Source: Actinomycetospora termitidis (lineage in GTDB: Bacteria; Actinomycetota; Actinomycetes; Mycobacteriales; Pseudonocardiaceae). From it: a DNA stretch of 64,000 nt. This document shows positions 1 to 64,000 of the stretch, piece by piece. A model generated the notes under the pieces. The model had not been told where the DNA came from, did no database searches, and saw only the letters and a program-made list of their open reading frames with translations. The stretch spans positions 248,001 to 312,000 of the forward strand of contig NZ_JASVWF010000003.1 in NCBI RefSeq assembly GCF_030286555.1. The letters run 5' to 3'. Position numbers and translations under genes: made by a program. How positions within the stretch are numbered: the stretch's first letter is position 1; each line of letters opens with the position of its first letter.

Positions 1-342
1 AGCATCGGCACGATCGTCGACGTGCCGGGGCTGCGCGCGGCCCTCGCGTCCGCTCCCGGCCCCGTCGTCGGGGTGTCCCCGATCATCGACGGGCACGCCG
101 TACGCGGGATGGCGGAGCCCTGCCTCGACGCGATCGGCGTGGAGGTCTCGGCCGAGGGCGTCGGGCGGCACTACGGGGCCCGGACGACGGGTGGGCTGCT
201 CGACGGCTGGCTGGTGCACGCCACGGACACCGCGGACGTGCCGGGCGTCGCCGTGCGCTCCGTGCCGCTGCTGATGAGCGACCCGGGGACGACGGCGGCC
301 ATGGTCCGCGAGGCGATCGACCTGGTGGGCCTGGGTGTCTGA
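1..342 (+). CDS. fbiA: 2-phospho-L-lactate transferase FbiA/CofD, C-terminal part (5' end outside window)
   Basis: The frame is open from base 1 and encodes the last 113 residues of a CofD-family protein. The visible start of the fragment ([15 protein letters not shown]) and the closing segment with 'VPLLMSDP' match the C-terminal region of FbiA as I know it. FbiA acts in the cytoplasm in coenzyme F420 synthesis: it attaches a three-carbon phospho-acid (from phosphoenolpyruvate in mycobacteria) to the deazaflavin Fo. The stop overlaps the next gene's GTG start by 8 bases, so fbiA and fbiB are translationally coupled. The N-terminal nucleotide-binding half is not in the window, so completeness cannot be judged. 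Confidence 0.85.
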
Positions 343-1702
343 GGTCCCCACCGACCACGCCGCCCCTGCGGGCCTCACCGCGTGGGGCGTGCCCGGGCTG
401 CCCGAGTTCCGCCCGGGGGACGACCTCGCCGTCGCGCTCGCCGACGCGCTGCGCGGTCAGGTGGCCCACGGCGACGTCGTCGTCGTGACCTCCAAGGTCT
501 TCTCCAAGGTCGAGGGGCGTCTGGTGGCCGTGCCGCGCGACCCCGGGGAGCGCGACACCGCCCGGCGGAAGCTGATCGACGACGAGACCGTCCGTGTCCT
601 CGCCACGAAGGGCCGCACCAAGATCGTCACGAACCGCCTGGGGATCGTGCAGGCCGCGGCCGGGGTGGACGGGTCGAACGTGGAGACCGACGAGGTGGCG
701 CTGCTGCCGGTCGACCCCGACGGGTCCGCGGCCCGGTTGCGAGCGGACCTGGCGTCGGCGCTGGGCGTCGACGTGGCGGTGGTCGTCACCGACACCATGG
801 GCCGCTGCTGGCGCCTCGGGCAGACCGACGCCGCGATCGGCTCGGCCGGGCTCGTCGCGCTCCACGGGTACGGCGGCGCGATCGACCGGCAGGGCAACGA
901 GCTGCTGGTCACCGAGGTCGCGGTCGCCGACGAGATCGCGGCCGCGGCCGACCTGGTCAAGGGCAAGCTCGGCGGTGTCCCGGTCGCGATCGTGCGCGGG
1001 CTCGACGCCCTGCGCGGCGACGGCCCGACGGCGGGTGGGCTGGTCCGGCCCGTCGAGGAGGACCTGTTCTGGCTCGGCACCGCGGAGGCGATCGCCCGCG
1101 GGCGGCGGGAGGCGGTCCCGGCGCGACGGTCGGTCCGCGCCTTCGCCGCCGACCCGGTCGACGCGGACGCGGTGCGGCGCGCGGTCGCGGCCGGGCTGAC
1201 CGCGCCGGCGCCGCACCACTCGCGGCCGGTGCGGTTCGTGTGGTTGCGCGACCCGACCCGTCGTCGGGACCTGCTCGACGCGATGGGCGCCCGCTGGCGC
1301 GCCGACCTCGAGGCGGACGGGTTCACGTCCGAGCAGGTCTCCCGCCGGCTGGCGCGCGGCGACCTGCTGTACCGCGCCCCGGAGCTCGTCCTGCCCTTCC
1401 TGGTGCGGGGTCCCGACGGCGGGTCCCACGACTATCCCGACGCCCGCCGCTCCGCCGGCGAGGCCACGATGTTCACGGTCGCCGGCGGCGCGGCGGTCCA
1501 GGGGCTGCTGGTGGCGCTGGCGGCGGAGGGCCTCGGGTCGTGCTGGGTCGGGTCGACGATCTTCGCGGCCGACGTCGTGCGGTCCGTGCTGGACCTCCCG
1601 GAGACGTGGGAACCGCTCGGCGCGGTCGCGCTCGGACATCCGGAGCAGGAACCGGAGCCGCGCCCCGAGCCGGCCGTCGACGAGCGGCTGGTCGAGCGGT
1701 GA
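335..1702 (+). CDS. fbiB: Coenzyme F420:L-glutamate ligase FbiB (CofE + nitroreductase fusion)
   Basis: 455 residues, about the length of mycobacterial FbiB (448). Residues ~1-245 are the CofE-type GTP-dependent glutamate ligase domain ('[13 protein letters not shown]', '[13 protein letters not shown]'). Residues ~260-455 are a nitroreductase-fold FMN domain starting near 'RRSVRAF'. In actinobacteria this fusion adds the poly-gamma-glutamate tail to F420-0 and, through the C-terminal domain, reduces dehydro-F420-0. The GTG start is chosen because it overlaps the fbiA stop. The stop overlaps the GTG of the following Nudix gene (GTGA), so the three genes form one operon. A product user, an LLM-family oxidoreductase, lies at 12824-13801. 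Confidence 0.93.
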
Positions 1703-2217
1703 CCGTCCACGACGACGCGGTCGCGGTGCTGTCGGGCTGGGCCGCGCCCGACGCGGACCAGTCCGCGATCCGCCACGCCCTGCTCGCCTACCTCGCGGCG
1801 TGCCCGGACGCGTGCGCACGGTCGTGCGCCACGGGCCACCTGACCGCGTCCGCGCTGGTCCTGGACGCCGCCGGGGAGCACGCGCTGCTCACGCTGCACC
1901 CGCGGGTCGGGCGCTGGCTGCAGCTCGGCGGGCACATCGAGGCCGACGACCCGACGCTGCGCGACGCGGCGCTCCGCGAGGCGACCGAGGAGTCCGGCAT
2001 CGACGGGCTGACGATCTCCGACGCCCCGGTCCACCTCGACGTCCACCCGGTGACCTGCTCCCTCGGCGTGCCGACCCGCCACCTCGACGTGCGCTACCTG
2101 GTGCGGGCCCCCGAGGGCGCCGTCGCGGTGCGCAGCGACGAGTCCACCGACCTGCGCTGGTGGCCGCTCGCGGAACTGCCCGACGACGTGGCCTTCGGGC
2201 GGTCGCTGCCGACGTAG
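1699..2217 (+). CDS. Nudix hydrolase
   Basis: 172 residues starting at a GTG that overlaps the fbiB stop by 4 bases. The Nudix box lies at about residues 77-101: it begins GGHIE and ends REATEESGI, which fits G-x5-E-x7-REUxEExGU. These residues bind the metal that hydrolyses a nucleoside diphosphate linked to another group. Substrate cannot be read from the sequence; the ~75 residues before the box suggest a house-cleaning or coenzyme-pyrophosphate enzyme rather than MutT. Coupling to fbiB hints at, but does not prove, a link with F420 or flavin metabolism. Confidence 0.85.
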
Positions 2218-2257
2218 GCGGAACCGTGCGACGCTGGGCGCAGTCGAAGGAGGTGTG

Positions 2258-2803
2258 ATGACCGACTTCCTCGCCTGGCCCCGCGCCGTCCTCACCCTCG
2301 AGGACTGGGAGGCCCTGCCCGACGAGGTGCACCGACGGTGCGAACTCGTCGAAGGAACCCTCCTCGTGACCACCTCGCCCGCGCTCGGGCACCAGCGTGT
2401 CCTCCGCCGGCTGCTCCGTCGGCTCGAGGACGCCCTGCCCGACGGGCTCGAGGTGCTCCCCGGGACCGAACTGCTCTGCGACGCCGGACCGCCCGCGACC
2501 GTCCGGCGGCCCGACCTGGCGGTGTTCCGCGCGGGCCTGCCCGACCGGATGCCGCACCTCCTGCCACCCGACGTCGTGGGGGTGGTGGAGGTCCTCTCCC
2601 CGGGGACGCGGCGAACCGACCGCGTGGCGAAGGTCTACGACTACGCCGAGGCCGGCGTGGGCTGGTACCTCGTCGTCGACCCCGACTGCGCCGCGATGAC
2701 GCTGTTCGTCCTGCCGGCCGACGGTACGGGTCCGTACGACTGCGCCGAGCGCGACGAGCCCGTCGTCGAGCTCCCCGGCGTCGGGGCCGTCAGCCTCGGC
2801 TGA
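2258..2803 (+). CDS. Uma2-family putative restriction-like nuclease (DUF820)
   Basis: 181 residues. The order 'RCELVEGTLLV', 'RRPDLAVF', 'VVEVLSP', then 'KVYDYAEAGVGWYLVVDP' is the usual pattern of the Uma2/DUF820 family, which has a PD-(D/E)XK nuclease fold. The acidic residues in 'RPDLAVF' and 'VVEVLS' would be the metal ligands. The ATG at 2258 is preferred over the GTG at 2255 because AAGGAGG at 2247-2253 is too close to the latter. Such genes occur as scattered singletons in actinobacteria and cyanobacteria; their biological role is unknown. The 3' end overlaps the convergent gene at 2790 by 14 bases. Confidence 0.85.
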   Translation: MTDFLAWPRAVLTLEDWEALPDEVHRRCELVEGTLLVTTSPALGHQRVLRRLLRRLEDALPDGLEVLPGTELLCDAGPPATVRRPDLAVFRAGLPDRMPHLLPPDVVGVVEVLSPGTRRTDRVAKVYDYAEAGVGWYLVVDPDCAAMTLFVLPADGTGPYDCAERDEPVVELPGVGAVSLG

Positions 2804-3305
2804 CCTGCCCGGCCGCGAGCACGTCCCGGGCGTAGGCGGCGACCCCGAGCGCGTGCCGGTCCAGGAGCGCCCCGAGGGTCTCGCCGACATCCGGCCCGGC
2901 GACCGCACGGTGCTGCTCGGCCATCGACCGGGCCGCCGGGGAGTCCACCGCCTCCCCCGACGACCAGGTCCGCGCCCAGGCGAGGCCGAGTTCGTCGAGG
3001 GCCTCGTCCAGGTCCACGGTCTCGCCGAACCCGTCGAGGATCTCCGCCGGGGTGGTGGCGGTCCCGTCCAGCGTGGCGCGGACGGCCGCGACCTGAAGGT
3101 CGATCCGGTCGCGTACCGCCTCGAGGACCGGCACGAGCGCACCCGGGTCCGCCGACCCGTCGTCGGGAAGACCGAGCTCGCGCGCGAGAAGCGTCCGCTG
3201 CAGCTCCACCACGTCCGCGCGGGACCACAGCCCGGGCCGCAGCTCCGTGATCGGCAGCCCACTCGCCCGCGCGACCTCGGCCGCGCTGAACTCGTCCACG
3301 CTCAC
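2790..3305 (-). CDS. Hypothetical protein, possibly with a MerR-like N-terminal helix-turn-helix
   Basis: 171 residues. The start GTG overlaps the stop of the upstream glycosylase gene (GTGA, 3302-3305), so the two are co-translated. The N-terminus reads SAAEVARASGLPITELR followed by 'LWSRADVVELQR', which resembles the DNA-binding part of MerR-type regulators (the 'evA...Gls..tlR' pattern) but is short. The remainder is predicted helical and acidic ('TVDLDEALDELGLAW') with no motif I recognise. The fixed coupling to a DNA-repair glycosylase suggests a regulatory or partner role. Function is not assigned. Confidence 0.6.
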   Translation of the reverse strand: MSVDEFSAAEVARASGLPITELRPGLWSRADVVELQRTLLARELGLPDDGSADPGALVPVLEAVRDRIDLQVAAVRATLDGTATTPAEILDGFGETVDLDEALDELGLAWARTWSSGEAVDSPAARSMAEQHRAVAGPDVGETLGALLDRHALGVAAYARDVLAAGQVSRG

Positions 3306-4234
3306 CACTCCCGGAAGTCGCGCGGCGAGTACCGCGGGCCGAACCGCGGGCGCTTGAACCCGGACGCCTCGATGTAGCGCACCGCGCGCTGGCGCTGCGG
3401 GGCGTAGCAGGCGAGGACCTCGAGCATCCCGGCGTCGTCGAGCTTCCGTCCCACCAGCGCGTAGCCGACGGTCGAGGGGATGTGGAAGTCGCCGACCGAC
3501 ACCGCGTCCGGGTCGCCCCACGCGCGCTGGGCGACCTCCGCGGCGGTCCAGACCCCGATGCCGGGCACCTTGCGCAGCAGAGACCGCCCCTCGACCCCGC
3601 GCAGCTCGACCGCCTTCTCCAGGCGGTGCGCCACCGTGGCGGAGGCGAGGATCGCGCGCCGCCGGGACTGGTCGACGCCGGCCCTGTGCCACTCCCAGTC
3701 CGGGATCGCCTTCGTCTCCCGCGGCGACGGCGGCACCCGCATGCCCTTCGGTGCCGGTCCGGGCGCGGCACCGCCGAAGCGCCAGCAGAGCTCGCGCCAC
3801 GAGCGGTGCGCCTCGGTGCCGGTCACCTTCTGCTCCAGGACCGCCGCGAACAGCTGCTCCCACACCGCGCCGCAGGCGCCGAGGCGCAGCCCGGGCAGCC
3901 GGTGGCGGGCGTCGGCGACGAGGGGATGGTGACCGACGAAGCCGGAGTCGTCGTCGTCCGCCCCCAGCAGCGCGGGCAGGCCGTCGAGCGCCCACTCGGC
4001 GCCGTCGCCCCACGCGTCCGCGACCACCTCCGACCCGACCCGGCGGATCCGCGTGGTCGCCGGGCCGGCCGGCGTCGAGCACACCCGCCAGACGACACCG
4101 GTCTCGTCGATGCGGCACGTCGGATCGCCCCGGCCGTGGCGCAGCGGCCCGATCAGCGCGGGGATGTCCAGCACGTAGCCCGGCGCCCAACGGCGGGTCC
4201 GGGCGGTACCGGTCTCGAGGAGGGCCTCAGCCAC
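3302..4234 (-). CDS. DNA-3-methyladenine glycosylase II-like protein (AlkA/HhH-GPD)
   Basis: 310 residues from the GTG at 4234, which overlaps the preceding gene's stop by 8 bases. The C-terminal half holds a helix-hairpin-helix with 'KVPGIGVWTAAEVAQ' (from about residue 222) followed by 'SVGDFH' with a candidate catalytic Asp near 249. That is the HhH-GPD arrangement of base-excision glycosylases. The N-terminal ~120 residues form the AlkA-like N-domain region. Expected role is removal of alkylated bases from DNA. The substrate range is not readable from sequence. Confidence 0.85.
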   Translation of the reverse strand: MAEALLETGTARTRRWAPGYVLDIPALIGPLRHGRGDPTCRIDETGVVWRVCSTPAGPATTRIRRVGSEVVADAWGDGAEWALDGLPALLGADDDDSGFVGHHPLVADARHRLPGLRLGACGAVWEQLFAAVLEQKVTGTEAHRSWRELCWRFGGAAPGPAPKGMRVPPSPRETKAIPDWEWHRAGVDQSRRRAILASATVAHRLEKAVELRGVEGRSLLRKVPGIGVWTAAEVAQRAWGDPDAVSVGDFHIPSTVGYALVGRKLDDAGMLEVLACYAPQRQRAVRYIEASGFKRPRFGPRYSPRDFREW

Positions 4235-5324
4235 TCCCCGAGAATCGCAGACCGCCGTCCGGGATGCTGAGACCGGGCCAGAGCCGGACGCCGTCGCACA
4301 GCTCGCAGCCGGCACCGACCGTCACGTCGTCGCCGACCACCGCGTCGGTCACCACGGTCTCGTCGCCGATGACCGCGCGCGGGCCGATGACCGAGCGGGT
4401 GACGACGACGTTGTCGCCGATCCGGGCGCCGTCCATCACCACCGAGCCGATGACGCGGGAGCCGTCGCCGACCACGACGTCGTGCCCGAGGGTCGTGCCG
4501 TCGGACACCGAGGCCGTCGCCGCGGTCTTGGCGCCCTCGAGCAGCAGCGCGGTGCCGACCGGGCCGGGCAGCGCCGACGTCGGCGCGATGCCCTGCACCA
4601 GGTCGGCGCAGCCGCGCACGAAGGCGGCCGGGGTGCCGAGGTCGAGCCAGTAGGACGACTCCACGTGACCCTGCAGCCGCCGCCCGTCCCGGAGCAGGCC
4701 CGGGAACGTCTCCCGCTCGACGCTGACCGGCCGCCCCTCGGGGATCGCGTCGATCACCTCGCGGCGGAAGACGTAGCACCCGGCGTTGACCTGGTCCGTC
4801 GGCGGGTTGAGCGTCTTCTCCAGGAACGCCTGGACGCGGCCGGTGTCGTCGGTCGGGACGCAGCCGAAGGCGGTCGGGTCGGGGACGCGCACCAGGTGCA
4901 GCGTCGCGTCGGCGCCCGCGGTCCGGTGCTCGGCGAGGACGGCTCCGAGGTCGACTCCGGACAGGATGTCGCCGTTGAAGACCATGACCTCGTCGTAGGA
5001 GCGGTCCAGCGCGGCCGCCGCGTGCCGGATGCCGCCGCCGGTACCCAGCGGCTCCGGCTCGGGCACGCACTCGATGTCCAGCCCGAAGGCGGACCCGTCG
5101 CCCAGGTACTCCGCGAACACCTCGGCGCGGTAGCTCGTCCCAAGCACCACCCGCCGGATGCCCGCCGCGGCGATCCGCGAGAGCAGGTGGCCGATGAACG
5201 GCACCCCCGCGGTCGGCAGCATCGGTTTCGGCGTCGAGGCGGTCAGCGGGCGCAGTCGGCTCCCCTGACCCCCGACGAGCACGACCGCCGCCGTCCCCTC
5301 GGCCGTTCCCCCCGTGGTCGTCAC
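4227..5324 (-). CDS. NDP-sugar pyrophosphorylase, mannose-1-phosphate guanylyltransferase-like
   Basis: 365 residues, close to the ~359 of the M. tuberculosis Rv3264c product. The nucleotidyltransferase signature G-x-G-x-R-L-x-P-L-T is at residues ~17-38, including 'TPKPMLP'. The uridylyl/guanylyl transferase core runs to ~250 ('NGDIL', 'YVFRREV'). The end (about 255-350) is a left-handed beta-helix of hexapeptide repeats ('VVVGDGSRVIGSVV'). The product would be an activated sugar, probably GDP-mannose, for glycolipids and glycans. The GTG at 5324 is preferred because GGGAGG lies 8-9 bases upstream. It is placed next to wbbL and rmlD as in mycobacteria. Confidence 0.85.
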   Translation of the reverse strand: MTTTGGTAEGTAAVVLVGGQGSRLRPLTASTPKPMLPTAGVPFIGHLLSRIAAAGIRRVVLGTSYRAEVFAEYLGDGSAFGLDIECVPEPEPLGTGGGIRHAAAALDRSYDEVMVFNGDILSGVDLGAVLAEHRTAGADATLHLVRVPDPTAFGCVPTDDTGRVQAFLEKTLNPPTDQVNAGCYVFRREVIDAIPEGRPVSVERETFPGLLRDGRRLQGHVESSYWLDLGTPAAFVRGCADLVQGIAPTSALPGPVGTALLLEGAKTAATASVSDGTTLGHDVVVGDGSRVIGSVVMDGARIGDNVVVTRSVIGPRAVIGDETVVTDAVVGDDVTVGAGCELCDGVRLWPGLSIPDGGLRFSGSG

Positions 5325-5479
5325 GTCCGTGACCTCCCGCTCGCTGTCGTCCTGCCCCGGCGTGACGACGACGTCGCGTCCGGGCGCTAGTCTGACGTGC
5401 ACTCGGCACGACACCGGTCCGGGTCCGCGAGGCCCACCGGCCGGGCCGTAGCCACCGGGATCGGGGCAGGAGCAGCGTG

Positions 5480-5944
5480 GTGGAGCCGTCGAACGCGTGG
5501 GACCGTGCGCAGGAGGCTATCGCCCGTGCGCAGCAACGCAACGCCACGGTGGTGACCCCGGACAGCGCGGAGTCACCCTTCGACGCGTCGGCCACGCAGA
5601 TGATCCCCCAAGCTGCCCTCCGTCCCGGTGACCGTCCGGTCACGCACGGTCGGGTTCCGCGGCCGACGGCCACCCGGCCTGACCGGGACGGGCGTCATCG
5701 TCAGCCGCCCGGCTACGCGCCGCGCGAGCCCGAGACCACCCCGGTCGAGGTGTCCGACCCGACGCTGATGCGGCCCGTGCCGGCCGAGGCGCCCACCGTG
5801 CGCACCTCCGCGACCCGCCCCCCGACGGCACCCTTCCCCGCGCAGGACCACGGGCACGACGCCGGGCCGCGCCCGGACGACGCGCCCACCACGCCGCCGG
5901 TGGGCGTCAAGGTCCCGTTCTGGAAGCGGCTCTTCCGCCGCTGA
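5480..5944 (+). CDS. Hypothetical low-complexity protein with basic C-terminal tail
   Basis: 154 residues from the second of two consecutive GTG codons (5477 and 5480); AGGAG at 5468-5472 fits 5480 better. After a short N-terminal helix ('AWDRAQEAIARAQQR') the chain is rich in Pro, Thr, Arg and Asp and looks disordered. It ends in a basic-aromatic tail, 'VPFWKRLFRR', of the kind that can bind membrane or a partner. It is divergent from the sugar pyrophosphorylase gene (155 bp between starts) and convergent with wbbL. No family recognised. The consistent GC-rich third positions and RBS support it being real. Confidence 0.6.
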   Translation: MEPSNAWDRAQEAIARAQQRNATVVTPDSAESPFDASATQMIPQAALRPGDRPVTHGRVPRPTATRPDRDGRHRQPPGYAPREPETTPVEVSDPTLMRPVPAEAPTVRTSATRPPTAPFPAQDHGHDAGPRPDDAPTTPPVGVKVPFWKRLFRR

Positions 5945-5966
5945 GGGTTCCCGACGTCGGGTCGGG

Positions 5967-6869
5967 TCAGGACGTGCCGCGTGTGCTCCACCGGGCACGC
6001 AGGCCGAGCGCAGTGCGCAGCCCGGCCCGCAGCGGGGCCCACCGCCGCCCGCGGTAGCGGTCGGCGAGGAAGCGGTAGGCGCTGCGGTGGTGCTCGCGCA
6101 GCATCCGGGCCGACGTCGGGTGGTCGGCGTTCGTGGCGTGCCCGCCGGTGTGCACGACCTCCGCATCCGGGACGTAGACGTTGAGCCACCCGGCACGCCC
6201 GAGCCGGTCGCCGAGGTCGACGTCCTCGAAGTACATGAAGAACCGCGGGTCGAACCCGTCGACGGAGTCCCACGCCTCGCGACGCAGCAGCACGCACGAG
6301 CCGGACAGCCAGCCCGCGGTCCGCTCCGCGACCGAACCCTCCTGGCGGTACGAACGCGTCCAGGGGTTCGCCGGCCAGACCGCGCCGAACACCGCGTGGC
6401 CCACCCCGCGCCCGAGCGAGGGGAGCAGACGGGCGGAGGGGTAGACCTCGCCGTCGGTCCGGATCAGCGGCCCGAGCGACCCCGCGCGCGGCCACCGGGC
6501 GGCCGCCTCGAGCAGCAGGTCCAGCGCCTTCGGGCCCAGCACGATGTCGGGGTTGGACACGAGCACCCACCCGACGTCGGCGCCCAGTCCCGCGACCGCG
6601 CGGTTCGACGCGGCCCCGTAGCCGAGGTTCTCGCCCATCGGCAGCAGCTGCGCGCGGCCCCGGGCGGCCTCCGCCTCGGGCACGCCGTCGGTGGAGCCGT
6701 TGTCGGCGAGCACCACGGTCACCGGGCGGGAGGTCGCGTCCTCGAGCGAGTCGAGGAACGCGGGCAGCGAGTCGCCCGGGGAGTAGGTCACCACGACGAC
6801 CGCGAGTCCGTCTCCGTACTGCGCGGTCGAGCTCCGCTGCGCTCCGTCTCCGTCGGGCATGCGCCCCAT
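5967..6869 (-). CDS. wbbL: dTDP-rhamnosyltransferase WbbL-like (GT2)
   Basis: 300 residues, the same size as mycobacterial WbbL (301). It has a GT2 GT-A fold: 'VVVVTYSPG' at the start, 'LADNGSTDG', 'GENLGYGAASNRA', a DxD-like 'SNPDIVL', and 'FFMYFEDVDLGDRLGRAGW' for acceptor and base. WbbL adds L-rhamnose from dTDP-Rha to decaprenyl-PP-GlcNAc at the inner membrane face, making the linker between peptidoglycan and arabinogalactan. rmlD, which makes the donor, lies just upstream on the same strand. An alternative ATG lies four codons in. Confidence 0.9.
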   Translation of the reverse strand: MGRMPDGDGAQRSSTAQYGDGLAVVVVTYSPGDSLPAFLDSLEDATSRPVTVVLADNGSTDGVPEAEAARGRAQLLPMGENLGYGAASNRAVAGLGADVGWVLVSNPDIVLGPKALDLLLEAAARWPRAGSLGPLIRTDGEVYPSARLLPSLGRGVGHAVFGAVWPANPWTRSYRQEGSVAERTAGWLSGSCVLLRREAWDSVDGFDPRFFMYFEDVDLGDRLGRAGWLNVYVPDAEVVHTGGHATNADHPTSARMLREHHRSAYRFLADRYRGRRWAPLRAGLRTALGLRARWSTRGTS

Positions 6870-6905
6870 CCTCGCCGGACCCGAACCGCTGTCGGGAAGG
6901 AGGGT

Positions 6906-7163
6906 CTAGCGGAGGCGTGTCTCGTCGGTGGCGGGCAGCGCGACCGGCCAGTACTGCCACGACCCCGGGCCGAGCCCGCCCGTGTTGGCCGTCCCGGTCG
7001 CGCGATGACCGGTGTTCACGCCGCGGGGCATCTCGGGCTCCTGCGCGCGGCGCACCGCACGATCCATCCGCGACCGGAGGCGGTGCCGCTCACGACATGC
7101 GTCGATCAGGAGCCCCACCGCGACGAGAGCGAGCAGGGCGAGCAGGACCGTCTCCAGCGCCAT
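6906..7163 (-). CDS. Small single-pass membrane protein, unknown
   Basis: 85 residues. One hydrophobic segment at residues ~4-20 (LETVLLALLALVAVGLLI) is followed by a strongly basic helix ('RERHRLRSRMDRAVRRAQ') and a Gly/Thr-rich tail ending 'GSWQYWPVALPATDETRLR'. The topology would be a short periplasmic N-terminus with a cytoplasmic basic tail, or a signal-anchor. It sits between wbbL and rmlD on the same strand, 36 bp before wbbL, so it may be co-transcribed with linker synthesis genes. I know no family for it. Confidence 0.5.
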   Translation of the reverse strand: MALETVLLALLALVAVGLLIDACRERHRLRSRMDRAVRRAQEPEMPRGVNTGHRATGTANTGGLGPGSWQYWPVALPATDETRLR

Positions 7164-7289
7164 GTGAGGTGAACGCGTGGTGCGCCGAGAGGTGACGGTT
7201 CATCGCCGAGATGCCCCGGGAAATCGTCGATCCGGAGTCGGATGATCACGCGCGGCGGCCCGGCGCGCCGGGCGGCCCCGTCGGCCCTG

Positions 7290-8192
7290 TCAGCGGCCGA
7301 GCAGCGCGGGGTGCCGGGTGACCGCCGCGTGCAGGGCCTCGCGCCAGTCGTGCAGCGGCTCGAGCCCGGCCGCCGACCACGCTGCCGGGGAGAGCACCGA
7401 CCAGGCCGGACGCGGTGCCGGACGCGGGAACTGGTCGGTGGTGCAGCCGCGCACCCGCTGCGGGTCCGCCCCCAGCTCCTCGAAGACCGCCCGGGCGAAG
7501 CCGCACCAGGTCGTGGCGCCGCCGCCCGTCGCGTGCAGGGTCCCGGCGGGCGCATCCGAGCGCCCGAGGTCGACCAGGGCGGCCGCGAGGTCGGCGGACC
7601 AGGTCGGGGAGCCGTACTGGTCGTCGACCACGTCGAGGGTGTCGCGCTGGGCGGCCAGGCGGGCCATCGTCGCGACGAAGTTGCTGCCGGTGTCGCCGTA
7701 GACCCAGGCGGTCCGGACGACGTGGTGCGCGTCGAGGGCGTCGCGGACCCGCTGCTCCCCCGCCTCCTTCGTGCGCCCGTAGACGCTGCGGGCGCCGGTG
7801 GGGTCGTCGGGCTCGTAGCCCGTGCCGGGCGGTCCGTCGGGCCCGCGCCCGTCGAAGACGTAGTCGGTGGAGACGTGCACCAGGCGCGCCCCGTGCCGGG
7901 CGCAGGCCGCGGCGAGCAGGCCGGGTGCCTCGGTGTTCACCGCGTACGCGGCCCGGGCGGCGTCGGGGTCGGTCTCGGCGAGGTCGACGGCGGTGAACGC
8001 GGCCGCGTTCAGCAGCACCCGGGGTTCGTCGGTGCCGTCCGCCCACTCCTTCACGGCCGCCTCGACCGCCGCGCCGTCGGCGATGTCGAGGTCGGCGCGC
8101 GTGAAGGCGGAGAACCGCTCACCGCTCGCCGTCAGCACCCGGACGAGGTCGGTCCCCAGGGCCCCCGCCGCTCCCGTCACCATCCACCGCAC
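7290..8192 (-). CDS. rmlD: dTDP-4-dehydrorhamnose reductase RmlD
   Basis: 300 residues. It is an extended SDR with the NAD(P)-binding 'GAAGALGTD' at ~7-15, 'VSTDYVFDG' near 108-115 and the catalytic Tyr138-x3-Lys142 in 'SVYGRTK'. It reduces dTDP-4-keto-L-rhamnose to dTDP-L-rhamnose, the donor used by WbbL. The GTG start at 8192 has GGGAGGAG about 8 bases upstream. It is divergent from the LCP ligase gene, separated by 283 bp. That gap contains a small inverted repeat, CCCGGG-AAA-CCCGGG at 8296-8310, and no other gene I can see. Confidence 0.92.
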   Translation of the reverse strand: MRWMVTGAAGALGTDLVRVLTASGERFSAFTRADLDIADGAAVEAAVKEWADGTDEPRVLLNAAAFTAVDLAETDPDAARAAYAVNTEAPGLLAAACARHGARLVHVSTDYVFDGRGPDGPPGTGYEPDDPTGARSVYGRTKEAGEQRVRDALDAHHVVRTAWVYGDTGSNFVATMARLAAQRDTLDVVDDQYGSPTWSADLAAALVDLGRSDAPAGTLHATGGGATTWCGFARAVFEELGADPQRVRGCTTDQFPRPAPRPAWSVLSPAAWSAAGLEPLHDWREALHAAVTRHPALLGR

Positions 8193-8475
8193 CTGGTGCT
8201 CCTCCCGCCGGTCGTGAAGATCGTTCCCCGGCCCCCACGGCCGGGTGACGCTGTGCCATCCTCCGACGCGCCACGGCGGGTCCGGACGGGTGGTGCCCGG
8301 GAAACCCGGGTGAGGCCGTCTAGCCTGCTCTGCAGGTGCGGGCGTGCGACGACGATGTCTCTCGTGAGGGTCCTCCGGCGACCCCACCCCGCCGGCCCAG
8401 ACCGAACCGACCCGATCCGCCCGACCGAAGGCCCGACCCGCCCCGACCCGACGAGCAGCCCGAGGGGAGACGCCC

Positions 8476-10227
8476 GTGGAGGACGACCGTGGCCGGCCCC
8501 GTCGGGACCCGGCGCGTCGCTTCGGGCCGTCCGCGGGACGCCCGCAGCCACGGGACGTCCCGCCGCGGGCCGCGTCCGGCCCGGCACCGGGCAGCAGTCC
8601 GTCGGCCCGCCTGCGTCGTGGCGACCTGCGTGAGATGCGCCCGGCCGCGGCGGGGATCGGCCGGCCGCCGTCGTCGGTGTCGCTCCGCGAGAGCCCGACC
8701 CGGGACGTGGGCGCCCCGCCGCCCCCGCCACGTCCCCGGACCGCGCCGGGCGGCCCGCCCCGGCCCGGGGGCCCGTCGAGGCCCGCGCCGCCCGCCGCGG
8801 ACGGACCCCGCCGCGCGCCGTGGCGGCTGCTGCGCATCGTCGTGACGGTGGTGTCGGTGCTGGTGCTGGCGGTCAGCGGGACCGCGTGGGCCGCGCTGTC
8901 GGGCAGCTTCGCGTCCTCCGGGGCGCTGTCGAAGAAGGGCACGGCGGCCGACGGCGCCACGGACGTCCTGCTCGTCGGCACCGACTCCCGCAACGACGCG
9001 CAGGGCAATCCCCTGCCGCGCGACGTGCTCGCCCAGCTCGACGCCGGGTCCGCCGACGGCGAGCTGAACACCGACTCGATGATCCTGGTGCGGGTGCCGA
9101 ACGACGGCAGCCGCGCGGTGGCCTTCTCGCTGCCCCGCGACAGCTACGTGGGGCTGCCCTGGTCGTCGGGCAAGGGCAAGTTGAACTCGGTCTACCCCGG
9201 CGCGAAGGCCGCGATGGCGGAGCAGCTCGTGTCCGGTGGGGACAGCGATCCGCGCGACGTCGACGTCCGCTCCTCCGAGGCCGGCCGCGCGGCGCTGATC
9301 GAGACCGTGCAGGAGCTCACCGGGATCGGCGTGGACCACTACGCCGAGATCAACCTGCTCGGCTTCTTCAACCTGACCAACGCGATCGGCGGCGTGGACG
9401 TCTGCCTCAAGAACGCGGTCGACGACGACTTCTCCGGTGCGCACTTCGCCGCCGGCCCGCGGTCGGTCGCGGGTCACGACGCGCTCGCCTTCGTCCGGCA
9501 GCGTCACGGCCTCCCGATGGGCGACCTCGACCGGGTCCGTCGCCAGCAGGCGTTCCTGGCGGGGCTCTCGCACAAGGTCCTCTCCGCCGGGACGCTGGCC
9601 GACCCGGTGACCCTGTCCCGCCTGCTCGACTCCGTGAAGCAGTCGGTGGTCCTCGACGGCGGCTGGGACCTGCTCGGCTTCGCCCAGCAGATGCAGGGCG
9701 TCAGCGGCGGGGCCGTCACGTTCATGACGATTCCCACGCAGGGTGGCGTGAGCACGAACGCCGGGGACGCGCTCAAGATCGACGAGTACGAGGTCCGGCA
9801 GTTCGTCACGGACGCGATCGGTCCGAAGGACACCCCGGTCGTGCCCACCGGACCGGCCCCGGCGACGATCCCCGTCGACGTCCGCAACGCGTCCGGGACC
9901 GGCGGGGCGGCCGCTCGCGTGGTGCAGATCCTCGGGGCGCAGGGCTACACGCAGCTGCGCTCGGGCAACGCCGACGAGCTCGCCAGCTCCTCGGCGATCG
10001 CGTTCGGCCCGGGCGGTGACGCCGGCGCCGGGGTGGTGGCCCGTGCCCTCGGCGGTCTCCCCACCCGTCCCGATGCGTCGCTGCCCCCGAACTCGGTCCA
10101 GGTGCTGCTCGCCCCGGACTACGCGGGACCGGGCGCCGTGACCACCCCGAGCGACGCCGCGGACAGTGCCCCGCCGCCGCCCCCGCAGCCGCCGATCACG
10201 GCGGACGGGATCGCCTGCGTCAACTAG
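8476..10227 (+). CDS. LytR-CpsA-Psr (LCP) family cell-wall glycan ligase
   Basis: 583 residues. A long cytoplasmic N-terminus (1-115) rich in Arg/Pro/Gly leads to one membrane segment at ~117-137 ('LLRIVVTVVSVLVLAV'). The extracellular LCP domain (~155-370) contains 'LLVGTDSRND', 'NTDSMILVR', 'VAFSLPRDSYV' and the Arg-rich 'HDALAFVRQRHGL'. A C-terminal LytR_C domain starts near 'IPVDVRNASGTGGAA' (~463). LCP enzymes move a glycan, here most likely arabinogalactan, from its lipid-PP carrier to peptidoglycan. The GTG start follows GAGGGGAG at 8461-8468. It is the positional match of M. tuberculosis Rv3267. Confidence 0.9.
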   Translation: MEDDRGRPRRDPARRFGPSAGRPQPRDVPPRAASGPAPGSSPSARLRRGDLREMRPAAAGIGRPPSSVSLRESPTRDVGAPPPPPRPRTAPGGPPRPGGPSRPAPPAADGPRRAPWRLLRIVVTVVSVLVLAVSGTAWAALSGSFASSGALSKKGTAADGATDVLLVGTDSRNDAQGNPLPRDVLAQLDAGSADGELNTDSMILVRVPNDGSRAVAFSLPRDSYVGLPWSSGKGKLNSVYPGAKAAMAEQLVSGGDSDPRDVDVRSSEAGRAALIETVQELTGIGVDHYAEINLLGFFNLTNAIGGVDVCLKNAVDDDFSGAHFAAGPRSVAGHDALAFVRQRHGLPMGDLDRVRRQQAFLAGLSHKVLSAGTLADPVTLSRLLDSVKQSVVLDGGWDLLGFAQQMQGVSGGAVTFMTIPTQGGVSTNAGDALKIDEYEVRQFVTDAIGPKDTPVVPTGPAPATIPVDVRNASGTGGAAARVVQILGAQGYTQLRSGNADELASSSAIAFGPGGDAGAGVVARALGGLPTRPDASLPPNSVQVLLAPDYAGPGAVTTPSDAADSAPPPPPQPPITADGIACVN

Positions 10228-10250
10228 GCCCGGGTTAGGCTCGCCGCCCG

Positions 10251-10952
10251 ATGACCGTCACCGACGCCCTGCTGGCCCCCGTCCTCGCCGCCGACGCCCG
10301 CCGTCCGCTGATCACCTTCTACGACGACGCGTCCGGTGAACGGCTCGAGTTCTCCGGCGAGACGCTCGCGAACTGGGTGGCCAAGACCGCGAACCTCCTG
10401 CGCGACGAGTGCGACGTCGAGTCCGGGACGCGCGTCGCGGTGGCGCTGCCCGCGCACTGGCAAAAGGCGGTCGCGCTGCTCGGCGCCTGGTGGGTCGGGG
10501 CGCACGTCACCGACGACGACCCGGAGGTGGCCCTGGTCGACGCCGAGCACCTCGACACGCCAGCGGGGCTGGTCGTGGGGTTCTCGCTGGACGCGTTCGG
10601 GCGCCCGCTGGCCGACCTGCCGACCGACGCGGTCGACTACGCGTCCGAGGTCCGGATGCACGGCGACCACTTCACGCCCGACCCCGTGCCCGGGGACGCC
10701 CCCGCCCTCGGCGAGGCGACGGTGGACGAGGTGGTGGATCTGTCCCGACGACGGGCCGCGGAGCTCGGCTGGTCGTCGGAGACGCGCCTGCTCTCGACCG
10801 CCGACTGGCCCGTCACGGTCTCCGGTGGCCTGATCGACGGCCTGCTCGCCGTGCTCGCGGCGGGTGGCTCGCTCGTACAGGTCCGCCACGCCGACCCGGC
10901 GACGCTCGATCGGCGCGCCGGGTCGGAGAAGGCGAACGAGCGGCTCGGCTAG
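10251..10952 (+). CDS. TIGR03089 family protein (Rv3268-like)
   Basis: 233 residues that resemble a shortened AMP-binding/acyl-CoA-ligase N-terminal fragment ('PLITFYDDASGERLEFS', 'ANLLRDECDVESGTRVAVALPAHWQKAVALLGAWWVGA'). No ATP-binding P-loop (the TSGTTG-type motif) is visible, so it is unlikely to be a working ligase. The family is confined to actinobacteria and sits after the LCP gene, as here (23 bp gap). Role unknown. Its TAG and the TAG of the convergent fadE gene share the same CTAG at 10949-10952. Confidence 0.85.
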   Translation: MTVTDALLAPVLAADARRPLITFYDDASGERLEFSGETLANWVAKTANLLRDECDVESGTRVAVALPAHWQKAVALLGAWWVGAHVTDDDPEVALVDAEHLDTPAGLVVGFSLDAFGRPLADLPTDAVDYASEVRMHGDHFTPDPVPGDAPALGEATVDEVVDLSRRRAAELGWSSETRLLSTADWPVTVSGGLIDGLLAVLAAGGSLVQVRHADPATLDRRAGSEKANERLG

Positions 10953-12106
10953 CCGCGCAGCACCTGACGGGCCATGACCATGCGCTGGATCTGGTTCGTG
11001 CCCTCGTAGATCTGCGTGATCTTGGCGTCGCGCATCATGCGCTCGACCGGGAAGTCCGTGGTGTAGCCGGCGCCGCCGAACAGCTGCACGGCGTCCGTCG
11101 TCACCTCCATCGCGGTGTCCGAGGCGAAGCACTTGGACGCGGACGCGATCAGCCCGATGTTCTTCTCGCCGCGCTCGGCCTTCGCCGCGGCGACGTAGAC
11201 GAGGTGGCGGGCCGCCTCGATCTTCATCGCCATGTCGGCCAGCATGAACTGCACGCCCTGGAAGTCCGAGATCGACTTCCCGAACTGCTTGCGGTCCTTC
11301 ACGTACTCGACGGCGGCGTCCAGCGCGCCCTGCGCGATGCCGACCGCCTGCGCGCCGATCGTCGGGCGCGTGTGGTCGAGCGTGGCGAACGCGGTCTTCA
11401 GACCGGTCCCGACCGCACCGATGATCCGGTCGCCGGGGACCCGGCAGTTCTCGAAGTGGATCTCCGTCGTCGGCGAGCCCTTGATGCCGAGCTTGTGCTC
11501 CTTCGGGCCCACCGAGAAGCCGGGGTCGTCCTTGTGGACGACGAACGCGGAGATGCCGTTGGCGCCCTTCTCCGGGTCGGTCTTCGCCATGACCGTGTAC
11601 CAGTCGGAGACGCCGCCGTTGGTGATCCACGCCTTCGTGCCGTTGAGGATCCAGTCGTCGCCGTCGGCCTGCGCCCGGGTGCGCATCGAGACGGTGTCCG
11701 AACCGGCCTCCCGCTCGGAGAGCGCGTAGCTGATCATCGACTCACCGCTCGCGACCGACGGCAGGACTTTCTGCTTCAGCTCCTCGGAGCCGGACAGGAT
11801 GATCGGCATCGAGCCGAGCTTGTTCACCGCCGGGATCAGGGAGGCCGAGGCGTCGACGCGCGCGACCTCCTCGATCACCATGCAGGCGACGATGGAGTCG
11901 GCGCCCTCACCCGAGTACTTCTCCGGGATGTGGATGGCCTGGAAGCCGGCCGCGGTCAGCGCGTCGCGGGCCTCCTGCGGGAACCGGGGCGTGGCGTCGA
12001 CCTCCGCCGCGAAGGGCTGGATCTCCTTCTCGCACAGCGCGCGGACCGACTCGCGCAGCGCGGCGCGCTCCTCGCCCAGGTCGTAGACGTCGAACTCCGG
12101 GTTCAC
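10949..12106 (-). CDS. fadE25: Acyl-CoA dehydrogenase, FadE25-like
   Basis: 385 residues, about the length of mycobacterial FadE25 (389). It has the full ACAD layout: N-terminal helical domain, middle beta domain with 'SYALSEREAGSD' and 'ITNGGVSDWY' (FAD and substrate contacts), and C-terminal helices with 'KDRKQFGKSISDFQGVQF'. The catalytic Glu is in 'QIYEGTNQIQ' near residue 366. It oxidises short or branched acyl-CoA to enoyl-CoA. The GTG start at 12106 has AAGGAG about 8 bases upstream. A perfect palindrome 53 bp upstream may be its operator. Confidence 0.9.
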   Translation of the reverse strand: MNPEFDVYDLGEERAALRESVRALCEKEIQPFAAEVDATPRFPQEARDALTAAGFQAIHIPEKYSGEGADSIVACMVIEEVARVDASASLIPAVNKLGSMPIILSGSEELKQKVLPSVASGESMISYALSEREAGSDTVSMRTRAQADGDDWILNGTKAWITNGGVSDWYTVMAKTDPEKGANGISAFVVHKDDPGFSVGPKEHKLGIKGSPTTEIHFENCRVPGDRIIGAVGTGLKTAFATLDHTRPTIGAQAVGIAQGALDAAVEYVKDRKQFGKSISDFQGVQFMLADMAMKIEAARHLVYVAAAKAERGEKNIGLIASASKCFASDTAMEVTTDAVQLFGGAGYTTDFPVERMMRDAKITQIYEGTNQIQRMVMARQVLRG

Positions 12107-12158
12107 CGCGTACTCCTTCTGCCGTCACTCGCTCGTGGTCCACGCTACCTCTCGATGC

Positions 12159-12170
12159 TAGGACGTCCTA
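12159..12170. promoter_or_regulatory. Perfect 12-bp palindrome TAGGACGTCCTA, candidate operator of fadE25
   Basis: The palindrome is centred ~58 bp upstream of the fadE25-like start, in the 101-bp gap between that gene and the CGNR gene (both on the minus strand). It extends imperfectly to GCTAGGACGTCCTACC. Position and symmetry fit a TetR-type operator or overlap of a promoter. Which regulator binds is not known from this window. Confidence 0.45.
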
Positions 12171-12207
12171 CCGTTCGCACCGATGGCCCGTGTCTCACCG
12201 CCACCGG

Positions 12208-12735
12208 TCACCGACCTGCCACGGAGCGCGATCCACGGTGGCGTCGCACCGCATCGCGGTTCGAGCACGCCGTCGAGCAGTAGCGCTGCCGACCGGTGCG
12301 GGAGACGTCGGCGAAGACGCGCTCGCAGCCCTCCACCGCGCAGCGCCCGAGCCGGTGCATCCCGCGCCCGGCGAGGTGCAGGGCCGTGCCCATCGCGATC
12401 AACGAACACAGCACCCGCCCGACCGGGAGGTCGGCGTCCCGGAAGTGCAGGTGGTAACCGTCGTCCGCATGGTCGGTCATCCGGGGGTGATCGCAGTACT
12501 CGGCGAGCAGACCGTTGGTGAGGTGCGCCCGGACGGCCGGTTCGGTGGCGTCGACGACCCGCACCCATCGCTCGAGCACCGCACGGGTGCGCTCGATGTC
12601 GTCGTCCGCGGTCCCGTCGACGACGAGCCCGGCGTCCCGGCACCGTCGGACCAGATCCTCGTGGCCCGACGGCGGGTCGTTCGCCAGGTCGGCCGCGAGC
12701 AGGACGGCGTCCCGGCCGTAAGGGTTGAGATGCAC
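12208..12735 (-). CDS. CGNR zinc-finger domain protein (ABATE family)
   Basis: 175 residues. The N-terminal ~125 residues are the ABATE-like helical domain ('AVLLAADLANDPP', 'AVLERWVRVVDATEPAV'). The C-terminus is a CGNR-type zinc ribbon: 'GRCAVEGCERVFADVSRTG' then 'RYCSTACSNRDAVRRHR', giving the four Cys plus the 'C-x-N-R' signature (CSNR here instead of CGNR). These proteins are predicted stress-linked transcriptional regulators. It is divergent from the short gene at 12762, with 26 bp between the starts. Confidence 0.88.
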   Translation of the reverse strand: MHLNPYGRDAVLLAADLANDPPSGHEDLVRRCRDAGLVVDGTADDDIERTRAVLERWVRVVDATEPAVRAHLTNGLLAEYCDHPRMTDHADDGYHLHFRDADLPVGRVLCSLIAMGTALHLAGRGMHRLGRCAVEGCERVFADVSRTGRQRYCSTACSNRDAVRRHRGSRSVAGR

Positions 12736-12761
12736 AAGACCATGACAGCACGCTCGACGTC

Positions 12762-12938
12762 ATGACTGCTGACCACCGTTGGACGATCACCTCGAGCCAC
12801 CCCACGAGCGAGGGACTCGTGCGCTACCAGCGCTGCGCCTGCGGGGCGCACCGCGTGCTGTACCCCAGCTGCGGGGCCACCTCGGCGGCGACGAGCTCGA
12901 TGGCGTCGAGGTCGGCGAGGTCGAGCACCTGGAGGTAG
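12762..12938 (+). CDS. Short CxC-motif peptide gene, overlapping the LLM gene antisense
   Basis: 58 codons, ATG to TAG. The first 35 residues read as a real small protein: 'ADHRWTITSSHPTSEG' then 'LVRYQRCACGAHRVLY' with a CxCG half-ribbon. I recall similar short actinobacterial proteins (HRWTVTS..TSEG..RYQRC.CG). The last ~23 residues are Ser/Ala/Arg-rich and lie inside the convergent LLM gene, so the frame has probably run past its natural end or been truncated by rearrangement. No clear Shine-Dalgarno is visible. Confidence 0.45.
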   Translation: MTADHRWTITSSHPTSEGLVRYQRCACGAHRVLYPSCGATSAATSSMASRSARSSTWR

Positions 12939-13801
12939 GCCCGGGTGGCACCGGTGCGCTCGCGCCAGGTCCCGATCGCGTCCACGATCTGCGCGGGCGT
13001 GCCGGCGAGCGGGTTGTCGGCCAGCTGGTCGGCGCCGACCCCGAGGGCCTCCCCGCGCCGGGCGACCTCGGCGTCGTCCTTCCCGACGACCAGGGTGTGG
13101 GCGAACGAGCGGATGATCGACGCCGGGTCGCGTCCGGCCTCGCGGCACGCCTCCGCGACCCGTTCGACCTGGGTGGCGGCTTTGTCCAGCGGAGTGAACG
13201 GCAGGTTGAACTCGGCGGCGTGGCGGGCGGCCAGAGCGGGCGTGCGGCGCGGACCGGTGCCGCCGACGATCACCGGGAGCGGCTGCTGCGTCGGCTTCGG
13301 CAGGGCGGGCGAGTCGACGACGGTGTAGTGCTCGCCGGTGAAGGAGAAGGTGTCCCCGGACGCCGTCGACCACAGGCCCGTGACGATCGCGAGTTGCTCG
13401 GTGAGCCGTGCGAAGCGCTCGGAGGTCGACGGGAACGGAATCCCGTAGCCGGTGTGCTCGGCCTCGAACCAGCCGGCGCCCAGGCCCAGCTCGACCCGGC
13501 CGCCGGACATCTGGTCGGCCTGCGCGACCTGGATCGCCAGCGGCCCGGGCAGCCGGAACGTCGCCGACGTGACCAGCGTGCCGAGCCGGATCCGCTCGGT
13601 CTGGACGGCGAGGGCGGACAAGGTCGTCCACGCGTCGGTCGGGCCGGGCTCGCCGGAGACGTCGCCCATCGACCGGTAGTGGTCGGAGCGGAAGAACGCG
13701 TCGTACCCGGCGTCCTCCGCGGCGCGGGCGACGCGGAGCAGGTCGGCGTAGGTCGCGCCCTGCTGGGGTTCGGTGAAGATCCTGAGGTCCACACCGACCA
13801 C
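12824..13801 (-). CDS. LLM-class F420-dependent oxidoreductase
   Basis: 325 residues of the bacterial luciferase-like (LLM) TIM-barrel family. It has 'AEDAGYDAFFRSDHY' (substrate/cofactor His), 'RIRLGTLVTSATFRLPGPLAIQVAQADQMSGGR' style core, 'ELGLGAGWFEAEH' and 'PVIVGGTGPRRT'. It is the subfamily annotated F420-dependent in actinobacteria, consistent with fbiA/fbiB in the same window. Substrate unknown. Start is GTG 13801 or, nine bases later, GTG 13792. The last dozen residues ('YSTRCAPQAQRW') are encoded antisense to the CxC peptide gene and look like read-through beyond the usual end. Confidence 0.88.
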   Translation of the reverse strand: MVGVDLRIFTEPQQGATYADLLRVARAAEDAGYDAFFRSDHYRSMGDVSGEPGPTDAWTTLSALAVQTERIRLGTLVTSATFRLPGPLAIQVAQADQMSGGRVELGLGAGWFEAEHTGYGIPFPSTSERFARLTEQLAIVTGLWSTASGDTFSFTGEHYTVVDSPALPKPTQQPLPVIVGGTGPRRTPALAARHAAEFNLPFTPLDKAATQVERVAEACREAGRDPASIIRSFAHTLVVGKDDAEVARRGEALGVGADQLADNPLAGTPAQIVDAIGTWRERTGATRAYLQVLDLADLDAIELVAAEVAPQLGYSTRCAPQAQRW

Positions 13802-13819
13802 CGTAGGTCGCGAGGCGGG

Positions 13820-15103
13820 TCATGGTCCGGCTCGGCTGGTGTAGGTGTGGCCGGTCGGGGTGGTGGTGCGCACGGTGTGCGGTTGGTCGCCGAGCCCGTC
13901 GGCGAGCACCTCGGTGTCCCAGCCGGGGAGTTCCTTGACCTGGTTGCCGCGCACGCAGACCCCGCGCCCGTTGCCCAGGCTGGTCGGCCCGCCGGCCCGG
14001 GAGCGGCGGATGTGGTCGGTGTGCCGGATCGGTGCCCCACAGAAGGGGTCGCGGCACATGCCGTGGTCGCGGAGGGCGATGAGGGTGGCGAGGAACCCGT
14101 CGAACAGTCGCCGTCGCGGGTCGCCGCCGACCAGGCCGCCGTGGCCGGGGTGGGCGAACAACCGCCGCCACCATCTCTTGCCTGCGGTGTGGTTGAGCAG
14201 GTCGGTGACGATCCCGCCGGGCAGCGGCCCGTGCCCGACCAGCTCGCCGGCGGCGGAGCTGTCGAGGTCGGTGAGCGCGTCGAGCGGCAGCACGATCCCG
14301 ACCTCGACGTCGACGTCCTCGGCCAGCACCTGACCGGTGAGCCGTTCGACGAGGGTGTCGGCGATGATCTGGTCGCGGGTGCGGTCGTCGGTGTCTCCGG
14401 AGGCGATGAGGCCGTCGGCGTACTTCCGGAGTGCGGTGATGCAGGAGACGCCCTGCTCCACCGGCAACAACCCCGACAAGGTGCTCATGGTGTCCGGCGC
14501 CGGCCGGAGCGTCACCCGCCGGTCCTTGCGGGCGGTGCGGCCGCGGGCGGTGAAACCGGCCGGGTCGGCCTCGTAGGCCAGCCGCTTGACCGTGGCCTCG
14601 GCTTCCTTGCGGCCCTGGTCCTCCAGCCCGGCCTCGGCGCACTGCTTGTCCACCAGCCGGCGGACTTGGGCGTCGAGATGGCTGGTCGACGAGACGATGT
14701 GCTCGGCGAGCCGTTCGGGAATCCGCCCCGCCGCCAGCAGCCCGCGGGTGCACGGCAGATCCACCGCCAACGCCCGGGCGACCTCCAGGCGCCGGGACCC
14801 GACGTGCGGGGAGACGTGACAGGCCAACGCGATCTGGTCGGCGATACCCTTCCCGACATCCCGCGGGTCGAGCTTGCCGTCGGCGAGCAGCGCGGCCTGG
14901 GCCTCGACCTGGGCGGTGGCGAACCCGACCATCGCGGTGTGCTGCGCGGCGGCCACCGCCGACCGCAACTGCTCGAGCACCGCGATCCGGTCCACCCACT
15001 CCGCGTCGTCCGCGGGAGCGGGGTGATCGGCGAGTTCCCCGAGGCGCGCGAGCAGCCCGGTCAGCTCTACGCTGACCGACCCGTCGACCTCGTTCGAACT
15101 CAT
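13820..15103 (-). CDS. 13E12-repeat / DUF222 HNH endonuclease-domain protein
   Basis: 427 residues from ATG 15103. The long helical DUF222 region (~20-330; 'LEQLRSAVAAAQHTAMVGFA', 'RLAEHIVSSTSHLDAQVR', 'VTLRPAPDTMSTLSGLLP') is followed by a C-terminal HNH domain, 'CRDPFCGAPIRHTDHIRR' and 'SLGNGRGVC'. Cys pairs and the His-Asp-His triad bind zinc and the catalytic metal. These genes are multicopy and repeat-like in many actinobacteria (13E12 family) and behave as selfish or recombination-prone loci. Function is unproven. Read with 12.2-16.3 kb it marks an accessory stretch. Confidence 0.88.
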   Translation of the reverse strand: MSSNEVDGSVSVELTGLLARLGELADHPAPADDAEWVDRIAVLEQLRSAVAAAQHTAMVGFATAQVEAQAALLADGKLDPRDVGKGIADQIALACHVSPHVGSRRLEVARALAVDLPCTRGLLAAGRIPERLAEHIVSSTSHLDAQVRRLVDKQCAEAGLEDQGRKEAEATVKRLAYEADPAGFTARGRTARKDRRVTLRPAPDTMSTLSGLLPVEQGVSCITALRKYADGLIASGDTDDRTRDQIIADTLVERLTGQVLAEDVDVEVGIVLPLDALTDLDSSAAGELVGHGPLPGGIVTDLLNHTAGKRWWRRLFAHPGHGGLVGGDPRRRLFDGFLATLIALRDHGMCRDPFCGAPIRHTDHIRRSRAGGPTSLGNGRGVCVRGNQVKELPGWDTEVLADGLGDQPHTVRTTTPTGHTYTSRAGP

Positions 15104-15140
15104 GTGCGAAGGATAGCGACACCCCCCGACAGTCACGCCG

Positions 15141-15803
15141 CTATCGGTCGAGGACCTCCAACGAATAGCTGGCGGTGCGGCGGTCCCAGGTCATCGCCCG
15201 GGCTTCGACGATCACCACCGCATCCAGGTCCGCCGTGAACTCGACCTCGAGCACCTCCTCACCCGCGACTCCGGTGTAGGCCTCCGGCTGGCGGAGGGAC
15301 ACGTCTCCGCGCAACCGCGGGCGGACCGGGTCGTCCTCCACGACCACGAGATCGTCGAGCAGACCGACGAGCCGGTGTGGCAGGAGGAGATCCTCCGCCC
15401 ATTGGCCGGCGTAGTAGGGCCATCCGACGTTCGGCGCCCGGAGGTTCCCGACGTCCATCTCCAGCGGTGCGTGGTCCGGGTAGCGGATGACGAGGTCATT
15501 CCCCGTCCGCCGGTACGTGCCGCCCGCCGAGGTCGTGACGCTCCACCGGTCCCGGTCCTCCCAGGCGATCTCGCACTCCTCGTGGACGAGGCCGGTGGGC
15601 GGCGGACCGTCCGCACGGAAGGGCGAGTAGTGCCGCGGCAGTTCCGATGGCGGCGGGCCCTGCACCGAGACGTACTCGGCGACGGCACGGAAGCGTCCCC
15701 GCGGCGACGTGGCCGAGCTACGCAGCAGGCGACCGAGCACGTGGACGTCGGGGGGACGGGGCACGTCGGGGGTCACGAGGTCTCCGATCTCACGGTCGCC
15801 CAC
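15141..15803 (-). CDS. Hypothetical protein, unrecognised
   Basis: 220 residues, no signal peptide or membrane segment. The chain is acidic and beta-like in its second half ('EVLEVEFTADLDAVVIVEARAM', 'ASYSLEVLDR'), with an aromatic stretch near the middle ('NVGWPYYAGQWAEDLLLP'). No catalytic motif seen. The GTG start at 15803 overlaps the stop of the secreted protein gene upstream by 14 bases, so the two are likely one transcript. I cannot place it in a family. Confidence 0.65.
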   Translation of the reverse strand: MGDREIGDLVTPDVPRPPDVHVLGRLLRSSATSPRGRFRAVAEYVSVQGPPPSELPRHYSPFRADGPPPTGLVHEECEIAWEDRDRWSVTTSAGGTYRRTGNDLVIRYPDHAPLEMDVGNLRAPNVGWPYYAGQWAEDLLLPHRLVGLLDDLVVVEDDPVRPRLRGDVSLRQPEAYTGVAGEEVLEVEFTADLDAVVIVEARAMTWDRRTASYSLEVLDR

Positions 15804-16236
15804 AGAGGATTTCCTGATCGTTCTCCTCGTACGCGGAGGCCGAGTAGGTGCCCTGGGGGAACGTCACCGTCCCGAAGACCTCCGTCCGATAGCGGTACAG
15901 GGAGCCGGCTTCGCACCCGGCCACGACCGTCTCCCGATGATCCTGTGCGAAGGCGGCCGGCCCCTTGGTCGTCGTCGGAGGCTGCTCGGCGATCAGTTCC
16001 CACCCCCAGAAGCGCTGTCGGTAGGTCCTGCCCGAGACGGTGTTCGAGACGACCGGCACCGTGCGACAGAAGCTCTCGATGCGAGTGTGGATCTCCTCGG
16101 ACGCCCTGCTGTAGTGCGGGCGGTTGACACGCACGCCGCAGTCCTCCGCCGCCGCGGGAACCGGGGCTGCGAAGGACGGGGCAGCGCTCGTGAGCAGGGC
16201 TACCGCGACGAGGACGACGACGAGCGAACGGTGCAC
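15790..16236 (-). CDS. Secreted cysteine-containing protein, unrecognised
   Basis: 148 residues from GTG 16236, with GGAG 8-9 bases upstream. A clear Sec signal peptide comes first ('VHRSLVVVLVAVALLTSAAPSFA|AP'). The mature chain of ~123 residues has four Cys ('EDCGVRV', 'ESFCRTV', 'AGCEAGS', 'EILCGRP'), which could form two disulphides, and Tyr/Arg-rich strands ('YRYRTEVFGTVTF'). The pattern suggests a small extracellular beta protein. It is paired with the overlapping downstream gene and transcribed divergently from dinG. Confidence 0.7.
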   Translation of the reverse strand: MHRSLVVVLVAVALLTSAAPSFAAPVPAAAEDCGVRVNRPHYSRASEEIHTRIESFCRTVPVVSNTVSGRTYRQRFWGWELIAEQPPTTTKGPAAFAQDHRETVVAGCEAGSLYRYRTEVFGTVTFPQGTYSASAYEENDQEILCGRP

Positions 16237-16390
16237 GGTGGGCTCCGGGATCAGCGGGGGTCGTTCGCCTCCTCCGACTCCGTCCGGTCGGCCCCGGATC
16301 CACTCGTCACCCCGACGGAGCAATCGTGGCGGTGCCGGGAACCGATCGGCCTCCTCCGTACTCTGAGTCCGCGAAGGGGGTGGTGCGGGC

Positions 16391-18451
16391 ATGGCGCAGC
16401 TGACGGACTCGACGATCACGGAGGCCGCCTCCGTCGCCGATCTCCTGGCCGCCGCGGTCGAGGCGCTCGGCGGCGCGGAGCGCGAGGGCCAACAGCGCAT
16501 GGCGGCCGCGGTCGAGCGGGCGCTGCGCACCGGCGAGCACCTGGCCGTGCAGGCCGGGACGGGCACCGGGAAGTCGCTGGCCTACCTCGTCCCGGCGATC
16601 CGCCACGCGCTCGAGGCCGACCAGGCGGTCGTCGTCTCCACCGCCACGATCGCCCTGCAGGCCCAGCTGGTCGACCGCGACCTCCCGCGCCTGACGAAGG
16701 CCCTCGAGCCCGTCCTCGGGCAGCGGCCGTCGTTCGCGATCCTCAAGGGCCGCGGCAACTACCTGTGCCGCCACAAGATCGAGTCCGGGGCGCAGGCCGA
16801 GGACCCGGGCGACGAGCAGCTGTTCGACCCGTTCCAGGTCTCGGCGCTCGGCCGCCAGGTCACGCGGCTGCACGAGTGGGCCGAGCAGACGAAGACCGGC
16901 GACCGCGACGAGCTCGTCCCCGGCGTCCCCGACCGCGCCTGGCGCCAGGTCAGCGTCACCGCCCGCGAGTGCCTCGGCGCCTCGCGCTGCCCGGTGGCCG
17001 AGGACTGCTTCTCCGAGCTCGCACGACACAAGGCCGGCGCGGCCGACGTCGTCGTCACCAACCACGCCCTGCTCGCCATCGACGCCATCGAGGGACGGGC
17101 GGTCCTGCCCGAACACGACGTCGTCGTGGTCGACGAGGCCCACAACCTCGTCGACCGGGTCACCTCGGTCGCCACCGGAGAGCTCACCGGGTCGAGCGCC
17201 ACCGCCGCCGCCCGCCGCTGCGCCAAGCTCGTCGACCAGGCCCTCGCCGACCAGCTCGTCGACGCCGGCGAGGGGCTCGACACGGTGCTGCTGGACACGC
17301 CGGTCGGTCGCTGGGAGCACCTCCCGGAGCCCGTGGGACGCATGCTCTCGGCGATCCGCAACGCCGCGTGGGCGTGCAAGCAGGCCCTCGGACCGGAACG
17401 GGAGAAGGGCGCGAAGGAGAACGACACCGACGCGGCCAACCGACGGTTCGCGACGGCGATGGTCGAGGAGGTCCACGACGTCGCCGGCCGCCTCCTCGCC
17501 GCCTTCGACCGCGAGGACCCGGCCACCCGGCCCGACGTCGTCTGGCTCTCCGAGCGCGAGCTCGGATCGACCACCGTGCGGGCCCTCCACGTGGCGCCGC
17601 TGTCCGTGGCGGGACTGCTGGCCCACCGGCTGTTCGGCCAGTCGACGGTCGTACTGACCAGCGCGACCCTCGTGCTCGGTGGCTCGTTCGACGCCCTCGC
17701 CCGCCAGTGGGGGCTGCCCGTCTCCGCGAAGAGCGAGGTTCCCGACGACGGGTCCGGGCACGGCAACGATCCCGCGACCAACCTCGTCTGGCACGGCCTC
17801 GACGTCGGGTCGCCCTTCGCCCACGGCAAGGCGGGCATCCTCTACGTCGCCCGGCACCTCCCACCGCCCGGCCGTGACGGACTGTCGCCCGCCGTGCTCG
17901 ACGAGATCGACGGCCTGGTGCGGGCCGCCGGCGGCCGGGCGCTCGGGCTGTTCTCCTCGATGCGCGCCGCCAAGCAGGCGACCGAGGACCTCCGCGGCCG
18001 GTGGGACGGCACCGTGCTCTGCCAGGGCGAGGACTCGACGAACACCCTCGTGCAGAAGTTCGCGGCCGAGACCGGCAGCGTGCTGTTCGGGACGATCTCG
18101 CTGTGGCAGGGCGTCGACGTGCCCGGCGAGTCGCTGCAGCTGGTGATGATCGACCGGATCCCGTTCCCGCGTCCCGACGACCCGCTCGTCGCGGCCCGGC
18201 AGCGCGCGGTCGACGCCCGCGGCGGCAACGGCTTCCTCACGGTCTCGGCCACCCACGCCGCGCTGCTGCTCGCGCAGGGCGCGGGCCGCCTCCTGCGCGG
18301 CACGGGCGACCGCGGCGTCGTCGCGATCCTCGACTCCCGCGTGGCGACGAAGCAGTACGGCGGCTTCCTGCGCGGGTCACTGCCGCCCTTCTGGACGACG
18401 CAGGACCCGGCTGTCGTCCGCGGGGCCCTGGAGCGCCTCCGCGGGGCCTGA
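16391..18451 (+). CDS. dinG: DinG-family ATP-dependent DNA helicase (Fe-S, XPD-like)
   Basis: 686 residues. The SF2 XPD/DinG motifs are in order: Walker A 'QAGTGTGKS' at ~54-62, four Fe-S Cys (C~127 in 'NYLC', then 'ECLGASRCPVAEDC' at ~194-205), 'VVDEAHNLVD' near 247, 'LTSATL' near 420, and motif VI 'QGAGRLLRG' near 635. It should unwind 5'-tailed DNA, R-loops or forks 5' to 3'. ATG start. Its stop lies 4 bp from the convergent ATP-grasp gene, leaving no room for a terminator. Confidence 0.9.
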   Translation: MAQLTDSTITEAASVADLLAAAVEALGGAEREGQQRMAAAVERALRTGEHLAVQAGTGTGKSLAYLVPAIRHALEADQAVVVSTATIALQAQLVDRDLPRLTKALEPVLGQRPSFAILKGRGNYLCRHKIESGAQAEDPGDEQLFDPFQVSALGRQVTRLHEWAEQTKTGDRDELVPGVPDRAWRQVSVTARECLGASRCPVAEDCFSELARHKAGAADVVVTNHALLAIDAIEGRAVLPEHDVVVVDEAHNLVDRVTSVATGELTGSSATAAARRCAKLVDQALADQLVDAGEGLDTVLLDTPVGRWEHLPEPVGRMLSAIRNAAWACKQALGPEREKGAKENDTDAANRRFATAMVEEVHDVAGRLLAAFDREDPATRPDVVWLSERELGSTTVRALHVAPLSVAGLLAHRLFGQSTVVLTSATLVLGGSFDALARQWGLPVSAKSEVPDDGSGHGNDPATNLVWHGLDVGSPFAHGKAGILYVARHLPPPGRDGLSPAVLDEIDGLVRAAGGRALGLFSSMRAAKQATEDLRGRWDGTVLCQGEDSTNTLVQKFAAETGSVLFGTISLWQGVDVPGESLQLVMIDRIPFPRPDDPLVAARQRAVDARGGNGFLTVSATHAALLLAQGAGRLLRGTGDRGVVAILDSRVATKQYGGFLRGSLPPFWTTQDPAVVRGALERLRGA

Positions 18452-18455
18452 GCAC

Positions 18456-19298
18456 CTACCGCGCGCCGAGCAGCGCGTCGGCGAGCAGGCCCGCGGCCTC
18501 CGGGGACCGGCGCAGGAACAGTTCCGGCTCGATCAGCTCCAGCTCCATCACCACGGGCTCGCCGTCGATCCGCACCAGGTCGACCCGCGCGGCGTGTACC
18601 GGGGCCGGGGAGCAGGCGAGCGCCGCGTCGGCGACGGCGAGCTCCCGCGTGGTCGGCTCGTGGTCCTCCAGGCGACCGCCGTGCCGCTCGTGCACGAGGA
18701 ACCCCCCGGCGGCGGGGAACTTGCGCACCGCGTGCGACCACCGGTCGCCGAGCCGGATTAAGGACACCTCGCCCTCGGTGGCGATGGACTCCACCGCCGG
18801 CTGCACCAGGGCGTCGCCCCCGACGACGAGGTCGGCGAGCACCTCGTCGAGCTCCGGGCCGAGCCCGCGGTGCGTCCCGCGCCCACCCGCCGACACCGCG
18901 GGCTTCACGACGACGCGCGACGGGCCCAACGGCTCCGGGGTCGACCCCGCCGGCACGAGCCGCGTCGGCACCACCGGCACGCCGGCGTCGGCGAGCTCGA
19001 CGAGGTAGCGCTTGTGCGAGTTCCACTCCAGCACCTCGAGCGGGTTGCACAGCACGGTCGCCCCGGCCACCCGGCGCGCCCACGCGAGGAACTCGTCGCG
19101 CCGTTCGGTGTAGTCCCAGGTGGTCCGCACCGCGACCAGGTCGGCGTCCGCCCACCCCACCGCGTCCTCGGGCGCGTCCCAGGGTTCCGCGCGAGCGTCG
19201 GCGCCCCGCTCGTGGAGAGCGGCGAGCAGCGGCCGGTTCTCGGCCTCGATGCGCTCGGAGAGCACCCGGGTGCTGGCGACGATCACGGAGACGCCCAT
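18456..19298 (-). CDS. ATP-grasp domain protein (RimK/glutathione synthetase-like fold)
   Basis: 280 residues from ATG 19298, preceded by GGGAGGG. Features match the 'hypothetical ATP-grasp' family: N-terminal 'DLVAVRTTWDYTERRDEFLAWA' and 'LCNPLEVLEWNSHKRYLVELADAGVPVVPT', central 'VVKPAVSAGGRGTHR' with the ATP-binding Lys, then 'GEVSLIRLGDRWSHAVRK' and 'VVMELELIEPELF' holding Mg-binding acidic residues. It would form an amide or ester bond using acyl-phosphate chemistry. Substrate unknown. It is the last gene of the ctaD-serB-PTH2 run, 4 bp after the preceding stop. Confidence 0.85.
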   Translation of the reverse strand: MGVSVIVASTRVLSERIEAENRPLLAALHERGADARAEPWDAPEDAVGWADADLVAVRTTWDYTERRDEFLAWARRVAGATVLCNPLEVLEWNSHKRYLVELADAGVPVVPTRLVPAGSTPEPLGPSRVVVKPAVSAGGRGTHRGLGPELDEVLADLVVGGDALVQPAVESIATEGEVSLIRLGDRWSHAVRKFPAAGGFLVHERHGGRLEDHEPTTRELAVADAALACSPAPVHAARVDLVRIDGEPVVMELELIEPELFLRRSPEAAGLLADALLGAR

Positions 19299-19302
19299 GG
19301 CG

Positions 19303-23112
<3,810 letters not shown>

Positions 23113-23189
23113 GGATGCCTCCTGCCCACGGGTGCCTCCTGATCAACGGCACGGGTGTGCCGTACTGCGTGACCCGGCGATCGTAACCG

Positions 23190-23213
23190 CCGGTGAGCCT
23201 CGCGGCTCACCGG
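23190..23213. promoter_or_regulatory. Inverted repeat in ctaD leader (10-bp arms, 4-nt loop)
   Basis: CCGGTGAGCC (23190-23199) pairs exactly with GGCTCACCGG (23204-23213). It is ~80 bp upstream of the ctaD start. A smaller hairpin (ACGGCAC/GTGCCGT, 23146-23163) lies between it and the gene. In RNA it could be a 5'-UTR stem; in DNA an operator. No U-tract follows, so a simple terminator is less likely. Confidence 0.45.
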
Positions 23214-23233
23214 GAGAGCGTATCCACGACGCC

Positions 23234-23247
23234 CTGTCGTACGACAG
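23234..23247. promoter_or_regulatory. Perfect 14-bp palindrome CTGTCGTACGACAG upstream of ctaD
   Basis: Fully self-complementary and ~122 bp upstream of the ctaD start, between the gene and the tRNA-Ala terminator. A loop-free palindrome fits a dimeric protein operator better than an RNA hairpin. The binding protein is unknown. Confidence 0.45.
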
Positions 23248-23287
23248 TCGGGAGGACCGTCCGGGCACCCGGTCCGGGAACGACGAA

Positions 23288-23315
23288 GGCCCGCCGACCG
23301 GGTGGTCGGCGGGCC
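23288..23315 (-). terminator. Intrinsic terminator after tRNA-Ala
   Basis: A perfect 12-bp stem (GGCCCGCCGACC / GGTCGGCGGGCC) with a 4-nt loop. It begins 15 bases past the tRNA 3' end and is followed on the minus strand by TTCGTCG. It shares the GACGAAGG base with other terminators in this window. Confidence 0.85.
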
Positions 23316-23329
23316 TCTCGATCCGCGGG

Positions 23330-23402
23330 TGGAGCTGAGGGGACTCGAACCCCTGACCCTCACACTGCCAGTGTGATGCGCTACCAGCTGCGCCACAGCC
23401 CC
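23330..23402 (-). tRNA. tRNA-Ala (GGC anticodon)
   Basis: 73 nt without CCA. Acceptor stem GGGGCTG pairs with CAGCTCC (one G-U). D arm 'GCGCAGCTGGTAGCGC', anticodon arm CACA-CTGGCAG-TGTG with GGC in the loop, T arm AGGGG-TTCGAGT-CCCCT, discriminator A. CCA is not encoded (CCC follows). GGC reads GCC, the commonest Ala codon in this GC-rich genome. Confidence 0.96.
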
Positions 23403-23457
23403 AACGCGACGGAACGTTACACGGCGGGTGAACGGCTCCCGACGGCGGGGGTGGGCG

Positions 23458-24204
23458 CTACCCCAGGGCCGTGCTGAGCGCCGGGTCGTTGGCCTGGACC
23501 AGGCGGCCGTCCACCGTGATGGTCGGGGTGCCGAAGCCGGTGCTGCCGCCCGAGGTCTGCTGCAGCGCCGGGTCACTCGACGCCTGCTGGTAGTTCTGCG
23601 CGACAGCGGCACCGTAGGTGTTCCCCCGCACACAGGCCTCGTAGCCGGGTCCGACGCCCGCGCTCTGCCCCAGCGTCACGAGGTCGTCCACGGTGTAGCC
23701 GGCCCCGCCCTCCTCGGGCTGGCGCTCGTAGAGCGTCTTGTGCAGCGTCGGGAACCCGCCGTTCGCCGCGGCGCACATCAGCGCGTTGCCGCCGAGCGTG
23801 GAGTAGCCGGGCGGGTTCGAGTTCTGCTCGAGCAGGTTGACCATGTGGTAGCGCACGGTCACCCGGTTCGCGTTCAGCGCCTCGACGAACCGGTCGCCGT
23901 AGACGGACTCGAACTGCTTGCAGGCCGGGCAGAGGGCGTCCTCGTAGACGTCGATCGTCGTCGGGCCGTTGCCCGCGACGATCGCGCCGCCGTCGACACG
24001 CGTCTGGTAGGTCGCGTTCACCGGTGTGACCGGTTGGTTGACCGGCAACGAGGCGTTCTTGTTGGACTGCGCCGAGATGACCGCGACCGCGATCACCCCG
24101 ATCAGCACCACCAGGGTGACGACGGCGATGATCGTCGGGGTCCTCGACCGCCCGACCGTCGGGGCGGAACCGCGACCCCGTGCGCGCTGCTTGGCCATGG
24201 ACAC
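23458..24204 (-). CDS. Membrane-anchored DsbA-like thiol:disulfide oxidoreductase
   Basis: 248 residues. A basic N-terminus ('AKQRARGRG') is followed by one membrane anchor at ~24-45 ('TIIAVVTLVVLIGVIAVAVI'), then an extracytoplasmic thioredoxin-fold domain with the CPAC active site near residue 92 and the cis-Pro loop in 'GFGTPTITVDG'. It should form or isomerise disulphides in exported proteins. Start is GTG 24204 or ATG 24198 two codons later. It is the last gene of a likely three-gene operon with the photolyase-like gene (18 bp gap) and MFS gene. Confidence 0.88.
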   Translation of the reverse strand: MSMAKQRARGRGSAPTVGRSRTPTIIAVVTLVVLIGVIAVAVISAQSNKNASLPVNQPVTPVNATYQTRVDGGAIVAGNGPTTIDVYEDALCPACKQFESVYGDRFVEALNANRVTVRYHMVNLLEQNSNPPGYSTLGGNALMCAAANGGFPTLHKTLYERQPEEGGAGYTVDDLVTLGQSAGVGPGYEACVRGNTYGAAVAQNYQQASSDPALQQTSGGSTGFGTPTITVDGRLVQANDPALSTALG

Positions 24205-24222
24205 AACCGTAGCCAGCCCCGA

Positions 24223-25782
24223 TCAGAACTCCGTACGGCCCTTCTCCTGCTCCAGGAGCGCGTCCAGATCCTTGAGCCGGTCCATGGTCGCCACGGCCCG
24301 CGCGGTGCGCTGGTTGCCCCGCAGCAGGTTCTGGTGGCGGTGCACGAAGTCCCAGTAGCCCGCGGTGAAGGGGCACGCCTTCTCCCCCACCCGCACCTTC
24401 GGGTCGAAGGCGCACCGCCCGCAGTGGTCGGTCATGCGGTTGAGGTAGGCCCCGCCGGAGGCGTAGGGCTTCGTCGCGAGCCGCCCGCCGTCGGCGTGCT
24501 GGCTCATCCCGACGACGTTGGTCGGCATCACCCACGCGAAGCCGTCCACGAACGACGTCGTGAACCACTCGGTGAGCTGGTCGGGCCGGTACCCGCGCTG
24601 CAGCGCGTGGTTGCCGAGGATCATCAGGCGCGGGATGTGGTGCACCCAGCCTCGATCGCGGAGCTCGTTCATCGTGTGGCCCAGGCAGGCCGCGGTGACG
24701 GCGTCCCCGTCGAGCTCGGTCCAGAAGTCCGGCAGCGGGCGCTTCGCGTCGAGCTCGTTGGAGCGGTGGTAGTCCCGCCCGAAGTGCCAGAACAGGTGCC
24801 AGATGTACTCGCGCCACCCCAGGATCTGCCGGACGAAACCCTCCACGGAGTTCAGCCGGGCCGTCCCGTCGTGGTAGGCCTCCTCGGCGGCGTGCACGGC
24901 GTCGAACGGGTGCAGGACGCCGAGGTTGAGCGGCACGGACAGCAGCGAGTGCGCCATCGTCGGGTCCTTGGCCAGCACCGCGTCCTCGTACGGCCCGAAC
25001 GGGTCCAGCCGGTGGTCCACGAACCGCTTCAGGGCGCGGCGGGCCTCGTCCGGGGTCACCGCGAACCGCCGCGGGCCGTCCTCCCCGACGGTCGGCAGGT
25101 CCAGCGCGTCGAGGTCACGGCGGACCCGGTCGTCGATGTCGTCCTCGGTGGGCCACCACGGGTCCTTCACCCCGAGCGTCTCGCGCTTCGGCGGCTCCTC
25201 GCGGTTGTCGTGGTCGAGGTTCCACTTCCCCCCGACCGGCGACTCGCCCTCCATCAGCACGTCGAACCGCTTCCGCTGGTTGCGGTAGAAGTTCTCCATC
25301 GTGAACGAGCGGTCCTCACCCGCCCACGCCGCGAACTCCGTCTTCGGCCGCGCGAACGTCGTCGTGGGGAGGACCGCCGCGACGAGTCCCTCCTCGCGCA
25401 GCCCGTCCACGAAGTCCTTGGCGGCCCACGACGTCGGCTCGTGCACGACGACGGGTCGGCCCACCTTCTCCAACGCCTCGCGGTAGGTGGTCGTGCGGTG
25501 GTGGGTCGAGCGGTCGCCGAGCTGGTCGTCCAGGTGCCGCATGCCGGACAGCAGCAGGTGGAGCTTCTGCCGGTGGTAGCGGCGGCGACGCAGCACCGCG
25601 GACGACTCGACCAGCACGACCTCGCGGTCCGCGTGCTGGGGCAGGCCGTGCACGGCGGGGCCGAGCTGGTCACCGAAGACCCACAGCGGCGCCTCCGGAT
25701 CGACCCCGTCCAGCGCGGCGTCGATCTCGCCGCCGTAGGTCTCCCGGACCCCGCTCGGCACGCTCTTCGGCCCGATGCTCAT
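24223..25782 (-). CDS. Cryptochrome/photolyase-related protein (FeS-BCP type, COG3046)
   Basis: 519 residues from ATG 25782. The N-terminal Rossmann domain starts 'APLWVFGDQLGP'. The C-terminal FAD domain has 'EGFVRQILGWREYIWHLFW', 'RGWVHHIPRLMILGNHALQRG' and 'WVMPTNVVGMSQHADGG'. Cys for a 4Fe-4S cluster are present ('AACLGHTM', 'DHCGRCAFDPKV', 'KACPF'). This is the prokaryotic (6-4) photolyase group, so light-driven repair of (6-4) photoproducts is likely, using FAD and perhaps a lumazine antenna. The start lies 7 bp after the MFS stop. Confidence 0.9.
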   Translation of the reverse strand: MSIGPKSVPSGVRETYGGEIDAALDGVDPEAPLWVFGDQLGPAVHGLPQHADREVVLVESSAVLRRRRYHRQKLHLLLSGMRHLDDQLGDRSTHHRTTTYREALEKVGRPVVVHEPTSWAAKDFVDGLREEGLVAAVLPTTTFARPKTEFAAWAGEDRSFTMENFYRNQRKRFDVLMEGESPVGGKWNLDHDNREEPPKRETLGVKDPWWPTEDDIDDRVRRDLDALDLPTVGEDGPRRFAVTPDEARRALKRFVDHRLDPFGPYEDAVLAKDPTMAHSLLSVPLNLGVLHPFDAVHAAEEAYHDGTARLNSVEGFVRQILGWREYIWHLFWHFGRDYHRSNELDAKRPLPDFWTELDGDAVTAACLGHTMNELRDRGWVHHIPRLMILGNHALQRGYRPDQLTEWFTTSFVDGFAWVMPTNVVGMSQHADGGRLATKPYASGGAYLNRMTDHCGRCAFDPKVRVGEKACPFTAGYWDFVHRHQNLLRGNQRTARAVATMDRLKDLDALLEQEKGRTEF

Positions 25783-25789
25783 GTGGCGC

Positions 25790-27001
25790 TCACGTCCGGC
25801 GGGTGCCCGGCCCCTCCGCCCGCGAACCGAGGAGCAGCCAGACGAGCAGGGCGAGCGCCGCGACCCCGCCGGACACCCCGAACGCCGCACCGAAGCCGAG
25901 GCCCTCGGCCAGCGCCCCTGCCGCGATCGGACCGACGATCGCGCCCACGTCCGAGGCCATCTGGAACCCCGAGAGCGCGGGCCCGCCGGACCGCCCCGAC
26001 CCGACCAGGTCCGCCACCGCCGCCCCCTGCGCGGGCTGGAGCAGTCCCGCGCCGGCGCCCGCGACGAGCGAGGCCACCAGGAGCACCCCCAGGCTGGGGA
26101 ACAGCCCGAGGCACGCGGTCCCGACGGCCACCATGGCCAGCCCCGTGACGACCACCGGCCGCCGGCCCCGCCGGTCCGACAACCCGCTCGTGGCGAGCAG
26201 CATCACGCCGTCCCCGACCGCGAACACCGTCAGCGCGATGCCCGCCCACAGCGGCTCCCGACCCAGCGCGACCGCGACGAACAGGGGCACCAGCGCGACC
26301 CGCACGCCCTGCACCGCCCAGCCGGTCGCGAGGCCCGAGGCCAGTGCCGCCCGGTAGACGGGGGACCGCAGGGCGCCGACGAGCGTCAGGGGCGGCACGT
26401 CGGGGTCGTCACGACGGCGGCCGACGGCGCTGGACCGCGCCAGCAGGGTCCCGACGACGGCCGTGGCCAGCACCAGCGCGAGCGCGTAGACCACGAACGG
26501 CGCGCGGACGTCGACCGCCACCAGTCCGCCGCCGAGGGCCGGCCCGCAGATCCCGCCGAGCAGGAACGCTCCGGTGAAGAGCCCGCTGAGCTGCCCGCGG
26601 CGGCCCTCCGGGGCGAGCCGGAAGATCAGGGAGAACGCCGAGACCGAGAACATCGTCGAGCCGATCCCGCCGAGCCCCCGGAAGACCAGCAGCTGCACGT
26701 AGCTCGTCGCCAGGGCGCAGGCGCCGGTCGACACGGCGACCACCAGGAGGCCGGCGAGGTACATGGGGCGCTCGCCGACCCGCGCGACCAGCCGCCCCGA
26801 CACGGGCGCGAACAGCAGCCGCAGGACCGGCAGGGCGCTGACGACGGCGGCCGCTGCGGTGACGCCGACCCCGAAGGTCTGCGCGAACACCGGCAGCGCC
26901 GGCGCGACGATCCCGTAGCCCGCGGCGACGAGGAAGCTGCCGGCCAGCAGCGCCCAGACCTCCCAGGGCAGGGCTGCACGGCGCTCGGCCGCGAGGGACA
27001 T
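25790..27001 (-). CDS. MFS transporter (12 TM, drug-exporter type)
   Basis: 403 residues with about 12 hydrophobic segments, starting 'WEVWALLAGSFLVAAGYGIVAPALPVFAQTFGV'. The A-loop motif between TM2 and TM3 is 'PVSGRLVARVGERPM' (GxLaDrxGrr-like). A second copy, 'LSDRRGRRPVV', is between TM8 and TM9. This layout is typical of multidrug/proton antiporters. Substrate unknown. It is the first gene of the MFS-photolyase-DsbA operon. The 179 bp upstream (27002-27180) hold no gene or strong hairpin that I can see. Confidence 0.85.
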   Translation of the reverse strand: MSLAAERRAALPWEVWALLAGSFLVAAGYGIVAPALPVFAQTFGVGVTAAAAVVSALPVLRLLFAPVSGRLVARVGERPMYLAGLLVVAVSTGACALATSYVQLLVFRGLGGIGSTMFSVSAFSLIFRLAPEGRRGQLSGLFTGAFLLGGICGPALGGGLVAVDVRAPFVVYALALVLATAVVGTLLARSSAVGRRRDDPDVPPLTLVGALRSPVYRAALASGLATGWAVQGVRVALVPLFVAVALGREPLWAGIALTVFAVGDGVMLLATSGLSDRRGRRPVVVTGLAMVAVGTACLGLFPSLGVLLVASLVAGAGAGLLQPAQGAAVADLVGSGRSGGPALSGFQMASDVGAIVGPIAAGALAEGLGFGAAFGVSGGVAALALLVWLLLGSRAEGPGTRRT

Positions 27002-27180
27002 CCACGTCCTCCTCCGCGAGCCGTCGGCCCGCCTCTCGCTCCGCGGAGATCGACGCTACGCCGGGTCCCGCCGCCGCCGCGTCACGGGCTCCGACGCGCG
27101 CGAGGTGGACACCACGCAGGTGCCCCGGCGCGCGGACCTGCGCCACGTCGCACTCGGCGCGGCGGGCGACCCGCGAGGGC

Positions 27181-28893
27181 TCAGAGCCCCAGGGCGAAGG
27201 CGAGCATCGGGCCGGCGATCGGCGTGGTCGTCGTCGTGGTCGTCACCGGCGGCGTGGTGCCACCGGGCGGGGTGACCGTGCCCGACGGCGTCGTGGTGCC
27301 CGTCCCGCCCGTGGTCGTGGGCGCCGTGGTGCCGCCCGTGGTGGTCGGGGGCGGTGTCGTCGGCGGCACCGTCGTGGTGGGCGGCACGGTCGTCGGCGCG
27401 GTCGTCGGCGGAGCGGTCGTGGTCGACGGGGGCGTCGTCGACGGCCTCGTCGTCGTGGTCGGCGGCGTCCCCGTCGGACCGGTCGGACCGGTGGGCCCGG
27501 TCGGCGGCGTCACCGGCGGCACCACCGGCGGCGTGGTGTCACGCGGCGGGGTCGTGGACGACGCCGTCGTCTCCTCCGGCGTCGTCGAGGTGGGCCCGGT
27601 GCTCTCCGGGGTGGGCGACGACCGCACGGCCGCCGTCCGCCCGCCGGAGTCGTCCGCGTCGCCCGGGTCGTCGGAGCCGGACGAGCCCTCGTCGGCGAAG
27701 GCCGGGACGACGGGCGCGATGGGCAGGAACGGCGGGAACCCCCGTGGCCCGGAGGCCGGGGAGGCGGCCACCTCGGCCTGCGGCTCCTGGCGGACGACGT
27801 GCGACTCCCCCGCCCAGATGACGAGCCCCGAGGCCAGCGCCAGGGTGGCGGTCGCGGCGGCGAGGACACCCGCGCGGCGGGCGCGGGGACCGGGGACCAC
27901 CGCGAAGGGGGTGACGCCCTGCGCCCCACGGGCGTGCACGGCCGGACCGACCGCGACGGACGACGACCAGGCCGTGGGGCCGGTGTCACCCGGGACCGAC
28001 GGGCTCTCCGACCAGGAGGCCACGACCGGCACCAGCCGGGCCGCCGCGGCGTCGTCGGTCACCGGGGTGTCGTCCCGTCCGAGCCGGTTGAGCCGCTCGG
28101 AGAGAGCCGTCGCGGAGGGCGGGAGCGGCCCGTCGGCGGCGGCGAGCAGGGCGAGCAGCGGGCCGGTCAGGGGATCCGCGTCGTCCGGGGCCGACCGGCT
28201 GGTCGGCACCGTCACCACGTCGTCGGAGTCGGGGTCCGCCCCGGGACCGGCCACCTCGGCGAGGGTGCGGGCGAGCGCGCGGACGTCCGCGGCGCGCCGC
28301 GCGGCGGCGTCGTCGGTCCCGCCCACCACCGGCAGGGGGCCGGAGAGCGAGGCCGTCAGGCCGACGAGCCACGCCTCGGGGCCGGACCGGTCGACCAGGA
28401 TGCTGGCCGGCCCGATCGCGCCGTGCTCGACGTGGTGCGCGTGCGCGTGGGCGAGGGCGGAGGCCAACTGGGCGCCCATGCGCGCGAGGTCGGCCGCGGG
28501 CACGGGTCCGTCGCGCAGCACCAGCGGCAACGGTTCGCCGGCGACGCTCTCGAGCACCAGCGTGCTCTCGGTGTCCGGGGCGAGGCCGTCGACGTCGTAG
28601 ACCTCGAGCAGGTGGGGGTGGTGCAGGCGGGCGAGGTGGCGGACCTGCTCGATGCGGTCGGACAGCGCGTCGCCGGACGCCGGGGGCAGCGTGACCAGCC
28701 GGACCTCGCGGCCGAGAATCTCGTCCACCCCGCGGACCGCGGCGTCGGCCGCGCCGGTGACGAGGACGTCCGTGGGGGCCTCCACGGTCCCGGCACCGTC
28801 GGTGTCGACGCGGGGACTCTCCGTGTCGGGCTCGGGCCTGCCGTCACCGTCTCGGGTCGACTCGGTCGTCTCGACCGTTTCGTCGGCGGTCAC
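27181..28893 (-). CDS. Membrane-bound serine/threonine pseudokinase-like protein with Thr/Pro-rich extracellular tail
   Basis: 570 residues. Residues ~45-270 follow the STPK fold ('VDEILGREVRLVTLPPASG', 'IEQVRHLARLHHPHLLEVYDV', 'STLVLESVAGEPL', 'LASALAHAHAHHVEHGAI'). The catalytic elements are gone: no Lys in the VAIK position, HRDLKPEN is replaced by 'HGAIGPASIL', and DFG by 'LVGL'. One membrane helix is at ~346-366. The outer tail (~430-560) is built of short PTTT/TPP/GPTGPTG repeats and looks mucin-like, perhaps mannosylated. It may be a scaffold rather than a kinase. GGGGGAG precedes the GTG start. Confidence 0.8.
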   Translation of the reverse strand: MTADETVETTESTRDGDGRPEPDTESPRVDTDGAGTVEAPTDVLVTGAADAAVRGVDEILGREVRLVTLPPASGDALSDRIEQVRHLARLHHPHLLEVYDVDGLAPDTESTLVLESVAGEPLPLVLRDGPVPAADLARMGAQLASALAHAHAHHVEHGAIGPASILVDRSGPEAWLVGLTASLSGPLPVVGGTDDAAARRAADVRALARTLAEVAGPGADPDSDDVVTVPTSRSAPDDADPLTGPLLALLAAADGPLPPSATALSERLNRLGRDDTPVTDDAAAARLVPVVASWSESPSVPGDTGPTAWSSSVAVGPAVHARGAQGVTPFAVVPGPRARRAGVLAAATATLALASGLVIWAGESHVVRQEPQAEVAASPASGPRGFPPFLPIAPVVPAFADEGSSGSDDPGDADDSGGRTAAVRSSPTPESTGPTSTTPEETTASSTTPPRDTTPPVVPPVTPPTGPTGPTGPTGTPPTTTTRPSTTPPSTTTAPPTTAPTTVPPTTTVPPTTPPPTTTGGTTAPTTTGGTGTTTPSGTVTPPGGTTPPVTTTTTTTPIAGPMLAFALGL

Positions 28894-29068
28894 GACGCTC
28901 CCCCTGCCTCACGGCGTGCAGCACTGGTGCCAACCAGATACCTCGGCCGGGTGACCGTAGCGTCCCGACCGGATGATGGTCGACACCGTTCGGCGAACTG
29001 CTCGACGCGACGAGGATCTCGTCCGTGTGCCGTCACGCGGAGGCCGTGCGGACGTCCCACGCGGATAC

Positions 29069-29106
29069 GACGAAGGCCGGGGAGCGGTTGCTCCCCGGCC
29101 TTCGTC
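29069..29106 (-). terminator. Intrinsic terminator after tmRNA
   Basis: A 16-bp perfect stem (GACGAAGGCCGGGGAG / CTCCCCGGCCTTCGTC) with a 6-nt loop CGGTTG. It begins 8 bases past the mature tmRNA 3' end on the minus strand. It separates tmRNA from the pseudokinase gene. Confidence 0.9.
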
Positions 29107-29113
29107 ATGGGGG

Positions 29114-29488
29114 TGGAGGTGCCGGGAATCGAACCCGGGTCCTCCGAACACCTGTCAGGACTTCTCCGTGCGCAGTCTGCGTCGTCTCTACTCGGGTCCG
29201 CCGATCGTGCAGACACGCCGGCGTGACGACCCCAGTCACTGTCTGGTGTCCCACCGGGCCCCGTGACCGGGCCCGATGGTGGAGTCCCCTGGCTGATGCC
29301 GGCGACCGGGTCGGGAACGAACCCGGGCCGACAGACCTCAACCCGCTACTTAGGCAGCGAGCTGGAGGTCGCGCTGAGTACTGTTCTCGGCGCTTATTTT
29401 TTTGCGACGGGTGGTTATCGAGATCATCGTCGCCTTCCTCGGCACGCTTCCCCTGATCAACCGTCCGGAGTCGAAACCAGTCACCCCC
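29114..29488 (-). ncRNA. ssrA: tmRNA (ssrA)
   Basis: About 375 nt. The tRNA-like ends pair as GGGGGTG/CACCTCC, with a T arm containing CCCGGGTTCGATTCCCGG. The 5' part has the diagnostic 'ACTGGTTTCGAC'. The tag frame follows 'AAAAAAATAAGC': GCC GAG AAC ... GCT GCC TAA, reading AENSTQRDLQLAA. The QRD and LAA parts match the mycobacterial tag (ADSHQRDYALAA); the middle differs. tmRNA rescues ribosomes stalled on broken mRNA and tags the product for ClpP. smpB, its partner, lies one gene upstream. Confidence 0.96.
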
Positions 29489-29520
29489 TTCTCCCACCGA
29501 GGTTCCCGGCAGGACTGCCC

Positions 29521-29548
29521 ATCATAACGTCCGCCCGGCCCACGATCA
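29521..29548 (-). promoter_or_regulatory. Candidate promoter of tmRNA
   Basis: On the minus strand, TGATCG (29543-29548) and TATGAT (29521-29526) are separated by 16 bp, fitting sigma-A-type -35 and -10 elements. The predicted start is ~26 nt upstream of the mature tmRNA 5' end. The -35 overlaps the stop codon of the amidohydrolase gene. Confidence 0.5.
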
Positions 29549-30481
29549 TCCGTGGCGCACCAACGCCGCCGGTGCGTCGTACAACACCGACCGCAGGAAG
29601 GGCTCGCCCAGCCGGTCGTCGGCGGCGGCCCAGCCCCGGATCGCCTCGAGCTGGCGCCAGTAGCCGTAGGGGATGTTGGGGAAGTCGGTGCCGAGCACCA
29701 CCCGGCCCGCCCCCGCCAGGTCGACGAGCCGCGCCGACCAGTCGGCGGGCAGCGGGGCGAACCCCTCGGTGAACGGCGTCCCGACCATCGTCGTGTCCAG
29801 GCGCACCGCGGGGTGCCGCTCGACGAGCCGCAGGGCCGCGTCGTAGTCCGGCAGGCCCGCGTGGGCGAGTACCAGCGGCAGACGCGGGTGCCGGTCCATC
29901 ACCTCGCCGATGATCTCGATCCCGGTGTGCCGGCCGGGGATCGGCCCGTCCCCGCAGTGCGCGATCACCGGGATCCCGGCCTCGGCGAGCATTCCCCATG
30001 CCGGGTCGAGCAGCGGGTCGCGCGGGTCGTAGCCGCCGACCTGGACGTGCGCCTTCACCAGCCGGACGCCGCGGTCGACCGCGTCGGAGAGGTAGGTCGT
30101 CACCGACTCCTCCGGGAACAGCGTCGCGGTCGGGACCGCCTCCGGGACCTCGGCCGCCCAGTCGAGCGCCCACCCGGTCAGCCAGGCCGCCATGTCGGGC
30201 TTGTGCGGGTAGACCAGCGGGGCGAAGGCCTCGACGCCGAACGACCGCAGGGTCGCGAGCCGCTCGGGCTCCGGCGCGCGGTAGTGGATCGGCCAGTCGT
30301 AGCCGTAGTTCGAGACGGCGTCGTCGAAGTAGGCCCAGACCTTCTGCAGCATCCGGTCGGGCAGGAAGTGCACGTGCACGTCGACCAGCCCCGACCGGCT
30401 GTCGGGACCCAGGCGCAGCGACCGGACCCAGGGCGCGACGTCCTCGTCCGAGGTCAGCGGGACCTCGAGGGCCGGGGTCAC
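29546..30481 (-). CDS. Amidohydrolase-family protein (COG2159-like metal-dependent hydrolase)
   Basis: 311 residues. '[13 protein letters not shown]' gives the HxH metal site; '[12 protein letters not shown]', 'VIAHCGDGP' and '[11 protein letters not shown]' give further His ligands; '[13 protein letters not shown]' gives the catalytic Asp. This is the TIM-barrel amidohydrolase_2 pattern of decarboxylases and hydrolases. Substrate unknown. The GTG start at 30481 overlaps the smpB stop (GTGA), so it is translated with smpB, an unusual partner. Confidence 0.85.
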
Positions 30482-31020
30482 CACCCCTTGATCCGGCGCC
30501 CGACGATCCGCTCCGCCTCGCGCTTCGCGTCCCGCTCGGCCATGGCCTGCCGCTTGTCGTGCGCCGCCTTGCCCTTCACCAGGGCCAGCTCGATCTTGCA
30601 CAGGCCGCCGGAGAAGTACACCGACAGCGGGACGAGCGTCATGCCGCCCTCGCGGGTCTTCCCGATGAGCCGCTCGATCTCCGCCCGGTGGAGCAGCAGC
30701 TTGCGGTGCCGGCGTGGTTCGTGGTTGGTCCAGGACCCGAAGTCGTACTCCTGGATGTGCAGGCCGCGCAGCCAGACCTCGCCGTCGGTGACGGTGGCGA
30801 ACGCGTCGGCGAGCGAGACGCGCCCGGCCCGCAGGCTCTTCACCTCGGTGCCCTGCAGCGCGATGCCGGCCTCGTACACGTCGAGGACCTGGTAGTCGTA
30901 CTTCGCCTTGCGGTTGGTGGCGACGACCTTGCGCCGCTCCTCGGGCCGGTTCGACGACGCCTTCTTCGACGCCTTCTCCTTCGAGCGGCCCGAGTCCGTG
31001 GGGACGGCCGTCTTGGCCAC
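30478..31020 (-). CDS. smpB: SsrA-binding protein SmpB
   Basis: 180 residues. A basic N-terminal extension (~1-30) precedes the OB-fold core: '[31 protein letters not shown]', '[14 protein letters not shown]', '[13 protein letters not shown]', '[23 protein letters not shown]', and a basic tail '[18 protein letters not shown]'. SmpB loads tmRNA on stalled ribosomes. It is 14 bp downstream of ftsX, as in mycobacteria, and near ssrA. Confidence 0.96.
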
Positions 31021-31034
31021 GAGGGTCCTCCTCC

Positions 31035-31940
31035 TCAGTTACGCACGTACAGGCGCAGGGTGACATACCCGGTCGCCGTCGCGATGGCCGCGCCGATCAC
31101 GAGCAACAAGGGTGCAACGAACAGGAGCACGTCGCTCATTCCGACGGCGGGGATCGCGTTGGAGATCAACCGCCCGGCGAGCAGCCGGTCGATGAAGAAG
31201 AGCTTGCCGAGCACCAGGCCCACCGTCGCGAGGACGGCCCCGACCACGCCGGTGATCACCGCCTCGATGAGGAACGGCACCTGCGTGTACCAGCGGGTGG
31301 CACCCACGAGGCGCATGATCCCGACCTCCGTGCGCCGCGTGAACGCCGAGACCTGGATCGTGTTCGAGATCAGCAGCAGCGCCGCGAGCGCCTGCACCGA
31401 GGCGAGCCCGAAGGCGGCGTTGCGGACGCTGCCGAGGAAGGTGAAGAGGTCCTCGACGAGGCGGCGCTGGTCGACGACGTTCCGGACGCCGGGTCGGTCG
31501 GTGTAGGCCGCCACGAGCGCGTCGCCACGGGTCGGGTCCTTCAGCGTCACGCGCAGTGTCGCGGGCAGCGACTGCGGGCGGACCAGCTGCAGGATCGACT
31601 GGCCGGCGTAGATGCGCAGGAACCGCTGGAAGGCCTGGTCGCGGGACTCGTAGGTCACGCCGGCCACGAGCGGGTCGCCCTGCAGCTGCGTGCGCAGCCC
31701 GGTGCACACCGGGCTCGAACAGTCCGGGTCGCCGGCGCTGGTCGGCTCGTCGAGGGCGACCTGGACGGCGAGCTGGGAGTAGTAGAGGTCCTGGGTGCGG
31801 TCGATGGTGCGCACCGCGAGCAGGCCGGCACCGAGCATCCCGAGCGAGATCGCCGTCGTCAGCATCATCGCCACGCTCATCGTGACGTTGCGCCGCAGCC
31901 CGGCGAGCGCCTCCCGCCAGACGAAGGCCATGCCGTTCAC
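31035..31940 (-). CDS. ftsX: Cell-division ABC-type membrane protein FtsX
   Basis: 301 residues with four membrane segments: one after '[28 protein letters not shown]' and three near the C-terminus ('[19 protein letters not shown]', '[22 protein letters not shown]', '[23 protein letters not shown]'). A large outer loop (~50-165) contains two Cys ('DPDCSSPVC') and would activate peptidoglycan hydrolases such as RipC. The start (GTG 31940) overlaps the ftsE stop by 4 bases; ATG 31931 is an alternative. Confidence 0.94.
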
Positions 31941-32626
31941 CGGCGGGCCCCGTAGACGCCGCGGGCGTCGTCGCGGGCCAGGCGGCCGAGGTGCAGCTCC
32001 ACCACCCGGCGGCGCATCGCGTCGACGATCTGACGGTCGTGGGTGGCCATGACGACCGTGGTGCCGGCGCGGTTGATCCGGTCGAGCAGCAGCATGATGT
32101 CGTCGCTGGTCTCGGGGTCGAGGTTGCCCGTGGGCTCGTCGGCGAGCAGGACCAGCGGCCGGTTCGCCAGGGCCCGCGCGATCGCGACGCGCTGCGCCTC
32201 ACCGCCGGAGAGCTCCGCGGGCATCCGGTCGGCCTTGCCGGTGAGGTCGACCAGCTCGAGCATCTCCGGTACGACGGTGCGGATGGTGTGGTCGGACTTG
32301 CCGGTCACCTCGAGGGCGAACGCGACGTTGTCGGCGACGCTGCGGTTGGGCAGCAGGCGGAAGTCCTGGAAGACGCAGCCCATCCGCTGGCGCAGCCGCG
32401 GCACCTTGCGGTTCGGCAACCGCGCCACGTTCCAGTTCGCGACGTAGACGCTGCCGCGGGTGGGCGTCTCCTCGCGCAGCAGCAGGCGCAGCAGCGTCGA
32501 CTTCCCCGAGCCCGAGGGGCCGATCAGGAAGACGAACTCGCCCGCCTCGACGTCCACCGAGACGTCGTCGAGCGCCGGCCGCGCGGACGTCGGGTAGATC
32601 TTCGAGACGTTCTCGAGCCGGAGCAC
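31937..32626 (-). CDS. ftsE: Cell-division ATP-binding protein FtsE
   Basis: 229 residues with the full ABC ATPase set: Walker A 'GPSGSGKST' (~36-44), Q-loop 'CVFQDFRLL', signature '[15 protein letters not shown]', Walker B '[11 protein letters not shown]', H-loop 'MATHD'. With FtsX it couples ATP hydrolysis to septal peptidoglycan cleavage. GTG start. 72 bp separate it from prfB upstream. Confidence 0.95.
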
Positions 32627-32698
32627 GGGGCGCGATGCTACGCGGCGGGGAGGATCTTCCCGGACGGGCGAACCGTCGTGACCCGTCGTCGCGACCTG

Positions 32699-33814
32699 CT
32701 AGGCGGCGGCCTCGGTCTGCTTGCGCCAGCGGATGCCGGCGTCCAGGAAGTCGTCGATGAACCCGTCGAGCACCTGGGAGGTCTGCGAGGTCTCCTGGTT
32801 GGTCCGCAGGTCCTTCACCATCTGGTAGGGGTGCAGCACGTAGGAGCGCATCTGGTTGCCCCAGGACGAGCCGGAGTCCTTGAGCGAGTCGAGCAGCGCG
32901 CGCTCCTCGGCGCGGCGGCGCTCGAGCAGCTTGGCCGCGAGCACCGTCATCGCGGTCGCCTTGTTCTGGAGCTGAGAGCGCTCGTTCTGGCAGCTGACGA
33001 CGATGCCGGTGGGCATGTGCGTGAGCCGGACCGCGGAGTCGGTGGTGTTGACGCCCTGCCCGCCGGGGCCGGACGACCGGTAGACGTCGACACGGAGGTC
33101 CTTCTCGTCGATCTCCACGTGGTCGGTGGACTCGACGACGGGCGCGACCTCGACCCCGGCGAAGCTCGTCTGCCGGCGGCCCTGGTTGTCGAACGGCGAG
33201 ATGCGCACGAGCCGGTGGGTGCCCTGCTCGACGCTCAGGGTCCCGTACGCGTACGGCGCGGAGACCTTGAACGTCGCGGACTTGATGCCCGCCTCCTCCG
33301 AGTAGGAGGTGTCGTAGACCTCCGTCGGGTAGCCGTGCCGCTCGGCCCAGCGCAGGTACATCCGCATGAGCATCTCGGCGAAGTCCGCGGCGTCCACCCC
33401 GCCGGCCTCGGCCCGGACGGTGACCAGCGCGTCGCGCTCGTCGTACTCGCCGCTGAGCAGGGTGCGGACCTCGAACGCGCTGATGTCGCCGTGCAGCGAC
33501 GCGCGCTCGGAGTCCGCCTCGGCGGTCAGCTCGGCGGCGTCGGAGCCGGACTCCTCGTCGGCCATCTCGTAGAGCGTGGCCAGGTCGTCCAGGCGCGAGC
33601 GCAGCGACTCGGCCTTCCGGAGATCGGCCTGCTTGTGCGTGAACTCGCTGGTCAGCTTCTGCGCGGTCTCGACGTCGTCCCAGAGGTCCGGGGCCGCGAC
33701 CTGCGTCTCGAGCTCGGCGACCTGCCGCCGCAGACCGTCGAGGTCCATCGCCGCCTCCACCGAGTCGAGGCTGGCGGCGAGGTCCTTGAGCTGGGTCGCG
33801 GTCGAGTCGTCCAC
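32699..33814 (-). CDS. prfB: Peptide chain release factor 2 (RF2)
   Basis: 371 residues in one uninterrupted frame. The stop-codon-reading tripeptide SPF is at ~203-205 ('RISPFDNQ') and the catalytic 'GPGGQGVN' at ~247-254. RF2 releases peptides at UGA and UAA. The TGA frameshift site found in many bacterial prfB genes is absent, so no programmed frameshift is needed here. GTG start. The prfB-ftsE-ftsX-smpB order is the mycobacterial one. Confidence 0.95.
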
Positions 33815-33853
33815 GACCCCAGGGTAATCCCGGGGTCACGGACGACCGACACC

Positions 33854-34984
33854 TCAGTGGTGCTCGCGCAGGTGGTCGGCCAGGACGTCGCGGCCGAACT
33901 CGTGGCCGGGCACCCGCCACACCGAGTGCGCGTGGTTCACGTCGCGCTGCGTGTTGTCCCACTCGGCGAGCAGGCCCGGCCCCTCGAGCCGGTAGTAGTG
34001 CGGGTCGCCGCGCTCCACGCCGCCGGCCCACGCGAAGTGCACGCCGCCGAGGTCGAGACGCTCGTACTCCCGCTCGACCAGACCCTCCGGCATGCGGTCG
34101 AGGTAGACCGCGACGACCGCACGCAGCACGTCCCGCTGCGCGCTCGACAGATCGGTGGCCGCGACCCCCTTCGGCCGCGCCGCGAACTCGGTCGCGGCGC
34201 GGTCGGCCTCGGTGACGCCGAGCCGGCTCTCGAGCCCGTCGTGCATCGACCACAGGCGGTCCTCGAGGGTCTGGTCGTCGAAGTGGCCGCGCCACAGGTC
34301 CGGCAGCGGGATCAACCGGTCGCCGGGCGAGACCTCGACGCGATTGGCCCCGATGATGTCGGCCGGTGCGGTCGACGTGAGGACCGCGCGCTCACGCTGC
34401 GACGCGTCGAGGGCGTGCAGCAGCGCGCGCCCCGCGTCCTCGATGCCGCCGAGCGGGCGCAGCTCCTGCCCGCCGAGCAGCGGGGAGACCATCGGGTCGG
34501 CGCCGAGGAAGCACGGCGAGCCCGCGACCGCCGCGCCGTCGACGACCAGGTGGTTCACCGACACGTGGTGGCCGCCGAAGCGCCAGCCCCAGGGCGCGTC
34601 CCCCTCCGGGTCGCCGAAGACCCGCAGGTAGTACATCCCCGGGTCGCGGCCGCGGTCGCGCGCGAAGCCGGTCGCGAAGCCCTCGGTGCGGTCGAGGACG
34701 TTCTCCAGCCCCATGATCGTCGAGGCGCTCACGTACGCGGCCTCGGACAGCCCGGCGGCGAGCAGGCGCATCGCGCCGCGCTGCTGGTGCGGGAGCTGCT
34801 CATGCAGGGTGAGCCCGCCGTGGTCGGTGGGCGTGTAGTACCACCGCAGGCGCTCGGCCTCGGCGGCCTTCGACCCCGGCCACTCCCACGAGCCCTGGGC
34901 GGCCTGCTCGTCGTCGAGGGTCTCGATCCAGGCCGCCGCCGCCTCGGCCATGGCCGAGGCGACGGACGCGGGGGTCGGACTCAC
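33854..34984 (-). CDS. DUF3500 family protein
   Basis: 376 residues. It follows the DUF3500 pattern: 'AAAAWIETLDDEQAAQ' at the start, 'RLRWYYTPTDHGGLTLHEQ', 'RDPGMYYLRVFGDPEGDAPWGWRFGGHHVSVNH' region with several conserved His and Trp, 'FLGADP', and 'YRLEGPGLLAEWDNTQRDVNHAHSVWR' near the end. The His/Asp/Asn clusters look like a metal site, but no activity is known to me. Its GTG overlaps the stop of the monooxygenase gene upstream (GTGA), so they act as a pair. Confidence 0.87.
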   Translation of the reverse strand: MSPTPASVASAMAEAAAAWIETLDDEQAAQGSWEWPGSKAAEAERLRWYYTPTDHGGLTLHEQLPHQQRGAMRLLAAGLSEAAYVSASTIMGLENVLDRTEGFATGFARDRGRDPGMYYLRVFGDPEGDAPWGWRFGGHHVSVNHLVVDGAAVAGSPCFLGADPMVSPLLGGQELRPLGGIEDAGRALLHALDASQRERAVLTSTAPADIIGANRVEVSPGDRLIPLPDLWRGHFDDQTLEDRLWSMHDGLESRLGVTEADRAATEFAARPKGVAATDLSSAQRDVLRAVVAVYLDRMPEGLVEREYERLDLGGVHFAWAGGVERGDPHYYRLEGPGLLAEWDNTQRDVNHAHSVWRVPGHEFGRDVLADHLREHH

Positions 34985-35310
34985 GCGATCCGCTTGACCC
35001 GGGAGATGACGAGGCCGTCGGCACCGCCGACCAGCAGGTCGTCGAGCTTGCCGGCGAAGTCCACGAGGTGCGGCGCGGCGAGGTGGGCGTCCAGCTTCTC
35101 GCCGGAGGTCCAGTTCTCGTAGAAGAAGAACGTGGCCGGGTCGTCCTCGGCGACGTGCAGGTCGTAGTTGACGTTGCCGTCCTCGGCCAGCGTCGTCGGG
35201 ATCAGCGCCTCGAGACCGGCCCGCAGCTCGGCCTCCTTGCCCGGCTTCGCCGTCATGCGCGCGATGACCGTGAGCAGGCTGCGGTCGTCCTGGGTCGGCG
35301 TGCTCGCCAC
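34981..35310 (-). CDS. Putative quinol monooxygenase (ABM domain, YgiN-like)
   Basis: 109 residues of a single dimeric alpha-beta ABM domain: 'LLTVIARMTAKPGKEAELRAGLEALI', 'EDGNVNYDLHVAEDDPATFFFYENWTSGEKLDAHL', 'LVDFAGKLDDLL'. Relatives oxidise quinols or polyketide aromatics without cofactor, or act in reactive-electrophile defence. Coupled by overlap to the DUF3500 gene. An inverted repeat sits 20-51 bp upstream. Confidence 0.87.
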   Translation of the reverse strand: MASTPTQDDRSLLTVIARMTAKPGKEAELRAGLEALIPTTLAEDGNVNYDLHVAEDDPATFFFYENWTSGEKLDAHLAAPHLVDFAGKLDDLLVGGADGLVISRVKRIA

Positions 35311-35329
35311 GGGGGTCTCCTTCGTCGGT

Positions 35330-35361
35330 GAGGGGTGACGGCCGTCATGCCATCACCCCTC
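35330..35361. promoter_or_regulatory. Inverted repeat between acyl-CoA dehydrogenase and monooxygenase genes
   Basis: GAGGGGTGA (35330-35338) and TCACCCCTC (35353-35361) are exact complements with 14 nt between. It lies 45 bp after the acyl-CoA dehydrogenase stop and 20 bp before the monooxygenase start. It could be a terminator for the first or an operator for the second; the long loop and lack of a U-tract favour an operator. Confidence 0.4.
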
Positions 35362-35405
35362 GACCCGACGCGCAGCCCGACCTGCCCGAACAGGCGGGCC
35401 CCGCT

Positions 35406-36503
35406 CTAGAAGGTCAGGGCCGCCAGCGCCTCGCGGTGCTCGGCGGAGGACCCGAACAGCGGGGCCCGGCGACGGGCGCGCTTGTAGAAGAAGTGCGCCT
35501 CGTGCTCCCAGGTGAAGCCGATGCCGCCGAAGAACTGGATCATCGCGCCGGTGGCGTTCCAGGCCGCGTCCGACGCCTTCGACCCGGCGACCGCGACCGC
35601 GATCGCCGTCCCAGGATCATCGGTGTCCAGCGCGTGCGCCGCGAAGAGCACCGCGTGCTCGGCCATCGTCACCGCGACGTGCAGGTCGGCCAGGGCGTGC
35701 TTGAGCGCCTGGAACGACCCGACGGGGACGCCGAACTGGTTGCGGTCGCGGTCGTAGGCGACGGTGCGGGTGAGCGCCTCGCGCGCCACGCCCACGAGGT
35801 CCGCGGCGTTGAGCACCGCGCCGCGCGCGAGCAGCGCCTGCACGGCGACGGTGTCGCCGGACGCGAGCGGCTCGGCCGGCGTGTCCGCGAACTCCAGCGC
35901 GCCCACGCGGGCGGTGCCGTCGTAGGTGTGCTGGTCGCGCACCGTCAGGCCGGACGCGCCCGCCTCCACCAGGTACAGCCCGGGCGTGCCGGAGGCGTCC
36001 GTCGCGGCGACGACGATCAGGCCGGCGACGGCGGGGTAGTCGACCGGGGAGGCCGAGCCGTTGAGCCTCCCGTCGTTGACGTCCACCGTGATGCCGGAGC
36101 CGTCCCAAGCCCCGCCCTCACCACGCAGCGCGACCGTGCCGACGGTCTCCCCCGCGGCGAGCGCCGGGAGCCAGCGGGACTGCTGCTCGGCCGACCCGGC
36201 GATCCGCAGCGCCTCGGCGGCGAGCACGGTCGCGAGCCACGGGCCCGGCGCGACCCCGGCGCCGAGTGCCCGGGCGACCACCTGGGCGTCGACGAGGCCG
36301 AGCCCGAGTCCGTCGTGCTCCTCGGGGACGAGGACGGCGAGCGCCCCCTGGTCCGCGAGGCCCTTCCACAGCGTCAGCGGGTGGCCGTCGCCGTCCGGGT
36401 CCTCGACGACGCCGCGCACGGCCTCGAGGTCGAAGCGGTCGGCCAGGAACTCGGTCACCGTCGAGGCGAAGGCCTGCTGCTCGTCGGTCAGTGCGAAGAA
36501 CAC
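35406..36503 (-). CDS. Acyl-CoA dehydrogenase (smaller partner of a FadE pair)
   Basis: 365 residues. The ACAD fold is visible ('DEQQAFASTVTEFLADRFDLEAVRG', 'LVPEEHDGLGLGLVDAQVVARALG', 'AYDRDRNQFGVPVGSFQALKH', 'IQFFGGIGFTWEHEAHFFYKRARR'). The usual catalytic Glu of 'IYEGT' is not present at its normal place. Such chains commonly form heterotetramers with a second FadE, as in actinobacterial steroid and CoA-ester catabolism. It lies 12 bp after the second FadE gene. Confidence 0.85.
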   Translation of the reverse strand: MFFALTDEQQAFASTVTEFLADRFDLEAVRGVVEDPDGDGHPLTLWKGLADQGALAVLVPEEHDGLGLGLVDAQVVARALGAGVAPGPWLATVLAAEALRIAGSAEQQSRWLPALAAGETVGTVALRGEGGAWDGSGITVDVNDGRLNGSASPVDYPAVAGLIVVAATDASGTPGLYLVEAGASGLTVRDQHTYDGTARVGALEFADTPAEPLASGDTVAVQALLARGAVLNAADLVGVAREALTRTVAYDRDRNQFGVPVGSFQALKHALADLHVAVTMAEHAVLFAAHALDTDDPGTAIAVAVAGSKASDAAWNATGAMIQFFGGIGFTWEHEAHFFYKRARRRAPLFGSSAEHREALAALTF

Positions 36504-36515
36504 GCGCCGTCTCCT

Positions 36516-37688
36516 CTACCGCGGCAGGCCGAGCACGCGCTCGGCGACGATGTTGCGCTGGACCTGCGACGAGCCGCCCCAGATCGTGACCGACCGGGAC
36601 CAGTGGTCCTGCGCGTGGAACGGGGACAGGTCGACGTCGGGCCGCGGTGCAGCGAGCGTCGCCTCCGGGCCGAGGACGTGCTCGAAGGCCTCCCAGAGGT
36701 CCTGGAACGCCTCGGACCACTGCAGCTTCGTCATCGAGGACTCCGAACCGAGGTCCTTGCCCTGCTCGACCTGGGTGAGGATGTGCATCGCGTGGTAGCG
36801 CAGGCACTCCAGCTCGACCAGGCAGCGGGCGAGCTCCTGACGGGCCACCGGGTCGTCGGCGCGGCCGAAGCGCTTCGCCTGGGCGACGATGTCGTCGTAC
36901 TGCCGCCGGAACTCCGTGTACTGCCCGACGCCCGAGGCGCCGCGTTCGAAGGACAGCAGCAACATCGCGGTGCGCCAGCCCTGGCCGATCTCGCCGAGGC
37001 AGTCGGTCGCCTTGACGCGGGCGTCGGTGAAGAACACCTCACCGAACTCGCTGGCGCCGCTCATCTGCTTGAGCGGGCGGGCCTCGACGCCGGGCTGGTT
37101 CATGTCGATCAGCAGCATCGACAGGCCCTTGTGCTTCTCCGAGCCCGCCTCGGTCCGCACTATCGTGAAGATCTTGTCGCCGTGCATGGCGTTCGTCGTC
37201 CAGATCTTCTGGCCGTTGACGACGTACTCGTCACCGTCGAGCACACCGCGGGTCGCCACCGCCGCGAGGTCCGACCCGGCGCCGGGCTCGGAGAAGCCCT
37301 GGCACCAGATCACCTCGTTGCGCAGCATCGGCCCGATGATCTCGGCCTTCTGCTCCTCGGTGCCGATCGCCATGATCGTCGGGGCCAGGAAGGTCAGGCC
37401 CAGGACGTTGACGGTCTGCGGCGCGTGCGCGCGCACCGTCTCCTCGTCGTAGATGGCCTTCATGCCGGGGGTGCCGCCGCGGCCGCCGTACTCGACGGGC
37501 CACTGGATGCCGGAGAAGCCCGCCGCGGTCTTGCGCGCCTCCCACTCGCGCCGCTTCTCGAACGACTCGGTGTCGGAGAGCGTCGCCCAGTAGCCCGGCC
37601 GGGTCCACTCGGTGGGGATGTTCTCGGCGAGCCAGGTGCGCAGCTCCTGCCGGAACTGCTCCTCCTCCGCCGTGTAGGTCAGGTCCAC
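36516..37688 (-). CDS. Acyl-CoA dehydrogenase (larger partner of a FadE pair)
   Basis: 390 residues from GTG 37688 ('VDLTYTAEEEQFRQELRTWLAENIP'); GTG 37697 three codons upstream is an alternative. The middle domain has 'WCQGFSEPGAGSDLAAV' and 'VNGQKIWTTNAMHGD' (FAD contacts). The C-terminus has 'HILTQVEQGKDLGSESSMTKLQWSEAFQDLWE' and ends 'WGGSSQVQRNIVAERVLGLPR'. It belongs to the large actinobacterial group paired with a smaller FadE in alpha2beta2 enzymes. Substrate unknown; no CoA ligase or thiolase lies near. Confidence 0.87.
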   Translation of the reverse strand: MDLTYTAEEEQFRQELRTWLAENIPTEWTRPGYWATLSDTESFEKRREWEARKTAAGFSGIQWPVEYGGRGGTPGMKAIYDEETVRAHAPQTVNVLGLTFLAPTIMAIGTEEQKAEIIGPMLRNEVIWCQGFSEPGAGSDLAAVATRGVLDGDEYVVNGQKIWTTNAMHGDKIFTIVRTEAGSEKHKGLSMLLIDMNQPGVEARPLKQMSGASEFGEVFFTDARVKATDCLGEIGQGWRTAMLLLSFERGASGVGQYTEFRRQYDDIVAQAKRFGRADDPVARQELARCLVELECLRYHAMHILTQVEQGKDLGSESSMTKLQWSEAFQDLWEAFEHVLGPEATLAAPRPDVDLSPFHAQDHWSRSVTIWGGSSQVQRNIVAERVLGLPR

Positions 37689-37743
37689 GGCCCGCACTCT
37701 CGCAGGTCCACGGCGAGCGTGCACTACCGGTGGGTAGGTCTGA

Positions 37744-38919
37744 TCAACAGGTCAGGATCCCCCGCTGCTCCTTGAGGGCGAGCACCCGACGGACGGCGTC
37801 GTGCGCCCGCTCGGCGAAGGCGGGTTCGCGCGCCGCCGCCGTGATCGCGTCCAGCATCGGGGCGAGATCCCCGGGCCGGATCGTGAGCACCAGGTCGCCG
37901 CCCGCAGCCAGGAACTTCGTGGCCCGCGCGCCGACCGGGGTGTCCTCCAGCGCGGCCGCCGCACCCACGTCGTCGGTCATGACGACGCCGGTGAACTTCA
38001 GCCGGTCCCGCAGCACGTCCTGCATCACCCGCGACGAGAACAGCGCCTGGTTGTCCGGATCGATCTTCGCGTAGCGCGCCGAGGACATCATCACCAGCGG
38101 CGCGCCCGCCTCGATGCCCGCCGCGAAGGACTGCAGCGACGGCGAGTCCGGGCCTGTCGTGGAGTCCACCACCCCGCCGGCGAAGTCGGTGTTCTGCCGC
38201 ACCTCCCCGAGCCCCGGGAAGTGCTTGAGGGTGGGGGCGACGTCGGCGTCGCGCATGCCCCCGACGAAGGCCCGCACCCCGGCCGAGGCGGTGGGCACAT
38301 CGTCGCCGTACTGGCGGTCGAACTTCCCGACGGGGGCGTTGGCCTCGCCCAGTGCCGGGTTCACCACGTCCGCGACCGGGGCCAGGTTCACCGTCACGCC
38401 GACGTCCCGCAGGGCCTCGCCCCAGCCCTTCGCCTGCGCGCGGAGCCCGTCCGCGTCGCGGCCCTGGACGAGCGCCGTGGGCATCGTCGGGAAGCCCGGG
38501 CCCTCCAGCTCCTGGACCTGTCCGCCCTCCTGGTCGGCGGAGACGAGCAGGGGGACCTCGCCGCCACCCGTTGCCTGCGCACCGGTGACCACCTTCGTGA
38601 CGGCGTCCGCGCTCGCGCTCTCGCCGTCGGTCAGGATGATCCCGCCCGGTTCGAGGCCGAGCGCCGTGCGCGCGGCCGGGCTGATCCCGCCCGCCGGGAC
38701 CCCGATGACGACGAGCTGGGCGAAGCGCTGCTCCTCGCTCAGCCGGTCGTAGGTGCGGGTGGCGCACGAGGCCGGGGCGGCGGTCGACGTCGGGGCGGCC
38801 GCGGCGGTCGTCGTCGGGGCCGGGGCGGCAGGCGCCCCGCCCGCCGGTTGGCCGCCGCACGCGGCGACGAGGCCCAGGGTGGTCAGCAGGGCGGCGGCAC
38901 CGGCGCGGGAGCGTGACAT
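37744..38919 (-). CDS. Glycoside hydrolase family 3 lipoprotein, NagZ/LpqI-like
   Basis: 391 residues from ATG 38919. A lipoprotein signal peptide ends in a lipobox VAAC near residue 21, followed by a Pro/Thr/Ala linker. The GH3 TIM barrel contains 'VSADQEGGQVQELEGPGFP', 'NLAPVADV', the 'LKHFPGLG' motif with the NagZ acid/base His, and 'GVVMTDDVGA' with the nucleophile Asp. The expected job is to remove beta-GlcNAc from peptidoglycan fragments at the outer membrane face during wall recycling. Divergent from the hydrolase gene at 39002. Confidence 0.88.
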   Translation of the reverse strand: MSRSRAGAAALLTTLGLVAACGGQPAGGAPAAPAPTTTAAAAPTSTAAPASCATRTYDRLSEEQRFAQLVVIGVPAGGISPAARTALGLEPGGIILTDGESASADAVTKVVTGAQATGGGEVPLLVSADQEGGQVQELEGPGFPTMPTALVQGRDADGLRAQAKGWGEALRDVGVTVNLAPVADVVNPALGEANAPVGKFDRQYGDDVPTASAGVRAFVGGMRDADVAPTLKHFPGLGEVRQNTDFAGGVVDSTTGPDSPSLQSFAAGIEAGAPLVMMSSARYAKIDPDNQALFSSRVMQDVLRDRLKFTGVVMTDDVGAAAALEDTPVGARATKFLAAGGDLVLTIRPGDLAPMLDAITAAAREPAFAERAHDAVRRVLALKEQRGILTC

Positions 38920-39001
38920 CGGCGCCCAGGCTAGGGATCCCCCGCGTCCCGGGAGGGCGAGGGTGGGCGGCGGCGCGCCGGATCCGACACGATGCGGTGT
39001 C

Positions 39002-39925
39002 ATGAGCACCACGCGGCGCGCGGTGACCCTGCACGGGCACCGGATGGCCTGGTCGGAGGCGTGCCCGGAGGTGGCCTCGGATGATCCCGAGGTGCTGGTG
39101 CTGCTGCACGGCGTGGCCGGCAGCTCGTCCACGTGGAACCCCGTGCTGGAGCGCCTGGCCGACGAGGGCTGCCGGCACCTCGTGATCGCGCCGGATCTCC
39201 TCGGGCACGGCGAGTCGGCGGGGCCGGCCGGCGACTTCTCGATGGGCGCCTACGCGAACGGCCTGCGGGACCTCCTGGCGGCGCTCGGGCACCGGCGCGT
39301 CACCGTCGTCGGGCACTCCCTCGGCGGCGGGGTGGCGATGCAGTTCGCCTACCAGTTCCCGGAGATGTGCTCCCGGCTCGTGCTGGTCTCCTCGGGCGGG
39401 CTCGGCCGGGGCGTCAGCCCGACGTTGCGCCTCGCCTCCCTGCCCGGCGCGGGGATCGTCCTGCCGGTGCTCGCGCGGACCGGCCTGCTCGGGCTGGGGG
39501 TGTCCGCCCTGCGCGCGGCCGCCGCGCTCCCGCTGCCGCCGGCGGAGAAGGTGTCACTCGTCGAGTACGCCCGCCACGCCGCCTCGCTGACCGAGCGCGC
39601 CCACGCCGACGCGTTCGTCGACACCATCCGCGGCGTCATCGGCCCGGCCGGCCAGCGGGTCAGCGGCACCGACCGGCTCTACCTCACCGAGGGGCTCCCG
39701 ACGATGGTCGTGTGGGGCCGACGCGACCCGATCATCCCGGTCGGGCACGCCTACCGGGCCGCCGGCCTCATGCCGGGGGCGCGCCTCGAGGTGTTCGACG
39801 GCTCCGGGCACTTCCCGCACTGCGACGAGCCGGCGCGCTTCGTCGAGCTGCTCACCGGCTTCTGCGACGCGACCACGCCGGGCGAGATGTCGGCCGCGTC
39901 GATCGGGGCGAAGCTCGTCGGTTAG
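39002..39925 (+). CDS. Alpha/beta hydrolase
   Basis: 307 residues from ATG 39002. The triad is visible: Ser in 'VVGHSLGGGVAMQ', Asp in 'VVWGRRDPIIPVGHA', His in 'DGSGHFPHCDEP'. The oxyanion loop is 'LLHGVAGSSSTW'. A cap region of ~65 residues follows strand 6. It resembles actinobacterial epoxide/ester hydrolases of unknown substrate. Its stop overlaps the convergent methyltransferase gene by 4 bases. Confidence 0.87.
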   Translation: MSTTRRAVTLHGHRMAWSEACPEVASDDPEVLVLLHGVAGSSSTWNPVLERLADEGCRHLVIAPDLLGHGESAGPAGDFSMGAYANGLRDLLAALGHRRVTVVGHSLGGGVAMQFAYQFPEMCSRLVLVSSGGLGRGVSPTLRLASLPGAGIVLPVLARTGLLGLGVSALRAAAALPLPPAEKVSLVEYARHAASLTERAHADAFVDTIRGVIGPAGQRVSGTDRLYLTEGLPTMVVWGRRDPIIPVGHAYRAAGLMPGARLEVFDGSGHFPHCDEPARFVELLTGFCDATTPGEMSAASIGAKLVG

Positions 39926-40512
39926 ACGTTCCGGCACTGGTAGGCCAGCGCCGGCGGGACGTTGCGCCAGACGATCGGGGTCACCCGCACCTCGTCGAAG
40001 CTCTCCTGCAGCAGCTCCCGGAAGCGGCGCTGGGTCGGCAGGTTCATCACGTGCGCGTAGGCGAAGGTGGTGAACACCCCGCCGGGCACGAGCACCCGGT
40101 TGACCTGGTCCATGATCGCGCGCTGCGCCTCGCGGCTGAACAGCGTCCACGGCAGCCCGGAGACGATCGCGTCGACCCGGTCGATCCCGACGTCGGCCAG
40201 CAGCTTCTGCAGGTCCTTCGCGTCGCCGGGCACGACCTCGAGCCACGGGAGGTTCCGCTGCAGCAGCGCGACCATGCTGCGGTCCAGCTCGATCGCGACG
40301 TGCCGCGCGTCCGGGTGCAGGCGACGACGCAGCGCCTGCGAGACGACGCCCGTGCCCGGGCCGAGCTCCACCACCGTCGACGGCACGTCCGCCGGCGCCA
40401 CCGAGGCGAGCAGGTCGCACAGGGCCCGCCCGCTCGGCGCGACCGCCCCGATCACTCCCGGGCTCCGCACGGCGGAGGAGACGAACGTCAGCAGGTCACG
40501 GGCAGCTGTCAC
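39922..40512 (-). CDS. Class I SAM-dependent methyltransferase (PmtA/KsgA-like)
   Basis: 196 residues. SAM-binding motif I is 'VVELGPGTGVVSQAL' (~47-61); motif II region is 'HVAIELDRSMVALLQRN'; 'GDAKDLQKLL' binds the adenine; motif IV-like 'DAIVSGLPWTLFSREAQRAIM' matches bacterial phospholipid N-methyltransferases (COG3963). A role in modifying lipids is likely but not certain. Confidence 0.82.
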   Translation of the reverse strand: MTAARDLLTFVSSAVRSPGVIGAVAPSGRALCDLLASVAPADVPSTVVELGPGTGVVSQALRRRLHPDARHVAIELDRSMVALLQRNLPWLEVVPGDAKDLQKLLADVGIDRVDAIVSGLPWTLFSREAQRAIMDQVNRVLVPGGVFTTFAYAHVMNLPTQRRFRELLQESFDEVRVTPIVWRNVPPALAYQCRNV

Positions 40513-40568
40513 GTCGGCAGGGTGTCACCTCGTCGGTCGGTCGACCACCGGAGGTGACCCGGTCGCCG

Positions 40569-40880
40569 TCAGCCGCGGATCGAGTAGGCGAGGGCGATGC
40601 GCTGCAGGATGAACACGACCAGCAGCAGGATCAGCATCGACAGGTCCAGGCTGATGTTGCCGATGCGCACGGCGGGGATGAGGCGCTTGAGCAGGTTCAC
40701 CGGCGGGTCGGTGACGCGGTACATCATCTCGAGCCCGACCGCGGTGCCCCCGGCCGGCCGCCAGTCGCGGGCGAAGCCGCGGACCACCTCGACCACCAGG
40801 CGCCCGATCAGGAACAGGTAGAACAGGAAGAGCACGTAATAGACGAAGAGCATGACGATCTCGGACGCACTCCCCTGCAT
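40569..40880 (-). CDS. YggT family membrane protein
   Basis: 103 residues from ATG 40880. Two membrane segments: 'VMLFVYYVLFLFYLFLIGRLVVEVV' and 'LDLSMLILLLVVFILQRIALAY'. Between them is the family's 'DPPVNLLKRLIP' motif. YggT proteins often accompany SepF in division clusters; here the gene stands apart from one. Function unclear. Divergent from the DUF952 gene. Confidence 0.8.
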   Translation of the reverse strand: MQGSASEIVMLFVYYVLFLFYLFLIGRLVVEVVRGFARDWRPAGGTAVGLEMMYRVTDPPVNLLKRLIPAVRIGNISLDLSMLILLLVVFILQRIALAYSIRG

Positions 40881-40925
40881 GCCTCCACTATGGCCTGCGG
40901 CGTGTGAGGACCAGGATCCCGGGTC

Positions 40926-41285
40926 ATGATCCTCCACATCTGCACCCGCTCCGACTGGACGGCCGCGGGCGAGGCCCTGACGCCCCCGTCGCTGGCGAGC
41001 GAGGGGTTCGTGCACTGCTCGGACCCGGGCACGGTGGCCCTGCCCGCCACCCGCCTCTACGCCGGTCGCGAGGACCTGCTGCTGCTCGAGGTCGACCCGT
41101 CGCTCGTCGGCGTCCCCGTGCGCTGGGAGCCGGGGGTGCGCGCCGGCGGGGTCGTCGAGACCTCCGGCCCGTGGTTTCCGCACGTCTACGGACCGCTGCC
41201 GGTGGCGGCCGTCGTCGCGGTGCACGAGTTCCCCCCGGACCCCGACGGGTCCTTCCACCTCCCGGCGTCCCTCGCGGAGCGCTGA
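40926..41285 (+). CDS. DUF952 family protein
   Basis: 119 residues. It shows the DUF952 pattern 'ILHICTRSDWTAAGE', 'SLASEGFVHCSDP', 'LLLLEVDPSLVGVPVRWE', 'PHVYGPLPVAAVVAV'. The conserved His in 'FVHCS' and 'PHVYGPL' make it related in fold to ADP-ribosyltransferase-like proteins. Biological role unknown to me. ATG start. Confidence 0.87.
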   Translation: MILHICTRSDWTAAGEALTPPSLASEGFVHCSDPGTVALPATRLYAGREDLLLLEVDPSLVGVPVRWEPGVRAGGVVETSGPWFPHVYGPLPVAAVVAVHEFPPDPDGSFHLPASLAER

Positions 41286-41390
41286 GGGGGCTGCCGGCCT
41301 GATCGACGGGGCGACGATGGCGACCTGCTCGCACAGGATGCGTGCAGGGCGCCATCCACGCCGCCACCCCGACCGTCGCAATGATCAACA

Positions 41391-41435
41391 GGTACTCAGC
41401 GCTGCTCCGGGGCGACCCCGGCAGCACTGAGTACC
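41391..41435. repeat. 45-nt near-perfect palindrome, hairpin of unknown role
   Basis: GGTACTCAGCGCTGCTCCGGGG on the left pairs with CCCCGGCAGCACTGAGTACC on the right, apart from one mismatch and a 2-nt bulge; the loop is CGA. It lies in the 183-bp gene-free gap between the DUF952 gene and the first initiator-tRNA terminator. It is too far (105 bp) from DUF952 for a simple terminator. It may be a REP-like element, protein site or structured small RNA. Confidence 0.5.
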
Positions 41436-41468
41436 CGCTCGACGAACGAGCCCCCACAATCAGGAACG

Positions 41469-41504
41469 ACGAAGGGCCCCGCACCAGAGTGCGGGGCCCT
41501 TCGT
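41469..41504 (-). terminator. Intrinsic terminator after first tRNA-fMet
   Basis: A 16-bp perfect stem (ACGAAGGGCCCCGCAC / GTGCGGGGCCCTTCGT) with a 4-nt loop, starting only 2 nt past the encoded CCA end. Nearly identical to the one after the second copy. Confidence 0.9.
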
Positions 41505-41506
41505 GG

Positions 41507-41583
41507 TGGTAGCGGGGACAGGATTCGAACCTGTGACCTCTGGGTTATGAGCCCAGCGAGCTACCGAGCTGCTCCACCCCGCG
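41507..41583 (-). tRNA. Initiator tRNA-fMet (CAT), copy 1
   Basis: 77 nt including encoded CCA. Initiator hallmarks: the first base C1 is unpaired with base 72 (C-U), and three consecutive G-C pairs (GGG/CCC) close the anticodon stem around CTCATAA. T arm ACAGG-TTCGAAT-CCTGT. A TAGTCT box at 41614-41619 on the minus strand may be its -10 element. The sequence is identical to copy 2, 344 bp away. Confidence 0.97.
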
Positions 41584-41813
41584 CCGTCGCCGTGCTTTCC
41601 GGCGATGACGACAAGACTACCGGTTGGTGAACCGGCGACACGCAGGGGGGTCGGTGTCGACGACGAGCGTGTCCCGTCCCCGACATCCAGCGACAGCCGT
41701 GGGCCACCGTCGACATCCCCGGGCCGGCCCGACCCGCCGTCGGGAACGGACGAATAGGGCGTGGCCCAACTGCGGGCCACCGGCGACACCCACGGCCGGG
41801 ATCCCGCGAACGA

Positions 41814-41847
41814 CGAAGGGCCCCGCACCGGAGTGCGGGGCCCTTCG
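41814..41847 (-). terminator. Intrinsic terminator after second tRNA-fMet
   Basis: A 15-bp perfect stem (CGAAGGGCCCCGCAC / GTGCGGGGCCCTTCG), loop CGGA, ending 3 nt from the CCA end of the tRNA. It has the same arms as the first copy's terminator; only the loop differs (CGGA against CAGA). The 41584-41813 spacer between the units is unique, with no gene seen. Confidence 0.9.
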
Positions 41848-41850
41848 AGG

Positions 41851-41927
41851 TGGTAGCGGGGACAGGATTCGAACCTGTGACCTCTGGGTTATGAGCCCAG
41901 CGAGCTACCGAGCTGCTCCACCCCGCG
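41851..41927 (-). tRNA. Initiator tRNA-fMet (CAT), copy 2
   Basis: 77 nt including CCA, identical to copy 1 over its full length. It carries the same initiator features: C1-U72 mismatch and GGG/CCC anticodon stem. A TAGTGT box at 41939-41944 (minus strand) sits ~12 nt before the mature 5' end and may be its -10 element. Having its own promoter-like box and terminator suggests independent transcription. Confidence 0.97.
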
Positions 41928-41966
41928 TCGCAGTAAGAACACTACGCGACGGGGTGGAGCGGTCGA

Positions 41967-44921
41967 TCACCCGGGGGTCCCCCCGGTGGCGGCCCGGTAC
42001 TGGTTGATCGCGGTCGCCAGGTCCTGCTGGGCCTGCCCGATGCCGGCGAAGTCCCCCTGCTGCTGGGCGGTGCGCAGCCGGTCCAGCGCGGCGTTCATCG
42101 CGTTGACCGAGGAGATGACCTGCGCCGACGCCCCGGCGGCGGGTGCACCCGCGGCCGGCGCCTGACCCGTCGCCGGGGTCTGGCCGGTCGCCGGCTGCTG
42201 CGGCTGCCCGGCCCCGCCCGGGGTCGCCGTCGCCGTGCCCGCCGACCCGAAGACCTGGGTCAGCGCCTCGGCGAGGGTCGGGGCGTAGCCGATCCGGCCG
42301 CCGAAGCTCACCAGCACGCGGGAGAGCTGCGGGAACGACGACTCCTGGTTGGAGCGCTCGATGTAGACCGGCTCGACGTAGAGCAGGCCGCCCGCGATCG
42401 GCAGCGTCAGCAGGTTGCCGTAGAGCACCTGCGTGCCCTGCTGGCGCAGCAGGTTGAGCTCCGTGGAGACCTGCGGCGACGACAGGAACTGCGTCTGCAC
42501 CTGCTGCGGCCCCTGGGTCTGCGTGTCCGTCGGGAGCTGGAGCAGAGTCATCTGCCCGTAGCTGCCCGGGTCCGAGCTCACCGACAGGTACGCGGAGAGG
42601 AACTCGCGCCGCAGGCTCACCAGGGCCGTCGTCAGTTGGAACTGCGGGGTGTTGACGACGCCGCGGCGCGGGTCGTCCGCCAGCAGGTAGTACGGCGGCT
42701 GCGGGTCACCGGCGGCGGCCGCCGCGTCCGACGTCGGGTCGGACGGCACGTCCCAGAAGGACACCGTCGAGTAGAACTCGTTGGGGTCCGAGACGTGGTA
42801 GCGGGTCAGCAGGTCGCGCTGGACCTTGAAGATGCCCTCGGGGTAGCGGTAGTGCTCGCGCAGCTCCGGCGGCACCGCCGAGGCCGGCTGCACGACCCCC
42901 GGGAAGACCTTCTCCCAGGTCTGCAGCACCGGGTCCTGGGGGTCGTTCTCGTAGAGGTCGACCTTGCCGGTGTAGGCGTCCACGGTCGCCTTGACCGAGT
43001 TGCGCATGTAGCCCGCGGTCTGCGGGGCGAGCTGCGCCTGGCCGACGGAGTCGCGGGTCGCGTCGGAGAGCGGGACCTGCTGCGCGTACGGGTAGCGCGG
43101 CAGCGTCGTGTACCCGTCGACGATGTACTTGATCTGCCCGTTCACGACGGCGGGGTAGACGTCGCTGTCGAGCTCCAGCCAGGGCGCGACCTTCTGCACC
43201 CGGGTGATCGGGTCGCGGTTGTACATGATCCGCGAGTTCTCGCCGATCGACGAGTTGAACAGGATGTTCCGCTCGAAGCCGTAGTAGGTGAAGAACGCCA
43301 GGCGGCTCAGCGGGTTGGACAGCGGAACGCCGCCCGTGCCGGTGTAGGTGTACTGCCGCGAGTCGGTGTCGTACTCACGCGGCGCGGCGCCCGGGTCGGC
43401 GCCGACGATCGCGTAGTCGTCCGGCCCGTTGACCAGCTCGCCGTAGTAGATGCGCGGCTGCTGCAGGCCGAACGGGCCGGGGGTGTCCACGTCGGAGACC
43501 TGGAACTGCGGGTAGCCGCCCTGGCCGCCGTTGGTGTCCAGCGGCGCGTTCACCGTGTTCGCCGGCGCGGCGACGAACCCGTTGCCGTGCGTGTAGACGA
43601 GGTGCCGGTTGATCCAGTCCTGCTGGTTGCCGACCAGGTTGTCAGGGTCGATCTCGCGGGCCGCGACCACGTAGTCCTGGAGCTGGTTGTTCACCGAGTA
43701 CCGGTCGACGTCCAGGGTGGCCGGGAAGCCGTAGAAGTTCCGTCGCTGCTCGAGCTGGGTGAAGGTGCGCGAGAGCCGGTTCGGGTCCAGCAGCCGGATG
43801 TTCGGCACGGTCGCCTGGTCGGTGGAGACCGTCTGCTGCACCCCGGCGGCGTTCTGGTCGGTGACCCCGGCGTAGGGCTCGATGTTGACGTTCGTCAGGC
43901 CGAACGCCTGTCTGGTGGCCTGGATGTTGCGGTCGATCGAGACCGCCTCGCGCTGGTTGGCGTTCGGCCGCACCGAGAACTGCTCGAGGACCGCCGGCCA
44001 CGCGGCGCCCACCAGCACGCTGGAGAGCACCAGCAGCGCCAGGGCGATCGCCGGGATCTGCAGGTTGCGCAGGAACACCGCGGCGAAGAACGCCGCCGCG
44101 CAGATCACCGCGATGAGCAGCAGGATCAGCTTGGCCGGCATCGCGGCGTTCAGGTCGGTGTAGCTGGCGCCGAAGAAGTTCGCCCCGCCGATCGAGGCCT
44201 TGCGGTCGGAGAACAGCAGGTCGTAGCGGTCGAGGAAGTACGCGACCGCCTTGAGCAGGACGAAGACCCCGGCCAGGACGGCGAGGTGGGCCCGGGCGGC
44301 GGTGGCGAGCGAGCCGTTGCGGCCGGCCAGTCGGATGCCGCCGAAGACGTAGTGCGCCACCAGGGCCGCGACGAAGCTGACGCCGATCCCGACGAACAGC
44401 CACGACAGCACCGCCCGCCAGAACGGCAGCGCGAAGACGTAGAAGCCGATGTCGTGGGAGAAGACCGGGTCCACGACCCCGAACGGCGTCTGGTGCAGGA
44501 AGAGCTGCGTGGTCTGCCAGTCGCTCTGCGCGGACAGCGCGGCGATCACGGCGACGAGCAGCGGGATGCCGATCGCGAACAGGCGCAGGTGCGACAGGAC
44601 GACCGTGCGGTACCGCGCGACCGGGTCCTCCGGCCCCGCGACCGGGACGAACACCGGGCGGGTGCGGTAGGCGATGTAGAGGTTCAGCGCGAGCAGGCCG
44701 CCCATGAACACCGCGGCGACGACGGCCTGGATGACCCGCGTCGCGAGGACCGTCGTGAAGACGTTGCGGAAGCCGACCTCGCCGAACCAGGCGAAGTCGA
44801 CGTAGATGTCGACCAGCCGGAACAGGGCGACGAGGACCACGAGCACGATCGCGCCCAGGACGAGCAGCGACTTCGTGCGCCGGGACAGCTGCGGGTTCCC
44901 GGTCGCCGGCCGGTTGGCCAC
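41967..44921 (-). CDS. UPF0182 family large membrane protein (Rv3193c-like)
   Basis: 984 residues. The N-terminal third has seven or so membrane segments ('SLLVLGAIVLVVLVALFRLVDIYVDF' onward), followed by a large extracellular part with 'YDTDSRQYTYTG', 'ILFNSSIGENSRIMYNRDP', 'VDAYTGKVDLYENDP' that are hallmarks of UPF0182. The C-terminus has an Ala/Pro/Gly/Thr linker ('GQTPATGQAPAAGAPAAG') and a helical end. The family is conserved in actinobacteria; its function is unknown. 143 bp separate it from the PDZ protease gene, with only a 5-bp hairpin visible there. Confidence 0.92.
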   Translation of the reverse strand: MANRPATGNPQLSRRTKSLLVLGAIVLVVLVALFRLVDIYVDFAWFGEVGFRNVFTTVLATRVIQAVVAAVFMGGLLALNLYIAYRTRPVFVPVAGPEDPVARYRTVVLSHLRLFAIGIPLLVAVIAALSAQSDWQTTQLFLHQTPFGVVDPVFSHDIGFYVFALPFWRAVLSWLFVGIGVSFVAALVAHYVFGGIRLAGRNGSLATAARAHLAVLAGVFVLLKAVAYFLDRYDLLFSDRKASIGGANFFGASYTDLNAAMPAKLILLLIAVICAAAFFAAVFLRNLQIPAIALALLVLSSVLVGAAWPAVLEQFSVRPNANQREAVSIDRNIQATRQAFGLTNVNIEPYAGVTDQNAAGVQQTVSTDQATVPNIRLLDPNRLSRTFTQLEQRRNFYGFPATLDVDRYSVNNQLQDYVVAAREIDPDNLVGNQQDWINRHLVYTHGNGFVAAPANTVNAPLDTNGGQGGYPQFQVSDVDTPGPFGLQQPRIYYGELVNGPDDYAIVGADPGAAPREYDTDSRQYTYTGTGGVPLSNPLSRLAFFTYYGFERNILFNSSIGENSRIMYNRDPITRVQKVAPWLELDSDVYPAVVNGQIKYIVDGYTTLPRYPYAQQVPLSDATRDSVGQAQLAPQTAGYMRNSVKATVDAYTGKVDLYENDPQDPVLQTWEKVFPGVVQPASAVPPELREHYRYPEGIFKVQRDLLTRYHVSDPNEFYSTVSFWDVPSDPTSDAAAAAGDPQPPYYLLADDPRRGVVNTPQFQLTTALVSLRREFLSAYLSVSSDPGSYGQMTLLQLPTDTQTQGPQQVQTQFLSSPQVSTELNLLRQQGTQVLYGNLLTLPIAGGLLYVEPVYIERSNQESSFPQLSRVLVSFGGRIGYAPTLAEALTQVFGSAGTATATPGGAGQPQQPATGQTPATGQAPAAGAPAAGASAQVISSVNAMNAALDRLRTAQQQGDFAGIGQAQQDLATAINQYRAATGGTPG

Positions 44922-45064
44922 GGGCGGTCACACTCCAGAGGATGGTCGGGGCGGGCACGGCGGGAGCGCGTCCGCTGGGAGAACTCTATTGCGAACGTGT
45001 GGGTTCCCTGTGGCCGGACTCGTCCGGTTCGCCTTCCGTGCGCGGTCGGGCCGTGGGGCGCGTC

Positions 45065-46090
45065 TCAGCAGGTCGGCGGGGTCCGGCCGGCCGCGACCGC
45101 CTCGACGGCGGCCACACCCTCGCGCAGGTCGGACACGCGCGCCAGGGTGAGTCCGTCCGGGGCGGTCCGCACCGCCTCCGAGCAGTTCCCCGCCGGCACG
45201 AGGAACGTGGTCGCCCCGTCGGCGCGCGCCGCGTCCATCTTGAAGCGGATTCCGCCGATCGGACCGACCCGACCGGAGGCGTCGATCGTGCCCGTCCCCG
45301 CGATGTCCCGGCCGCCGGTGAGGTCCCCGGGGGTCAACTTGTCCACGATCGCCGTGGCGAAGATCAGCCCGGCCGACGGACCACCGACGTCGGCCAGCCC
45401 GATCCGGATCGAGGCCGGTGCGTCGACCACCGCCGCCGCGGTGATGCCGAGGTAGCCCTTCGACACGTCCCCCGGCCGCGGCGCGACGGTGGCCGTCACC
45501 GTCGACTGCTGCTCGCCCCGGCGCACGACCAGCGGCAGCGGGCTGCCGGGGCGGGCGGCCCCGACCGCGTCGACCACGTCCTGCGGGGTGGACACCGGCC
45601 GGCCCGCGATGGAGACGATCCGGTCGCCCTGCGCGAGCACGCCCACCGACGGCCCCGGGGTGGTGACGTCGCCGACCTCGACCGAGCTCGGGTAGCCGAG
45701 GTAGCGCAGCGCGGCGTCCTGCGCGTCGTCCTCGGACTGCGTGAACTGCCGGGTGTTCTCGGCGTCGACCTGCTGGCTCGACTGGCCGGTCGGGTACACC
45801 TGCTCCCGGGGGACGACCTCGTGCGAGCCGGTCAGCCACATCGCGACGGCCCCGAAGAGCGTGACCTGGCTGGTGACGGCGACCGTCGTCATCCGCAGCT
45901 GACCCGTCGTCGGGAAGGTCGGGACGGGTCCGGTCACCTCGATGATCGTCCGACCGTCCTGGGCGCCGAGGACGTCGAAGGTCGGACCGTCGCCGAGGGC
46001 GACGAACGGCACGCGCACCGTCGCGCCGGTCAGGCCCAGGACCGCGGCGAGCACGAGCCCGAGGGCCAGGGTCGCGCGCAACCGGGTCAC
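45065..46090 (-). CDS. PDZ/Lon-like serine protease of the YlbL family (Rv3194c-like)
   Basis: 341 residues. An N-terminal anchor ('LRATLALGLVLAAVLGLTG') is followed by a beta domain, a PDZ domain (~120-220; 'VGVLAQGDRIVSIAGRPVSTPQDVVDAV') and a Lon-like protease domain (~230-330) with catalytic Ser in 'VGGPSAGLIFATAIVD' and Lys in 'IRFKMDAARADGA'. It acts outside the membrane, probably in protein quality control. Divergent from the DUF2342 gene across 127 bp. Confidence 0.9.
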   Translation of the reverse strand: MTRLRATLALGLVLAAVLGLTGATVRVPFVALGDGPTFDVLGAQDGRTIIEVTGPVPTFPTTGQLRMTTVAVTSQVTLFGAVAMWLTGSHEVVPREQVYPTGQSSQQVDAENTRQFTQSEDDAQDAALRYLGYPSSVEVGDVTTPGPSVGVLAQGDRIVSIAGRPVSTPQDVVDAVGAARPGSPLPLVVRRGEQQSTVTATVAPRPGDVSKGYLGITAAAVVDAPASIRIGLADVGGPSAGLIFATAIVDKLTPGDLTGGRDIAGTGTIDASGRVGPIGGIRFKMDAARADGATTFLVPAGNCSEAVRTAPDGLTLARVSDLREGVAAVEAVAAGRTPPTC

Positions 46091-46217
46091 GGGCGGCGAG
46101 GGTAGTGATCGCTCCTGTGGGGCGCGGATGAGGGCTCACCGGGTGTTCGCTGTGGGCGTTCCGTGCGGTCCCCGCGGGACGGGCCCGCCGTCCACGCTCG
46201 CGCGTACCGTGGACGCC

Positions 46218-47693
46218 ATGAGTGACCTGCCCTTCGGATTCGGCCCGTCCGACCCCGACGACGAGCGCCGCAAGGGGGCCGGCGAGGGCGGGTCCGGCCA
46301 GGGTGGCCAGGGCTTCGGCTTCGGCCCGGGCGGCAATCCCTTCGGCGCCCTCGGCGGCGGCCCCGGCGGCCCGGGCGGTGCCGGTGGCTTCGACATCGGC
46401 CAGCTCGGCCAGATGCTCAGCCAGCTCGGGCAGATGCTGTCGGCCTCCGGCGGCGCCGGTGGCGGCTCCGGCCCCGTGAACTACAAGCTGGCCGCCCAGA
46501 TGGCGCACCAGCAGATCACGGTGAAGGGCGCGCCCACCGCGGAGCAGAAGAACGCGATCGTCGAGTCGGTGCGGCTCGCCGAGCTGTGGCTCGACGACGC
46601 CACGACGCTGCCCTCGGGCGCCGCGACCGTCACCGCCTGGTCCCCGGACGACTGGGTCGACGCCACGATCCCCACCTGGCAGCGGCTGTGCGACCCGGTG
46701 GCCCAGCGCGTCGCCGGCGCGTGGGTCGAGGGCCTGCCCGCCGAGGCGCGCGAGATGGCCGGGCCGATGCTCGGGATGATCTCGCAGGTCGGCGGGATGG
46801 CGTTCGGGTCGCAGCTGGGCTCGGCGCTCGGCCAGCTCGCGGGCGAGGTGCTGACCTCCTCCGACGTCGGCCTGCCGCTCGGCCCCGAGGGGACGGCGGC
46901 GCTGCTGCCCGACGCCGTCGCGCGCTTCACCGAGGGCCTCGACCGGCCCGCGGGCGAGGTGCTCGTCTTCCTGGCCGCACGCGAGGCCGCCCACCACCGC
47001 CTGTTCGGCCACGTGCCGTGGCTGCGCCAGCGCCTGCTCGCGACCGTCGAGGAGTTCGCGCACGGCATCTCGATCGACACGTCGCGGATCGAGGAGCTCG
47101 CCCGCGACCTCGACCCGTCGAACCCCGCCGCGATCGAGCAGGCCATGTCCTCGGGGCTGTTCGAGCCGCAGACCACCGAGGCCCAGAAGGCCGCGCTGGC
47201 GCGGCTGGAGACCCTGCTCGCGCTGGTCGAGGGCTGGGTGGACCACGTCGTCGCCCAGGCGATCGACGACCGGCTGCCCGGCGCGGGCGCCCTGCGCGAG
47301 AGCATGCGTCGCCGCCGCGCCTCGGGCGGCCCCGCCGAGCAGACCTTCGCCACGCTCGTCGGGCTGGAGCTGCGCCCCCGTCGGCTGCGCGACGCCGCGG
47401 AGCTGTGGCGCCGCCTCGGCGAGGAGCGCGACGTCGCCGGCCGGGACGCCGTCTGGGCCCACCCCGACCTGCTCCCGACTGCGGAGGACCTCGACGACCC
47501 GGCGGCCTTCGTCCGCGGCCGGTCGGAGCTCTCCGGGGACTCCGCCGAGGGCTCCTTCACCGACCTCGACGACCCGATCGCCCGCCTCGAGGCGGAGATG
47601 AAGGCCGAGCAGGAGAAGAAGGACGGTCCCGACGACGGGTCGTCGCCGGGGTCATCGGGGTCATCGGGGTCCTCGGGGTCCTCGGAGGGCTGA
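46218..47693 (+). CDS. Zinc-dependent metalloprotease-like DUF2342 protein (Rv3195-like)
   Basis: 491 residues from ATG 46218. A Gly-rich N-terminus (~15-85) contains 'GFGFGPGGNPFG' and 'GQLGQMLSQLGQML'. The core shows the DUF2342 motif 'AAREAAHHRLFGHVPWLRQRL' and 'EEFAHGISIDTSRIEEL'. The classical HExxH is altered, and the metal site is inferred from the family. The C-terminus is a GSS repeat (about 47638-47690), coded by tandem GGGGTCATC/GGGGTCCTC units. The stop is 1 bp from the convergent YgjP-like gene. Confidence 0.88.
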   Translation: MSDLPFGFGPSDPDDERRKGAGEGGSGQGGQGFGFGPGGNPFGALGGGPGGPGGAGGFDIGQLGQMLSQLGQMLSASGGAGGGSGPVNYKLAAQMAHQQITVKGAPTAEQKNAIVESVRLAELWLDDATTLPSGAATVTAWSPDDWVDATIPTWQRLCDPVAQRVAGAWVEGLPAEAREMAGPMLGMISQVGGMAFGSQLGSALGQLAGEVLTSSDVGLPLGPEGTAALLPDAVARFTEGLDRPAGEVLVFLAAREAAHHRLFGHVPWLRQRLLATVEEFAHGISIDTSRIEELARDLDPSNPAAIEQAMSSGLFEPQTTEAQKAALARLETLLALVEGWVDHVVAQAIDDRLPGAGALRESMRRRRASGGPAEQTFATLVGLELRPRRLRDAAELWRRLGEERDVAGRDAVWAHPDLLPTAEDLDDPAAFVRGRSELSGDSAEGSFTDLDDPIARLEAEMKAEQEKKDGPDDGSSPGSSGSSGSSGSSEG

Positions 47694-47694
47694 C

Positions 47695-48255
47695 TCAGCC
47701 CTCCTCGTCCGGCTCGGGGCCGATCTCCAGGCCCGCGCCGGCCGACAGCCCCTCGAGGTAGCCGATCGCGCGCTCGTGACGCGGGTAGCGCGCCTCGAGG
47801 GCGCGGAACGCGGGGCCGTGGCCGGACTCGCGCAGGTGCGCGAGTTCGTGCACCAGGACGTGGTCGAGGACCCACCCCGGCACCTCGCGGAGCCGTTCGC
47901 TGACCCGGATCGTGCCGTCGCTCGGGGTGCAGGACGCCCATCGGGTGCGCATCGGCGCCACCCAGCGCACCGAGACCGGCCGGGGCCACCGGCCGTCCGG
48001 GCCGACGGCGTCGAGGTGCTCGTGGGCCAGCCGGTCGGCGCGGGCGGCCAGGTCGGCGTCGCCGGCGGTCCGCCCCGGGCGGCGCCGCGCCTCCGACCGC
48101 TCGATCCGCGCGAGCATCTCGCTCACCCAGCGCTCCTCCTGCGCCCGGCTCATGGAAGCCGGGATCGAGACGACGACGGTGTCGCCCTCGCGCCGGGCGT
48201 CCACGGTGCGCTTCCGCCTGGCGCTGCGCTTCACGACGACCCGGGGAGCCTCCAC
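47695..48255 (-). CDS. YgjP-like M48-type metallopeptidase domain protein
   Basis: 186 residues. The zinc motif 'LVHELAHLRESGHGPAFRALEARY' gives HExxH near residue 135 and a third ligand (H/E) downstream. 'WVAPMRTRWASCTPSDGTIRVSERL' is the family's upstream motif (the 'RxRWGSC' box). These short cytoplasmic proteins occur near restriction and repair genes in other bacteria; role unknown. GTG start; 56 bp divergent from the ThiF-like gene. Confidence 0.88.
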   Translation of the reverse strand: MEAPRVVVKRSARRKRTVDARREGDTVVVSIPASMSRAQEERWVSEMLARIERSEARRRPGRTAGDADLAARADRLAHEHLDAVGPDGRWPRPVSVRWVAPMRTRWASCTPSDGTIRVSERLREVPGWVLDHVLVHELAHLRESGHGPAFRALEARYPRHERAIGYLEGLSAGAGLEIGPEPDEEG

Positions 48256-48311
48256 GGCGGTCCACCGTAGGTCAGTGGATCCGGAGGCCGCCGTCGTGCG
48301 TCGGAACGGGT

Positions 48312-49271
48312 GTGACGACCAGCCCTGTCCCGCACCTGACCACCGCTCCGCGGTGGCGCGACGCCACCACCGCCCAGTTCGGCGACCACCTCGACGCGCC
48401 CGTCCTCGAGGGCCTGGACCCGCCGTTGCGCGTCCTGCTGGCTGCTCTGCGGAGCTCGCCCGACGGGGCGGTCGCCACCGCGGTCGCGCGCGGGGCGCGG
48501 CCCGAGGACGTCCGGGAGGTGCTCGCCGAGCTGGGCGCCGCCCGGCTCCTGCGTCCGCCGGGCGAGCGCACGGTCCGGCAGGCCTACGTCCGGGTGCACG
48601 GCGCGGGCCGGACGGGCGTCGCGATCGCCACGGTGCTGGCCGCCTCCGGCGTCGGGCGGGTCGCGGTGCGGGCGTCCGGTCCGGTGGGGCCCGGCGACCC
48701 GGGAACGGGCCTGGACCACGGTGAGGTCGGTCACCCGGCGGTCCTCGCAGCGGCGGCCGCCGTGGCCCGGGCCGCGCCCGGGGTCGCGGTGGCCGAGCCG
48801 ACCCGCCGTCGTCCGGACCTGGTCGTGCTCACCGGGGCGGCCGTCGCCGACCGCGCGGTGACGGCGCCGCTGCAGGCCCGCCACCAGCCCCACCTCGCGG
48901 TGACGGTGCACGACCCGGTGGGCGTGGTGGGGCCGCTCGTCGTGCCAGGACGCACGTCGTGCCTGCGCTGCGCCGACCGCCACCGCGAGGACGCCGACCC
49001 CGCCCGGGGCGACCTCGACGCGCAGCGGGCGGACCTCGCGACGTCGGTCCCGGTGGCCCTGGCGACGGTCGTCGCGGGCCTCGTCGTCGGGCAGGTGCTC
49101 GAGTACCTGGCGGGTCGGCCGGCCCTGCGCGAGGCGGTCGAGGAGGTCGACCCGACCCGCGGCACGTGGGTCCGTCGGGCGTGCCCACCGCATCCCTCGT
49201 GTCCGTGTACCGGCGCACCTCCGCGCGCCCCGGCCGCGCGGGCGGGGGAGAATCGGGGGCGTGTCCGATGA
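48312..49271 (+). CDS. ThiF/E1-like protein with zinc-type Cys motifs (Rv3196-like)
   Basis: 319 residues. The N-terminal ~90 residues form a winged-helix-like region ('PPLRVLLAALRSSPDGAVATAVAR'). A Rossmann start 'RVHGAGRTGVAIATVLAASGVGRVAVR' matches the ThiF/MoeB/E1 nucleotide site. 'VVPGRTSCLRCADRHRED' and a C-terminal 'CPPHPSCPC' give a zinc site. The usual catalytic Cys and the Arg finger/Asp that bind ATP are not obvious, so it may have lost adenylation activity. It overlaps the ABC1 gene by 11 bases. Confidence 0.78.
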   Translation: MTTSPVPHLTTAPRWRDATTAQFGDHLDAPVLEGLDPPLRVLLAALRSSPDGAVATAVARGARPEDVREVLAELGAARLLRPPGERTVRQAYVRVHGAGRTGVAIATVLAASGVGRVAVRASGPVGPGDPGTGLDHGEVGHPAVLAAAAAVARAAPGVAVAEPTRRRPDLVVLTGAAVADRAVTAPLQARHQPHLAVTVHDPVGVVGPLVVPGRTSCLRCADRHREDADPARGDLDAQRADLATSVPVALATVVAGLVVGQVLEYLAGRPALREAVEEVDPTRGTWVRRACPPHPSCPCTGAPPRAPAARAGENRGRVR

Positions 49272-50574
49272 GATCCCGCGCCGCACGGTCCAACGATCCG
49301 CGCGACTGGCCTCCCTGCCGCTGGGGTTCGCCTCGCGCACGGCGGCCGGCTGGGGTCGCCGCCTCGCCGGCGGGGACGCCGGCGAGATCTCCGCCGACGT
49401 GGCCCGCCGCGGCGCCGAGCAGCTGTTCGCGGTGCTCGGGGAGCTCAAGGGCGGCGCGATGAAGTTCGGGCAGGCCCTGTCCGTCTTCGAGGCCGCCGTG
49501 CCCGACGAGCTGGCGGAGCCCTACCGCGAGGCCCTGACCCGGCTGCAGACCGCGGCGCCGCCGATGCCGACCGCCCGGACCCACCGGGTGCTCGCCGAGC
49601 AGTTCGGGCGGGGCTGGCGGGAGCGGTTCCGCGAGTTCGACGACACCCCGGCCGCGTCCGCGAGCATCGGGCAGGTGCACCGCGCGGTGTGGGGCGACGG
49701 ACGCGAGGTCGCCGTCAAGGTCCAGTACCCGGGCGCGGAGGAGGCCGTGATGGCCGACCTGCGCCAGCTGCAGCGCTTCGCGCGCGTCATCCAGCCGATG
49801 GTGCCGGGGATGGAGATCAAGCCCCTGCTCCAGGAACTGCGCGACCGGATGGCCGAGGAGCTCGACTACCGCGACGAGGCCGACGCACAGCGCGCGTTCG
49901 CCGCCGCGTTCGAGGGCGACGAGCACGTGGTGGTGCCCCGCGTGGTCGCGTCGGCGCCGAAGGCGATGGTCTCGGAGTGGATCACGGGCACGCCGCTCTC
50001 GCAGGTCATCCGGGTCGGCGAGCCGGACGAGCGGGACCGGGTCGGCACGCTGCTCTCCACGTTCCACTTCTCGGCGCCCGCCCGGGTCGGGCTCCTGCAC
50101 GCCGACCCGCACCCCGGGAACTTCCAGGTCCTGCCCGACGGCCGGCTCTGCGTGATCGACTTCGGGGCCGTCGCCCGCCTGCCCGACGGGCTGCCCCTCG
50201 AGCTGGGGCAGATGCTCGCCCTCGCCGTCGAGGACCGCTCCGACGAGTTGCTGGACCTGCTGCGCGACCTGAACTTCGTGCTGCCCGACACCGACATGTC
50301 CGCGGAGCGGGCGATGGCCTACCTCGGGCCCCTGGTCGACCCGCTGCGCACCGAGAAGTTCCACTTCACCCGCGAGTGGATCCGCGGGCAGGCCGAGCGG
50401 CTCGGTGACCTGCGGCGCCCCGAGTTCGAGACCGGTCGCGGACTGAACCTGCCGCCGCAGTACCTGTTGATCCACCGGGTGACGCTGGCCTCGGTGGCGG
50501 TGCTGTGTCAGCTGGACGCCGAGATCGGGCTGCGCTCGATCTTCCGGGACTGGCAGCCCGGCTTCGACGTGTAG
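49261..50574 (+). CDS. ABC1/UbiB-family atypical kinase (Rv3197-like)
   Basis: 437 residues. Family signatures: 'GGAMKFGQALSVFEAAVPDELAEPYREALTRLQTAAPP' with the KxGQ motif, 'ASASIGQVHRA' (the Ala-rich loop that replaces the P-loop), 'VAVKVQYPGAEE' (Lys), 'AEELDYRDEADAQRAF', 'LLHADPHPGNFQVL' and 'VIDFGAVARL' (Asp pairs). In mycobacteria the gene sits next to whiB7 and belongs to its drug-resistance regulon. GTG start overlaps the ThiF-like gene. Confidence 0.92.
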   Translation: MSDEIPRRTVQRSARLASLPLGFASRTAAGWGRRLAGGDAGEISADVARRGAEQLFAVLGELKGGAMKFGQALSVFEAAVPDELAEPYREALTRLQTAAPPMPTARTHRVLAEQFGRGWRERFREFDDTPAASASIGQVHRAVWGDGREVAVKVQYPGAEEAVMADLRQLQRFARVIQPMVPGMEIKPLLQELRDRMAEELDYRDEADAQRAFAAAFEGDEHVVVPRVVASAPKAMVSEWITGTPLSQVIRVGEPDERDRVGTLLSTFHFSAPARVGLLHADPHPGNFQVLPDGRLCVIDFGAVARLPDGLPLELGQMLALAVEDRSDELLDLLRDLNFVLPDTDMSAERAMAYLGPLVDPLRTEKFHFTREWIRGQAERLGDLRRPEFETGRGLNLPPQYLLIHRVTLASVAVLCQLDAEIGLRSIFRDWQPGFDV

Positions 50575-50575
50575 G

Positions 50576-50611
50576 GGCGAGGGACCCCCGGGTGGTCGGG
50601 GGTCCCTCGCC
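50576..50611. terminator. Bidirectional terminator between ABC1 and whiB7
   Basis: A 15-bp perfect stem (GGCGAGGGACCCCCG / CGGGGGTCCCTCGCC) with a 6-nt loop GGTGGT. It starts 1 nt after the ABC1 stop and ends 18 nt before the convergent whiB7 stop, so it can serve both genes. Confidence 0.85.
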
Positions 50612-50629
50612 GGGACGGGGCCGGGGGCG

Positions 50630-50947
50630 TCACGCCACGCCGGCCGCCGCCCGGGCAGCCGCGATCTCGGCGTCCCGCGCGAGGTCGGCCTTCGACGGCC
50701 GGCCCCGGGGACGCTTGCGCGCGATCACGGCGCCGCGGTCGAGGATCTCGCCGCCCCACACCCCGGTGAACTCGCGGCGCTCCAGGGCTCCACTGAGGCA
50801 GGCCCGACGGATCGGGCAGGCCGCGCAGAGCACCTTGGCCTGCTCGAGCTCGGCCGGGCTGTCGGAGAACCAGAGGTCGTCGGGCTCCGTGCGGCAGGGC
50901 AGGGAGACCGACCGGGTTATGTCGGGGGCGGTGGGCACGGAGTACAT
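50630..50947 (-). CDS. whiB7: WhiB7-type redox/antibiotic-response transcription factor
   Basis: 105 residues from ATG 50947, with GGAGG 9 bases upstream. Four Fe-S Cys: C18, C41, C44 and C50 ('LCAACPIRRAC'). 'GVWGGE' at ~62-67 is the sigma-A-facing turn, and the WhiB7-specific AT-hook 'KRPRGRP' at ~78-84 binds AT-rich DNA. It activates intrinsic antibiotic resistance genes together with sigma-A. A longer in-frame GTG start (50989) is possible but would exceed the family length. Control is by the leader at 50948-51430. Confidence 0.95.
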   Translation of the reverse strand: MYSVPTAPDITRSVSLPCRTEPDDLWFSDSPAELEQAKVLCAACPIRRACLSGALERREFTGVWGGEILDRGAVIARKRPRGRPSKADLARDAEIAAARAAAGVA

Positions 50948-51027
50948 GAGTCGGACCTCCAACGGCGGGGGTGTTCGTCTGGTGGTCACCCGGACCGCGG
51001 AGCCGACGTCCTGTGGGACGACGACGA

Positions 51028-51057
51028 AGGCCGCGGACCGGAGTGGGTCCGCGGCCT
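51028..51057 (-). terminator. Attenuator hairpin in the whiB7 leader
   Basis: A 12-bp perfect stem (AGGCCGCGGACC / GGTCCGCGGCCT) with a 6-nt loop, followed on the minus strand by TTCGTCGTCGTCC. It lies 80 nt upstream of the whiB7 ATG and 16 nt after the uORF stop codon. A downstream segment at 50992-51000 can pair with one arm with a single mismatch, giving a possible alternative fold. Confidence 0.75.
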
Positions 51058-51073
51058 GGGAGAGCGTTCGGTG

Positions 51074-51343
51074 TCAGCCCTGGGGCTGACAACCGATCAG
51101 GCGCGGACGCTGAGGGTCGAGAACGACGTGACGCTGCGGGGCGGGGGAGCCGGCCGGGCGGGAGCCCGGGAGTCCCGTCGCCGGGGACACCTCTCCCCCT
51201 GTGACCGGACCTGCCGGCACGGCCGCGAACGCGCGGGTGCGGATCAACGCATCGGGCGCGGTGCGGTACCAGCTGCAGACGTCCGCCGTCGCGAAGACGC
51301 TGACGGCGCTGGAGACGGGCATGCCCGTGAACACGTTCTTCAT
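51074..51343 (-). CDS. whiB7 upstream ORF (regulatory leader peptide)
   Basis: 89 codons, ATG to TGA, in the long leader before whiB7. The protein begins 'MKNVFTGMPVSSAVSVFA' and then 'DVCSWYRTAPDALIRTR'; the second half is Pro/Gly/Arg-rich and looks unstructured. It matches no enzyme. The stop codon is inside a small hairpin (GTCAGCCC/GGGCTGAC, 51073-51090), and the attenuator begins 16 nt later. whiB7/wblC genes in mycobacteria and streptomycetes are known to be controlled by translation of a uORF; here it is inferred by position and structure. Confidence 0.65.
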   Translation of the reverse strand: MKNVFTGMPVSSAVSVFATADVCSWYRTAPDALIRTRAFAAVPAGPVTGGEVSPATGLPGSRPAGSPAPQRHVVLDPQRPRLIGCQPQG

Positions 51344-51399
51344 CGGTGGCACACCCCCTCGTCTCGACCCCGGACACGTGCGCGCCGGGAGTGCTGACG

Positions 51400-51429
51400 A
51401 ACCTAGGGGCCTCCGTGTGGAGGCCGCAA
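51400..51429 (-). promoter_or_regulatory. Predicted WhiB7-type autoregulated promoter of whiB7
   Basis: On the minus strand the -35 is TTGCGG (51429-51424) and the -10 TAGGTT (51405-51400), with an 18-bp spacer. Immediately upstream of the -35 is the AT-rich GGTTAATTCC, where WhiB7's AT-hook is known to bind. The spacer holds a perfect inverted repeat, GGCCTCC-GTGT-GGAGGCC (51408-51425). The expected RNA start is near 51393, giving a leader of ~445 nt. Confidence 0.65.
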
Positions 51430-51461
51430 CGGAATTAACCGGAGATTCGCCGAGAAAGTCG

Positions 51462-53600
51462 TCAGCCCGCGTGCTCGCGGACCATGGTGAGGACGTCGTC
51501 GCCGTAACGCTCCAGCTTCGAGGCCCCGATCCCGGGGATCGTGACGAGGCCCTTCGTGTCCTGTGGACGCTGCTCGGCGAGCGCGACCAGCGTGGCGTCG
51601 GTGAACACGACGTAGGCCGGCACCGAGCGCTGCTTGGCCTCGTTCGAGCGCCAGCTGCGCAGGGCGTCGAGCAGCTCGACGTCGACGTCGGAGGGGTGCT
51701 CGGTGCAGCGCCCGATCTTCTGGGCCGCCGCGTCGGCGAGCACCTTGCCGCAGACCCGGCACCCGGCCTTCGCGACCTTCGCCCTCGGGCCGCCGTCGAC
51801 CCCGGACCCCGGCTTGCGGGCGGCCGGGTGGTCCTCGGGCACCAGGCCGTAGAGGAAGCGGCTGCGCCGACGGGAGCGGCGGCCACCGGACTGCCGCGCC
51901 AGCGCCCAGGAGAGCCGGAGGTGCACGCGTGCGCGCGTCACGCCGACGTAGAGCAGGCGGCGCTCCTCCTCCACCGCCTCGTCGTCGCCGTCGGCGTGCT
52001 GGATCGGCAGCGTCCCGTCGACGAGCCCGACCAGGAACACCGCGTCCCACTCCAGGCCCTTCGCCGCGTGCAGCGAGGCCAGCGTGACGCCCTGCACGGT
52101 CGGCGGGTGCTGGGCCTGCATCCGGGTGCCCAGCTCCGCGAGGAACGCGCCGTAGGTCGCCTCGGGGACCGCCTCGACCAGGTCGCTCGCGAGCTCGGCG
52201 AGCGCGCGCAGCGACTCCCAGCGCTGGCGCTGCGCGCCGTCGGCGGCGCTGCCGGCGGGCGGGACGTCGGTGAGTCCCTGCTCGCCCAGCACGGCACGGA
52301 CGGTGGTGACGACGTCGGCACCGGCGACCCCCTCCGGCCCGCCCTCGAGCCGGGTGCCGAGGGTGCGCAGCGTCGCGATCGCGTTCTTGACCTCGGTCCG
52401 CTGGAAGAACCGCTCGCCGCCGCGGACCTGGTAGGGGATCCCGACGTCGGAGAGTGCCTGCTCGTAGACCTCGGACTGGGCGTTGATCCGGAACAGCACC
52501 GCGATCTCGGCAGCGGGCACACCGTCGTCGATCAGCTCCCGGATCTGCTGTGCGGTGGCCGCCGCCTCGGCGGGCTCGTCGTCGTGCTCGGCGAAGTCCG
52601 GCGTCGGCCCGGGCGGGCGCTGGCCCTCGAGGCGCAGCCGGGTCCCGGCCGCGCGACCGCGGGCGGCGCCGATGACGGTGTTCGCGGCCGCGACCACCTG
52701 CGGGGTGGACCGGTAGTCGCGCACCAGCCGGACGATCTCGGCCTCGGGGTGCCGGCGGGGGAAGTCGAGCAGGTAGGACGGGCTCGCGCCGGCGAACGAG
52801 TAGATGGTCTGGTTCGCGTCGCCGACCACGGTCAGGTCGTCCCGCCCGCCGAGCCAGGCGTCGAGCAGCCGGTGCTGCAGGGGCGTGACGTCCTGGAACT
52901 CGTCGACGACGAAGCAGCGGTAGCGCTCCCGGAACTCGTCGGCGACCTCCGCGGTCTCCTCCAGGGCCCCGGCGGTGTGGATCAGCAGGTCCTCGAAGTC
53001 GAGCTGCTCGGCCCGGTTCTTGAGCTCCTCGTAGGTCGCGTAGACCTGCGCGACCTGCTCGACGGGGGCCGGGGAGTCGCGCTGGGCCCTCGCGGCGGCC
53101 TCGGCGTAGCGGTCCGGGGCGATCAGGCACGCCTTGGACCACTCGATCTCGCTCGCGAGGTCCCGCAGCGACTCGCGGTTCGTGGCCGCTCCCGCCCGCT
53201 GCGCGGCCTGCCCCACGAACCGGACCTTGTTCTCGATCAGCGGCCACGCGTCGCCGCCGACCGCCCGGGGCCAGAAGTAGCGCAGCTGGCGCAGCGCCGC
53301 GGCATGGAAGGTGCGGGCCTGCACCCCGCCGACGCCGAGATCGCGCAGCCGGGTGCGCATCTCCCCCGCGGCGCGGGCGGTGAAGGTCACCGCGAGGACC
53401 TGACCGCCACGGACCTGCTCGGTGCGCACCAGGTGCGCGATCCGCCGGGTGATCGTGCGGGTCTTGCCCGTGCCGGCGCCGGCGAGCACGCAGACCGGAC
53501 CGCGCGGGGCGACGACGGCCGCCTTCTGCTCGGGATCCAGTCCGTCGGTCGCACTCCGGTCCGCCGCCACGTCCTCCATCGTCTCAACCGCCCCCGACAT
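51462..53600 (-). CDS. uvrD2: UvrD2-like DNA helicase with Zn-Cys motif and HRDC domain
   Basis: 712 residues, near the mycobacterial UvrD2 (700). SF1A motifs: Walker A 'AGAGTGKT' (~40-47), 'LAVTFTARAAGEMR', 'VVDEFQDVTPLQHRLLD', 'VVGDANQTIYSFAGA', 'TLASLHAAKGLEWDAVFL', 'LLYVGVTRARVHL'. A tetracysteine module ('GCRVCGKVL', 'IGRCTEH') links to a C-terminal HRDC domain (~620-710). It unwinds DNA in repair. The ATG at 53600 lies inside the end of the AraC gene; ATG 53579 is an alternative. Confidence 0.94.
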   Translation of the reverse strand: MSGAVETMEDVAADRSATDGLDPEQKAAVVAPRGPVCVLAGAGTGKTRTITRRIAHLVRTEQVRGGQVLAVTFTARAAGEMRTRLRDLGVGGVQARTFHAAALRQLRYFWPRAVGGDAWPLIENKVRFVGQAAQRAGAATNRESLRDLASEIEWSKACLIAPDRYAEAAARAQRDSPAPVEQVAQVYATYEELKNRAEQLDFEDLLIHTAGALEETAEVADEFRERYRCFVVDEFQDVTPLQHRLLDAWLGGRDDLTVVGDANQTIYSFAGASPSYLLDFPRRHPEAEIVRLVRDYRSTPQVVAAANTVIGAARGRAAGTRLRLEGQRPPGPTPDFAEHDDEPAEAAATAQQIRELIDDGVPAAEIAVLFRINAQSEVYEQALSDVGIPYQVRGGERFFQRTEVKNAIATLRTLGTRLEGGPEGVAGADVVTTVRAVLGEQGLTDVPPAGSAADGAQRQRWESLRALAELASDLVEAVPEATYGAFLAELGTRMQAQHPPTVQGVTLASLHAAKGLEWDAVFLVGLVDGTLPIQHADGDDEAVEEERRLLYVGVTRARVHLRLSWALARQSGGRRSRRRSRFLYGLVPEDHPAARKPGSGVDGGPRAKVAKAGCRVCGKVLADAAAQKIGRCTEHPSDVDVELLDALRSWRSNEAKQRSVPAYVVFTDATLVALAEQRPQDTKGLVTIPGIGASKLERYGDDVLTMVREHAG

Positions 53601-54324
53601 CGTGGGGCCCGACCGGCCGGGCCCGTCGTCGGAACTGGCCCGGGGTCTCGCCCGCGAGCCGGGCGAACTGGCGGGTGAACGCGGGCTGGTCGTAGAACCC
53701 GCAGGCCAGCGCGATCCCGGCCAGCGGGAGGTCGGTGGTGGTGAGCAGGGACCGGGCCCGGTCGATGCGGGCGCGGAGCACGAACTGGGTCGGGGCGAGC
53801 CCGAACACCGCCCGCATCCGACGTTCGAGGGCGGACGTCGACAGGCCGGCGGTGGCCGCCAGCTCCTCCACGCGCGGAGGGTCGTCGAGGCGGCGGGCGA
53901 CGAGGTCGACGACGCGCGACAGCGCGGGCATCCCGGGGTCGGTCTCGTCGGCCGAGCGGAGGTCCTCGGACACGCTGACGACGCCGACCGCGACGCCGTG
54001 GGCCACCACCGGCACCTTCGTCGTCAGGTACCAGCCCGGGACCCCGCCCTCGCGGCGGATCAGTTCGAGCTCGTGGCGCAGGACCCGGCCCTCGGCGAGC
54101 ACCCGCCGGTCCTGCTCCTCGTAGCGCTCGGCCAGCGCGGGCACGAACAGCTCGGGCGCGCGGCGGCCGACGACGCCCGAGCGGTCCCGCCGGTTCGTGC
54201 GCCGGACGAAGGCGTCGTTGACCTCGGTGTAGCGCCCGTCGGCGTCCTTCGCGCAGAACATCACGCCCGTCAGCTCGGCGAACAGCGCGACGAGCGCGTC
54301 GGCGGGCACCTCCACCCGGGGCAT
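53584..54324 (-). CDS. AraC-family transcriptional regulator with N-terminal PAS domain
   Basis: 246 residues from ATG 54324. GAGGAGG directly abuts that ATG, and GTG 54315 nine bases on has ideal spacing, so the real start may be 54315. The PAS domain (~10-125) contains 'GVMFCAKDADGRYTEVNDAFVRRTNR' and 'GWYLTTKVPVV'. The AraC double HTH follows (~140-240; 'PRVEELAATAGLSTSALERRMRAVFG', 'IALACGFYDQPAFTRQFAR'). It is divergent from putA over 85 bp, so it probably controls proline use; the PAS ligand is unknown. Confidence 0.87.
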   Translation of the reverse strand: MPRVEVPADALVALFAELTGVMFCAKDADGRYTEVNDAFVRRTNRRDRSGVVGRRAPELFVPALAERYEEQDRRVLAEGRVLRHELELIRREGGVPGWYLTTKVPVVAHGVAVGVVSVSEDLRSADETDPGMPALSRVVDLVARRLDDPPRVEELAATAGLSTSALERRMRAVFGLAPTQFVLRARIDRARSLLTTTDLPLAGIALACGFYDQPAFTRQFARLAGETPGQFRRRARPVGPHDVGGG

Positions 54325-54409
54325 CCTCCTCGCGCGTTGGTGCCCCGCGGCGGCCGGTGCGCCGGATTCGGACAAGAAGACTGTCGGGGGTCGGGTGGAC
54401 AGTGGACCC

Positions 54410-57400
54410 ATGAGCGAGCAGGTCGTGCTGGGCAGCCCGGTGATCGACGACGCGATGGTCGGGCGCGCGGAGGCCCGGGCCGCGCGGTGGTCCGCGGCGA
54501 GCGACGATGCGGGTCACGACGCCGCGACCCGTCGGCTCGCCTCCCTCGTGCACGATCCCGCCGGGGTCGACTTCGCGATGCACTTCGTCGACCGGGTCGC
54601 CCGCCCGGAGGACGACACCGTGGCCGCGCGCGAGCTGGCCCGGATCGCCGGCCGCGGCGCTACGCTGCCCGGGTTCGCCTCCGCGCTCGACCGTCTGATG
54701 CTGCGGGCCGGGGCCGCCCTGGCAGCCCGGGCGCCGCGGCTCGTCGTCCCGCTCGCCCGGCGCCGGCTGCAGCAGCTCGTCGGGCACCTCGTGGTCGACG
54801 CGTCCGGGCGGGCGCTGCGGCGGCGCCTCGCGGCGGCCCGGGCGGACGGGTTCCGGCTGAACCTCAACCTGCTCGGCGAGGCGGTCCTCGGTGAGGACGA
54901 GGCCGACCGGCGGCTGGCGCGCACGCTGGACCTGATCCGGCGTGACGACGTGGACTACGTGTCGGTCAAGGCCTCGTCGGTGGCCAGCCAGCTCGTGCCG
55001 TGGGACCTCGAGGGCAGCCGCGACCGGCTGGTCCGGCGGCTCACGCCGCTGTTCGAGACCGCGCGCGACCACGGCGTCTTCGTCAACCTGGACATGGAGG
55101 AGTACAAGGACCTCGACCTCACGGTCGCGCTCTTCACCGCCCTGCTCGACCAGCCGTCGCTGCGGGGGTACTCGGCGGGGATCGTCCTGCAGGCCTATCT
55201 CCCGGACTCCGTCGCCGCACTGGAGCACCTCGCGGCCTTCGCCCGACGCCGGGTCGACGCCGGGGGCGCGCCGGTGAAGGTCCGGCTGGTCAAGGGCGCG
55301 AACCTGGCGATGGAGGGGGTGGACGCCGCGCTGCACGGCTGGCCGCAGGCCCCGTACGCCACGAAGGCCGAGGTCGACGCGAACTACGTGCGCCTGCTCG
55401 ACCGGGCGCTGCGCCCGGAGCTCGCCGACGCGCTGCGGATCGGCGTGGCGAGCCACCACCTGCACCACGTCGCGCTGGCCGTCGAGCTCGCCGCGGCCCG
55501 GGGCGTCTCCGCCCAGATGGACGTCGAGATGCTGCAGGGGATGGCCCCGGCGCAGGCCCGGGCGGTCGCGGCGGATCTGCCGGAGTCGGGGTTGGTCCTC
55601 TACACGCCGGTGGTGCACGCCGAGGACTTCGATGCGGCGGTCAGCTACCTCGTCCGCCGCCTGGAGGAGAACGCCGGGCACGAGAACTACCTGTACGCGA
55701 TGTTCTCCGACGACGGTCCCGCCTCCTACCTCGGCCGGTTCCGCGCGTCGGTCGCCGAGCACGACGCCGTGGCCGACTCCCCGCGCCGCACCCAGGACCG
55801 GTCGACGGAGGTCCCCGTCGTCGGGACCGCGTTCCGCAACGAGCCTGACACCGATCCGTCGCTGGGCGCGAACCGCGACTGGGCCCGGCGGGCGGTCGGG
55901 GCCGCACCCGCCGTCGTGGGCGCGCCGGAGCTGACCGACCCGGCCGATGTGGACGCCGTGGTGGACCGCGCCGCGGCGTCGACGTGGCGGGACGTGCCTC
56001 CGGCCGAGCGCGCCCGACTGCTGCGCGGGGCGGCCCGCTCCCTGGCCGTGGCCCGCACGGACCTGCTGACGACGATGGTCCACGAGGCGGGCAAGACGGT
56101 CGCGGAGGCCGACCCGGAGATCTCCGAGGCGGTCGACTTCGCGGCCTACTACGCCGACCGGGCGCTGGAGCTCGATCCTGAGCGCTTCACCCCGGCCCGG
56201 GTCGTCGTCGTGACCCCGCCGTGGAACTTCCCGGTCGCGATCCCGCTCGGCGGCTGCCTCGCGGCGCTGACGGCGGGTGCCGCCGTCGTCATCAAGCCGG
56301 CACCGCAGGTCCGGGCGTGCGCGGAGGTTGGGGTGGCCGCTCTGCACGCGGCCGGGATCCCGGCGGACGCGCTGCAGCTGGTGCACACCGACGAGGGCGA
56401 CGCCGGGCGCCGGCTGGTGACCCATCCCGACGTCGAGCGGGTGGTGCTCACGGGTGCGAGCGAGACCGCGGCCCTGTTCCGCTCCTGGCGCCCGGACCTC
56501 GCCGTCGTCGCGGAGACCAGCGGGAAGAACGCGCTGGTGATCACGCCGGCGGCCGACCCGGACCTCGCGGTGGCCGACCTCGTGCGCTCGGCGTTCGGGC
56601 ACGCCGGCCAGAAGTGCTCGGCGGCCTCGCTCGCGATCCTCGTCGGGTCGGTGGCCGACCCGCGCTCGAAGGTCGGGCGACGCTTCCGCCGTCAGCTGCT
56701 CGACGCCGTGCGCACGCTGCGGGTCGGTCCGGGCACCGACCTGTCGTCGACGATGGGACCGCTGGTCGGTGAGCTCTCGCCCAAGCTGGAGCGGGCGCTG
56801 ACCACGCTGGAGCCCGGGGAGTCGTGGCTGGTGGAGCCGCGCCGGGTCGAGGTGGGCACGTGGACTCCAGGGGTGCGTGAGGGTGTCGCCCCCGGCTCGT
56901 GGTTCCACCTCACGGAGTGCTTCGGGCCGGTCCTCGGGCTGATGAGTGCCACCACTCTCGACGAGGCGATCGAGCTCCAGAACGCGACCGGCTACGGGCT
57001 CACCGGGGGCCTGCACTCGCTCGACCGGGACGAGGTCGAGCACTGGATGGAGCGGGTCGAGGTCGGCAACGCGTACGTCAACCGGCACATCACCGGGGCG
57101 ATCGTGCAGCGGCAGTCGTTCGGGGGGTGGAAGGGCTCGGTCGTGGGGCCCGGCGCGAAGCCCGGGGGCCCGAACTACGTCGCGCAGTTCGGGACGTGGG
57201 CCGACGTCGCCATGCCGGAGTCCGCCCCGCTCGGGCGGGCGGCCTCCGGGCTGCTCGCGTCGGTCGCGTCGGCGGTGCCCGCGGAGGACCTCGCGTGGCT
57301 GCGGGCGGCGGCGGGCTCGGACGCGTACTGGTGGCGGGAGGAGTTCGGCGTGGAGCACGACCCGACGGGCATCGCCGCGGAGGCCAACGTCTTCCGGTAC

Positions 57401-57712
57401 CGGCCGCTGCCGGGGCTCCGGGTGGTGGTCGGCGACGGCGCGGCCGACCGCGACGTGGTGCGGCTCCGCCTCGCGGGCGCCTGCGCGGGCGTTCCGGTCG
57501 CCGACGTCACCCCGGAGGTCGTGCCGGCGCCGGGAGAACGTCTGCGGGTCGTCGGGGCGGCGACGGACGCGCTGCGGCGCCGCGCGGCCGAGGTGGGCGC
57601 ATCGCTGGTCGAGGGGCCGGTGCTGGCCGACGGTCGGCGGGAGATGCTCACGGTGCTGCGCGAGCAGGCGGTCAGCATCACCCGGCACCGTTTCGGTCAC
57701 GTGGAAGCCTGA
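54410..57712 (+). CDS. putA: Bifunctional proline dehydrogenase / glutamate-semialdehyde dehydrogenase PutA
   Basis: 1100 residues. The N-terminal PRODH barrel (~60-470) has 'FRLNLNLLGEAVLG', 'VDYVSVKASSVASQL', 'VKVRLVKGANLAMEG' and 'YLYAMFSDDGPASYLGRF'-type FAD contacts. The ALDH domain (~500-950) has 'TPPWNFPVAIPLGGCLAALTAG', the Glu in 'AETSGKNALVI' (~702) and the catalytic Cys in 'GHAGQKCSAASLAIL' (~736). A C-terminal ~120-residue part with no motif follows. It oxidises proline to glutamate, passing electrons to quinone and NAD. No ribbon-helix-helix DNA-binding domain is present, unlike E. coli PutA. Confidence 0.95.
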   Translation: MSEQVVLGSPVIDDAMVGRAEARAARWSAASDDAGHDAATRRLASLVHDPAGVDFAMHFVDRVARPEDDTVAARELARIAGRGATLPGFASALDRLMLRAGAALAARAPRLVVPLARRRLQQLVGHLVVDASGRALRRRLAAARADGFRLNLNLLGEAVLGEDEADRRLARTLDLIRRDDVDYVSVKASSVASQLVPWDLEGSRDRLVRRLTPLFETARDHGVFVNLDMEEYKDLDLTVALFTALLDQPSLRGYSAGIVLQAYLPDSVAALEHLAAFARRRVDAGGAPVKVRLVKGANLAMEGVDAALHGWPQAPYATKAEVDANYVRLLDRALRPELADALRIGVASHHLHHVALAVELAAARGVSAQMDVEMLQGMAPAQARAVAADLPESGLVLYTPVVHAEDFDAAVSYLVRRLEENAGHENYLYAMFSDDGPASYLGRFRASVAEHDAVADSPRRTQDRSTEVPVVGTAFRNEPDTDPSLGANRDWARRAVGAAPAVVGAPELTDPADVDAVVDRAAASTWRDVPPAERARLLRGAARSLAVARTDLLTTMVHEAGKTVAEADPEISEAVDFAAYYADRALELDPERFTPARVVVVTPPWNFPVAIPLGGCLAALTAGAAVVIKPAPQVRACAEVGVAALHAAGIPADALQLVHTDEGDAGRRLVTHPDVERVVLTGASETAALFRSWRPDLAVVAETSGKNALVITPAADPDLAVADLVRSAFGHAGQKCSAASLAILVGSVADPRSKVGRRFRRQLLDAVRTLRVGPGTDLSSTMGPLVGELSPKLERALTTLEPGESWLVEPRRVEVGTWTPGVREGVAPGSWFHLTECFGPVLGLMSATTLDEAIELQNATGYGLTGGLHSLDRDEVEHWMERVEVGNAYVNRHITGAIVQRQSFGGWKGSVVGPGAKPGGPNYVAQFGTWADVAMPESAPLGRAASGLLASVASAVPAEDLAWLRAAAGSDAYWWREEFGVEHDPTGIAAEANVFRYRPLPGLRVVVGDGAADRDVVRLRLAGACAGVPVADVTPEVVPAPGERLRVVGAATDALRRRAAEVGASLVEGPVLADGRREMLTVLREQAVSITRHRFGHVEA

Positions 57713-57737
57713 GGCGGTCGCGCGCGTTGTGCCGGAC

Positions 57738-57998
57738 ATGGCGCAGATGACGATGTACACGACCAGCTGGTGCGGGTTCTGCCGACGGCTCAAGAGCCAG
57801 CTCGACCGCGAGGGCATCGGCTACGAGGAGATCGACATCGAGCGCACGCCGGATGCCGCGGAGATCGTGACGCGGATCAACGGCGGCAACCGCACGGTGC
57901 CCACGGTCGTCTACCCGGACGGCTCCGCGGCGACCAACCCCAGCTTCGGCGAGGTGAAGACGGCCCTCGCGAAGGCGGAGGCCGCGTCGGGCGCGTGA
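57738..57998 (+). CDS. mrx1: Mycoredoxin (Mrx1-like glutaredoxin)
   Basis: 86 residues from ATG 57738. The active site is CGFC at residues 12-15 ('TTSWCGFCRRLKSQL'). The cis-Pro loop is 'RTVPTVVYPDG', and 'TNPSFGEVKTAL' matches the actinobacterial mycoredoxin C-terminus. It reduces mycothiol mixed disulphides on proteins. In mycobacteria Rv3198A lies beside uvrD2; here it is separated from it by the putA pair. It lies 25 bp after putA on the same strand. Confidence 0.93.
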   Translation: MAQMTMYTTSWCGFCRRLKSQLDREGIGYEEIDIERTPDAAEIVTRINGGNRTVPTVVYPDGSAATNPSFGEVKTALAKAEAASGA

Positions 57999-58006
57999 GC
58001 CGTGGT

Positions 58007-58057
58007 GAGCGAAGGGCCCCTTCGGTCGATCTATCCGACCGGAGGGGCCCTTCGCTC
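58007..58057. terminator. Large bidirectional terminator between mrx1 and MFS gene
   Basis: A 22-bp stem with one G-U/T-G position (GAGCGAAGGGCCCCTTCGGTCG paired with the segment 58036-58057) and a 7-nt loop. It begins 8 nt after the mrx1 stop and ends 38 nt before the convergent MFS stop. Two more GCGAAGGG copies lie just after it (near 58080 and 58108). Confidence 0.85.
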
Positions 58058-58095
58058 GTTCCGGGGCCGGTGGGCGATGGGCGCCCTTCGCCGGT

Positions 58096-59505
58096 CTAGT
58101 CGAGCGAGGGGACCCTTCGCTCCACCGGGGCCGACGGCGCCGACGTCGGCCGACGCACCAGGACGACGACGAGGACGGCGGCCGCGAGCGCGGCCACACC
58201 CGCCGTCAGGAAGACCGCGTCGAGGCCGTCGGTGTAGCCGGACGAGCGGGGGTCGGTCGGGTCGGCGTGGCCGGCGAACACGGTGCCCAGCACCGCGAGG
58301 CCGACGGCGAGCCCGAGCTGGCGGAAGGTGTTCACCGCGGCGCTGCCGACGCCGGCCTTCGCCGGCGGGAGGATCGCGAGGGTCGCGGAGACCAGCACCG
58401 GGGTCGCGAGTCCGACGCCGAGACCGCTGACGACGAGCCCGGGGAGCAGCGCCCAGGGCCCCGAGCCGTCGCCGACGACCGTCAGGAGCAGCACCCCGAG
58501 CCCGATCAGCGCGAGACCGCCGCCGACCGGACGCGCGGGTGACCCGCCGTGGAGGAACCGTCCCGCCGCCGCGGACACCACGAACGCCGCGACGGACAGC
58601 GGCACGACGGCGAGCCCCGCCCGGATCGGCGAGAGCGCCAGGACCTCCTGCAGCCACAGCGAGACCAGCGCGAGGTGCGCGAACGCCGCGCCGGAGAATA
58701 CCGCCGCCGCGACCATGAGCGCGGTGAACGAACGGTTCCGGAAGAGGGCGAGCTCGAGCATCGGATGCTCGGCCCGGCGCTCGACCAGCACGAACGCGCC
58801 GACCGCGACGGCGGCGAGAACCAGGCTCAGGACCGTGGTCGGTGCGCCCCACCCGGTGTCGCCCGCCTCGATCAGGCCGTAGACGAGGCCCGTCGCGGCG
58901 ACGGTGAAGGCCGCGGCGCCGGCGAGGTCGATCCGGACGGCGCCGGTGATCCGGGCGTCCCGGGCCAGCACCGCGAGGGTCAGCGCGACCGCGATCGCGG
59001 CGACGGGCAGGTTGACCAGGAAGATCGCCCGCCAGCCCCACGCCTCGGTCAGCAGGCCGCCGACGAGCGGTCCGCACGCCGCGGCCAGGCCGTTGACGGC
59101 GGCCCACACGCCGAACGCCGTACCACGGTCCCGGCCGTGGTAGCTCGCGGCGATCAGCGCGGCCGTCGTCGCGAACATCGCCGCGCCACCCGCGCCCTGC
59201 ACCACCCGCGCGGCGACCAGGGCGCCCGCGCTCGGGGCGACTCCGCAGGCCAGCGAGGCGACGGCGAACACGACCAGGCCGGTCAGGTACAGCCGGCGCC
59301 GCCCGAAGCGGTCCGCCAGCGAGCCCGTGACCATCAGCAGGGCGGCCAGCGCGAGCGCGTAGCCGTCGATCACCCACTGCAGGTCCGCGAAGGACGAGTC
59401 CAGCGACCCGGCCATCGCGGGCAGGGCCACGTTCACGATCGTCACGTCCACGAGCAGCATGAAGGTGCCCAGGCAGATCGCCACCAGGGGCCACCAGCGA
59501 GACAT
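58096..59505 (-). CDS. MFS exporter of the DHA2 (14-TM, EmrB/QacA) family
   Basis: 469 residues with ~14 membrane segments. The start 'WWPLVAICLGTFMLLVDVTIVNVALPAMAGSL' has the D1 motif of 14-TM exporters (LDxTIVNVALP). The motif A loop is 'GSLADRFGRRRLY'. The motif C-like 'VWAAVNGLAAACGPLVGGLL' is in TM5. Drug or metabolite export by proton antiport is expected. The ATG start follows GAGGAGG. A double-HTH Lrp regulator lies divergently, 129 bp away. Confidence 0.88.
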   Translation of the reverse strand: MSRWWPLVAICLGTFMLLVDVTIVNVALPAMAGSLDSSFADLQWVIDGYALALAALLMVTGSLADRFGRRRLYLTGLVVFAVASLACGVAPSAGALVAARVVQGAGGAAMFATTAALIAASYHGRDRGTAFGVWAAVNGLAAACGPLVGGLLTEAWGWRAIFLVNLPVAAIAVALTLAVLARDARITGAVRIDLAGAAAFTVAATGLVYGLIEAGDTGWGAPTTVLSLVLAAVAVGAFVLVERRAEHPMLELALFRNRSFTALMVAAAVFSGAAFAHLALVSLWLQEVLALSPIRAGLAVVPLSVAAFVVSAAAGRFLHGGSPARPVGGGLALIGLGVLLLTVVGDGSGPWALLPGLVVSGLGVGLATPVLVSATLAILPPAKAGVGSAAVNTFRQLGLAVGLAVLGTVFAGHADPTDPRSSGYTDGLDAVFLTAGVAALAAAVLVVVLVRRPTSAPSAPVERRVPSLD

Positions 59506-59536
59506 GTCGTTCCTCCTCGGTTCTCGCTCGACGACC

Positions 59537-59567
59537 GGTGTCGCCAGCTGCGACGATCCTCGACACC
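59537..59567. promoter_or_regulatory. Inverted repeat in the MFS/Lrp intergenic region
   Basis: GGTGTCG (59537-59543) and CGACACC (59561-59567) are exact complements with 17 nt between, in the 129-bp divergent control region. Spacing and position fit an Lrp-type operator for both genes. Untested. Confidence 0.4.
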
Positions 59568-59634
59568 ACGCGTCGGTCCGAACGAGCCGAGGAGGCCGGT
59601 CCGGCGGTCATCGACATCGACGAGGACGTCCACG

Positions 59635-60594
59635 GTGGAACTCGACGTGCTGGACCGGGCGCTCATCCAGGCGCTGCAGATCGACGGGCGGGCCCCGTTC
59701 CGGCGGGTCGCCGAGGTGCTGGGGGTCTCCGACCAGACCGTGGCGCGCCGCTACGCCCGCCTCCGCTCGGCCCAGGCCCTGCGGGTGATCGGCGCGAGCG
59801 ACCCCGCCGTCGTCGGCGAGGACCAGTGGATGGTGCGCGCCCGGTGCACGCCCGACGCCGCGTCCGAGGTCGCCGACGCCCTCGCGCGCCGCCCGGACAC
59901 GTCGTGGGTGAGCCTGACCTCGGGCGGCACCGAGGTCCTCTGCTCGTGGCGGGCGTCGGAGGCGGACGGGGATCTGCTGCTGGGTCGCCTCCCCCGCACG
60001 CCCCGGGTGCTGGACGTCTCCGCGCACCAGGTGCTGCACGTGTTCTACGGCGGGGCGCGCGAGCCCTACACCAAGGTCGGCCCGTTGACCTCCGACCAGA
60101 TCGGCGCGCTGACCGCCGCGTCACCACCGGCCGACCGCACGCCGGTCCTGGACGAGATCGACCGCCGGATGCTCCGTCTGCTGCGGGTCGACGGGCGGGC
60201 GCCGGTCGAGGACATGGCGCGGGCGTGCGGGACGTCGGCGTCCACGGTGCGGCGGCGGCTCGCCGACCTGCGGGCCGCCGGGGTGCTCTACCTGGACGTC
60301 GACGTCGCCCCGGCGGTGCACGACCAGCCGCTGCGCACGATGCTCTACCTCGCGGTGCTGCCGGACCGTCTCGACGAGGTCGGGCGGGCGCTCGCGGCCC
60401 ATCCGGAAGTACCGTTCGCCGCCGCGACGACGGGCCGGACCACCGTGTACGCGTCGGTGGCGACGACGGGCCCCGCCGCCTTCTACCGGTACCTGACGAC
60501 GTCCGTGGCCGCCCTCCCGGGCGTCACCGCGGTCGAGTCGGCCCCGGTGATCCGGACGGTCAAGGCGGCGGACACGGTGTACGCCGCGCGCTGA
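59635..60594 (+). CDS. Lrp/AsnC-family regulator with two HTH modules
   Basis: 319 residues from GTG 59635. Two AsnC-type HTHs are present: residues ~1-50 ('ALIQALQIDGRAPFRRVAEVLGVSDQTVARR') and ~173-222 ('LLRVDGRAPVEDMARACGTSASTVRRRL'). Each is followed by a ligand-domain-like region; the second ('LYLAVLPDRLDEVGRALAAHPEV') looks intact, the first degenerate. This is about twice the normal Lrp length and arises by tandem duplication. It probably controls the divergent MFS exporter. Confidence 0.87.
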   Translation: MELDVLDRALIQALQIDGRAPFRRVAEVLGVSDQTVARRYARLRSAQALRVIGASDPAVVGEDQWMVRARCTPDAASEVADALARRPDTSWVSLTSGGTEVLCSWRASEADGDLLLGRLPRTPRVLDVSAHQVLHVFYGGAREPYTKVGPLTSDQIGALTAASPPADRTPVLDEIDRRMLRLLRVDGRAPVEDMARACGTSASTVRRRLADLRAAGVLYLDVDVAPAVHDQPLRTMLYLAVLPDRLDEVGRALAAHPEVPFAAATTGRTTVYASVATTGPAAFYRYLTTSVAALPGVTAVESAPVIRTVKAADTVYAAR

Positions 60595-60613
60595 TACGTC
60601 GTCCGGATGTGAC

Positions 60614-60651
60614 GTCCGGTGTCAGCGTGGCCGCACTGCTGACATCCGGAC
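60614..60651. terminator. Convergent terminator between Lrp and nudC genes
   Basis: GTCCGGTGTCAGC (60614-60626) pairs with GCTGACATCCGGAC (60638-60651), with a 1-nt bulge and an 11-nt loop. A second partial left arm, GTCCGGATGT (60601-60610), can also pair with the right arm. It lies 19 nt after the Lrp stop and 4 nt before the convergent nudC stop. Confidence 0.7.
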
Positions 60652-60655
60652 GAGC

Positions 60656-61702
60656 TCAGCCCGCCGTCGCCCACGCCTCGAGCATCGCCCGGGCGATCGA
60701 CACCCCGCCGGGCAGGATGAGGTCGCGCCCGTCGCCGGCCTCGAACGCGGTGCCGCCGACCCCGCGGGCGCCGGATCCCTCGCCCTCGCGGGTCATCCAG
60801 TCGCCGGCCTCCAGGGCCTCGCGCAGGTCGGCGCGGGTCACCCAGCGGGCGTTCTCGATCTCGCCCTCCTGCAGGCGCAGGGACTGCTCGGGGTCCGCGA
60901 CCGCGGAGAACCCGATCATCAGCGAGCGCGGGAACGGCCACGGCTGCGAGCCGAGGTAGGTGATCGTCGAGACGGTCACCCCGACCTCCTCGGCGCACTC
61001 GCGGGCCACGCACGCCTCGAGGGACTCCCCGGCCTCGACGAACCCGGCGAGCACCGAGTACCGCCCCTCGGGCCAGATCGGCTGGCGGGCCAGCAGGACC
61101 CGGTCGGCACCGTCGTGGACGAGACAGATCATCGAGGGGTCCGTGCGGGGGTACTCCTCGTGGTCGTTCGCGGCGCAGAGCTGCGCCCACCCGGCCTTGA
61201 TCGCCCGCATCGGCGAGCCGTCGCGGGCGCAGAACCGGGCGCGCTCGTGCCACGAGAGCAGCGCCACGGCCGTCGTCAGCAACCCGGCCGACCGGGCGTC
61301 GAGATCGCCGCCGGAGACCCGGAGGTCCCGCCAGAGCTCGGTGGAGGTGAACCCGGAGCCGGCGTCGTTGGCCGCGTCGGCGTCGGGCACCCGCACACCC
61401 CAGAACGCTGTCCCCTCCTCCTCACCCAGGAGGACCGCACCGTCGGGAATGGCGTCCCCGAAGTCGCGGGACGGGGAGTCGACGAGCTGCAGCGACCCGT
61501 CCGGCTGCTCGCTGACCGGGGTGCGCCCCTGCGGGTCGACCCGCACCACGCGGGCGAGCGGCCACGTCGCGGCGACGTGGTCGGGGTCGCCCCGCACCTG
61601 CTCGCGGCGGTCCACCGTGGAGCGGGAGAGCCGGGGCAGGGAGTCGAGGTGGAACGCCGCCCGCATGTCCGGGCCGGCAGTGGAGGCCGACGGAATCGTC
61701 AC
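60656..61702 (-). CDS. nudC: NADH pyrophosphatase NudC
   Basis: 348 residues from GTG 61702, which overlaps the stop of the M16 gene (GTGA). The Nudix box is 'GFVEAGESLEACVARECAEEVGV', and the NudC-specific 'SQPWPFPRSLMIGF' follows, so NAD(H) or NAD-capped RNA is the likely substrate. The zinc ribbon is degraded: one Cys in 'FCARDG' and one in 'LCAAND', where E. coli NudC has two CxxC pairs. It is the positional match of M. tuberculosis Rv3199c. Confidence 0.92.
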   Translation of the reverse strand: MTIPSASTAGPDMRAAFHLDSLPRLSRSTVDRREQVRGDPDHVAATWPLARVVRVDPQGRTPVSEQPDGSLQLVDSPSRDFGDAIPDGAVLLGEEEGTAFWGVRVPDADAANDAGSGFTSTELWRDLRVSGGDLDARSAGLLTTAVALLSWHERARFCARDGSPMRAIKAGWAQLCAANDHEEYPRTDPSMICLVHDGADRVLLARQPIWPEGRYSVLAGFVEAGESLEACVARECAEEVGVTVSTITYLGSQPWPFPRSLMIGFSAVADPEQSLRLQEGEIENARWVTRADLREALEAGDWMTREGEGSGARGVGGTAFEAGDGRDLILPGGVSIARAMLEAWATAG

Positions 61703-63087
61703 GGGACCCTGATACCACCGAGGGCGCGCAACGACTCGGCCGACCGGGCGGCGTCCGCCACCACCACACCGGTGAACCGGGACGGGGCCAGGAACTCGAC
61801 GGCCGCGGCCGCGACCTCGTCGGGGGTGACCGCCTCCAGGCGCCGGGGGTGCTCGCGCACCCACCCGGAGTCCAGCCCGACCCCGGCGAGACCGGCGAGG
61901 GTGGACGCCAGCCCCGCCTGCGTGTTCAGCGAGATCAGCAGCGAGCCGACCGCGTAGCGCCGGGCCGACTCCAGCTCGCTCTCGCTGGGCGGGACCACCG
62001 CGGCCCGGCCGAGCTCGTAGCGCATCTCGAGCAGGGCGGGGGCGGTCACCTCGGAGGCGCAGTCGGTCTCGACGAGCAGCGCGGCGCCGTACGGGTCGAA
62101 CTCCAGCGACGACGACGCGTGGTAGGTGTAGCCCTTGTCCTCGCGCAGGTTCTCCACCAGCCGCGAGGAGAAGTAGCCACCGAAGGCCAGGTTCGCCAGC
62201 TGCAGGGCGGGATAGCGCGGGTCGGTCCGCGCGACCGCGGCGGCGGAGAGCCGCAGCTGGGACTGCACGGCGCCGGGGCGGTCGACGAGCAGCAGCTCCG
62301 AGCCGTGCAGGGCCGGGAGCGAGGGCAGGAGCCCGGCCTCGCCCGGGGCGTCCCAGGACGCGAGCGCCGCCTCCGCCGCGGCGACGGCGGTCGTGGGGTC
62401 GATGTCGCCGACCAGCACGAGCACCGAGCCGCGCGGCACGACCTTGCGCCGGTGGGTCGCGAGGAGGTCGTCCGGGGTGACCGACGCGACGTCGTCGACC
62501 TCGGGCATCTCGCGGGTGACCGGGTGGTCGCCGTAGCGGTGGCGCTGCAGCGCCCGGCGCGCGATCACCGACGGCTGCGCGGACGCGACCTGGATGCGCT
62601 CGGCGAGCCGCTCGCGCTCCCGGGTCACCTCGTCGGCGGGGTAGGTCGCGCCGGCGAGCACGTCGGCGAGGACGTCGAGCAGGGTGGGCAGCCCGTCGGC
62701 CAGGGCGTGGCCCGCGGCGGCGAGCCGCTCGGGGTCGACCGAGAAGCCCATCTCGCCGCCGACGCCCGCGAGGTCGTCGTCGAGCGAGACCCGGCTGCGT
62801 CGCGTGGTGCCGGAGAGCACCGTGGACGCGAGCACCTCGGCGACGGCGGCGTAGCGCGGGTCCTCGGAGCCCTCGCCGGAGAAGGGGATGCGCAGCCGCA
62901 CCTCGACCATCGGCACGCCCGGGCGGCGGACCGCGATGACGCGCAGACCCGTCGTCAGGACCGTGTCGGCCTCGTCGGGGGCCGGGACCTCCGGCTGCGG
63001 GCGCAGCGGCGGCAGCTCCCGGGGCCCGGCCTCGGTGCGGCCGATCTCCTCGGCGGAGCGGCGGTCGGCGGTGGTGGGGGCGGTCAT
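61699..63087 (-). CDS. M16-family peptidase, likely non-catalytic partner subunit
   Basis: 462 residues from ATG 63087, overlapping the upstream M16 stop (ATGA). The M16 fold is evident ('VEVRLRIPFSGEGSEDPRYAAVAEVLASTVLSG', 'VPRGSVLVLVGDIDPTTAVAAAEAAL', 'FSSRLVENLREDKGYTYHASSSLEF'). The zinc motif HxxEH is not present where expected: the corresponding segment is 'YAAVAEVLAST'. The R/Y pair of the C-domain ('LREDKGYTY') is kept. This matches the inactive half of heterodimeric M16B enzymes. Confidence 0.88.
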   Translation of the reverse strand: MTAPTTADRRSAEEIGRTEAGPRELPPLRPQPEVPAPDEADTVLTTGLRVIAVRRPGVPMVEVRLRIPFSGEGSEDPRYAAVAEVLASTVLSGTTRRSRVSLDDDLAGVGGEMGFSVDPERLAAAGHALADGLPTLLDVLADVLAGATYPADEVTRERERLAERIQVASAQPSVIARRALQRHRYGDHPVTREMPEVDDVASVTPDDLLATHRRKVVPRGSVLVLVGDIDPTTAVAAAEAALASWDAPGEAGLLPSLPALHGSELLLVDRPGAVQSQLRLSAAAVARTDPRYPALQLANLAFGGYFSSRLVENLREDKGYTYHASSSLEFDPYGAALLVETDCASEVTAPALLEMRYELGRAAVVPPSESELESARRYAVGSLLISLNTQAGLASTLAGLAGVGLDSGWVREHPRRLEAVTPDEVAAAAVEFLAPSRFTGVVVADAARSAESLRALGGIRVP

Positions 63088-64000
63088 GCCTGGGCTCCCG
63101 GGGTGAGGACGAGCAGGGCGCGGGAGTCCGGGCGCAGGGCGGCCGCGGCCTCGGCGACGGCCTCGGGGGTGACGGCGGCGATCTCGGCGGGCAGCTCGTC
63201 GGAGAGCTCCGCCCGACCGTGGACGAGCTCGGCCGAGCCGAGGGCCAGCATCCGGTTCATCAGCCGGTCGTGCTCCCGGTAGAGGGCGCTGGCCCACCGG
63301 GCGGTGACCCGGCGCAGCTCCTCGGGCTCCGGTCCCTTCTCCGCGAGCAGCGCGAGCTCGGCGTCGACGGCGTCGACGACCTGCCGCGGGTCGACGGAGT
63401 CCGGGTGCACGGCGGTGACGGTGAAGGTGTCGGGGTCCCGCGCGTCGAGCGGCGCGCCCATGAGCCCGGCCGCGGCGGAGACGTCGGTGACCAGACCGTC
63501 GCCGTAGACGAGGCGCTGGGTCAGCCGGGCGGCCTCGCCGTCGGTGAGCAGGCTCCCGAGGACGGCGTGGGCGAGGTAGCCGCGCAGGTCCGCCGCGGGG
63601 TCGGGCAGGCGGTAGCCGAGCGCCAGCGCGGGCAGGGGCGCGTGGGGGTCGACGACGGACTCGTACCGCTCGCCGTCGGGAACCGGCTCGCCGAAGGACG
63701 GCCGGGCGGGCACCGGGCGCGCCGGGATGTCCCCGAAGTGGCGCTCGACCAGCGCCGCGGCGTCGTCGGGGTCGAAGTCGCCGACGACGGTCAGGACGGC
63801 GTTGCCCGGGGCGTAGTAGGCGTCGAAGAAGGCCGCGGCGTCGTCCAGGGTGGACGTCTCGAGGTCGCGGAAGTCCCCGTACCCGTTGTGGGCGTTGGGG
63901 TAGGTCGAGTACAGCACCGGCGGCAGCAGGATCCAGGGGAAGCCGCCGTAGGGCCGGTTGAGCACGTTGAGGCGGATCTCCTCCTTCACCACGTCGATCT
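63084..64000 (-). CDS. M16-family peptidase, catalytic-type partner, N-terminus beyond window
   Basis: 305 residues of the C-terminal two-thirds; the frame stays open to the window end. Visible parts: 'KEEIRLNVLNRPYGGFPWILLPP', 'FDAYYAPGNAVLTVVGDFDPDDAAALVERHFG', and a second domain 'LALGYRLPDPAADLRGYLAHAVLGSLLTDG'. The HxxEH zinc motif should lie upstream of base 64000 and was not seen. In pairs of this kind the first gene is usually the active subunit. Confidence 0.85.
   Translation of the reverse strand, partial: IDVVKEEIRLNVLNRPYGGFPWILLPPVLYSTYPNAHNGYGDFRDLETSTLDDAAAFFDAYYAPGNAVLTVVGDFDPDDAAALVERHFGDIPARPVPARPSFGEPVPDGERYESVVDPHAPLPALALGYRLPDPAADLRGYLAHAVLGSLLTDGEAARLTQRLVYGDGLVTDVSAAAGLMGAPLDARDPDTFTVTAVHPDSVDPRQVVDAVDAELALLAEKGPEPEELRRVTARWASALYREHDRLMNRMLALGSAELVHGRAELSDELPAEIAAVTPEAVAEAAAALRPDSRALLVLTPGAQA

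Follow-up and report, generated by a model that had tools for sequence, protein, structure and literature searches.

The uORF-controlled transcription attenuator of whiB7/wblC was reportedly characterised in Streptomyces and Mycobacterium by Lee, Lee and Roe in 2022 and by Burian and Thompson in 2018. uORF attenuation of these genes is reported in the available excerpts of PMC10727445, PMC9618640, PMC11550727, PMC13393426, PMC4128351 and PMC13236596. As far as the excerpts of PMC10727445, PMC11550727 and PMC9618640 describe it, the attenuator consists of a long leader, a uORF, a Rho-independent terminator and an antiterminator that shares sequence with both the uORF and the terminator. In the attenuation of ARE ABC-F genes, again as described in an excerpt, a drug-stalled uORF turns a terminator into an antiterminator; the uORFs concerned are very short (MLV; MVGDDDISG) and stalled at the start codon (PMC12421871).

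The window analysed here is a stretch of 64,000 nucleotides from the 6.56 Mb genome of Actinomycetospora termitidis, for which the nearest named relatives found were A. soli, A. endophytica and A. chiangmaiensis. On its minus strand the order of elements is a uvrD2-like gene, promoter, 89-codon uORF, stop hairpin, terminator (arms B and C), tail, hairpin E, segment D, Shine-Dalgarno sequence and whiB7. We consider it very probable that the whiB7 leader is a uORF-controlled transcription attenuator of the established kind. Judged by the partial descriptions cited above, it has in common with the Streptomyces and Mycobacterium systems the downstream whiB7 gene, the long leader, the uORF, a predicted terminator and an antiterminator sharing uORF and terminator sequence, and differs from them in a U-poor terminator tail and an additional conserved segment, D, after the terminator. 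With the ARE ABC-F leaders, on the same footing, it would share the switch from terminator to antiterminator by a drug-stalled uORF; unlike their short uORFs, its own is long and carries the antiterminator arm close to the end.

The locus, the leader and its uORF

The gene downstream of the leader is a whiB7/wblC ortholog. We take its product to be WhiB7 from the uvrD2-like neighbour and from its motifs, the UvrD2 name of that neighbour being likewise our assumption; a search of the protein against NCBIfam matched no family. The source genome has 10 Wbl-like matches, this gene among them, and relatives are present in Actinomycetospora and in mycobacteria. Protein comparison gave one strong match per genome in 16 of 18 genus genomes, and a match in 290 of 297 family genomes with the genus counted in. 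Convergent with whiB7 lies a gene for an ABC1/UbiB-type kinase (49261-50574, plus strand) that is close to the macrolide-binding ATPase MABP-1 (E=2.8e-158, under that model's cut-off), with a long hairpin between the two genes. A 1105-aa frame on the plus strand (54395-57712) is presumably, by its look, a putA-like fused proline dehydrogenase/aldehyde dehydrogenase.

Table 1 Features of the whiB7 leader and the adjoining genes, in window positions
Feature	Position	Strand	Remarks
uvrD2-like helicase gene, upstream of whiB7	51462-53600	minus	NCBIfam PcrA/UvrD matches, below cut-offs
Predicted whiB7 promoter	51400..51443	minus	-35 TTGCGG 51429-51424; -10 TAGGTT 51405-51400; spacing 18
uORF	51074..51343	minus	89 codons + TGA; Shine-Dalgarno-like GAGGGGG about 10 nt upstream
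Segment A, antiterminator arm inside the uORF	51102..51108	minus	GTCCGCG; pairs with B
Stop-codon hairpin	51068..51096	minus	TGA 51076-51074; from single-leader folds
Terminator 5' arm B	51046..51057	minus	AGGCCGCGGACC
Terminator 3' arm C	51028..51039	minus	GGTCCGCGGCCT
U-poor terminator tail	51017..51027	minus	TCGTCGTCGTC
Spacer hairpin E	51004..51026	minus	CGTCGTCGTCC / GGACGTCG; 4 pairs in the RNAalifold consensus, inside C:D
Segment D	50990..51002	minus	CTCCGCGGTCCGG; may pair with C, or else with B or the whiB7 Shine-Dalgarno
whiB7 Shine-Dalgarno	50956..50960	minus	GGAGG
whiB7 CDS	50630..50947	minus	105 aa; ATG at 50947; GVWGGE and RGRPSK AT-hook

A consensus match to the promoter predicts a transcription start near 51392, giving the leader of 445 nt that a preliminary description, made from the letters of the window, had estimated. 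The other elements named there are likewise present in the sequence, at most a base or two from the places given (the whiB7 ATG lies at 50947 rather than 50948). A promoter of the form TTGC/17-18 nt/TAnnnT is predicted in all 16 genus leaders, and just 5' of the -35 element lies an AT-rich TTAATT, presumably the site of WhiB7 autoregulation.

Leaders were compared across 16 genus members and 40 further regions, picked among the matches listed, in 39 of the 274 family genomes of other genera with a match, and representing 29 of 45 other genera. Of these 56 leaders, 53 (16 from the genus and 37 from outside) passed a filter for the B:C terminator core. The three that failed were L079, L082 and L087: L082 has no clear terminator, and L087 has a similar hairpin with an altered C arm that the filter missed. 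L079 (genome G054) belongs to a second WhiB7-like copy in its genome, with no attenuator core upstream. The automated choice of terminator hairpin was wrong for L012, L079 and L082.

A putative uORF of 62-100 codons with a Shine-Dalgarno sequence occupies the same place in the long leader in 16 of 16 genus members. A mechanical search of the 37 other family leaders called frames of 55-95 codons, their stop codons 19-41 nt before B and some of their starts uncertain. An 89-codon uORF is therefore usual for the family, and not the unusual trait it had been taken for. The pooled GC content of the genus uORFs at codon positions 1, 2 and 3 (0.70, 0.63 and 0.89) fits a translated frame; clear purifying selection on the peptide is not seen, as NG86 estimates of dN/dS within the genus scatter on both sides of 1, in a test that leaves GC-rich third positions unmodelled and is limited by codon bias and by overlapping RNA constraints. 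For L011, where the start picked mechanically was internal, dN/dS was calculated from a GTG start. By eye, a PGxxxSG-like motif recurs in several called uORF N-termini across genera (family leaders L051-L090), which could mark a peptide or an RNA constraint. A candidate hairpin in the N-terminal part of the uORF was dropped, its folds differing between leaders.

The uORF stop codon is, as first described, buried in a short hairpin (GTCAGCC/GGCTGAC, 51090-51073). The corresponding motif CCTGAC..GTCAGG is the majority consensus of the 53-leader alignment; the hairpin itself is absent from the RNAalifold output on the 53-leader and 16-leader alignments.

The putative terminator and a candidate antiterminator arm within the uORF

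The 12-bp stem reported at 51028-51057 is present, and the 46-nt segment around it has a predicted fold of -27.3 kcal/mol. The stem core GGCCGCGG occurs in 53 of 56 leaders and is invariant in 16 of 16 from the genus. Among further class-level leaders (29 loci, from 103 genomes with a match, and eight named mycobacterial loci), a scan that demanded four or more T among the 10 bases following the stem found a GGCC(G/A)CGG terminator hairpin before whiB7 in 31 of 37; the exceptions had no hairpin (L097, L111, L114) or an unrelated one (L033, L034, L093). A terminator of like form, GGCCACGG, precedes whiB7 in six of the eight named Mycobacterium, Mycolicibacter and Mycobacteroides loci, the mycobacterial stems having A-U instead of G-C.

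The covariance model R1, built from the 53 leaders and hence including the 16 of the genus, matched in 94 of 118 class genomes, and the ten best class matches all lie just upstream of whiB7 matches. Within the genus R1 matched in 17 of 18 genomes, the 17th (G011, an incomplete genome) weakly. Other genes under the same attenuator were sought among some of the secondary matches and rejected: three from the genus (L132, L133, L134) are ordinary-looking hairpins, one of them after the tmRNA gene. Six secondary class matches (L135-L140) were scanned for tRNAs, and two of the six contained one. An Rfam search of positions 48000-54000 and six related loci returned three matches, all to microRNA families and below the gathering score.

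The preliminary description had called the attenuator strong and did not mention that its tail is U-poor: the longest T run is 1-3 in the 16 genus leaders versus 2-7 in the 37 others, and the outer stem is extended by 0-2 bp in the genus versus 1-7 elsewhere. Considered as a Rho-independent terminator, the element joins a poor U-tract to a stem core that does not vary within the genus and is common across the class; because of that tail, intrinsic termination in the whiB7 leader is only putative. The window also contains a tmRNA gene (29112-29488, minus strand; tag AENSTQRDLQLAA); after it, at about 29107-29065, comes a strong hairpin whose TTCGTCGT tail matches that of the whiB7 attenuator. 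Such tails may therefore act as terminators here, on the strength of one example. The wider proposal that CGGCCTTCGTCGT is a genus-wide terminator tail was rejected, since among 11 sites only the tmRNA example supports it; the strongest hairpins at these sites are those of tmRNA (-34.4) and whiB7 (-27.3), the remaining sites being weaker.

As a competitor of the terminator stem, a segment downstream of it had originally been put forward. A better candidate for the main antiterminator lies upstream, in the uORF, where it had been missed. Segment A carries GTCCGCG, complementary to CGCGGAC of B. Its GTCCGC is present in all 16 genus leaders and is read in phase 1 in seven of them and phase 2 in nine, giving RPR-like residues in one phase versus SA-like residues in the other. 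Invariance despite two reading phases indicates that A is conserved as RNA and not as peptide.

A search of related leaders for co-variation was suggested as a check at the outset, and co-variation of A with B is found outside the genus. Among the 31 of 37 non-genus leaders with either GGAAC or GGACC in B, 14 of 15 GGAAC leaders have GTTCC in their A window versus none of 16 GGACC leaders (Fisher p=5.7e-8); counted by genus, the figures are 11 of 12 versus none of 14 (p=1.6e-6). GTCC is found in 13 of the 16 GGACC leaders. Against strict matching, GTCC also turns up in six of the 15 GGAAC leaders, either beside GTTCC or in its place. One genus (g5) holds both types of B, and there A follows B, both of its GGAAC leaders carrying both motifs. 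Outside the genus, native A:B duplexes average -15.2 versus -14.0 kcal/mol when swapped (p=2e-4, the smallest value this test can give). Windows displaced by -60, -40 or +20 fail the same test, and the window at -20 passes but overlaps A. Inside the genus the swap test gives p=0.03, and no compensatory A:B change was seen among the 16 leaders. An adenine of B has no partner in C in nine of the 16 aligned genus leaders and pairs with a uracil of A in all 16.

Pairing strength by itself is mostly unremarkable, being uninformative at a GC content that offers too many GC-rich alternatives: A:B was stronger than in shuffles (p<0.05) in only four of 53 leaders and in none of the 16 from the genus. 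What exceeds chance is conservation (all 16 genus leaders keep the terminator, A and D, 53 of 56 leaders keep the terminator core, and the D core is better conserved than the spacer beside it) together with the co-variation of A and B across the family. RNAalifold on the 53-leader alignment returned the terminator only, without A:B.

Folding with and without an occupying ribosome, also suggested at the outset, gave a divided answer. Before C is made, the predicted probability of A:B exceeds 0.8 in all 16 genus leaders (mean 0.97). With C present and no ribosome, B:C is favoured at equilibrium in 15 of 16 leaders, and in 13 of 16 for the full leader; the switch must therefore be kinetic, decided in time. 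In these folds the loss of A:B when a ribosome occupies A is true by construction, and pairs spanning the ribosome were allowed. Co-variation and folds indicate an antiterminator in which the end of the uORF joins the 5' arm of the terminator, with the caveat that in most leaders it is not the equilibrium structure.

Segment D, downstream of the terminator

The originally proposed downstream segment can indeed pair with one terminator arm: the sequence around 51002-50989 is predicted to form helices of 5, 5 and 3 pairs with arm C at -23.0 kcal/mol, a single U.U mismatch and a bulge of 2 nt lying between them. The opinion that this extra pairing is the unusual part of the leader is borne out. 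All 16 genus leaders have a copy of D, [CT]CGCGG, placed 43-53 nt upstream of the ATG, and the motif occurs anywhere in the region in only three of 37 others. The D core scores 15.7 of 16 in conservation and the spacer preceding it 8.6 of 16; beyond D, up to the Shine-Dalgarno, the sequence is also fairly conserved (11.4, then 13.4). From the alignments, D is conserved and nearly genus-specific, and any function is putative. The available excerpts of the open-licence literature on whiB7 attenuation contain no description of such a segment.

Complementarity between C and the downstream region stands out from shuffles more in the genus than elsewhere. Shuffle p values range from 0.012 to 0.377 across the 16 leaders, with a mean z of -1.63 and p<0.1 in nine of 16, versus -0.27 and six of 37 outside (p=1.4e-4 for the difference). 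With no target given, RNAalifold folded the 16 genus leaders into A:B, C:D and hairpin E, without the terminator, a model in which A:B plus C:D and B:C would be alternative states. Pair counts favour A:B plus C:D (98.6% of cells paired versus at most 52.6% when slid), for a structure derived from the same alignment and thereby favoured. Three of five pair measures lie above those of 499 or more of 500 shuffles; the other two are reached by 416 and 384 of 500. One C:D pair is GC in 11 leaders and CG in four, and another is GU, GC or AU; since the genus leaders form two clades, these compensatory changes may represent one or two events. The C:D swap test in the genus gave p=0.19, with little power for two clades, and when A:B is enforced C:D reaches at least 0.3 in only 11 of 16 ensembles. 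The sequence after C tilts the predicted balance to the read-through fold by a mean of -2.1 kcal/mol in the genus versus +1.7 elsewhere (p=3e-4), means that include two leaders (L022, L023) in which a crude A:B picker mischose the segment; the tilt is reversed in four of the 16 (L009, L010, L011, L013).

D is transcribed after the terminator and so cannot itself stop termination or decide it. At most, D would stabilise the read-through fold or act later. A tentative proposal, which we regard as possible rather than probable, is that Actinomycetospora has added a fourth segment, D taking C once A has B; an antiterminator otherwise purely kinetic would thereby become a bistable RNA, held in the read-through state with no refolding into the terminator hairpin.

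In trp-type attenuators four mutually exclusive segments pair as 1:2 and 3:4 or as 2:3, and the choice is read by the ribosome on the leader peptide. The whiB7 leader shares this geometry with the opposite polarity: here 2:3 is the terminator and 1:2 plus 3:4 the read-through fold. Assignment to the trp-type class was rejected, as 3:4 is not the terminator; no T run follows C:D, and it is B:C that precedes the tail.

Proposed mechanism, alternatives and significance

Taken together, the elements, their conservation, the co-variation of A with B and the folds lend good comparative support to the ribosome-sensing attenuator first suggested for whiB7. RNA polymerase would start near 51392 with a ribosome trailing on the 89-codon uORF. 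A ribosome that reaches the stop codon would cover or separate A and melt the stop hairpin, so that B:C forms and transcription ends at about 51028-51017. An early stall, caused by a ribosome-targeting drug or amino-acid shortage, would leave A free to pair with B once B is made, enclosing the stop hairpin; A:B would kinetically block the terminator, and whiB7 would be transcribed. WhiB7 would then raise the activity of its own promoter. In this genus D, transcribed later than the terminator, would probably pair with the C left free and help to hold the read-through fold. In which direction the switch responds, what part the ribosome plays and what D does are inferred from these models.

Two alternatives concern what D pairs with. 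Its UCCGCGG also matches CCGCGGA in B, and B:D is the sole D pairing to pass the genus swap test (p=0.0002 versus 0.19 for C:D and 0.15 for pairing with the Shine-Dalgarno). That test, however, mostly contrasts two groups, the genus leaders being two clades; B:D stands at 0.00-0.01 in ensembles, RNAalifold picks C:D instead, and by eye the bases after the D core vary with arm C while B hardly varies. Arm B is thus an unlikely partner for D. Quite improbable, too, is a translational switch in which D hides the whiB7 Shine-Dalgarno in the terminator state and C:D frees it in the read-through state. Many leaders do carry CUCC or CCUCCG in D, complementary to GGAG or CGGAGG, and pairing with the Shine-Dalgarno is the chief use of D in several constrained ensembles. 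In either state, nevertheless, the Shine-Dalgarno is largely paired (mean open 0.11 for the terminator state and 0.14 for read-through) and is more open on read-through in only seven of 16 leaders, so that a switch in its accessibility was tested and left unsupported; the swap test likewise fails to single this pairing out.

The remaining alternatives dispense with the terminator or make the peptide the sensor. If the hairpin had decayed along with its U-tract, it would no longer be an intrinsic terminator in the genus and control would be Rho-dependent, translational or by RNA decay. The short T runs and outer stems of the genus would agree with this, yet the stem core is invariant in 16 of 16 leaders, the strong hairpin after tmRNA has the same tail, and a longest T run of 2 is found in six of 37 other family leaders; such decay seems to us distinctly doubtful. 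Least probable is a uORF that encodes a conserved arrest or functional peptide, itself the sensor. The excess of GC3 (0.89) over GC1 and GC2 (0.70 and 0.63) speaks for it, as does a pN/pS of 0.44 over the first 14 codons in the nine leaders of clade 2; the same codons give a ratio of 1.47 in five clade 1 leaders, and dN/dS values on both sides of 1, uORF lengths of 62-100 codons and the reading of A in two phases all point the other way. We therefore retain the attenuator in which A, inside the uORF, competes with C for B.

That A co-varies with B in Pseudonocardiaceae-like genera supports the antiterminator pairing by comparison, independently of fold programs. Furthermore, as the terminator is widespread in the class and has no credible Rfam match, a covariance model of the R1 type could aid annotation. 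In actinobacteria WhiB7 has a central place in regulating intrinsic antibiotic responses, with the attenuator as its sensor. If the proposed capture of C by D is true, it would compensate for, or co-evolve with, the weaker, U-poor terminator, and the nearly genus-specific D would be a natural experiment on the tuning of an attenuator after weakening of its U-tract.
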